From assembly GCA_007135095.1 (NCBI GenBank), contig SLJO01000191.1, positions 1 to 33,190 on the forward strand: 33,190 bases of DNA, in the 5' to 3' direction. Positions 1-33,190 of the stretch are shown here, piece by piece. The position numbers were made by a program, and so were the translations under genes. The notes under the pieces are model-generated. The model did not search any database. It saw only the letters and a program-made list of their open reading frames with translations, and had not been told where the DNA came from. The stretch comes from Bacteroidales bacterium. GTDB taxonomy: Bacteria; Bacteroidota; Bacteroidia; Bacteroidales; PUMT01. Within the stretch, counting starts at the first letter, position 1. Each line of letters starts with the position of its first letter.

Positions 1-76
1 AAAATGCACTGTGGATCAGGTTCACCCGGAGATTGGTTTTTTTATTCAGGCCTGCCGGCATTTTTTGTCCGGCCGG

Positions 77-1408
77 TTAAACTTTAACGGAGTTATATTT
101 TTCTTCGCTGGCGGCTTCAAAATTAAATGCCTTTCTGATCCTCTCCACCTCATCGAGCTTCTCCCATGCGAACATTTCCACGGTTTTATAATGGTGCGGA
201 CTCCCGTTTATTACCTTGGCATAGGTATCCTCATCGGTGTAGTAAACCTCGACCTCGGCCTTGTAGGGACTTCTGCCGAAATGACCATAGGTGGCGGTCT
301 TTTGGAATACCGGGTTTTTCAGTCCCAGGCGCTTTATTATGGAATAAGGCCTGAGGTCAAAAAGTTCAAGCACCTTTGCTGCTATTTTATCATCGCTCAT
401 GTCGACTGCGGCAGTGCCGAAAGTATTGATATACAGTCCGACGGGATCGGGCACGCCTATGGCATATGCCACCTGCACGAGCATCTCGCCAGCTATTCCG
501 GCGGCCACCATATTCTTAGCAATATGCCTTGCTGCATATGCAGCTGAACGGTCAACCTTCGAGGCATCCTTGCCGGAAAATGCACCGCCGCCATGAGCTC
601 CCCTGCCGCCGTAGGTGTCGACAATGATCTTTCGCCCGGTGAGTCCGGTATCTCCGTGCGGGCCTCCCACGATAAATTTCCCTGTGGGATTTACAAGCAG
701 CCGGAATCCGTTGTCAAAAAGCAGGCGGACCCTCTCGGGCAGGCTTGTGGCTTTTCTCACCCGGGGGATAAGGATCTTTATCAGGTCTTCCTTGATGCGT
801 TTCTGAATCTGAGCATCGGTGCCTTCCATGGGGTCATGCTGTGTTGAGATAACTATGGTATCAATCCTGCTTGCAACATTATTGTCATCATACTCGACGG
901 TGACCTGTGCTTTTGAATCGGGGCGCAAATAGCTCATGTGCCTCCCTTCGTGTCTTATAGCTGCCAGTTCCTTCAGCAGCACATGGGCCAGTTCAACAGG
1001 CAGGGGCATAAAATTCTCCATTTCATTCACTGCATAGCCAAACATCATGCCCTGGTCGCCGGCACCCTGGTTCTCAATATCCTCACGTTCAACGCCCATG
1101 CTGATATCGGGACTCTGCTCATGAATGCAGGATATCACACCGCATGATTCAGCTTCAAACTTGTAATCGGCCTTTACATAACCTATCTGCCTGACCGTCT
1201 CCCTGGCCACCTTTTGTATATCAACATAACCCTCGGTTTTAACCTCGCCCCCGCAAATAATAAGGCCGGTTGTTACCATTGTTTCGCATGCAACCTTGGA
1301 TTCGGGATCATGCCTTAGAAACTCATCGAGCAAGGCATCGGATATCTGATCTGCAATTTTGTCCGGGTGTCCTTCCGACACCGACTCGGATGTAAATAAA
1401 TAGCCCAT
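77..1408 (-). CDS. metK: S-adenosylmethionine synthetase
   Basis: Makes S-adenosylmethionine from methionine and ATP in the cytoplasm. The 443-residue protein shows the family landmarks: GHPDK at residues 13-17 near the N-terminus, the GAGDQG signature at 115-120, and the glycine-rich phosphate loop GGGAFSGKD at 273-281. Length is slightly above the roughly 380-430 usual for bacteria, which fits Bacteroidota versions. The start is fixed by the conserved opening [17 protein letters not shown]. It lies 252 bp downstream of the gldA-like gene on the same strand. That gap carries a -7-like element and a SAM-II-like aptamer, so metK probably has its own promoter and feedback control by its product. 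Identification is secure. Confidence 0.98.
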
Positions 1409-1478
1409 AATTTTAAAGATTTTTAATTAATAAAACGATAACCGAAGGGGCAGAGTTTGGCGATTGGCAGATTGGATA

Positions 1479-1531
1479 TACATTTTAGCATTTTTTTTTG
1501 TGGTTGCAATCAGTCAAATCTTTCCACCAGG
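1479..1531 (-). ncRNA. SAM-II-like riboswitch in the metK leader
   Basis: On the minus strand the metK leader carries the core of the SAM-II (metA/SAM_alpha) aptamer: a short P1 (GTGG at 1527-1524 with CCAC at 1503-1500), GATTTG (1520-1515), TTGCAA (1509-1504) directly before the P1 3' strand, an A-rich linker, then ATGCTAAA (1491-1484). The loop segment ending in TTGC can pair imperfectly with GCTAAA to form the pseudoknot, as in known SAM-II RNAs. It ends about 70 nt before the metK ATG, the enzyme that makes the ligand. P1 is only 4 bp and the loop has two or three extra A residues, so a covariance-model test is needed. No terminator hairpin is visible between aptamer and start. Confidence 0.68.
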
Positions 1532-1569
1532 TTTATATACGTAAATATATAGAGATTATTTGTTCCAAT

Positions 1570-1577
1570 CAAAATTA
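1570..1577 (-). promoter_or_regulatory. Candidate -7 element of the metK promoter
   Basis: Minus-strand TAATTTTG matches the Bacteroidota -7 consensus TAnnTTTG exactly. It would start transcription near 1563, just upstream of the SAM-II-like aptamer, leaving a leader of about 155 nt. No TTG sits at the preferred -33 distance, so support is partial. Confidence 0.4.
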
Positions 1578-1618
1578 TTTTTTTTCCGGCAAAGAATTCC
1601 TTTGGCCTCCATATATAC

Positions 1619-1644
1619 CGGGCATTAAAAAAAACCCTTGCCCG
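1619..1644 (-). repeat. Inverted repeat downstream of the gldA-like gene
   Basis: CGGGCA (1619-1624) and TGCCCG (1639-1644) form a perfect 6-bp inverted repeat beginning 17 nt after the gldA-like stop codon. On the minus strand the 14-nt loop contains a run of eight T, whereas an intrinsic terminator has its T-run after the stem. It may help end the gldA-like transcript, but the form is atypical. Confidence 0.3.
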
Positions 1645-1660
1645 AGCGTCATACAACGGA

Positions 1661-2569
1661 TCACCCTGTAAGTTCCTGGAAAATGCTTTCCAGGGTTTTT
1701 TCTTCTTTCTGCAGCGAAAGAACGGTGATGCCCCTTTTAACTGCAAAGGCAAACACACTGGCACGGACATCATCATCGGAACTGCTTTCTATTGTCCATG
1801 TTTTGCCGCCGGCATTCCTGACCTTTTCCGCCCCTGGTATTTCCATAAGTTCCTCCCCGTCCAGGTCAATATCAAACTCAACTGTTACAAGCTGCTTTTT
1901 GAGCCGGCTCAGCCTGGAAATATTTTCCCTGGTGTCATCGGCCACGATCTTCCCCGACTTTATAATGATTATCCTGTCACATATTGCCTCCACCTCCTGC
2001 ATGATATGGGTGGACAGCATGACCGTCTTCTTTTCCCCGGTTGCAGCAATAAGATTTCGTATCCCGACAATCTGGTTTGGATCAAGCCCCCCGGTGGGCT
2101 CATCAAGTATCAGCACATCGGGGTCATTTATCAGCGCCTGGGCCAGACCCACACGCTGCCGGTAGCCTTTTGAAAGAGCCGCTATTTTTTTGTGCTGTTC
2201 CCTGGCAAGACCGGTGAGTCCGATTAGCTCATCAACCCTGGCCCGCGGTTTTTTCAGCTTATAAAGCCCGGCAACAAACCGCAGGTACTCCTTTACATAC
2301 ATTTCGGTATAAAGCGGGTTATTCTCAGGAAGGTATCCGATCCTTTCCCTGACAGCCAGGGAATCCTCCATGACATCCACGCCGTTAACAAAAACCTTTC
2401 CCGAGGTGGCCGGAATGATGCCTGTCATAATGCGCATCATGGTTGTTTTGCCGGCACCATTCGGGCCCAGAAACCCCAGGACCTGTCCGTTACCAATGTT
2501 AAAGGAAACATCATCCAGTGCCAGCTGGCTGCCATATGACTTAGTTACATTTCTTACCTCTACCGGCAT
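1661..2569 (-). CDS. gldA: ABC transporter ATP-binding protein, GldA-like
   Basis: Cytoplasmic ATPase subunit of an ABC transporter. The 302-residue protein has Walker A (GPNGAGKT, near residues 35-42), the signature LSKGYRQR, Walker B with LILDEPTGGLDPNQ, and the switch histidine in LSTH. The roughly 80-residue C-terminal extension after the nucleotide-binding domain, and the size, match GldA, the ATPase that works with the membrane proteins GldF and GldG in gliding Bacteroidota. No gldF or gldG lies in this window, so the partner is unknown and a general ABC-2 type exporter ATPase remains possible. It stands alone, divergent from ppk2 and upstream of metK on the same strand. Confidence 0.85.
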   Translation of the reverse strand: MPVEVRNVTKSYGSQLALDDVSFNIGNGQVLGFLGPNGAGKTTMMRIMTGIIPATSGKVFVNGVDVMEDSLAVRERIGYLPENNPLYTEMYVKEYLRFVAGLYKLKKPRARVDELIGLTGLAREQHKKIAALSKGYRQRVGLAQALINDPDVLILDEPTGGLDPNQIVGIRNLIAATGEKKTVMLSTHIMQEVEAICDRIIIIKSGKIVADDTRENISRLSRLKKQLVTVEFDIDLDGEELMEIPGAEKVRNAGGKTWTIESSSDDDVRASVFAFAVKRGITVLSLQKEEKTLESIFQELTG

Positions 2570-2652
2570 AATAAAGACTATTTATGAAGCGGCTAAATTA
2601 TAAAATTCCCGGGATAAAATATTTTGTCAGGATTTTTCCTAACTTAATGCCC

Positions 2653-2680
2653 TTGTCGGTGTTAATATTTAAATATAATT
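2653..2680 (+). promoter_or_regulatory. Possible ppk2 promoter
   Basis: TTG at 2653-2655 is followed 18 nt later by TATAATT at 2674-2680, a loose fit to the Bacteroidota TTG/TAnnTTTG promoter. Transcription would then begin around 2688, at the base of the first leader hairpin. The -7 is not an exact match. Confidence 0.3.
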
Positions 2681-2687
2681 CACGGGG

Positions 2688-2724
2688 CCCGTTCGCGGGT
2701 AAAATGCTGCCGGGTAACCGGCAG
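2688..2724 (+). promoter_or_regulatory. Two tandem tetraloop hairpins in the ppk2 leader
   Basis: CCCG-TTCG-CGGG (2688-2699) is a 4-bp stem with a UUCG loop. CTGCCGG-GTAA-CCGGCAG (2707-2724) is a perfect 7-bp stem with a GUAA (GNRA-class) loop. They are separated by 7 nt and the second ends 19 nt before the ppk2 ATG. Both are compact, stable RNA folds. They could stabilise the 5' end of the mRNA, bind a factor or limit ribosome access; which of these applies is inference. Confidence 0.55.
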
Positions 2725-2743
2725 AAACAAAAACACAGATGTT

Positions 2744-3646
2744 ATGGATATTGACCGCACAAAGCTGAAAGCCGTTCCCGGCACTAAAATAGAACTCAAG
2801 GATTTCGATACCGGCTATGCCGGCAATTTCAAATCACCCGGAAAGGCACGCAAAAAACTCAGGGAAGATGTAAAAAGAACATCCAGGCTGCAGGACAGGC
2901 TCTATGCAGAGAACCGCCATTCGGTGCTGGTTATTTTCCAGGCCATTGATGCAGCAGGCAAAGACGGTACAATCAAGCATGTAATGTCAGGCATTAACCC
3001 CCAGGGGTGCTCTGTATTCAGCTTCAAGACACCTTCGCAGGAAGAGCTGGATCACGATTTCCTCTGGCGCACCACCCTTCACATGCCCCGCAGGGGCAAG
3101 ATAGGTATATTCAACCGTTCATATTACGAAGAGGTGCTTATAGCCAGGGTGCATCCGGAATTTATTCTCAAACAGAATATTCCGGGCATTTACCGGACAG
3201 GCGATATCGACACTGAATTCTGGGAGAAGCGTTACCGCCATATAAACAATTTTGAAAAACATCAGACTGACAGCGGTACGGTCATCCTGAAGTTTTTCCT
3301 TCATCTTTCAAAAGAGGAACAAAAGGCCCGGTTCCTCTCGCGTATCAATAAAGCCAATAAAAACTGGAAATTCACCATCGGCGACATTACTGAAAGGAAG
3401 ATGTGGGATGCCTACCAGGAAGCATTTGAAACGGCAATAAATAAAACCTCTACCAGCTGGGCTCCGTGGTATATCATTCCGGCCGATAAAAAATGGTTCA
3501 TGCGTGCTGCCGTTTGTGATATACTCGTTGATACACTGGAAAAACTTGATTTGAAATACCCTGAAGTCAGTCCCCGCCAGAAGCAGGAGCTGATCCAGGC
3601 AAAGGAAATGCTGCTCGGTGAGGAAGATCAGCCCTCTAATACATAA
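2744..3646 (+). CDS. ppk2: Polyphosphate kinase 2 family protein
   Basis: PPK2 enzymes transfer phosphate between polyphosphate and nucleotides; in Bacteroidota they usually phosphorylate AMP and/or ADP. The 300-residue protein has the single-domain PPK2 layout: Walker A DAAGKDG at 69-75, the Walker B-like GIFNRSYYEEVL at 121-132, and the lid helix region around DITERKMWDAY. Length agrees with single-domain class I/III enzymes such as the one from Cytophaga hutchinsonii; which nucleotide it prefers cannot be read from sequence with certainty. It is divergent from the gldA-like gene, has a structured leader, and its last 11 bases overlap the end of the convergent universal stress gene, leaving no room for a terminator between them. 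Confidence 0.93.
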   Translation: MDIDRTKLKAVPGTKIELKDFDTGYAGNFKSPGKARKKLREDVKRTSRLQDRLYAENRHSVLVIFQAIDAAGKDGTIKHVMSGINPQGCSVFSFKTPSQEELDHDFLWRTTLHMPRRGKIGIFNRSYYEEVLIARVHPEFILKQNIPGIYRTGDIDTEFWEKRYRHINNFEKHQTDSGTVILKFFLHLSKEEQKARFLSRINKANKNWKFTIGDITERKMWDAYQEAFETAINKTSTSWAPWYIIPADKKWFMRAAVCDILVDTLEKLDLKYPEVSPRQKQELIQAKEMLLGEEDQPSNT

Positions 3647-4478
3647 CCGAGCTTATGGAAGAAACTCCAACACGGGGGTTCACGGCCATAACAGGGATGC
3701 GGGCACTGTTTGCTATTATTTCCTGTTCGGGAAGCCCAAGCACAAAATCGGTCATGTTCATCCCCTTGGTGGTGGTTATAAGTATAAGGTCGGCATCTAT
3801 TTCCTGTGCAAAAGCGATGGTTTGATTTCCGAAATTACCTGATTTTTTCGTCACATGTATCTTATAGTCAATATTGTTCTGGATCAGATACCTGACTGCA
3901 AAGTTCTGGTTTGCATTAACCATTTTGCTGATTGCCTTGTCGGTTGTTGGCGGTTTTAAAAGATGGACCCTTGAGTTGAAATATTTCCCCAGGAAGATCG
4001 CCCAGTAAAGTTTCTCCCTTGTTTCAGCCTTGAAATCGATGGGAAACACTATATCGGTAAACCTGTGCTTGCCCGATGGCTTATCCTGCACTACCAGGAA
4101 CGGGACTTTGCTTGGTGCAATAACTTTCAGGGCCCAGCTGCCTGTCAGCTTCTGCATTCCTTTTATCCCGTGCGTACCCATTATGACCATGCGGGCATCA
4201 TTGTCGGAGGCATATTTGGCTATGGTATTAAAAATGGTACCGGCAAGGATTTCGCAACTGATCTTTATCCCGTGTTTTTCGTAAAATTCATCACATATGA
4301 TCTGGAGCTTATTCTTTTTCTCTTCCCGCACATTGCTGTCACACCCTTTTTCCACGACATGCAAAAGGCGGATGGGGGATTCTGTATACTTTGACACTCT
4401 TAATGCATGTGCCAGGGCATTTTCTGATACAGGCGTGAAATCATAGGTAACAAGAAGGTCCTTTTCTGTTTTTTCCAT
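3636..4478 (-). CDS. Tandem-domain universal stress protein (UspA family)
   Basis: Cytoplasmic protein of 280 residues with two UspA-type alpha/beta domains, about residues 5-132 and 140-275. Domain 1 keeps the nucleotide-binding pattern G-x2-G-x8-GS (G101, G104, GS at 113-114) and should bind ATP. In domain 2 the matching segment reads TTKGMNMTDFVLGLPEQ, without the GS end, so it probably does not bind nucleotide in the same way. I chose the ATG at 4478: the reading frame stays open for 50 codons upstream, but that part does not resemble the family, while MEKTEKDLLVTYDF starts the first strand directly. The function is stress-related by family; the specific role is unknown. Convergent with ppk2, overlapping 11 bp. 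Confidence 0.9.
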   Translation of the reverse strand: MEKTEKDLLVTYDFTPVSENALAHALRVSKYTESPIRLLHVVEKGCDSNVREEKKNKLQIICDEFYEKHGIKISCEILAGTIFNTIAKYASDNDARMVIMGTHGIKGMQKLTGSWALKVIAPSKVPFLVVQDKPSGKHRFTDIVFPIDFKAETREKLYWAIFLGKYFNSRVHLLKPPTTDKAISKMVNANQNFAVRYLIQNNIDYKIHVTKKSGNFGNQTIAFAQEIDADLILITTTKGMNMTDFVLGLPEQEIIANSARIPVMAVNPRVGVSSISSVMY

Positions 4479-4644
4479 AATATTATTGGCATTAATTGAG
4501 AGAAATATGGTTTTATTTATTCGGTTTACAACAGTGAACTTAAAATCAAGGACCTGGTATTCCACCGGCATATTGTGAAAACCCCGTAAACCGGGCAAAT
4601 CAAAATAAGCTACCACTGTTTTACGCATTTGATGCCAAAAAGTT

Positions 4645-4652
4645 TATTTTTG
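4645..4652 (+). promoter_or_regulatory. Candidate -7 element of the asnS promoter
   Basis: TATTTTTG matches TAnnTTTG exactly and lies 29 nt before the asnS ATG, giving a leader of roughly 25 nt. A convincing -33 TTG at the usual spacing is not visible (a TTTG at 4628 is too close). Confidence 0.42.
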
Positions 4653-4681
4653 CGTAATAATTTTTATAACCTGGATAAATC

Positions 4682-6079
4682 ATGAGTTTAAAAAACAGAA
4701 CAAGGATAAAAGAAGCACTTATTTCACCGGAATCCGACAAGGCAATCACGGTAAAAGGATGGGTAAGGACACGCCGTGGCAATAAGAAGATCGCGTTTAT
4801 ATCGCTAAATGACGGCTCCACCATAAATAACCTGCAGATAGTAGCCGATGTGCCTGCTTTCCCGGAAGATCTTCTAAGGCAGGTAACCACCGGGGCCTGC
4901 ATTTCGGTTACCGGGAAGCTTACCTCCTCGGTTGGAAGCGGCCAGAGCGTTGAGATACTTGCAGAGACAATAGAACTTTACGGTGCGGCCGACCCGAACA
5001 GCTACCCGCTGCAAAAGAAGGGCCATTCGCTTGAGTTCCTCAGGGAGATTGCCCACCTCAGGCCCCGCACCAACACCTTCGGCGCAATTTTCCGCATACG
5101 TCATGCAATGTCTTATGCAATTCACAAATATTTTAATGATAATGGGTTCTTTTACCTGCATACCCCTATTATAACCGGTTCCGATGCTGAAGGCGCGGGC
5201 GAGATGTTCAGGGTTACCACTCTGGATATGCTGAACCCCCCGAAAACGGCTGACGGGAAGATCAATTTCAGGGAAGATTTTTTCGGCAAGGAGACCAATC
5301 TCACCGTATCAGGGCAGCTTGAAGGTGAGCTGGGGGCGCTTGCCTTGTCGGAGATATATACATTCGGCCCCACCTTCCGTGCTGAAAACTCAAATACACC
5401 CAGGCACCTGGCCGAATTCTGGATGATAGAGCCTGAAATGGCCTTTTATGACATAGATGACAACATGGACCTGGCGGAGGATTTTCTTAAATATCTAACC
5501 ACCTACGCCCTTGAGCATTGCAATGACGACCTGCAGTTTCTCAACAACATGTACGACAAGGAGCTGCTCGGCAGGCTCAGTTCGGTAATAAATACAGATT
5601 TTGAACGCATTACCTATACCAGGGCCATAGATATACTTTCGGCGGCAGATGTGACATTCGAATTCCCAACCAGCTGGGGCTCGGACCTGCAGTCGGAGCA
5701 CGAAAGATATCTTGTGGAAAAGCATTTTCAAAAGCCCGTAATAATCACCGGCTACCCTAAAAAGATAAAAGCGTTTTACATGAAGCAGAACGATGACGGA
5801 AACACCGTTCGCGCCATGGATGTGCTTTTCCCTAAAATCGGCGAGATAATAGGTGGTTCGCAGCGTGAGGATGATCTGCAGAAACTGGAAAGCCGGATAT
5901 CGGAGCTCGGCATTCCCGCAGATGAGCTGGGCTGGTATCTTGACACAAGGCGGTTTGGCAGCGCACCTCATTCGGGATTCGGACTGGGCTTCGAGAGAAT
6001 GATGCTTTTCATTACCGGAATGAGCAATATAAGAGATGTAATGCCCTTCCCCAGAACGCCCAAAAATGCTGAATTTTAA
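4682..6079 (+). CDS. asnS: Asparaginyl-tRNA synthetase
   Basis: Class IIb synthetase that charges tRNA-Asn in the cytoplasm. The 465-residue protein starts with an OB-fold anticodon-binding domain (about 20-105; [11 protein letters not shown] then FISLNDGS) followed by the class II catalytic core. Motif 2 is [12 protein letters not shown] at 232-243 and motif 3 is GFGLGFERM at 432-440. The sequence at and after motif 2 ([11 protein letters not shown]) is typical of AsnRS, not AspRS. Length is normal. It is the first of three rightward genes (asnS, rpoN, PAP2-like membrane protein) and is divergent from the universal stress gene. Confidence 0.97.
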
Positions 6080-6197
6080 CAAAATACCCGGTCAACACAA
6101 AATAAAACAGGGCGCGGAAAATAATTATCTTTAATAAATAATTCGTAAATTGCAGGTAGATATTTTTTGACAGTTGGAAGAATAATGGACGGGTGCT

Positions 6198-7652
6198 ATG
6201 CTAAAACAAAGATTACAGCAAAAACTGCTACAGAAGCTTTCTCCGCAACAGATACAGATGATCAAGTTGCTGGAGATACCCACCATGCAATTAGAGCAGA
6301 GGATCAAGAAGGAGCTTGAGGAAAATCCCGTTCTCGAAGAGGAGGAATATGAAGACACCGAGGAAGCCCCCCAGGAGGAGCTGGACGGGAGTGAGGCCGA
6401 TAATGACGACGAAGAGTTTTCCCTTGAAGATTACATAGAAGATGATGAGATTCCCACCTATAAGCTCAATACCAACAATTATTCAGACGATGACAAAAAA
6501 CGGGATTTCCCCCTGGGATCATCAACCGGCTTTCAGTCTCATCTTGAAAGCCAGTTGGGTTTACGCTCGCTCACGGAAAAACAGGATCTGCTTGCCAAGT
6601 ACATTCTGGGGAATATGGACGATGACGGCTATCTCAGGCGCAGGCTGGATGCCATCGTAGACGATCTATCCTTCACCCAAAACATAATAACCACCGAGGA
6701 GGAGCTGTATGAGATACTACTCATTGTGCAGGACTTTGATCCTCCCGGGATCGGGGCGCGTGACCTCCAGGAATGCCTGTTCCTGCAGATCGTCCGCAAA
6801 AACCAGTCCGAGCCCGCCGTGGCACTGGCACGAAAGATCATCAAAAACCATTTCCATGAGTTTACCAGGAAGCATTACGACAAGATCATAAAACGCATGA
6901 ACATAACCGAGGATGAGCTCAAAATGGCCATTGATGAAATATTGAAGCTCAATCCCAGGCCGGGCAGTTCATACAGCGATCCCATGCAGCACTCGGCACA
7001 GCATATCGTGCCTGATTTCATACTGGACGTGAAGGACGGCGAGTTCATCCTCAGCCTAAATTCCCATAATGTTCCCGAGCTGCGTATAAGCCGCACCTAT
7101 TCGGAAATGCTGGAAGGATATGCCAGGCAAAAGAACAGGCGGACAAAGGAGGACAAGGATACGATCAGCTTTGTTAAACAGAAGCTTGATTCTGCAAGAT
7201 GGTTCATAGATGCAATTATTCAAAGGCAAAATACACTCCTGCTGACCATGAATGCCATCATTGATTATCAGAGGGAATACTTTGCAGACGGTGATGAGAC
7301 CAGGCTGAAGCCGATGATCCTTAAAAATATCGCCGACAGGACCGGCCTTGATATTTCAACCATCAGCAGGGTGGCCAACAGCAAATACATACAGACCCAT
7401 TTCGGCATATATCCGCTTAAGTCATTCTTTTCTGAAGGACTTCAACGCGATACCGGGGAAGAGGTCTCCACACGTGAAATAAAAAACATACTTGCTGATT
7501 GTATCAGCAGGGAAGATAAAAGAAAGCCCCTGACTGACGAGAAACTGGTGTCAATCCTCAGGGAAAAGGGTTATAACATCGCACGGCGTACCGTTGCCAA
7601 GTACAGGGAACAGCTTCACATACCGGTTGCCAGGCTCAGGAAGGAACTCTGA
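6198..7652 (+). CDS. rpoN: RNA polymerase sigma-54 factor
   Basis: Directs RNA polymerase to -24/-12 promoters, which are opened by AAA+ activators. The 484-residue protein has all three regions: the N-terminal activator-interacting region (1-50, QKLSPQQIQMIKLLEIP), a strongly acidic linker (about 45-85), the core-binding domain (about 110-300), and the DNA-binding domain with a helix-turn-helix near 370-390 (DISTISRVANSKY) and the RpoN box ARRTVAKYRE at 462-471. The start at 6198 gives the canonical MLKQRLQQKLLQKLSPQQ opening. It lies 118 bp after asnS and 12 bp before the next gene, with which it is probably cotranscribed. No sigma-54-dependent activator is in the window. Confidence 0.97.
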   Translation: MLKQRLQQKLLQKLSPQQIQMIKLLEIPTMQLEQRIKKELEENPVLEEEEYEDTEEAPQEELDGSEADNDDEEFSLEDYIEDDEIPTYKLNTNNYSDDDKKRDFPLGSSTGFQSHLESQLGLRSLTEKQDLLAKYILGNMDDDGYLRRRLDAIVDDLSFTQNIITTEEELYEILLIVQDFDPPGIGARDLQECLFLQIVRKNQSEPAVALARKIIKNHFHEFTRKHYDKIIKRMNITEDELKMAIDEILKLNPRPGSSYSDPMQHSAQHIVPDFILDVKDGEFILSLNSHNVPELRISRTYSEMLEGYARQKNRRTKEDKDTISFVKQKLDSARWFIDAIIQRQNTLLLTMNAIIDYQREYFADGDETRLKPMILKNIADRTGLDISTISRVANSKYIQTHFGIYPLKSFFSEGLQRDTGEEVSTREIKNILADCISREDKRKPLTDEKLVSILREKGYNIARRTVAKYREQLHIPVARLRKEL

Positions 7653-7664
7653 TGCGCGGCAAAA

Positions 7665-8321
7665 ATGCCCCGGCAGGACCCCTTTATTCCCGATAAACTG
7701 ATTTTCTATTCCAATGAAGAAGCCATGGCAAGGATAATCTCGGTGATATTGCATCCTCTTATTATGCCTGCCGTAGGACTGCTTCTTCTCTTCAATTCGG
7801 GCACATACCTGGAATTCATGTCATACCAGCAGCAGAGGGCCATCTTTATCATATATTTCACGGGCACGATAATACTGCCGCTCAGCATTATTCCGCTGGT
7901 GATGCTGCAAAGGATGATCGCCAGCATCAGGATGGAAACGCATCACGAACGGGTATTCCCGCTGATGATGACCGTTATTTTCTATGGCTTTACCTGGTAC
8001 ATGCTTTCGCGGCTTCGTGTTCCGGGACTCATCAGCAATTATACCCTGGCAGCTTCTGTTACAATATTAATAGTGGCAATGGTTTCCCTTAAATGGAAAA
8101 TCAGCCTGCATATGACTGCCCAGGGTGCACTGGCAGGTCTGCTTCTCGCCATCACCTTCAGGTACGGCGTCAACCTGCAGCTTTTTCTTTCCATTGTTTT
8201 TCTGGGCGGCGGAATCACCGGATGGGCCAGGCTTAGTCTGAAAGCTCATACGCCGGCCCAGGTTTACACTGGTTATCTTACCGGACTGGCTATTCTGTTC
8301 ATTATGATATATAATTTCTAA
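7665..8321 (+). CDS. PAP2-like integral membrane protein
   Basis: A 218-residue membrane protein with about six hydrophobic segments. The C-terminal half keeps a pattern like the phosphatidic acid phosphatase type 2 (PAP2) fold: H in KISLHMTAQGALAG and a later R/H pair in WARLSLKAHTPAQVYTGY. These are less complete than the classical KX6RP / PSGH / SRX5HX3D motifs, so enzyme activity is uncertain. It starts 12 bp after the rpoN stop and is likely cotranscribed with it. Position 7665 is the first ATG; an internal ATG at 7725 (MARIISVILHPL) would remove a 20-residue polar N-terminus and may be the true start. Confidence 0.75.
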   Translation: MPRQDPFIPDKLIFYSNEEAMARIISVILHPLIMPAVGLLLLFNSGTYLEFMSYQQQRAIFIIYFTGTIILPLSIIPLVMLQRMIASIRMETHHERVFPLMMTVIFYGFTWYMLSRLRVPGLISNYTLAASVTILIVAMVSLKWKISLHMTAQGALAGLLLAITFRYGVNLQLFLSIVFLGGGITGWARLSLKAHTPAQVYTGYLTGLAILFIMIYNF

Positions 8322-8336
8322 ACCCCGATCAGCCTT

Positions 8337-9530
8337 TTACAGCAGCGAGCCGGTCACAGCCTGCACTCTTTCCATTAACCGGTCCCTTCCGGCAGGATAT
8401 ACCGGAAAACCGGGATCCTGTTCAGCCAGGCCCATGGTACCGGAAATCGCCGCGACGTCAAAATCTTTCTGCCTGACCACATGAAACAATCCCCTGCTGC
8501 CAAGCCACTCTCCCAGGTATTCCTGTTCAGTCTGGCCCGGGGTGGGAATCAGCACCGCCCTTTTGCCAAGAGCCAGCATATCCATTACAGAGCTGTACCC
8601 GCTGCGGCAGACCACTAGCTGTGATTTGCAAATTGCCTCATGCATTTCAGCCGAGTCAAGGAAATTGACAATTTCAAGGTTCCCGCTGATTTCAGTATTG
8701 GCCGGAATCCCTGGCAGTCCCCTGACCAGCAGCGCTTTAATTCCGCTTTTCAGGCAGCCCTCAATAATTTTGCCCTCCAGCATGCCGCGCAGAGGCTCCT
8801 GTCCCGATAAAATAAAAATCATCCGGTACGGGTTGTCCTTCCGGCCAGAGGGTCGGCAAAAAACCCCGTCTTCCCCCGGCTGGCCGCCTCCGCCTTGTGC
8901 AGCAGCAGAATGATGCCCTGGTGATTTGGAGTGAATTATTCCCGCGCCGGGCCGGAACCTGCTGAGCCAACCGATAAAAAATGCCCGCGGCAGCCTGTCC
9001 CAACCGCTTACCAAATCCCCGGCAGCCGGGAAATCCTGGAAATCGGGTATCCAGCATTCGTCAAAGGACATGGCCCATTTCCTGATCACCGCCGAGAGCG
9101 GATCCTCCAGTGGCTTTAATAAAAATGGCAATGAGGGTTTGATCTGATGGGTAATTAATACTGAAGGAACAGAGTCATGCACAAGGCCATAACGGTTATC
9201 AGATACTATCAGGTCAGGCTTGAGTTTATCGACAATTTTTTCGAGCAATTTTTTTTCCCTGGCCACATGATACAAAAATTGCGGCACCTGCAACAGCAGC
9301 CGGGCAAAAAGAAATGAACGGGAATAGGATACGGAAAAACCGGGGAAAGGCAACAGCTCCGGGGCAGCCGTTTTCAGTTCACTGCTGATAAAATCAGCCC
9401 CCGCCCCGGAGGCACCCACAATTACATGGCAGCCCTCATGCCTGAAGGCCTTTATCACGGGTATGCAGCGTGATGCATGACCCAGGCCCCAATCCATCGG
9501 ACAAACCAGTACTGTCTTCTTCTTTGCCAT
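8337..9530 (-). CDS. GT28/MurG-like glycosyltransferase
   Basis: A 397-residue GT-B fold protein. The N-terminal lobe opens with the glycine-rich GLGH of the acceptor side (residues 15-18). The C-terminal lobe has the nucleotide-sugar binding signature of family 28: CRSGYSSVMDMLALGK followed by PTPGQTEQEYL (329-339). Between the lobes, about 205-240, there is a low-complexity stretch rich in Gly, Pro, Ser and Ala just before the strand MIFILSG; it looks like a loop insertion rather than a frameshift because both sides continue in frame. Donor and acceptor are unknown. The stop is 15 bp from the convergent PAP2-like gene; the start is 26 bp from the radical SAM gene, with which it probably forms an operon. 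Confidence 0.8.
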   Translation of the reverse strand: MAKKKTVLVCPMDWGLGHASRCIPVIKAFRHEGCHVIVGASGAGADFISSELKTAAPELLPFPGFSVSYSRSFLFARLLLQVPQFLYHVAREKKLLEKIVDKLKPDLIVSDNRYGLVHDSVPSVLITHQIKPSLPFLLKPLEDPLSAVIRKWAMSFDECWIPDFQDFPAAGDLVSGWDRLPRAFFIGWLSRFRPGAGIIHSKSPGHHSAAAQGGGGQPGEDGVFCRPSGRKDNPYRMIFILSGQEPLRGMLEGKIIEGCLKSGIKALLVRGLPGIPANTEISGNLEIVNFLDSAEMHEAICKSQLVVCRSGYSSVMDMLALGKRAVLIPTPGQTEQEYLGEWLGSRGLFHVVRQKDFDVAAISGTMGLAEQDPGFPVYPAGRDRLMERVQAVTGSLL

Positions 9531-9556
9531 CGGCAGCAGTGATGTTGGTTGTTATG

Positions 9557-10336
9557 TCAGGCAGAAACCTGGACCGGGATGCCCAGCTTACGGACCTTCC
9601 GGGCAATGTGGCGAAGGCGCTCAGCAGGTATCTTCTGCAGCCCCGTTGAGGGAGTATCCCGCGCTATAGTATAGACCATCACCATTTGCGGCTTCAGGCG
9701 CTCAACCACCTGCAGCCAGGCCCCAAGTTCCTCCGTGGTAGTGTTGTCAATATTATTTCCTTTGAATGTGCCACTTACAAACAGTGTCTGGAGCACGAAC
9801 CTGCCCTTAAACCGGCTTATATTGCCGATCATGCGTTCCAGGCTAAAGTCCTCGTGGGGCTGGTTCAGCACCCTTACTGTCTCGGGGTTTGCTGAATCAA
9901 TTTTCAGGATATTCAAATCAACCTTTTCAAGGGCTCTAAAAACGGAAGGGTCATCAAGCATTGTACCGTTTGAGAGCACTGCAATGTCTGCCCCCGGGGC
10001 AAGACGATCGCGCAATGCCACGGTATCGGAAATAATTTCTCCAAATGAAGGGTGAATTGTTGGTTCGCCGTTTCCGGCAAAGGTGATGGTATCGAGGCGC
10101 TCCTCGTTTTGTTTCATCAGCATAAGCCTTATTTCCAGCTCCTTCCTTACCAGTTCACGGGCAGGAAAGCCTTCTGGCAGATAAGCTCCCCCTGAGGTCC
10201 ACCCGCACTCACAGTAAATACAGTTGAAACTGCACCACTTTTTGTCTGAAGGCAGCAGGTTAATGCCGAGAGACACTCCGAGTCTCCGGCTTTTCACAGG
10301 GCCGAATATAATATGTTCAAATAAAAAAGTAGGCAT
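9557..10336 (-). CDS. Radical SAM protein, COG0731 type
   Basis: A 259-residue radical SAM enzyme. The [4Fe-4S]-binding CxxxCxxC is C35, C39 and C42 (CSFNCIYCECG), and the SAM-contacting segment is TFAGNGEPT. The conserved opening FGPVKSRRLGVSLGINLLP and the ECGW after the cluster motif place it with COG0731 proteins, often annotated as wyosine-synthetase-like; Bacteria do not make wyosine, so the real substrate is unknown. I chose the ATG at 10336 because it begins right before the conserved region; the frame is open for 28 more codons upstream without family resemblance. It is the upstream gene of a two-gene leftward unit with the glycosyltransferase. Confidence 0.88.
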   Translation of the reverse strand: MPTFLFEHIIFGPVKSRRLGVSLGINLLPSDKKWCSFNCIYCECGWTSGGAYLPEGFPARELVRKELEIRLMLMKQNEERLDTITFAGNGEPTIHPSFGEIISDTVALRDRLAPGADIAVLSNGTMLDDPSVFRALEKVDLNILKIDSANPETVRVLNQPHEDFSLERMIGNISRFKGRFVLQTLFVSGTFKGNNIDNTTTEELGAWLQVVERLKPQMVMVYTIARDTPSTGLQKIPAERLRHIARKVRKLGIPVQVSA

Positions 10337-10454
10337 TGCTATAAAATTGCTGCGAACATAAGATTTTTTTACATATAAAATTGCATTGGCAGCCAAAAGT
10401 TCAGTGTCCGGCTTGCGCATAATTTCATTATAATTTCCCCTATGACAATAGTCA

Positions 10455-10485
10455 TTGTATAAAGTATCCTATGGATGTAGTTTTG
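10455..10485 (+). promoter_or_regulatory. Promoter of the hemerythrin-like gene
   Basis: TTG at 10455-10457 and TAGTTTTG at 10478-10485 are separated by 20 nt, an excellent match to the Bacteroidota primary-sigma promoter (TTG, 17-23 nt, TAnnTTTG). Transcription would begin near 10491, leaving a leader of about 27 nt before the ATG at 10518. This is the clearest promoter in the window. Confidence 0.65.
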
Positions 10486-10517
10486 TAATAAGAAATTAAC
10501 CGAAAAAAAAATTTAAG

Positions 10518-10943
10518 ATGGCCGGAACAATATCACCCGAACCCTTTGAATGGAAAGAAGAATATAAAGTGGGGGTTAAAGCTGTTGATGAGCATCGTGA
10601 AAAGTTTTTCGAGATCATCAATAAACTTAAAAGGGTAATCACGGAGAAAGAATGCAAGGTCAATGTTGCAGATATTTTTTTTTCACTGGTACACTATGCC
10701 GAACACTACCTGATACAGGAGGAAATCTATTTTAAGGAGTCAGGATATTCAAAATTTGCCCAGCACCAGCAGAGCCATAATAACTTTATTGAAAGAATAG
10801 TGCAGTTCAAGGAAGACTACAAGAATGGCAAGCCTGCCGTATGTGAGGACATGTATTTTTTTCTTGAAAACTGGCTTATCAACCACATTCTGCATTACGA
10901 TATCCAGGCGGTATCGTGGTTAAAGGAAAGAGGCGTGGAATAA
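10518..10943 (+). CDS. Bacteriohemerythrin-like protein
   Basis: A 141-residue four-helix protein of the hemerythrin family, which binds O2 at a non-heme di-iron site. The family opening FEWKEEYKVGVKAVDEH is present, as are H83-x3-H87 (QHQQSH) in helix C and H123-x4-D128 (NHILHYD) in helix D. Helix A normally has D-x-x-H, but here it is D24-E25-H26; helix B normally has His four residues before the bridging Glu, but here residue 64 is Tyr, with His at 63 and Glu at 68. So two of the seven iron ligands are each shifted by one residue. It may still bind iron in altered geometry. It is a single gene with a strong promoter, convergent with the amidohydrolase-like gene 13 bp away. Confidence 0.88.
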   Translation: MAGTISPEPFEWKEEYKVGVKAVDEHREKFFEIINKLKRVITEKECKVNVADIFFSLVHYAEHYLIQEEIYFKESGYSKFAQHQQSHNNFIERIVQFKEDYKNGKPAVCEDMYFFLENWLINHILHYDIQAVSWLKERGVE

Positions 10944-10956
10944 TTAATGCCTCGTG

Positions 10957-11628
10957 TCACTGAAGCCGCCTCAGCCGGCTACCCGGCAGTAAGCGCATAT
11001 TGTTTATATCTGCCCCCTCAATAATATTCAGGCCGGGTTGTTTCCCCGGCAACAGGCTTCCTGTCAGCCGGTCACAATCCATTGCCACGGCCCCGTTGAT
11101 AGTTGCCATTGACAGAAGAAAAGGCAGGCTTAACTTACCCGGCCCTTCCTGCAGTCGGAACATCAGCTCCACCAAATCCAGCCGGCCAAAACTCGCCAGT
11201 ACCGGCAGCTTGCCTTCGCGACCCGGGGCATGGAATATGCCGGCAGATTCCCCGGGGGTGAAGCACCTCATAAATTGCTCCATATTCCTGAACACCCGGT
11301 AATCGACCGCCCCGCCATACAGGCTTTTCCATGACGAGCGCGCGGTTTCATCATTTCCTGTCAGCGTGCCGGTCGCGGCAGCCCCGACCCGGCCGGCCAC
11401 ACGGATGCCCCTTGCCAGCAGCCAGTGGCTATCCCTGTCGCCGCACATTACATCAGCCAGTCCGGGCAGGAGGATGCCGCTGTAAAACTCAACACCGCTT
11501 TTCTCTTTGAAACTTTGCACGCCCTGGTCAACGGCCATTATTACACCGTCATCGTCAATTTCCACAATCGCATTCCGGAGGGGGGGTGAGGACACGGGAA
11601 AAACCAGGCTGGAGGCAATTTTGCGCAT
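10957..11628 (-). CDS. Shortened amidohydrolase-like protein without the metal site
   Basis: The 223-residue protein resembles the two ends of a COG0402-type amidohydrolase (family length near 380-450). Residues 1-56 look like the N-terminal beta-sandwich and lead to GILLPG, and 172-203 match the C-terminal ATINGA...LTGSLLPGKQPGLNII segment that closes these enzymes. Where the family has the metal-binding HxH (PGFVNAHCHLELSH type), this protein reads PGLADVMCGDRDSH, so both histidines are gone, and most of the TIM barrel (roughly 150-200 residues) is absent. It cannot be a normal hydrolase. It starts 3 bp after the DUF4296 gene and is the last gene of the T9SS-type operon. It may be a decaying relic or a repurposed scaffold; the frame is intact. 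Confidence 0.6.
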   Translation of the reverse strand: MRKIASSLVFPVSSPPLRNAIVEIDDDGVIMAVDQGVQSFKEKSGVEFYSGILLPGLADVMCGDRDSHWLLARGIRVAGRVGAAATGTLTGNDETARSSWKSLYGGAVDYRVFRNMEQFMRCFTPGESAGIFHAPGREGKLPVLASFGRLDLVELMFRLQEGPGKLSLPFLLSMATINGAVAMDCDRLTGSLLPGKQPGLNIIEGADINNMRLLPGSRLRRLQ

Positions 11629-11631
11629 GAC

Positions 11632-12084
11632 TCAGGGCCCGCCGGTTGCATCGGTTGGCGTAACAGGATAGGGCTGTTCAATTTCTGCATCGGAAAGGCG
11701 CCGGTTGAGTTCATCCACCACCCTGTTATACAATGCCTCGAACTGAGGCGGATTGTAGGAATAATATTCCATGGTTTTTCTGAACTCTTCCCGGCCTACC
11801 CCGTGCATTTCAAGTACCGGAAGGTAATAATCGAGCGAATCGGCCCCCATGTCGTGCCTGGATACCGACATATTGCTAATGGTATAAACACCCTCAAAGT
11901 AATGCATGTCAACCAGCAGATCCACAAGACGGTCACCCCTTAAAACCCCCTTTCCGGGTGGGCCCTGGGGATGTGATGAACAGGCGGCAAGCAGCACGAT
12001 CATTACGATGGAGAATGCAGCAAGCCTGGACTTTATAATTTTAATTCTTAACGGGATTAAACCGCATACCAAGAAAAATTTCAT
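11632..12084 (-). CDS. Lipoprotein of the DUF4296 type
   Basis: A 150-residue predicted lipoprotein. A positively charged segment (RIKIIKSR) precedes a hydrophobic core and the lipobox LLAAC, with the modified Cys at 35, followed by a Pro/Gly-rich linker. The mature part, with LVDLLVDMHYFEGVY and a helical segment ending in FEALYNRVVDELNRRL, resembles DUF4296 proteins of Bacteroidota, whose function is unknown. With the ATG at 12084 the gene overlaps the end of the porP-like gene by 44 bp; a shorter start at a non-ATG codon would reduce the overlap and give a more usual signal length. It is the third gene of the leftward T9SS-type operon. Confidence 0.75.
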   Translation of the reverse strand: MKFFLVCGLIPLRIKIIKSRLAAFSIVMIVLLAACSSHPQGPPGKGVLRGDRLVDLLVDMHYFEGVYTISNMSVSRHDMGADSLDYYLPVLEMHGVGREEFRKTMEYYSYNPPQFEALYNRVVDELNRRLSDAEIEQPYPVTPTDATGGP

Positions 12085-12949
12085 GCGAACCGGAATTATG
12101 ATGGCGTATTGGTGAAAAACTCATGTCATATGAATAACCAAAATGGAACCTGTTTTCGTGTGTGTAACCCACTAAAAAAGATACCGCATCCTGGGTGCGC
12201 ACCGAGACACCAAGCCATAACATATTGTGGTAATATGCTTTAAGGCTGAATTCCGTCTGCAGGGGAGTAGGAATTGATCCCCGCACCATTATGGAAGGCT
12301 CAAGAGAATAAACAAAATTCAACTGATACCTGTAACCGCCGGTCAGGTAAAAATGAGTCTTCAGTTTGTTCAGGCCCTTATCCTCGTCATACAGTGCCAG
12401 TGTATTTCCGAATAGCTGATGTGCTGAAAACCCCACGTGGAAAGAGGGAGCATAAAGATATACACCGAGTGTTGCATCAGGGGAAAAGTCGGATGAAACA
12501 GCATTAACCGGAACCGGGTCACCAGGGTCAAGCAGGCTGATCCTTGTGCCGTCCACCCTGTTCTGGATTGCCCCTGCCGAGAGCCCCATTGATAATCTTG
12601 TTTCATTGTCAACCTGAAGGTTGTACGCATATGTTCCATAAAGTCCGTTACGCGTTGACGGACCGGTTACATCACTGTAAATATAGCCTCCGAAACCCAT
12701 ATCCTTTGATCTGTGGGGACCATAGAAACTCAGACTGGAGGTTTGAGGTGAATCTGTCATGCCCGCCCACTGGATCCGGCCGTTAAGCCTTGCCTGGTAA
12801 TAATTGTTTGTACCGGCCACGGCGGGATTAAAAATATATGAATTGAACATGAACTGGGTGTACAGGGGCAATTGCTGCCCCTTAATTTCCTGCATTGATG
12901 CTGAAATCAATAATCCCAGAAAAACCAGGTATGTTAGTCTTTTTCTCAT
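12041..12949 (-). CDS. PorP/SprF-family outer-membrane protein
   Basis: A 302-residue protein with an N-terminal signal peptide (MRKRLTYLVFLGLLISASMQ, cleavage near residue 25), then QQLPLYTQFMFNSYIFNPAVAGT, the hallmark opening of the PorP/SprF family. The body alternates in beta-strand fashion, and the C-terminus SGSHEIFLGMRFNP is the usual last strand of these beta-barrels. The family comprises type IX secretion partners; SprF is needed to place SprB on the surface of Flavobacterium johnsoniae. The gene begins 1 bp after the stop of the large SprB-repeat gene, so the pair is almost surely cotranscribed and the protein is likely the dedicated outer-membrane partner of that adhesin-like protein. 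Confidence 0.93.
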   Translation of the reverse strand: MRKRLTYLVFLGLLISASMQEIKGQQLPLYTQFMFNSYIFNPAVAGTNNYYQARLNGRIQWAGMTDSPQTSSLSFYGPHRSKDMGFGGYIYSDVTGPSTRNGLYGTYAYNLQVDNETRLSMGLSAGAIQNRVDGTRISLLDPGDPVPVNAVSSDFSPDATLGVYLYAPSFHVGFSAHQLFGNTLALYDEDKGLNKLKTHFYLTGGYRYQLNFVYSLEPSIMVRGSIPTPLQTEFSLKAYYHNMLWLGVSVRTQDAVSFLVGYTHENRFHFGYSYDMSFSPIRHHNSGSHEIFLGMRFNPVKN

Positions 12950-12950
12950 T

Positions 12951-15900
12951 TTATCTTATTATTGTTACCGGTCCGGTTATAGGCCTGGTCCCGAAACCAT
13001 CATTCAGGGTAATTACAAAGTAATAAGTGCCCACCGGCAAATCTCTTCCGTTATAAGTACCATCCCAGCGCCTGTCATCACTATAACCCTTTGAATGAAA
13101 TACCCTTTGTCCGGCACGGTTGAACACTTCCACAACAATATTCGGGTAATCGCCTGCATTTGTAATATCAAACATATCATTCACGCCGTCCCCATTCGGG
13201 GTGAATCCTGAAACAGGCTCCACAGGGATCAGTACGTTAATGGTAATGTAGGCATACTCCTCGCAGCCTTCGGCAGTTTCTGCCCGTACAAAATACTCGG
13301 TGCTGTTCATCACCACGGCAGAGGTGACCGGACCGCTCACCGCCGACAAACCTGTCGATGGCGCCCACTGGTAACTGGTAAAATCACCGCCCTTTGCTTC
13401 CAGTTCAATTTGCGCTCCCTGCATTACAAGGGTGTCATTCCCTATTGAAAGCCCCTGCAGGGGATGGAGGTCAACGAAAACCTGCGCCTCATCATAACAA
13501 TTGTTTCCATCGGTTACACTGAGCATATACATTGTGGGTGCTGCCGGTGAAACCGTCGGGGAAGCCACAGGCTGGGGATCAGGCCCGTGACTTGCCGTCC
13601 ACGAATAAAGTACCGATGAGGCATCCGTCAGAACCACCGGCTCAAGCTGTATGCCTGTGCCGTGGCAAATTACAGGTGACTCATCCAGGGAAACCTCAAT
13701 GCTGTTTACATAGCCTACCGTCGCTGCATGCATGACCTCACAATTATTCGCATCAGTAATAGTAACGCTGTAATCTCCCGCCGCCAGCTGGCCGATATCT
13801 CTGGTAACGGCACCATTGGACCATAGGTATGAATAGCTGCCTGCACCCCCTGAGACAGTCAGGTTGACCGCTCCGTCAGGGGTACCCGTGCCATCAGGGT
13901 TAAATCTGCTGCACCATGCCGGAGTTACCATATCAGTAACCACAACAGGATCCGGTTCGGTGAGCAATACCGTTTGCCGGTAAACATAATTATCGGCATC
14001 CGTTACCATTACCTGGTATTCGCCTGCGGGCAGTCCGGAAAATATCCCTGATGAATGGAGGCTCATGCCATCATCAATTGAATATTCATAAGGCTCTGTT
14101 CCAATATCGGCAGTAATGGTTATTACCCCGTCTGCAGATCCGTGACAAAGAGGCATGAGCGTAATGACTGAGGCAGTAATGCCTGTAGTCTCATAAAGAT
14201 AAACCGTTGTATCGGCCATGCAGCCATTTGCATCGGAAACAAGAATGCCGTATTCACCCTCTGCCAGGTCGCCAAATAAATTACCCTCCTGCCAGCTGGT
14301 TCCATCGTCGATGCTGTAGGAATAAGGCCCTGTTCCTCCTGTCATCCCGACGGCTATACTGCCGGTCTGATTTGGTGAACCAATTATGATATCGGCAACA
14401 TCCACGAAACCAAACAGCAATTCCGGGGGGGAAATGATCTCAAATGTGCCGGCATCATGTATACATCCGGATTCATCCTTTACCTGCACATCAAAGGTCC
14501 CCGGTGCAAGTCCAACGAAGCTTCCCGAATCATAAAACCCCGCTCCCCCGTTTATTGAATATTCAAGGCTGCCCGTCCCGCCGGCGGCAATGATGTTGAT
14601 CACGCCGTCGCTGTCGCCGGAACATTTGAGTTCAGAGATGGTCAGGTGGCTGATGATAATTTCGGGCGGACCGGCAATAACAATATTTTCAACCATCAGC
14701 GGTCCGCAGCCATTCGCATCAACAATTTCAACCCGGTAATTGCCCGCCGGAAGCTGACCAAAGGAAGCCTGCCCTTCGAGCTCCAGCTCCCCGGCAAGAT
14801 CATCCTGGTCATTATAAAGTGAATACCGGTAAGGAGCAATGCCACCGCCAACCCCGACTTCGATAATTCCTTCATTGGTGCCATGGCAGATAAGGTCTGT
14901 TGTAACCAGGAGTTCAAGAACTAATTCCTCCGGTACCACAGTACTCAGTATGTCACTGATTGCAGGCCCGCAGCCGTTATCATCATCCACCATAACCTGG
15001 TAATCGGTTCTGTTCCCGGTAAGGGATTCAAAGTAAACCAGCTGATTCCCGGCAACACCAGTAACCGATTCCACCTGCACTCCGTCAAGGTAAAGAGAAA
15101 CTGCATAGGGGGGGGTGCCGCCTGAGGCAACTGCACTTATTCCCGGTTCGCCGGAATCATAACAATCAATATTGTGAACCTCGGTGGCAACCTCGAGCTT
15201 TTCGGGCTGCCCCACATTATTAAGCTCAAATGCCCTTATACAGTTGCTTTCATCCTTCACATACATGGTATATCCGCCGGCTGAAAGTCCCCCGAAAAAC
15301 CCGGCCGGCTGATAGCTGTCGTTATCGAGGGAGTACAGGAGTATCCCGGTGCCACCCGTAGCAGTTACCTGGATTGATCCGTCAAGCTTGCCATAACATG
15401 AAGCATCGGTTATTACAACACTCTCAGGGTGAATTGCCGGAGGTTCGGTTAGTGTAACCTGCTGTGATCCGGAAGTAACGCAGCCGGATCCATCCTTTAC
15501 GATAATGTTGTATGTTCCCTGTGACAGGTTTGGGAATATTCCGTCATTGGCATAGAAATCATCACCGTTATTTACTGAATATTCAAAATTGCCGTTCCCG
15601 CCAGATGCTTCAATCATTATTAACCCGTTTGTATCGCCCGCACACAGGATATTGGTATGATTAACAAGTGCAGTCAGCTCATCCGGCTCTTCCAGAATTA
15701 TATCATCCTCAAGAGCCGTAATACAGCCGTTGGCATCGGTAACCTCCACATTATAAGCGCCGGGAGCCAATTGGCTGAATATTACGGGATCGCCGGAAGC
15801 ATGGAGGTCAATTTCAACTCCTGAATGAAAAAGCCTGTATGTAAGCGGCAGAATACCGCCCTGGGCCGAGACATAGATCACCCCGTTGCCGTCGCCAAAG

Positions 15901-17249
15901 CAGTCAATATCATCGTGCCAGGCATTGATATTCAGAAATTCCGGTTCAGTTACCGTGAAGTTTACCGTAATATAACAGCCTTTGGCATCCCTGATCCGGA
16001 TTGCATAATCATCTGCGCCAAGATCTGAAAAGATGCCGTCTGCCTGCCAGTTTACACCGTCCAGGCTGTATTGATAAGGCGCCTCTCCGCCGCTGCCTTC
16101 TGCCGAAACGCTGCCTGTGCTTTCTCCATGGCACAAAACGTCGGTTTGTGATGTGATATTTCCGCCAAGCGCAGTGGCCGGCTGGGTGATTGTTACAGGA
16201 ACATCAAAACTGCAGCCACCGGCATCAACCACGGTAACAATGTAATTTCCTGCTGCAAGCAATGAAAAGGTACCTGATCCCTGCAAAGTGGTGCCGCCGT
16301 CAAGGCTGTACTGATAAGGTGAGGTCCCGCCGCTGCCTGCAACCGTGACGATGCCGGTGCTTTCTCCATGGCACAAAACGTCGGTTTGTGATTCTACACT
16401 GCCTTCAACGGCAGTTGCGGGCTGAGAAACAGTGTATGCAGGATCAAGTAGCGTTATGCAACCAGGATCACCCGCATTGCGGATCCAGATTTCATAGTTC
16501 CCGGCCGAAAGGCCTTCAAAAAAGCCATTGTCTTCCCATCCTTTTCCGGTGATCCGGTACCGGTAATTTCCCGGGCCACCGGATGGATTGCTTATGGTAA
16601 TAGTGCCGTTATTGCCGCCAAAACAGGAAACACCGGTATGATCAATATCTGCATCGAGATCCGGGTAAACCTCTACCGGTATAACCTGTTCAGATTCACA
16701 CCCCTTCTGGTCGGTAACCCTGTATATAAGATTATAATCACCGGGAATGCCCGAATTAAAAACAGGGTCTTCAATATGAGCATCGTTAAGAAATGCAGCT
16801 CCCGATCCTGTCCACTCATGAACATAACCGCCGTTACCGCCGGCAGGATTACCGGAAAACTGCAAGTCGGTCGCCGGACAGATCCCTGCCGGGTCGGGTG
16901 AAACGAATGACATCAATTCGGCCGGCTCACCCACAGAAATACTGGAGTTAACCTCATGATCATCTGCATCTATAACAACGATAAAGTAATTATTACCCGA
17001 CTTAACCTGGGTAAAGGTATGACTGGTACCGGGAACATCGTACACCTCATCATTCCCTTTGGGACCGCCATACCAGTAATAATAAGGAGCTGTGCCACCG
17101 GATATTACTATGGTAATACTCCCTGAAGCCTCGCCGTAACAATCGGCGGACTGGGAGGTGACCGATTCAATCTGTAACTGCCCGAATGCTGCGTGCAGGG
17201 GAAAAATTGTCAAGAAACATATAAAGAAAAACTGACAAAGTATTCTCAT
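12951..17249 (-). CDS. SprB-repeat surface protein with T9SS type B C-terminal domain
   Basis: A 1432-residue secreted protein. A signal peptide (about 1-24, ending AAFGQ) is followed by roughly 13 SprB-type modules of 75-90 residues, each starting with a C(F/Y/H)G...G motif and containing SGG..PY.YS, a central LxAGxY, and VxDxxGC. A PKD-like segment lies near residues 115-195, two Ig/PKD-like segments near 1190-1345, and the last 85 residues are the gliding-motility-associated CHU_C sorting domain (FTPNGDGVNDMFDI to the C-terminal arginine). The protein should cross the outer membrane through the type IX system and remain on the surface or be released, probably as an adhesin. It is the first gene of an operon with the PorP/SprF-like gene. 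The module array makes it prone to recombination. Confidence 0.95.
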   Translation of the reverse strand: MRILCQFFFICFLTIFPLHAAFGQLQIESVTSQSADCYGEASGSITIVISGGTAPYYYWYGGPKGNDEVYDVPGTSHTFTQVKSGNNYFIVVIDADDHEVNSSISVGEPAELMSFVSPDPAGICPATDLQFSGNPAGGNGGYVHEWTGSGAAFLNDAHIEDPVFNSGIPGDYNLIYRVTDQKGCESEQVIPVEVYPDLDADIDHTGVSCFGGNNGTITISNPSGGPGNYRYRITGKGWEDNGFFEGLSAGNYEIWIRNAGDPGCITLLDPAYTVSQPATAVEGSVESQTDVLCHGESTGIVTVAGSGGTSPYQYSLDGGTTLQGSGTFSLLAAGNYIVTVVDAGGCSFDVPVTITQPATALGGNITSQTDVLCHGESTGSVSAEGSGGEAPYQYSLDGVNWQADGIFSDLGADDYAIRIRDAKGCYITVNFTVTEPEFLNINAWHDDIDCFGDGNGVIYVSAQGGILPLTYRLFHSGVEIDLHASGDPVIFSQLAPGAYNVEVTDANGCITALEDDIILEEPDELTALVNHTNILCAGDTNGLIMIEASGGNGNFEYSVNNGDDFYANDGIFPNLSQGTYNIIVKDGSGCVTSGSQQVTLTEPPAIHPESVVITDASCYGKLDGSIQVTATGGTGILLYSLDNDSYQPAGFFGGLSAGGYTMYVKDESNCIRAFELNNVGQPEKLEVATEVHNIDCYDSGEPGISAVASGGTPPYAVSLYLDGVQVESVTGVAGNQLVYFESLTGNRTDYQVMVDDDNGCGPAISDILSTVVPEELVLELLVTTDLICHGTNEGIIEVGVGGGIAPYRYSLYNDQDDLAGELELEGQASFGQLPAGNYRVEIVDANGCGPLMVENIVIAGPPEIIISHLTISELKCSGDSDGVINIIAAGGTGSLEYSINGGAGFYDSGSFVGLAPGTFDVQVKDESGCIHDAGTFEIISPPELLFGFVDVADIIIGSPNQTGSIAVGMTGGTGPYSYSIDDGTSWQEGNLFGDLAEGEYGILVSDANGCMADTTVYLYETTGITASVITLMPLCHGSADGVITITADIGTEPYEYSIDDGMSLHSSGIFSGLPAGEYQVMVTDADNYVYRQTVLLTEPDPVVVTDMVTPAWCSRFNPDGTGTPDGAVNLTVSGGAGSYSYLWSNGAVTRDIGQLAAGDYSVTITDANNCEVMHAATVGYVNSIEVSLDESPVICHGTGIQLEPVVLTDASSVLYSWTASHGPDPQPVASPTVSPAAPTMYMLSVTDGNNCYDEAQVFVDLHPLQGLSIGNDTLVMQGAQIELEAKGGDFTSYQWAPSTGLSAVSGPVTSAVVMNSTEYFVRAETAEGCEEYAYITINVLIPVEPVSGFTPNGDGVNDMFDITNAGDYPNIVVEVFNRAGQRVFHSKGYSDDRRWDGTYNGRDLPVGTYYFVITLNDGFGTRPITGPVTIIR
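16117..16392 (-). repeat. Near-identical neighbouring SprB modules at DNA level
   Basis: A 36-bp identical segment occurs at 16117-16152 and again at 16357-16392, exactly 240 bp (80 codons) apart, inside the third and fourth SprB modules. Flanking bases are also much more alike than between other modules. This points to a recent duplication or gene conversion that keeps the reading frame. Confidence 0.85.
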
Positions 17250-17697
17250 TAGTATAACTCAGGTTATCAAATTTATATTCAGCTAATTACATTCTGCAGG
17301 CAATTCATATTACGATCTTCCAACCCATAGAACCCCCGGAATCATCACATGCCGGTTTAATGCCTTAATGTGCTGCCCATAAAAACAACAAAACATTGCA
17401 TATTAGAGGCATGTAAAGCGTTTTACGAACTACCCGTAATTAAGTTTCATATAATTTACAAATCTGTTATAATGGAATGATGCAGGCAGCAGGATCGGGG
17501 AAAAGAAGTATGGCAGAGGCATAAACAAGGGTGCCTAAAAGGATGGCATCGTGAGGCATGCGGCCATGAAACAAATCAAGGCAGAGGCGGGCAAATGGGC
17601 AGTCAAAAAGGTGACAGGCGGTATGCCCGGATGGACCCGCAAGTTCTGTCATAGCCTGTCCGGCGGCATCGTCCGGGCCCCGGTGCCGGTGAAAAAG
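17250..17697. other. 448-bp intergenic region between lolE-like and sprB-like genes
   Basis: The half next to the sprB-like start is A/T-rich and carries its candidate promoter (17268-17275). The half next to the permease stop is G/C-richer, with a possible 61-codon minus-strand frame (17467-17652) that resembles nothing I know. I see no RNA gene or clear terminator. Confidence 0.5.
17268..17275 (-). promoter_or_regulatory. Candidate -7 element of the sprB-like operon
   Basis: Minus-strand TAAATTTG matches TAnnTTTG exactly and ends 18 nt before the ATG. A TTG lies 25 nt upstream of it, slightly beyond the usual spacing. The implied leader is short, about 14 nt. Confidence 0.4.
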
Positions 17698-18933
17698 TCA
17701 GAGTTGTTCGGAAACAGCAAAGAACCGCCTGGTGATATATCTTACCGGCACCAGGGCGGCAAAAAAGCCGATGGCAAGAACTGTAAAAAAAACATAGATA
17801 AAATCGGCCAGCTGCAGCTCAACCGGGTAGGCATCAATAATAAAGGTTCCTGCACCATAGAGCTTGATTATGCCAAACTCCATCTGGGCGTAGCTGATCA
17901 GGAATCCCAGCAGTAATCCCCCGAAGGCACCCACTAAAGAAATCATCCATCCCTCGAAAAGGAAGATCCTGCGGATCAGGCTTTCTCCCGCACCCATACT
18001 TTTGAGAACGGCTATATCCTTTTTCTTTTCAATGATAAGCATGGTAAGCGAACCGATAATATTAAAAGAGGCTACAAGCAGAATAAAGCTCAATATTAGA
18101 AAAATCGCCCACTTTTCAGTTTCCATAACCTTGTATAGCCATTCATGCTGCTGGTAGCGGTTCAATACCCTGAACTCATCACCAAGTATGTTCTCTAACT
18201 GCTCAATAACTTCGCTTTCGCGGAAATTATCCTTCAGGCCAAGCTCGATCGAGGAAACTTCATTCCTGTATTCGAGCAAGTCTCTTGCAAAGCTTATTGG
18301 AACAAGAATGTAGCTCATATCGAATTCCTGCTCGACGGAAAAGACCCCTGAGGGGAAGATCAGCTTCCTGTTAAAAGCCTGTTCCGGAATCATTATTGTG
18401 CGGGCCGTACGACGCGGAATGTAGATCTCAAGGGGAGTAATAAAACTCAGCCCCACTCCCAGCACATTTGCCATTCCCCTCCCGATTACAGCGAAATCAT
18501 TATCATATTCATCCCTTAGTTTGAACTCGCCATCCACAATGCTGTGTTCCAATCCGCTATGTTCCACATAATTTTCATCAACGCCTTTCATCGTGGCGAT
18601 ATGTTGCCTGTCACCATACATTAAAAGGGCATTTTCTTCGAGCACCTCGGTAAAATAAAGCAACCCCGGATGATCCTTAACAGCATCAAACCGCTCATCC
18701 CCCTGAACAGTAAATGTCTTGCCCTCAACCAGGCTGATCTCAAGCTCAGGATCAAACACGCTGAACAGGGATTTGATAAGGCTGTCAAAGCCGTTGAAGA
18801 CCGAAAGAATCACGATAAGGGCCATGGTGCCCGTTGCCACCCCAACGACTGAAATGGCAGAAATAATGTTGATCACATTCTGCGATTTTTTCGCAAGCAG
18901 GTAACGTCTGGCTATAAAAAGGGAGAGATCCAA
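17698..18933 (-). CDS. LolC/LolE-family ABC transporter permease
   Basis: A 411-residue inner-membrane permease of the FtsX/MacB superfamily. One N-terminal transmembrane helix (about 22-46) is followed by a large periplasmic domain (about 50-270) and three C-terminal helices near 275-300, 318-345 and 370-395, the four-helix LolC/LolE plan. The opening FIARRYLLAKKSQNVINIISAISVVGV is the family signature. LolCDE-type complexes extract lipoproteins from the inner membrane for transport to the outer membrane; the partner ATPase is not in this window. It is the last gene of the rbfA-methyltransferase-permease series on the minus strand, separated by 233 bp from the methyltransferase. Confidence 0.92.
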   Translation of the reverse strand: MDLSLFIARRYLLAKKSQNVINIISAISVVGVATGTMALIVILSVFNGFDSLIKSLFSVFDPELEISLVEGKTFTVQGDERFDAVKDHPGLLYFTEVLEENALLMYGDRQHIATMKGVDENYVEHSGLEHSIVDGEFKLRDEYDNDFAVIGRGMANVLGVGLSFITPLEIYIPRRTARTIMIPEQAFNRKLIFPSGVFSVEQEFDMSYILVPISFARDLLEYRNEVSSIELGLKDNFRESEVIEQLENILGDEFRVLNRYQQHEWLYKVMETEKWAIFLILSFILLVASFNIIGSLTMLIIEKKKDIAVLKSMGAGESLIRRIFLFEGWMISLVGAFGGLLLGFLISYAQMEFGIIKLYGAGTFIIDAYPVELQLADFIYVFFTVLAIGFFAALVPVRYITRRFFAVSEQL

Positions 18934-19130
18934 TGCTGAAATTTGTATTATATTAAACCAACAGTAAGTGAAATAACGCAGCCAGCCCGCTGCATATTAT
19001 GCCGGGGTTTTCCCCGATCAGAGCCTTCCTCACTGCACCACGGGAAAAGCATGGCCCACAAGGAGTTCCCGCTGCAGGCCGGCTTGCCAGCCGGTAATGC
19101 CTTCCCTGCCTTTTCCGGGCAGTTATCAAT

Positions 19131-19181
19131 TGTCCCTTTGTCATTTGACCGCCTTTTGTCCCTTTGTCATTTGACCGCCTT
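19131..19181 (-). repeat. Exact 25-bp tandem duplication at a gene end
   Basis: The same 25 bases occur at 19131-19155 and 19157-19181, one base apart. The copy at 19157-19181 contains the last four codons (KAVK) and the TGA stop of the methyltransferase; the other copy lies just after the stop. The 3' end of the gene has thus been duplicated in tandem, leaving the protein unchanged. Confidence 0.9.
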
Positions 19182-19973
19182 GACAATCAATCCCGTCCCT
19201 GATGAGTGCTTTTTATACAGGTCCCGGGAATTAAGCAGCATGGCAACGGGAAAAATGACCAGGTAATATAAAGGGAGAACCAGGAAAAATACTTTTCCCA
19301 GATTCAGCATCTTTACCGGATACTTCATTGAAAGCTTCCATGATAACTGTCCGGGTTTCCCGTAAGAATACAGCGATTCTATCCTGCGGAACCCTGCCCT
19401 GCCAAGCTTCTGTTCAATCTCCTCAACCGCGTAGCCATCCCTCACGTGCTCTTCAATAAAGGAGGTATCGCCATTTTTATGTACATCGGAACCACCCTTG
19501 TCTGAAGGAGTCGATATTATAAGGCAGCCGCCTTTTTTCAATGATTTCTGCAGGTTCTCCATCACCAGGACATCCTCCTGTATGTGTTCAAGCACATCAA
19601 CACAGAGGATCAGGTCATATGCATCGGGTTCCACGAAAGTGGTCAGATCAGCTTTTTCGAAAACGATTTTCGACCCATGGCCGTCACTTCGGAAAAAACG
19701 GTTGCAGATCTCTATCTCCTCCTCCTTGACATCAATACCTTTTACCGTGAAATTACCACTGAGTTTCGACACATAATGAACATACTGGCCAAAGCCGGAT
19801 CCGGCATCCAGAACAGAGGCATCGGGGGTGGCAAACCGGGCCCATTTCCTTATTTCCTTTCTTATGTACCAGGACCTCAGCAACAGCAGGTTCAGCAGCC
19901 TGAAGAAAACCACTCGTCCCCCCTTGCTTCTGAAGATCCTGCCGGCCTGTCTCTTTATCGGGTCATAGTGCAT
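19167..19973 (-). CDS. Class I SAM-dependent methyltransferase with a C-terminal membrane segment
   Basis: A 268-residue protein with a Rossmann-type methyltransferase domain (about 35-210): SAM-binding motif I VLDAGSGFGQY at 54-64, an acidic residue ending strand 2 (GIDV), and the DVLEHIQED motif typical of UbiE/Methyltransf_11 proteins. After the domain there is a hydrophobic stretch, VFFLVLPLYYLVIFPVAMLL, near 226-247, so the enzyme probably attaches to the membrane and may act on a lipid or lipid-linked substrate; the substrate is unknown. It lies between rbfA (121 bp upstream) and the LolC/LolE-like permease. Its 3' end carries a 25-bp tandem duplication. Confidence 0.85.
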   Translation of the reverse strand: MHYDPIKRQAGRIFRSKGGRVVFFRLLNLLLLRSWYIRKEIRKWARFATPDASVLDAGSGFGQYVHYVSKLSGNFTVKGIDVKEEEIEICNRFFRSDGHGSKIVFEKADLTTFVEPDAYDLILCVDVLEHIQEDVLVMENLQKSLKKGGCLIISTPSDKGGSDVHKNGDTSFIEEHVRDGYAVEEIEQKLGRAGFRRIESLYSYGKPGQLSWKLSMKYPVKMLNLGKVFFLVLPLYYLVIFPVAMLLNSRDLYKKHSSGTGLIVKAVK

Positions 19974-20094
19974 AATTTCGGGTCATGTCTGGGGGAAATT
20001 TGTGTATTTCAGATCCACGGATCATCATGTTTATGTCTTTTGTGTTACGCGGCATCATGCTCCCCTGACAGGAATAAAATGCGCTGTTCACGGA

Positions 20095-20433
20095 TCATGA
20101 TTTAAGCAGATCATCGATCCTTTTGGCATAATCGATACTGTCATCAATAAAAAACTGTAATTCCGGCACCTGCCGGAGCTGATTTTTAACCCTTCTGCCA
20201 AGCTCGTGCCTCAGGGTTCTGGACTGTGCATTGACCAATTCAAAGAGATCCTGCTTCCTCTCGGGAGGGAACAGGCTGACATGCACCCTTGCCACACCCA
20301 GGTCAGGGGTAACCCTTACCATCGTGACCGATATCATGCCCCCGTTAAACAGGGTATTCATCTGCTTTTGAAAGATATCGGCCAGCTCCTTTTGTATCAG
20401 CCTTGACACCTTGCTTTGCCTTTGTGATTCCAT
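20095..20433 (-). CDS. rbfA: Ribosome-binding factor A
   Basis: A 112-residue single KH-like domain protein that binds the 30S subunit and aids late 16S rRNA maturation, especially in the cold. The opening MESQRQSKVSRLIQKELADIFQ, the central segment SVTMVRVTPDLGVARVHVSLFP and the C-terminal VPELQFFIDDSIDYAKRIDDLL match RbfA throughout, and the length is normal. It is first of the leftward series rbfA, methyltransferase, permease. An exact -7 element lies about 41 bp upstream of its start. Confidence 0.96.
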   Translation of the reverse strand: MESQRQSKVSRLIQKELADIFQKQMNTLFNGGMISVTMVRVTPDLGVARVHVSLFPPERKQDLFELVNAQSRTLRHELGRRVKNQLRQVPELQFFIDDSIDYAKRIDDLLKS

Positions 20434-20474
20434 GGATTTTAATTTTTGGAAAAATAATTTACCAAAACTTAATG

Positions 20475-20482
20475 CAAAGATA
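20475..20482 (-). promoter_or_regulatory. Candidate -7 element of rbfA
   Basis: Minus-strand TATCTTTG is an exact TAnnTTTG match 41 bp before the rbfA ATG. No good -33 TTG is seen; a TGTG lies near the right distance. Confidence 0.4.
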
Positions 20483-20659
20483 ACCCGAATATCTTAAAAT
20501 ACACAGCTCCCGGGGCACTCATATGACCGCCCGGGTTACTGCGGATCTTTCACAGGTATGGGCGAAAATTACGTTACCCCTTTATGCACTCCCTCAGGCA
20601 GAATATGCCGCCCCGGCAAGGTCATGAAAACTTTTATGCTGTCATTTGCCAACATTTAT

Positions 20660-20667
20660 TAATTTTG
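20660..20667 (+). promoter_or_regulatory. Candidate -7 element of trpS
   Basis: TAATTTTG is an exact TAnnTTTG match, but 213 nt before the trpS ATG. The nearest upstream TTTG (20645-20648) is too close to be its -33 partner. It is tentative. Confidence 0.3.
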
Positions 20668-20880
20668 CAAGACTTTAACCGAATACCTGCTACTTGCCGG
20701 GAGGGATTTAAGCATGGATCCCCATCATACTGAAGGTTCACAAAATATTATGAATGGCACCTGAAATATATCGCAAATTGAGATGTTAACTGCATGTGAG
20801 ATCAGCTGAGGCCAATAAAACAGGGGGGCCAGGGAGCCGGCAAAGTGCAGGGCGGGATAAAAAAATATAAAACTTTTAAA

Positions 20881-21870
20881 ATGGATATAGTTGTAAGCGG
20901 CATACGGTCAACGGGAAACCTGCATCTGGGAAATTATTTCGGAGCCCTTAGAAACTTTGCGCGGATGCAGCATGAAAACAGGTGCTTTTTCTTTATAGCC
21001 GATTATCACTCCCTGACCACCCATCCCATACCGGCCGACCTGCACGGCAACGTGAAGCATGTTCTGGCCGAATACCTTGCCTGCGGCATAGACCCGCTGG
21101 CAGCCACCATTTATCTGCAGAGTGATGTCCCGGAAGTAACCGAGCTTTATCTTTTACTCAACATGATATCCTATACAGGAGAGCTGGAGAGAACCACCAC
21201 ATTCAAGGATAAGGTCAGGAACCAGCCTGACAATGTCAATGCGGGGCTTCTCACCTATCCGGTGCTTATGGCCGCCGATATAATAATACACAAGGCCACC
21301 AGGGTCCCCGTTGGAAAGGACCAGCAGCCCCACCTTGAGATAACACGCAAGCTGGCACGCCGGTTCAACACACTCTACAAATCGGAATGCTTTCCCGAAC
21401 CGGAGGCCTATAACTTCGGAGAAAAGCTGGTCAAGATACCCGGGCTCGATGGCAGCGGGAAAATGGGCAAGTCGGAAGGAAATGCCGTATATCTTGCAGA
21501 CGATGAAAAGACCATCCGCAAAAAGGTCATGAGAGCCGTCACAGACAGCGGGCCCTCCGCTCCCGGCCAGAAGATGAGCGAACCTGTAAGGAACCTTTTC
21601 ACCATAATGGGTTTTGTTTCCCAGCCAGGCACCGTGCAGCATTTTAAGGATCAGTATGATGACTGCACCATACGGTATGGCGATCTGAAAAAGCAGCTTG
21701 CAGAGGATTTGATTATCTTCATCCGGCCAATAAGAAGCAGGATTGAAGATATGCTTGCAAACGAAGCCTACCTCGCCAGGGTAGCAGCGGAAGGGGCTGA
21801 AAAAGCCCGTGCCAGTGCAGCACAGACTATAAAGGAAGTACGCGAACTGATAGGATTCAAGCCATTTTAG
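20881..21870 (+). CDS. trpS: Tryptophanyl-tRNA synthetase
   Basis: Class Ic synthetase that charges tRNA-Trp. The 329-residue protein begins MDIVVSGIRSTGNLHLGNYFGAL, where GNLHLGN is the HIGH-type motif; the KMSKS motif is KMGKSEGN. The conserved adenylate and tryptophan pocket sequences (ADYHSLTTH, LTYPVLMAADI) are present, and length is normal for bacterial TrpRS. The ATG at 20881 starts the conserved protein; a GTG at 20845 would add twelve poorly conserved residues. It is a single gene after a long upstream region, convergent with the zupT-like gene 91 bp away. Confidence 0.96.
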   Translation: MDIVVSGIRSTGNLHLGNYFGALRNFARMQHENRCFFFIADYHSLTTHPIPADLHGNVKHVLAEYLACGIDPLAATIYLQSDVPEVTELYLLLNMISYTGELERTTTFKDKVRNQPDNVNAGLLTYPVLMAADIIIHKATRVPVGKDQQPHLEITRKLARRFNTLYKSECFPEPEAYNFGEKLVKIPGLDGSGKMGKSEGNAVYLADDEKTIRKKVMRAVTDSGPSAPGQKMSEPVRNLFTIMGFVSQPGTVQHFKDQYDDCTIRYGDLKKQLAEDLIIFIRPIRSRIEDMLANEAYLARVAAEGAEKARASAAQTIKEVRELIGFKPF

Positions 21871-21961
21871 TACTTCCGGGTCTGCGATCCGTTCCCTGTT
21901 ATTCTATTTAATAAATCCGGGAGGCTCTTGCTGCCGGGCGGTAAAAACTGGTTCCTGCCTT

Positions 21962-22948
21962 TTACATCAGCAGGATAAGCGAGACCCCCATTACAGCCAT
22001 CCCGGCAATCAGCCCGTAGATTGAAAGGTGATGTTCGCCATATTCACGTGCCGCAGGCAACAGTTCGTCGAGGGAAATAAACACCATTATTCCCGCCACA
22101 CTGGCAAAGACGATCCCGAAGACTGTATCATTGAGATAAGGCAAAAGGATCAGCCAGCCGATCAGTGCTCCCACCGGTTCGGCCAGTCCCGACAAAAATG
22201 ACCATTTGAATGCCTTTTTGCGGCTCCCGGTGGCGTAGTAAATCGGCACCGAAATTGCAATGCCCTCGGGAATATTATGAATGGCAATTGCTATTGCAAT
22301 AGGTATCCCGATAGAAAGATCCGTCAGCGCCGCAATGAAAGTTGCCAGCCCCTCGGGGAAATTATGTATCGCAATGGCAAGGGCAGAGAACATGCCCATG
22401 CGCATCAGCCTTTTATTCTTATGTTTTTCACTTTCAGGCTCGCGGGGATGCTTTCCATCCTTACCATAAATCTTTTGCCTGAAATTATCGCCGGCTTTCA
22501 TTTCCCTCGCTGCTAAATCCGTCTCCCGGGCTGCCGCCCCGGCATCTCCCCGGGATCCTTCCCGGGCTTTAATAAGCTCCATTTCATCAACTGCTTCCCT
22601 CACATCTTCCACCTTGCGGATTTCGTGGGGGTTTTCTGCCGAAGGGACAAGCCTGTCGATAACGGCAATAAACAATATGCCGCCGAAAAAACCTGCCATG
22701 GTAATCCAGTTTCCCCCTGCAAGGCCATGCTCGGCGACAAGGGTTTCCCTTGCCTTGAAAAATATTTCCACCAGGGAAACATATATCATGACCCCTGCCG
22801 AGAATCCGAGTGCCACGGCAAGGAAGCGGGTATTTGTGGTTTTTGCGAAAAAGGCAATGGCACTTCCAATCCCGGTAGACAGACCGGCAAAAAGTGTCAG
22901 TGCGAATGCTATCAGCACTTCCTGCGAAAACATGTCGGGAACGTCCAT
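21962..22948 (-). CDS. zupT: ZIP-family metal transporter, ZupT-like
   Basis: An inner-membrane importer of Zn2+ and other divalent metals. The 328-residue protein has eight predicted helices and the two ZIP metal-binding motifs, HNFPEGLA at 195-202 and HNIPEGIA at 224-231, followed by E257 in SGLAEPVGA. The last 130 residues closely follow the E. coli ZupT pattern. It is about 70 residues longer than that 257-residue protein because the loop between helices 3 and 4 (about 104-180) is enlarged, very charged, and poor in His, so it is not the usual His-rich metal-sensing loop. The gene stands alone, downstream of the hybrid kinase on the same strand but 263 bp away. Confidence 0.93.
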
Positions 22949-22968
22949 TGGAGGTATTAAAAGTTTGT

Positions 22969-22976
22969 CAAATATA
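22969..22976 (-). promoter_or_regulatory. Candidate -7 element of the zupT-like gene
   Basis: Minus-strand TATATTTG matches TAnnTTTG exactly, 20 bp before the ATG. No good -33 TTG was found at the usual distance. A Zur-type operator could not be recognised. Confidence 0.38.
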
Positions 22977-23052
22977 TCAAATTTTTTTCGCCGACTTTAC
23001 AGACTGACCGATGAAAAAATTTTATGGCAAATCCTCATCGATCCTTAAATAC

Positions 23053-23084
23053 CATTGAAGCATTACTGGCATAATGATTCAATG
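23053..23084 (-). repeat. Long inverted repeat downstream of the hybrid kinase gene
   Basis: CATTGAAGCATTA (23053-23065) and TAATGATTCAATG (23072-23084) pair over 13 positions with a single mismatch and a 6-nt loop. It lies about 130 nt after the kinase stop and about 105 nt before the zupT-like start. There is no T-run next to it on the minus strand, so it is either a non-canonical terminator, an mRNA 3'-end stem, or a protein-binding dyad. Confidence 0.5.
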
Positions 23085-23211
23085 AATTCATGAGCATTAA
23101 CCCTGTGATTGAATAAGAATGTCATTGAAAGTAAGGATTTTTATAATGACAGGAACAGGTTAAGGCGGAGCGGTGATAAACGTAGTTCAGTGAATTTTCA
23201 GGTAATCTTTT

Positions 23212-26200
23212 TTATTCCTGTCCAAGGTATTTTTCAAGTATGTCATACAGGATCTCCCTGCTGAGAGGTTTGGTAAGGTGTTCGTTAAATCCGGTGTCTT
23301 CGCTTTTTTGTATCTGATCGGGCATGGCATAGGCGGACTGGGCAATGACAGGTATGCGTGTGTTCTTTTTGCGTATCTCCCTGACCACCTGGAAACCGTC
23401 TTTCCCGGGCATGCGGATGTCCAGCAAAAGCAGATCCACCGGCCCGCTGTTGAACAGCTCAAGCACCTTGTTCCCGTCCCGGGCTATAAGCATTGTGATG
23501 CCGGTATCCCTGAGCATGTATTTTATCATCTCAAGGCTGTAGGGATCATCCTCGGCGATTATCACCTTTTTCCCATCCAGACGGGGAGCCTGGATCACCC
23601 CGTTATTGGCACGGTTTGCGGCGTTGCTTTCTGCCTTTGCTTTTTTAAAAGGCAGGGTAAAACAAAATTTTGATCCCTTGCCTTCTTCAGATTCCACCCA
23701 CATTCTTCCTCCCAGCCTCTGTGCCAGTCCCCGGGCAATGGCAAGCCCCAGTCCGGTCCCTTTGGCAACCCTTTGGTTGAGAAGTGTATCATCCCCTTGC
23801 CGGAACCTTTCGAATATAATCTGATGAAATTTCCCTGCTATCCCCGGTCCGGTATCATAAACGTAAAACAGCACTTCCTTTTTACCGTGGATCTCAAAGC
23901 CAAGTTCGACATAACCCTTATTGGTGTATTTGAACGCGTTGCTTAAAAGGTTGTGCAGTATCTGCTGCAACCTGTGCCTGTCGGTAACCAGGTTCAGCTC
24001 ATGAGCACCGCCGGGCAGTTTAAGGTGAAAATCTATCTTGTCTCTATTTTCCGTCGTAAAGCCCTCGAATTCATCCCTTATTTTTTCCATCAGATGGCAG
24101 ATATTCACGCCCGAGAGATGAACCGGCAGCTCGCCGGCATCCAGCCGGGATATGTCCACAATATCACTGATAAGGTGCAGCAGTTGTTTCCCGGAGTTAT
24201 TTATATTGTCAACAAATTTCCGGGGCCTGTCACCGCTGACCTCATCCCTTAGCATATCGGCAAAACCAAGAATGGAATTCAGGGGGGTGCGGATCTCATG
24301 CGACATGTTTTCCAGGAACAGCGTTTTAAGGTGGGCTGCATTTGCAGAATCTTCCCTTGCCTTTTCCAGCTCCTCTTCCCGATGTTTTATCCAGGAGATG
24401 TCTTTTACAATATTGGAAAGCGCAATAATTTCTCCCTTGTCATTTTTAATGGGCGACTTGGTAACAGAAACAGGGATCAAGGTGCCGTCCTTTCTTTTAT
24501 GGACCGACTCCCTTCCCCGCACAGCCTCCCCGCTTTGGGCTTTATCTGCCATGTCAGCCTCCTCTTTGCCATGAGAGTCGAAAAATATGTCCCTGCTCAT
24601 AGAACCTATTGCCTCCTTTTTGCTGTACCCGTAGAGTCGTGTGGCGCCATTGTTCCATGACAGGATCTTCCCGCCGGTTGATTCGCTGAAGATGGCATCA
24701 TCGGCTGATTCAACGATGGAGGCAAGATGCATATGGGCCTTTAATTCCTTTTTTTCATGGGTAATGTCCTGCACAAAAGCGGCAATAAAATGCTCCTCGT
24801 GGGTGAAAAACAGTATTTTCAGGTGCTTGTCGAACTCCGGGAAATATATCTCCTCCTGGTACTCCCTCCCGGGAAGGACCCTTTTCAGCAGCCTATCGCG
24901 ATAATCTTTTTGCCTGAACAGTTCGCCGAAAATCTTATCCTTATTTTCACCGGGGGCCGTTTGCATCATCTCCCTGTAGGCATTGTTTGCTTCCACCAGT
25001 TTGATTTCACCGGCCACGCCATTTTTGTTTGTTATAACCCTGTAAAGGGCAAAGCCATGTTGCATATGATGGAACAAATACATGTACCTTCTCAGCCTTT
25101 CGGCTTCTTCCTCAAGCTTCTGCAGCTTGTTTTTCTCAGAAATGTCGGTAAAAGTGATTACCACCCCGTTTATCCGGTCATCGATGGTCCGGTAGGGTGA
25201 AATGCGCATCCAGTACTGCCTGCCCTTTCCGGTGGAAATTTCCTTTTCCACAGGTTTGAGCCTGTCAAGTACCTTTTTAACATCCCCCACAAGCTGCTCC
25301 TGGAGGAAGTTGATGCCGAAATCCTGTATCGGCCGGCCTGCATCGGACTCCTGCAGGCTGACAATTTCTTTTATCTGGGGGGAAAACCTTCTTATTTTGA
25401 GGTTCCTGTCAAGGAACAGGATCCCTATGTCGGTGCTTTGAAGAAAATTGTTAAGATCGCTGTTGATATGAGTTACTTCTTCTATCTTGCGGTGCAGCTC
25501 GTTGTTCGAGGTTTCCAGTTCCTCGTTGAGCGATTGCATCTCTTCCTTTGATGTCTCCAGCTCCTCGTTGGTGCTTTGCATTTCCTCGTTGGTGGACTGG
25601 GCTTCTTCATTGGCCGACCTTAGCTCCTGGTTGGAGGTCTCCAGCTCCTCTATCACGTTGTTCAGGTATTCGCGTGTCTCCTGCAGCTCCTGCTCCATCT
25701 GCCTGATATAGTCATCCGGTCCAATGGCCTCCTTCCGGTCATCTGGATCCTTCGGTCCGGATTTTTCATAGGAGGCAGATGATGGTTCAAGTGAAACAAT
25801 CACCAGGTGTGACAGATGTGAGGGTTTTTTCACCGGGGTCAGCCTCAGGTCAACAAATTCATTGCCGCCGTTGTCGCCAACCCTGATGTTTTTATATGTG
25901 AAAGGGTCTTTCTCACCATTTATTTTGCGCAGGGCGGCAGAAAGGGGCATTTTCAGTCCCTCCCTGGCCAGGTTCACAATATTCTGGTTTGGCTCGCCCG
26001 GGGGAAACCTGAAATATTTATCGCACTGTCCCAGTGAATACTGGATCTCACCCTTTTTGTCGATAAGCAGCAGCGGGTTCATATATTCCGTTAACGCCTT
26101 TTTTTCCATGAATTCCCTCACCGGCATTTGCTTTGCACCGGTTTTCCCGGGGCCGTCACCCGGCTGCAGGTACGGTTCGCGTCCCCGGGACTGCGACAGG

Positions 26201-27642
26201 TAGTCGATAATGGCTTTCCTGTTTTCCTTTTTGATGTATATGCGCGCCTTCGAGTCTATGGTACGGTACAGTTCATTTCTTCCCGAATGGGTCTCCGAAT
26301 TTCCAAGGAACAGGTAACCGCCGGTTTTAAGGGCATAGTGGAAGGTGTTGAGCAGGTTCTTCTGCACACCGGGCTCCAGGTAGATAAGAAAATTGCGGCA
26401 GCTTACAAGGTCAAGCTTCGAATAGGGAGGATCCTTTATGGCGCTGTGCTGCGCAAAGGTCACCATATCGCGGATTTCTTTGTGTACCTGGTATAAATCA
26501 CCATGTTTATGGAAATACTTATCCAGCAGATCATCCGGGATGTCAGCCTTGACATTTTCCCTGTACTTCCCTGCACGGGCCACATCCAGGGCTTTGCTGT
26601 CTACATCGGTGGCAAAAAACTGCATGTCTTTTCTGATCCTTTTTGATACCTGGTACTCTTTTGCCAGTATGGCAATCGAGTATACCTCCTCCCCGGTGGC
26701 ACAGGCAGGCACCCATATACGTACCGGATCTGGGGTTTCAGGGTCTATTATGGCCGGCAGCACCTTTTCCCCGAGGGCATCGAAGGCCTCTTTGTTGCGG
26801 AAAAAGGAGGTCACGCCAATAAGGAATTCCTTGAAAAGATGATTTGTCTCACCGGGGTCATTTTCCAGCAGGCGGAGATAATCTCTTAGCTGTGGTTTTT
26901 TAAGCATAGCCATCCTTCTGCGGATGCGCCTGTGAATGGTGGTATGTTTGTAGCCCGAGAAATCATGGCCGGTATGTGAATGCACCAGCCGCAATAACTT
27001 CACCATCTGATCTTCGGTATTATCCCCGGTAAAGGGTTCTATCTCTTTGTGGCAGTTCCTTTGGAATTCCAGCAGCAGGGCGGGAAGATCACGCGGACGG
27101 GCGATCTTGTCCACAAGTCCGGTTTCAATGGCATTGCGGGGCATGGAGTTAAACCTGGTCGATTGGGGGTCCTGCACCATCACCAGTCCGCCGGCATTTT
27201 TTATTTCCCTGATGCCCAGCGAGCCATCGGAACCTGTGCCGCTAAGCAGGATGGCTGCTATGGTATCCTTGCGGTCGGCTGCCAGGGAGCGCAGGAAAAT
27301 ATCAACGGGCAGGTGGAGCCCCTTTTTGGTTTTGCTGTATTTTTCAAGGCGGAACCTGTTGGCCCTGATAGTGGCATCGTACCCCGAGGGCAGCACATAA
27401 ACATGGTTGGGCTCGGGGGTGGCACCTTCACTTATGTCAACCACCTTAAGGGTGGTTTTTCTTTGGAGGATATCGCCAAGCACACTTTTATGATCGGGCG
27501 AAAGATGCTGTACCACCACGAAGATGAGCCCCTCCTGCCCGGGAAGATTTGAAAAAAACTCTTCCATTGCCCTTATCCCGTCAGCCGATGCACCAATACA
27601 TGCGATGATGTGATTCGCCGTGCCAATGTTTTTTTTTGTCAT
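23212..27642 (-). CDS. CheB-CheR-PAS hybrid histidine kinase with receiver domain
   Basis: A 1476-residue multidomain signalling protein. In order: CheB-type methylesterase (10-190; catalytic Ser19, His46, Asp139 all kept), CheR-type SAM methyltransferase (205-480; VTSFFR, PACATGEEVYS at 312-322), a PAS-like linker (about 515-625), a Glu-rich coiled coil of repeated TNEELETS/NEEMQS heptads (640-730), three PAS-like domains (about 735-840, 855-965, 970-1085), a HisKA domain with His1115 (SHEIRTPLNSILGF), a HATPase (N-box near 1231, GTGLGLAIA near 1295), and a receiver (1358-1474) with Asp1408, acidic residues 1364-1366, Ser1436 and Lys1458. No transmembrane helix is obvious. All catalytic centres look intact. 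No cheA, cheW or receptor gene is nearby, so target and output are unknown. Confidence 0.95.
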   Translation of the reverse strand: MTKKNIGTANHIIACIGASADGIRAMEEFFSNLPGQEGLIFVVVQHLSPDHKSVLGDILQRKTTLKVVDISEGATPEPNHVYVLPSGYDATIRANRFRLEKYSKTKKGLHLPVDIFLRSLAADRKDTIAAILLSGTGSDGSLGIREIKNAGGLVMVQDPQSTRFNSMPRNAIETGLVDKIARPRDLPALLLEFQRNCHKEIEPFTGDNTEDQMVKLLRLVHSHTGHDFSGYKHTTIHRRIRRRMAMLKKPQLRDYLRLLENDPGETNHLFKEFLIGVTSFFRNKEAFDALGEKVLPAIIDPETPDPVRIWVPACATGEEVYSIAILAKEYQVSKRIRKDMQFFATDVDSKALDVARAGKYRENVKADIPDDLLDKYFHKHGDLYQVHKEIRDMVTFAQHSAIKDPPYSKLDLVSCRNFLIYLEPGVQKNLLNTFHYALKTGGYLFLGNSETHSGRNELYRTIDSKARIYIKKENRKAIIDYLSQSRGREPYLQPGDGPGKTGAKQMPVREFMEKKALTEYMNPLLLIDKKGEIQYSLGQCDKYFRFPPGEPNQNIVNLAREGLKMPLSAALRKINGEKDPFTYKNIRVGDNGGNEFVDLRLTPVKKPSHLSHLVIVSLEPSSASYEKSGPKDPDDRKEAIGPDDYIRQMEQELQETREYLNNVIEELETSNQELRSANEEAQSTNEEMQSTNEELETSKEEMQSLNEELETSNNELHRKIEEVTHINSDLNNFLQSTDIGILFLDRNLKIRRFSPQIKEIVSLQESDAGRPIQDFGINFLQEQLVGDVKKVLDRLKPVEKEISTGKGRQYWMRISPYRTIDDRINGVVITFTDISEKNKLQKLEEEAERLRRYMYLFHHMQHGFALYRVITNKNGVAGEIKLVEANNAYREMMQTAPGENKDKIFGELFRQKDYRDRLLKRVLPGREYQEEIYFPEFDKHLKILFFTHEEHFIAAFVQDITHEKKELKAHMHLASIVESADDAIFSESTGGKILSWNNGATRLYGYSKKEAIGSMSRDIFFDSHGKEEADMADKAQSGEAVRGRESVHKRKDGTLIPVSVTKSPIKNDKGEIIALSNIVKDISWIKHREEELEKAREDSANAAHLKTLFLENMSHEIRTPLNSILGFADMLRDEVSGDRPRKFVDNINNSGKQLLHLISDIVDISRLDAGELPVHLSGVNICHLMEKIRDEFEGFTTENRDKIDFHLKLPGGAHELNLVTDRHRLQQILHNLLSNAFKYTNKGYVELGFEIHGKKEVLFYVYDTGPGIAGKFHQIIFERFRQGDDTLLNQRVAKGTGLGLAIARGLAQRLGGRMWVESEEGKGSKFCFTLPFKKAKAESNAANRANNGVIQAPRLDGKKVIIAEDDPYSLEMIKYMLRDTGITMLIARDGNKVLELFNSGPVDLLLLDIRMPGKDGFQVVREIRKKNTRIPVIAQSAYAMPDQIQKSEDTGFNEHLTKPLSREILYDILEKYLGQE

Positions 27643-28104
27643 TTATTACTCCCGGCTCTTTTATTCATTAACTCCCGAGGCTAATTGAAACAAATTAACA
27701 ATTACTCATATGTCTGGAATTATTGTCGGTACCAGTGGCTTATATGACCGTGCAAAACGACAAAATGATACCGGTGGAAATCATTTTGTGCCGGATTCTT
27801 TAATTGGAAACAAACTGGTATTATTAATCCCGGTTTAACCCGTCGGAAGCTAAAGTACTAAATAAAAATGAGATGTTAAAAAGCAAACGCCGGATTTTGA
27901 ATCCAATTATGTTAAAACTGGATTTTTTATCCGTAAATACATACCTGTCAGGCCATCAGGGCACAATACATTGCGTGGGAAAATCGACCTTCAGGTCAAA
28001 TTTTTTCAGCGGGGTTTTTCATCAGACCAGGTCAGCAAAATGTAAAGCCGGGGGCATGAAAAACCGGCGCAGTCAAATTACAAACGGACTTATGAAAAAA
28101 CCTG
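27643..28104. other. 462-bp intergenic region upstream of the hybrid kinase
   Basis: No convincing gene. It contains the dyad at 27760-27789, a small stem GACC-TTCA-GGTC (27986-27997), and a 10-bp inverted repeat GGTTTTTCAT (28013-28022) / ATGAAAAACC (28056-28065) with a 33-nt spacer in the 3' region of the sugar transferase gene. I found no exact TAnnTTTG element for the kinase; TTAATTTG near its start is one base short. Confidence 0.5.
27760..27789. promoter_or_regulatory. Operator-like dyad upstream of the hybrid kinase
   Basis: ACAAAATGAT (27760-27769) and ATCATTTTGT (27780-27789) are a perfect 10-bp inverted repeat separated by 10 bases. The half-site centres are 20 bp apart, two helical turns, as expected for a dimeric regulator binding one face of DNA. 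It lies 118-147 bp upstream of the kinase ATG. It could also fold as an RNA hairpin. Confidence 0.45.
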
Positions 28105-29841
28105 CTACTTGCTTCTGGCCATCTTAAAAGCGATATTGAAAAATGCCCTGCGAAAATAATCCAGATCGGTAAGCACCGGTCGGCGGTCATAGTTCTGAAG
28201 GTACCTGAGTTCCGATGCCTGGATCTCTTTCAGGGTATCGGGCATATCGGCATAAAACGGAGGAATAAGCCCGGGCTTGTATTTGATTCTTCTTCGCTGA
28301 AGGGTCTTGTCGTACAGGGAAAAATAGTTCTTGCTCAGTGGCCTGACTCCCACCAGCTTGACATCTCCTTTCATCAAATTGAACAGCATGGGCAATTCAT
28401 CCAGCCAGACAGACCGCATCATACGGCCCAATGTGGTGATCCGGAAATCATTTTTATACTTTCCACCCTTGTCCAGATTGTTATTCTTAAACAGGTAATC
28501 CTGGAGATATTCCGAATAGGGATGCATGGTGCGAAACTTGTAAACCCTTATAATTCTGCCATGTTTGCCGATCCGATGCAACTTTACAAAAGGGCCGTAA
28601 GTGGGATCAAGGTCATATACCGGTGACTTAACCTTTTTTACGGCAAAACAGTAAAGGCCGTTTACAAACTCATCGCCAATAAGCTCAAATCCGCAGGAGT
28701 AAAGCCTTCCGAGCAGCTCTGCCCTCGAAATAACCCGGTTTTGCCCCCTGGTAAACAGGTAATAGATCTTTCTGGTCAGGATAAATTTTGGAAAAACCCT
28801 TTTCAACAGGTAATCAAGTGCATAAAATATCCAGTTGAGAACGGGAGGGAATTTTTTTAATATTCGTTTTTTCCGCAGGTCCTTGGTTTCAGCACAACCA
28901 ATAAAAGCTCCCCCTTCAGGTAGCTTGCGGTTTACTGTTTCGAAAAATTTATTGATAAAATTAATATCATTAACCCGCCTCATATTCACCAGCGCCATGA
29001 ATGAATTGCTGGAATGCATTTCAATGTTGACACGGGAACTGGTAGAAATAAAAAGCGTCCTGTTGCAGTCGCCGTTGATAAATCTCTGCATGAATGAATA
29101 AATCCCTTCCCCGCATTCTTCGGTAACGGCATTTTTTATGATATTTGATTCAAGTGTTGATTCCGGAAAGTTGCGGGCAGCCATGGCTTTTTTTAGTTCC
29201 AGGGTATTTGCCGGGGGATTGAAAGGATCATATCCGTTTATGGTGTTTGTTTTCAGGAGCGAATAGTAAATGTTCCCGGCAAATAATTCAAGTAAAGTGG
29301 CAAGTCCGATGGTGCCAAAAAGCATGATACGTGAAAAGCCCGAGTACCACATCAGTATTATAACTACTAGTATGATACCAAGGGCCACGAAATTGGACAG
29401 GAGCACCGTCCTGACAAACCGTTCTATGTTATGTTTTTTCCTGAAATTATATTTCCTGAAGTATAACGAGCATACCGACCAGATTATCAGCAGAAAGCCG
29501 AACGCAGTAAGGTATTCGGCTGAAAGATAATTAGCCGTTGCCGGCTTATACAGTGCTGTGAGTAAAAATGAGCCTGTAAGGATCGCCAGATCCACAGCAT
29601 AGATTATTTGTTTTTTTTGTGATTTGGCAGCCTGGAGTTTATTGCCTTCAGAAAAAACCCTGATTTCTGCAGTATCCTGATTTGTTATTCCTGCCTGATT
29701 ATCTGCTTCCAAATTCCCCCTTCCGGAATCGAATTCCTTTATGCCGGGATATTTGCTGCCCGATGCACCATTGCCCGAAATATATTCCTTAATGCCATTT
29801 TCCTGGTAGCTGTAGCCGTTAGTATTGCCTGCTCTGCCCAT
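28105..29841 (-). CDS. Polyprenyl-phosphate sugar-phosphate transferase (bacterial sugar transferase)
   Basis: Starts surface-polysaccharide synthesis by moving a sugar phosphate from a nucleotide sugar to undecaprenyl phosphate at the inner membrane. The 578-residue protein has a polar N-terminus (1-75), about four transmembrane helices (about 78-195), a soluble middle part (about 200-400), and the C-terminal catalytic domain with KFRTM (435-439), the acidic pair in WLDELP (D481-E482) and KGDVKLVGVRP. The middle part, with GGAFIGCAETKDLRKKRILKKFPP and NRVISRAELLGRLYSCGFE, looks like the end of a methyltransferase-type fold rather than the usual CoA-binding-like domain of WbaP/WcaJ. It is divergent from the PqqD-HprK-like gene. 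The sugar is unknown. Confidence 0.9.
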   Translation of the reverse strand: MGRAGNTNGYSYQENGIKEYISGNGASGSKYPGIKEFDSGRGNLEADNQAGITNQDTAEIRVFSEGNKLQAAKSQKKQIIYAVDLAILTGSFLLTALYKPATANYLSAEYLTAFGFLLIIWSVCSLYFRKYNFRKKHNIERFVRTVLLSNFVALGIILVVIILMWYSGFSRIMLFGTIGLATLLELFAGNIYYSLLKTNTINGYDPFNPPANTLELKKAMAARNFPESTLESNIIKNAVTEECGEGIYSFMQRFINGDCNRTLFISTSSRVNIEMHSSNSFMALVNMRRVNDINFINKFFETVNRKLPEGGAFIGCAETKDLRKKRILKKFPPVLNWIFYALDYLLKRVFPKFILTRKIYYLFTRGQNRVISRAELLGRLYSCGFELIGDEFVNGLYCFAVKKVKSPVYDLDPTYGPFVKLHRIGKHGRIIRVYKFRTMHPYSEYLQDYLFKNNNLDKGGKYKNDFRITTLGRMMRSVWLDELPMLFNLMKGDVKLVGVRPLSKNYFSLYDKTLQRRRIKYKPGLIPPFYADMPDTLKEIQASELRYLQNYDRRPVLTDLDYFRRAFFNIAFKMARSK

Positions 29842-29900
29842 TAATTCAGATGCTCTTTTATCCGGTTTTCGGTATATCCCTTTGGTACATCCATTACATT

Positions 29901-29914
29901 AAACCCCGGGGTTT
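29901..29914. repeat. Perfect 14-bp palindrome AAACCCCGGGGTTT
   Basis: The palindrome has no spacer and lies 60-73 bp upstream of the sugar transferase ATG, in its likely promoter or leader. It may be a binding site for a dimeric protein. Confidence 0.5.
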
Positions 29915-30082
29915 CTTGCTCCGGATACCATGGAAACAGCCGGCATCCATACATATGGAGCTTCCCGCATGTGGCCTGCAACCCCGGTTTCCGGGTCCAT
30001 TATAACAGGCATTACCTTTGGGGATAATCCTCACAACTATTACGTAGAAATCATTATCAAGGTTTCATGTCATCGGGAAATA

Positions 30083-30109
30083 CTCTGAAATATTGATGCC
30101 ATTTCAGAG
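30083..30109. promoter_or_regulatory. Operator-like inverted repeat CTCTGAAAT-n9-ATTTCAGAG
   Basis: Perfect 9-bp arms (30083-30091 and 30101-30109) with a 9-bp spacer sit in the middle of the divergent region, about 240 bp from the sugar transferase start and 160 bp from the kinase start. This is a typical shape for a regulator site serving both genes. The regulator is not known. Confidence 0.42.
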
Positions 30110-30267
30110 AGCCATCTCAATCTTCACTTTCGCCGGGATTATTTCATCTTCTCCCATACATCCCTGCCGGTCAAAGCCACTGCAGACAAGACCACGCCCC
30201 GGGAACATGGGATTTTAAGTTAAACTAAAAAAAATCGTGTACTTTTATCCTGGTTAATCCATTTCAA

Positions 30268-31512
30268 ATGGCCAACAGGAAGAGGGCAGAGAGAGTCATA
30301 AAAAAGATAGGCAGCAGCCGTGTTATCTGGTTTCCCGAAAGCAACCGATGGGTTGAATTCAGGGAACCAGCCTGGTTTGTCTACAAAAAGCATGAGGAAG
30401 GGGCAGATGAGCAAACCGTTACCGGACTGTTATCTGAAAGATACGGCCTGCCCGGGAGTGAAGCGCGCAGGTTTTTCAGCGAAATTCTTGAGGGAATACG
30501 TACTTCGGCCCTTGCAGCCTTTAAACCGGCACCCGGGGTGCCTGAAGGAATATGCAGACAGGATAAAGCCATGAGATTCAGAACACGTCATTACCTTGTC
30601 AATAAAAAGCATATCACCATAAGCTACGGTTCACCCGATATGGAATTTTACATTCATCGTCCACTGGCATGGCTGGAAACCGAAAATGCACCCCTGGGTT
30701 CGCTGCATCTCGAGGTCCTTACTACTGAATACCCCCCGGGGTTTCAGCACCACCCGAAAAGCCGGAATACCAGTGAACAGGAAAACCCGCAAAAAATATA
30801 TTGCATTTCCCGGAAAGGGGAAACACAGCATAAGTTCAATGATGCGGGCATGCTTAAGCACAGGCTGTATGTTGAGGTAACGAGTCATATTTATGGGATT
30901 CCAGCGCAAAACTGGATGTCTTATATCCATGCCGCTGCTGTCACCAACGGCAGGGAAGCCATACTGCTTTCCTCCGCCAGCGGCTCGGGTAAAAGCACCA
31001 TGGCCGCACTGCTTCAGCTGCCGGGGCATAAGAGCATCACCGGCAGGGAAGATATTTTTTTTATGTCAGACGATTTTGTGCCCGTTGATGCCACCAGCCT
31101 GAAAGCATTTGCATTTCCTGCAGCATTGAATATAAAGGAAGGTTCATTTCCTGTCATAGATGCTTTTTACCCTCACAGGGACGATGCAGACAATGGCTAC
31201 AGCATGCCCGGCAACCTGCATACACGCTACCTGCGCCCCCGGTTCCCCGCAGGGGACATATATGAACCCAGGGCAGTAAAAAAAATAATATTCATACGAT
31301 ACACCCCGCGGGCAGGATTCAAAATCCAAAGGCTGCCCGTAATAAAGGCACTGTCTATGTTCCATGAGGAAGCATGGGTTTCGCATAACCCGGGACATGC
31401 GCAAAGGTTTATTGACTGGTTTGTAACACTTGAATGCTACTGCCTTGAATACAGCGACAATAAAACAGCGGTCAAGGCTGTGGAAGAGCTGTTTGATAAA
31501 AATGATCACTGA
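30268..31512 (+). CDS. PqqD-like domain fused to an HPr-kinase-like kinase
   Basis: A 414-residue protein. Residues about 15-85 look like a PqqD-type peptide-binding domain (winged helix; KHEEGADEQTVTGLLSERYGLP). Residues about 205-405 resemble the HPr serine kinase fold: HAAAV near 221, Walker A SASGSGKST at 236-244, and the acidic FMSDDFVPVD at 265-274. The region between (about 105-205) has no match I know. Similar kinases without the HprK regulatory domain occur in polysaccharide loci and in RiPP (lasso peptide) loci, where some phosphorylate the peptide. The HPr protein itself is not nearby and no precursor peptide is evident. Target unknown. Start at the ATG 30268; a 61/74-bp tandem repeat begins right at its stop. 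Confidence 0.75.
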   Translation: MANRKRAERVIKKIGSSRVIWFPESNRWVEFREPAWFVYKKHEEGADEQTVTGLLSERYGLPGSEARRFFSEILEGIRTSALAAFKPAPGVPEGICRQDKAMRFRTRHYLVNKKHITISYGSPDMEFYIHRPLAWLETENAPLGSLHLEVLTTEYPPGFQHHPKSRNTSEQENPQKIYCISRKGETQHKFNDAGMLKHRLYVEVTSHIYGIPAQNWMSYIHAAAVTNGREAILLSSASGSGKSTMAALLQLPGHKSITGREDIFFMSDDFVPVDATSLKAFAFPAALNIKEGSFPVIDAFYPHRDDADNGYSMPGNLHTRYLRPRFPAGDIYEPRAVKKIIFIRYTPRAGFKIQRLPVIKALSMFHEEAWVSHNPGHAQRFIDWFVTLECYCLEYSDNKTAVKAVEELFDKNDH

Positions 31513-31700
31513 CATATACGGGCAGCAGCTCTTTACCAGGGTGCCGTCAATAGTACGCATCGGAATGTCATGGCTTATAAGGGGAGCAGCTCTTTGGAGC
31601 AGTACTTTACGAAATTGCCGTCAATAGGATCCAGCGGGATGTCCTGCCTTATACGGGGGGCAGCCCTTTGGAGCAGCTCTTTTGAGCAGCTCTTTACGGA
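31513..31700. repeat. Imperfect tandem repeat, units of 61 and 74 bp
   Basis: About two and a half copies lie between the convergent kinase-like and fcl genes. Landmarks: TATACGGG-like motifs at 31515, 31576 and 31650; TGCCGTCAATAG at 31542 and 31616; ATGTC at 31565 and 31639. The first unit lacks 13 bp (GGAGCAGTACTTT) found in the second. A shorter inner repeat, GAGCAGCTCTTT-like, recurs within and after the units. The 74-bp period is not a multiple of three, so equivalent positions fall in different frames and a protein repeat is unlikely. Confidence 0.8.
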
Positions 31701-31747
31701 AGAGGAGTCACCAGGATGCAGCCGAACGACCTGCCCTGGCGAAATGA

Positions 31748-32839
31748 TTATTTTACGTAAGCTTCGTAAACAGACCTTATGCCCGTCTCCAGGTCTATCG
31801 AATGCCTCCAGGAGAGGCTGTGGAGCAGCTCCACATCAAGCTGCTTTCTGGGAGTGCCGTCAGGCTTTGATACATCCCACTGCAGGTCACCCCCGAAACC
31901 GGTTATATTTTTCACCATGCCGGCCAGCTCCCTGATGGTCAGGTCTTTGCCCGTGCCGATATTGATATGGGTCTGCCCCAGGGTATTATAAAGAGTTCCG
32001 GCATCAACATTATTCATTATATAAACGCATGCTCCGGCCATATCATCAACATGAAGCAATTCACGGTAAACCCTGCCGGTTCCCCACAGCTTTACGGCAA
32101 CATGGTATGGCCGGCCCGGAGCTGATGAGGCTTGGCTGACTATCCCGTATTTTGCAAGGATCCCGAGAATTTCATTGTTTCCGGCTGCCGGACCCGTACC
32201 CTCCACCGGATTTTTTCTAAGGTCTGACCTTACCGCATCCCAGTTGTTTTCCTCGAGGCATCTGCCAAGGTGCATCTTCCTGATCAGCGCGGGCAGTACG
32301 TGCGACTTTTCAAGGTCATAATTATCGTTGGGGCCGAACAGGTTGGTAGGCATTACAGAAATAAAATCGCTGCCATACTGCCTGAAATAATTCTCACACA
32401 TCTTTATGCCGGCAATCTTGGCAATTGCATACGGTTCGTTCGTATATTCCAGTCTGCCGGTAAGCAGCGCCTCTTCCTTCATGGGCTGTTCAGCCTCCCG
32501 GGGATATATGCAGGAGCTGCCCAGAAACAAGAGTTTTTTCACCCCGTATTTCCAGGCTGCATGGATCACATTGTTCTGTATCATCAGGTTCTCATAGATG
32601 AAGTCGGCCCTGTAGGTATTGTTTGCCACTATGCCGCCAACTCTGGCGGCGGCAAGAAAAACATATTCGGGGCGCTCCCTTTGAAAGAATGCCTCAACAT
32701 CCTGCTGCCTGCCCAGGTCAAGTTCGCCGCGGGGGCGCAGCAGAAAGTTGCCGAAGCCGGCATCCTTCAGGCTCCGGTAAATAGCAGAGCCAACCATCCC
32801 CATGTGGCCGGCAATATATATTTTGCTCTTTTTTTCCAT
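31748..32839 (-). CDS. fcl: GDP-L-fucose synthase
   Basis: Converts GDP-4-keto-6-deoxy-D-mannose to GDP-L-fucose with NADPH by epimerisation and reduction, in the cytoplasm. The 363-residue short-chain dehydrogenase has the Rossmann motif GHMGMVG (11-17), the catalytic Ser in LGSSCIYP (108-109), and Y137-x3-K141 (YAIAK). The family segment MPTNLFGPNDNYDLEKSHVLPALIRK is intact. It is about 40 residues longer than the E. coli enzyme because of an insertion near 203-245 that is common in Bacteroidota versions. It follows the gmd gene on the same strand with a 181-bp gap, so both steps from GDP-mannose are encoded together. Confidence 0.97.
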   Translation of the reverse strand: MEKKSKIYIAGHMGMVGSAIYRSLKDAGFGNFLLRPRGELDLGRQQDVEAFFQRERPEYVFLAAARVGGIVANNTYRADFIYENLMIQNNVIHAAWKYGVKKLLFLGSSCIYPREAEQPMKEEALLTGRLEYTNEPYAIAKIAGIKMCENYFRQYGSDFISVMPTNLFGPNDNYDLEKSHVLPALIRKMHLGRCLEENNWDAVRSDLRKNPVEGTGPAAGNNEILGILAKYGIVSQASSAPGRPYHVAVKLWGTGRVYRELLHVDDMAGACVYIMNNVDAGTLYNTLGQTHINIGTGKDLTIRELAGMVKNITGFGGDLQWDVSKPDGTPRKQLDVELLHSLSWRHSIDLETGIRSVYEAYVK

Positions 32840-32920
32840 CGCTTATATATTAATCAATTGACACCACACTTTCTAAGGCACTCACATTACCCCCTGCCTG
32901 CAGTCGGCTGCAACACTGCT

Positions 32921-32998
32921 GCCGGGTTGACCGGAGGGTATTACCGCCTGCCGGCGGACCTGTCACAGCCCTGCTGGCCGGGTTGACTGCAGGGTATT
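32921..32998. repeat. Degenerate 56-bp tandem repeat between gmd and fcl
   Basis: A 22-bp segment starting GCCGGGTTGAC occurs at 32921-32942 and 32977-32998 with two mismatches, 56 bp apart. Preceding bases (CACTGCT and CCTGCTG) are also similar. The 181-bp gap is otherwise G/C-rich with no open gene. Confidence 0.65.
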
Positions 32999-33020
32999 CA
33001 TAGCCGCAGGTTGCCTCTTA

Positions 33021-33190
33021 TCAGCACGGAGAATCATTCCTTTTTTTGGCCTTTTCATAATCGGCATTCACCATTTTTCGCACCAGCTCCTTAAAGGTGG
33101 TTTTTGGTTCCCAGCCCAGTTTTTCCTTCGCCTTGGAATAGTCGCCAATCAGCAGATCGACCTCGGTAGGCCTGAAATAACGTGAATCAA
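33021..33190 (-). CDS. gmd: GDP-mannose 4,6-dehydratase, C-terminal part only
   Basis: The window ends inside this gene; only the last 55 codons and the TGA stop are present. The peptide starts [20 protein letters not shown] and continues [16 protein letters not shown], which is the conserved C-terminus of GDP-D-mannose 4,6-dehydratase. That enzyme supplies the substrate of the neighbouring fcl product. The true start lies beyond position 33190. Confidence 0.92.

Follow-up and report, generated by a model that had tools for sequence, protein, structure and literature searches.

A SAM-II long-loop riboswitch in front of metK in a Bacteroidales bacterium and its candidate terminator-less platform

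The window analyzed here (the whole stretch of 33,190 nucleotides from a Bacteroidales bacterium) carries on its minus strand the only metK copy of the genome (77-1408; a 443-aa open reading frame with a MetK N-terminus), which encodes S-adenosylmethionine (SAM) synthetase. A preliminary description had placed a SAM-II-like riboswitch in front of this gene. The locus raises the question of whether the element is a genuine SAM-II aptamer and, if so, how SAM binding could be passed on to a start codon that lies well downstream.

Identity and structure of the aptamer

Comparison of the whole window with Rfam 15 (cmscan) shows a full-length match (model positions 1-60) to RF01726, the SAM-II long-loop family, at 1533-1475 on the minus strand, with a score of 64.8 bits against a gathering cut-off of 44 (E 1.8e-10). 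This was the sole match in the window at gathering score, and a permissive scan of 1380-1700 against all of Rfam (E<=1) returned no further credible family; the genome contains one copy of RF01726. The element, which reads AACCTGGTGGAAAGATTTGACTGATTGCAACCACAAAAAAAAATGCTAAAATGTATATC in the metK leader, had been proposed to span 1479-1531; a SAM-II aptamer does lie there, its true extent being 1475-1533. The covariance model that had been suggested as a check, RF00521, does not detect it: the score at the metK leader is 13.0 bits (cut-off 36; E about 5 genome-wide, that is, noise) and is exceeded at six other places in the genome, and RF00521 is ruled out as the fitting model in favor of RF01726.

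The pieces on which the assignment had been based are all seen on the minus strand in the order claimed: GATTTG (1520-1515), TTGCAACCAC (1509-1500), an A-rich linker and TGCTAAA (1490-1484). Their structural roles were evaluated in 142 distinct metK leaders from relatives. The 5' strand of P1 (GTGG, 1527-1524) pairs with CCAC (1503-1500), and this helix reads GTGG/CCAC in 113 leaders, GAGG/CCTC in 26, GCGG/CCGC in two and GGGG/CCCC in one, with no mismatch, the second pair occurring as four Watson-Crick types without exception. The conserved L1 motif (1520-1515) is GATTTG in 108 leaders, AATTTG in 33 and GAGTTG in one. The strands of the P2 pseudoknot, TTGC (1509-1506) and GCTAAA (1489-1484), are near invariant (141 and 137 of the 142, respectively), and its closing pair is C-G in 138 leaders, T-A in one (a compensatory change) and C.A in three. 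One pair of P2a is C-G in 50 leaders and T-A in 37. P1 and P2a covary; the window's own P2a is weak, consisting by inspection of G.U and U.G pairs only.

A probable promoter lies just upstream. By inspection, TATATTTA (1549-1542, minus strand) matches seven of the eight positions of the Bacteroidota -7 consensus TAnnTTTG (quoted in PMC7366714), and a TTG at 1572-1570 may represent the -33 element. A perfect TAnnTTTG is found 5' of the aptamer in 126 of the 142 leaders, typically 9-18 nt ahead of P1, with TTG most often a further 21-23 nt upstream. Transcription in the window probably starts near 1537-1535, a few nucleotides ahead of P1.

Distribution and gene context

The preliminary description had expressed doubt about how common SAM-II is in Bacteroidota. 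This point is now settled: the long-loop sub-family was described from Bacteroidetes, and a match is present in 197 of the 295 genomes sampled from the order (about two thirds), in 11 of 16 from the family and in 45 of 296 genomes of a phylum-wide sample, where all matches above cut-off fall in the same class as the window's organism. Among 124 copies located by motif, 121 directly precede metK; of the remaining three, one (L021) is cut by a contig end, one (L081) also precedes metK, and one (L122) precedes a metH-like frame. The metK-leader element is accordingly a true SAM-II riboswitch and belongs to a kind that had been catalogued from Bacteroidetes before; the covariance model, the conservation, the gene context and the covariation of base pairs all support a SAM-II aptamer upstream of metK. 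Since the family is known, common in the order and found before metK, and since its P1 and P2a covary, the window's riboswitch is an ordinary further member, and its identification amounts to the correct annotation of a known element.

Several relatives depart from this arrangement. L122 (G391:C269:1200-2200; aptamer at 291-349) belongs to a genome of the same order with two SAM-II copies, one before metK and the other before a methionine-synthase-like frame (MetH, by its N-terminus). Some close relatives lack an RF01726 match: in two genomes of the same genus (G006, leader L182; G007, leader L183) the aptamer is absent and metK is divergent, with 64% identity to that of the window, which may reflect replacement by a foreign copy, and in another (G012) metK is cut short, its first 111 residues missing. 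In class-level relatives (L067-L077) long-loop forms occur with extra hairpins between P1 and the A-rich strand, and their linkers carry CTTTAGC, which could pair with GCTAAAG of P2.

Elsewhere on the window's minus strand, a 1432-aa protein with repeats and a gliding-type C-terminal domain (12951-17249) is followed by a PorP/SprF-like protein (12041-12949); judged by eye, the two look like a type IX secretion pair. A 1476-aa protein (23212-27642) appears, also by eye, to be a fusion of CheB, CheR, PAS, histidine kinase and receiver domains.

The linker, the competing fold and the output step

The linker between aptamer and metK (1483-1409, minus strand) is 75 nt long in the window, counted between the last base of GCTAAA (1484) and the ATG (1408), in good agreement with the earlier estimate of about 70 nt; in the 142 leaders it ranges from 58 to 147 nt (median 75.5). 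As had been noted, no terminator is visible: none was detected on the minus strand of the window between the aptamer and the start codon, and terminator-like hairpins occur in 3 of the 142 linkers versus 1.1 expected. Nor does a ribosome site adjoin the aptamer, the window's start codon lying 75 nt downstream.

Analysis of the linkers shows instead a tendency to pair with the 5' half of the aptamer. Over the 142 leaders this pairing is stronger than in shuffled sequences (mean z -1.85 ± 0.11, versus -0.24 for a reversed-aptamer control), and it is so when the linker halves are shuffled separately (z -1.81, control -0.22) and in a replicate of 36 leaders of named genomes outside the first set (z -1.51, control -0.14). 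In minimum-energy folds, computed with a model that leaves pseudoknots out, aptamer positions 1-21 pair with the linker, mostly 30-65 nt before the start codon, and the start region stays open. Linkers also match their own aptamers better than those of other leaders (-16.05 versus -13.50 kcal/mol after permutation; none of 2000 permutations was as low), an effect not seen when upstream DNA or metK coding sequence served as decoy (z -0.3 and 0.1). Reversed-sequence controls of this matched-pair test give z -3.5 and -5.0, versus about -13 for the real sequences, reflecting inflation of the test by relatedness and composition. Allele changes in aptamer and linker are correlated: CCTC goes with GAGG (p 0.003), CCAC with GTGG alone (p 0.014), CAAG with CTTG (p 0.003) and CAG with CTG (p 0.004); these p-values ignore relatedness and were chosen out of fourteen tests. 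A single-word anti-P2 test (CAATC versus CAAGC) gives no more than a hint (p 0.08 and 0.11), and the tests based on energy and on alleles are clearer. Taken as a group trend, these results suggest, without proving, that the platform is a competing RNA fold and not a terminator hairpin.

In the window itself the minimum-energy fold pairs 1533-1505 with 1469-1440, the candidate anti-aptamer strand of the SAM-free fold, and 1491-1488 with 1481-1478, a small ATGC/GTAT hairpin (1491-1478) that would mask the 3' strand of P2; the corresponding ATGCTAAAA[C/T]GTAT segment is common to part of the window's own family. The predicted fold would open both P1 and P2. Taken alone, the window's leader pairs no better than its shuffles (p about 0.4; whole-leader z -0.21), and the mechanism is therefore extrapolated from the group rather than demonstrated on this leader. 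Pairing is far stronger in the sister genus, for example in L007 (two 6-bp helices, p 0.005-0.02).

It is quite likely that the SAM-II long-loop riboswitch (RF01726) with which the metK mRNA begins is a feedback OFF switch working through a competing linker strand, with Rho as its most likely last step. Transcription would probably begin a few nucleotides ahead of P1, as the putative promoter element indicates. SAM, whose binding is expected from membership in the family, would close the P1/P2 pseudoknot of an aptamer recognized by homology and covariation. When SAM is scarce, the C-rich downstream linker would open the aptamer by pairing with its 5' half, a step that follows the family trend and is only predicted for the window; with SAM bound, the linker would be freed and metK expression would drop. 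The OFF logic at high SAM follows from the fact that metK makes SAM.

As to the last step, since there is neither an intrinsic terminator nor a ribosome site beside the aptamer, the most likely outcome is taken to be that Rho loads on the linker once this C-rich, G-poor strand is freed, although we infer it only tentatively, at somewhat under an even chance; otherwise translation would be reduced or mRNA stability altered. The genome encodes a Rho RNA-binding domain. The linkers have a C/G ratio of 2.15, versus 1.09 in aptamer-less metK leaders, control stretches that lie largely upstream of likely promoters; since a strand complementary to the G-rich half of the aptamer must itself be rich in C, this C-richness is not independent evidence for Rho and was discounted. 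Extension of this scheme to Bacteroidota SAM-II as a whole, i.e., a class-wide terminator-less platform whose downstream strand evolves jointly with the aptamer's 5' half, competes for it and, once released, loads Rho, appears rather unlikely at present.

A translational output of the same aptamer, in which the SAM-bound fold or the freed linker would cut ribosome access to metK and transcription would not be ended, falls short of an even chance. It accords with the absence of an intrinsic terminator and with a slight preference of the linkers for pairing to the start region (z -0.54 ± 0.11); however, the distance of 58-147 nt between aptamer and start codon excludes direct burial of the ribosome site of the kind seen in SAM-V/metX, and the last 30 nt of the linkers are A/T-rich and unpaired in the predicted folds. 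Much less probable is a leader peptide begun at a conserved ATG in ATGCTAAA and ending near metK, with SAM-induced folding masking the ATG and uncoupling metK. ATGCTAAA does occur in 125 of the 142 leaders, with another NTG in most of the others, and in the window a 22-codon frame (1491-1423, minus strand) stops 14 nt before metK. However, the linker is open to the same extent in all three frames (77, 83 and 74 of 125), so that their openness reflects composition; the other frames likewise tend to stop near metK (0.58, 0.49 and 0.42 for the three frames); three leaders have ATACTAAA; and a second ATG, at 1483, is not retained throughout the genus. A leader peptide from ATG 1491 or ATG 1483 is not supported, and the 22-codon frame is probably not coding. 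A chance SAM-II resemblance without function, which the shortness of the core and the failure of RF00521 to recognize the element might suggest, is extremely improbable given the E-value of 1.8e-10, the association with metK in 121 of 124 copies and the perfect covariation of P1.

Comparison with known systems

The first SAM-II examples, published in 2005, already included Bacteroides thetaiotaomicron (PMC1273637), SAM-II was reported in Bacteroidetes in a 2007 survey, and the long-loop family RF01726 was described in 2010 from Bacteroidetes and marine sequences (Weinberg 2010, PMC2864571); an experimental study of SAM-II in Bacteroidota was not found among the open-licence papers searched. 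The window's aptamer agrees with RF01726 in sequence, in P1, L1 and the P2 strands, in phylum and in its full-length match above cut-off, and differs only by its weak P2a. The main-text passages of PMC2864571 consulted here make no mention of a competing linker pairing. With classical SAM-II (RF00521, SAM_alpha; PMC1273637) the element shares the pseudoknot layout, the order of the pieces, association with SAM-metabolism genes and a start just before P1, classical starts being likewise placed a few nucleotides ahead of that helix; unlike the leaders studied here, many classical members carry an intrinsic terminator downstream of P2. SAM-V (PMC6061858, PMC2704228) shares its core pseudoknot and SAM pocket with SAM-II, as the structure paper states, but masks a ribosome site adjoining the aptamer, in contrast to the 75 nt of linker found here. 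No covariance-model match to SAM-V was obtained at E<=1 over 1380-1700 in the scan against all of Rfam.

Riboswitch control of Rho-dependent termination has reportedly been described for other riboswitch classes (Hollands, 2012). The output proposed here would resemble it, in that the ligand state exposes a Rho loading region; for Bacteroidota SAM-II, unlike those systems, such an output is only inferred here. Aptamer and gene together represent textbook SAM feedback, and the platform analysis is a modest addition, although the less ordinary result. In about two thirds of the order's sampled genomes an essential enzyme is placed under a riboswitch that lacks both a terminator and a ribosome site close by; leader regulation in this phylum has received little study, and the competing strand offers exact positions for mutation.
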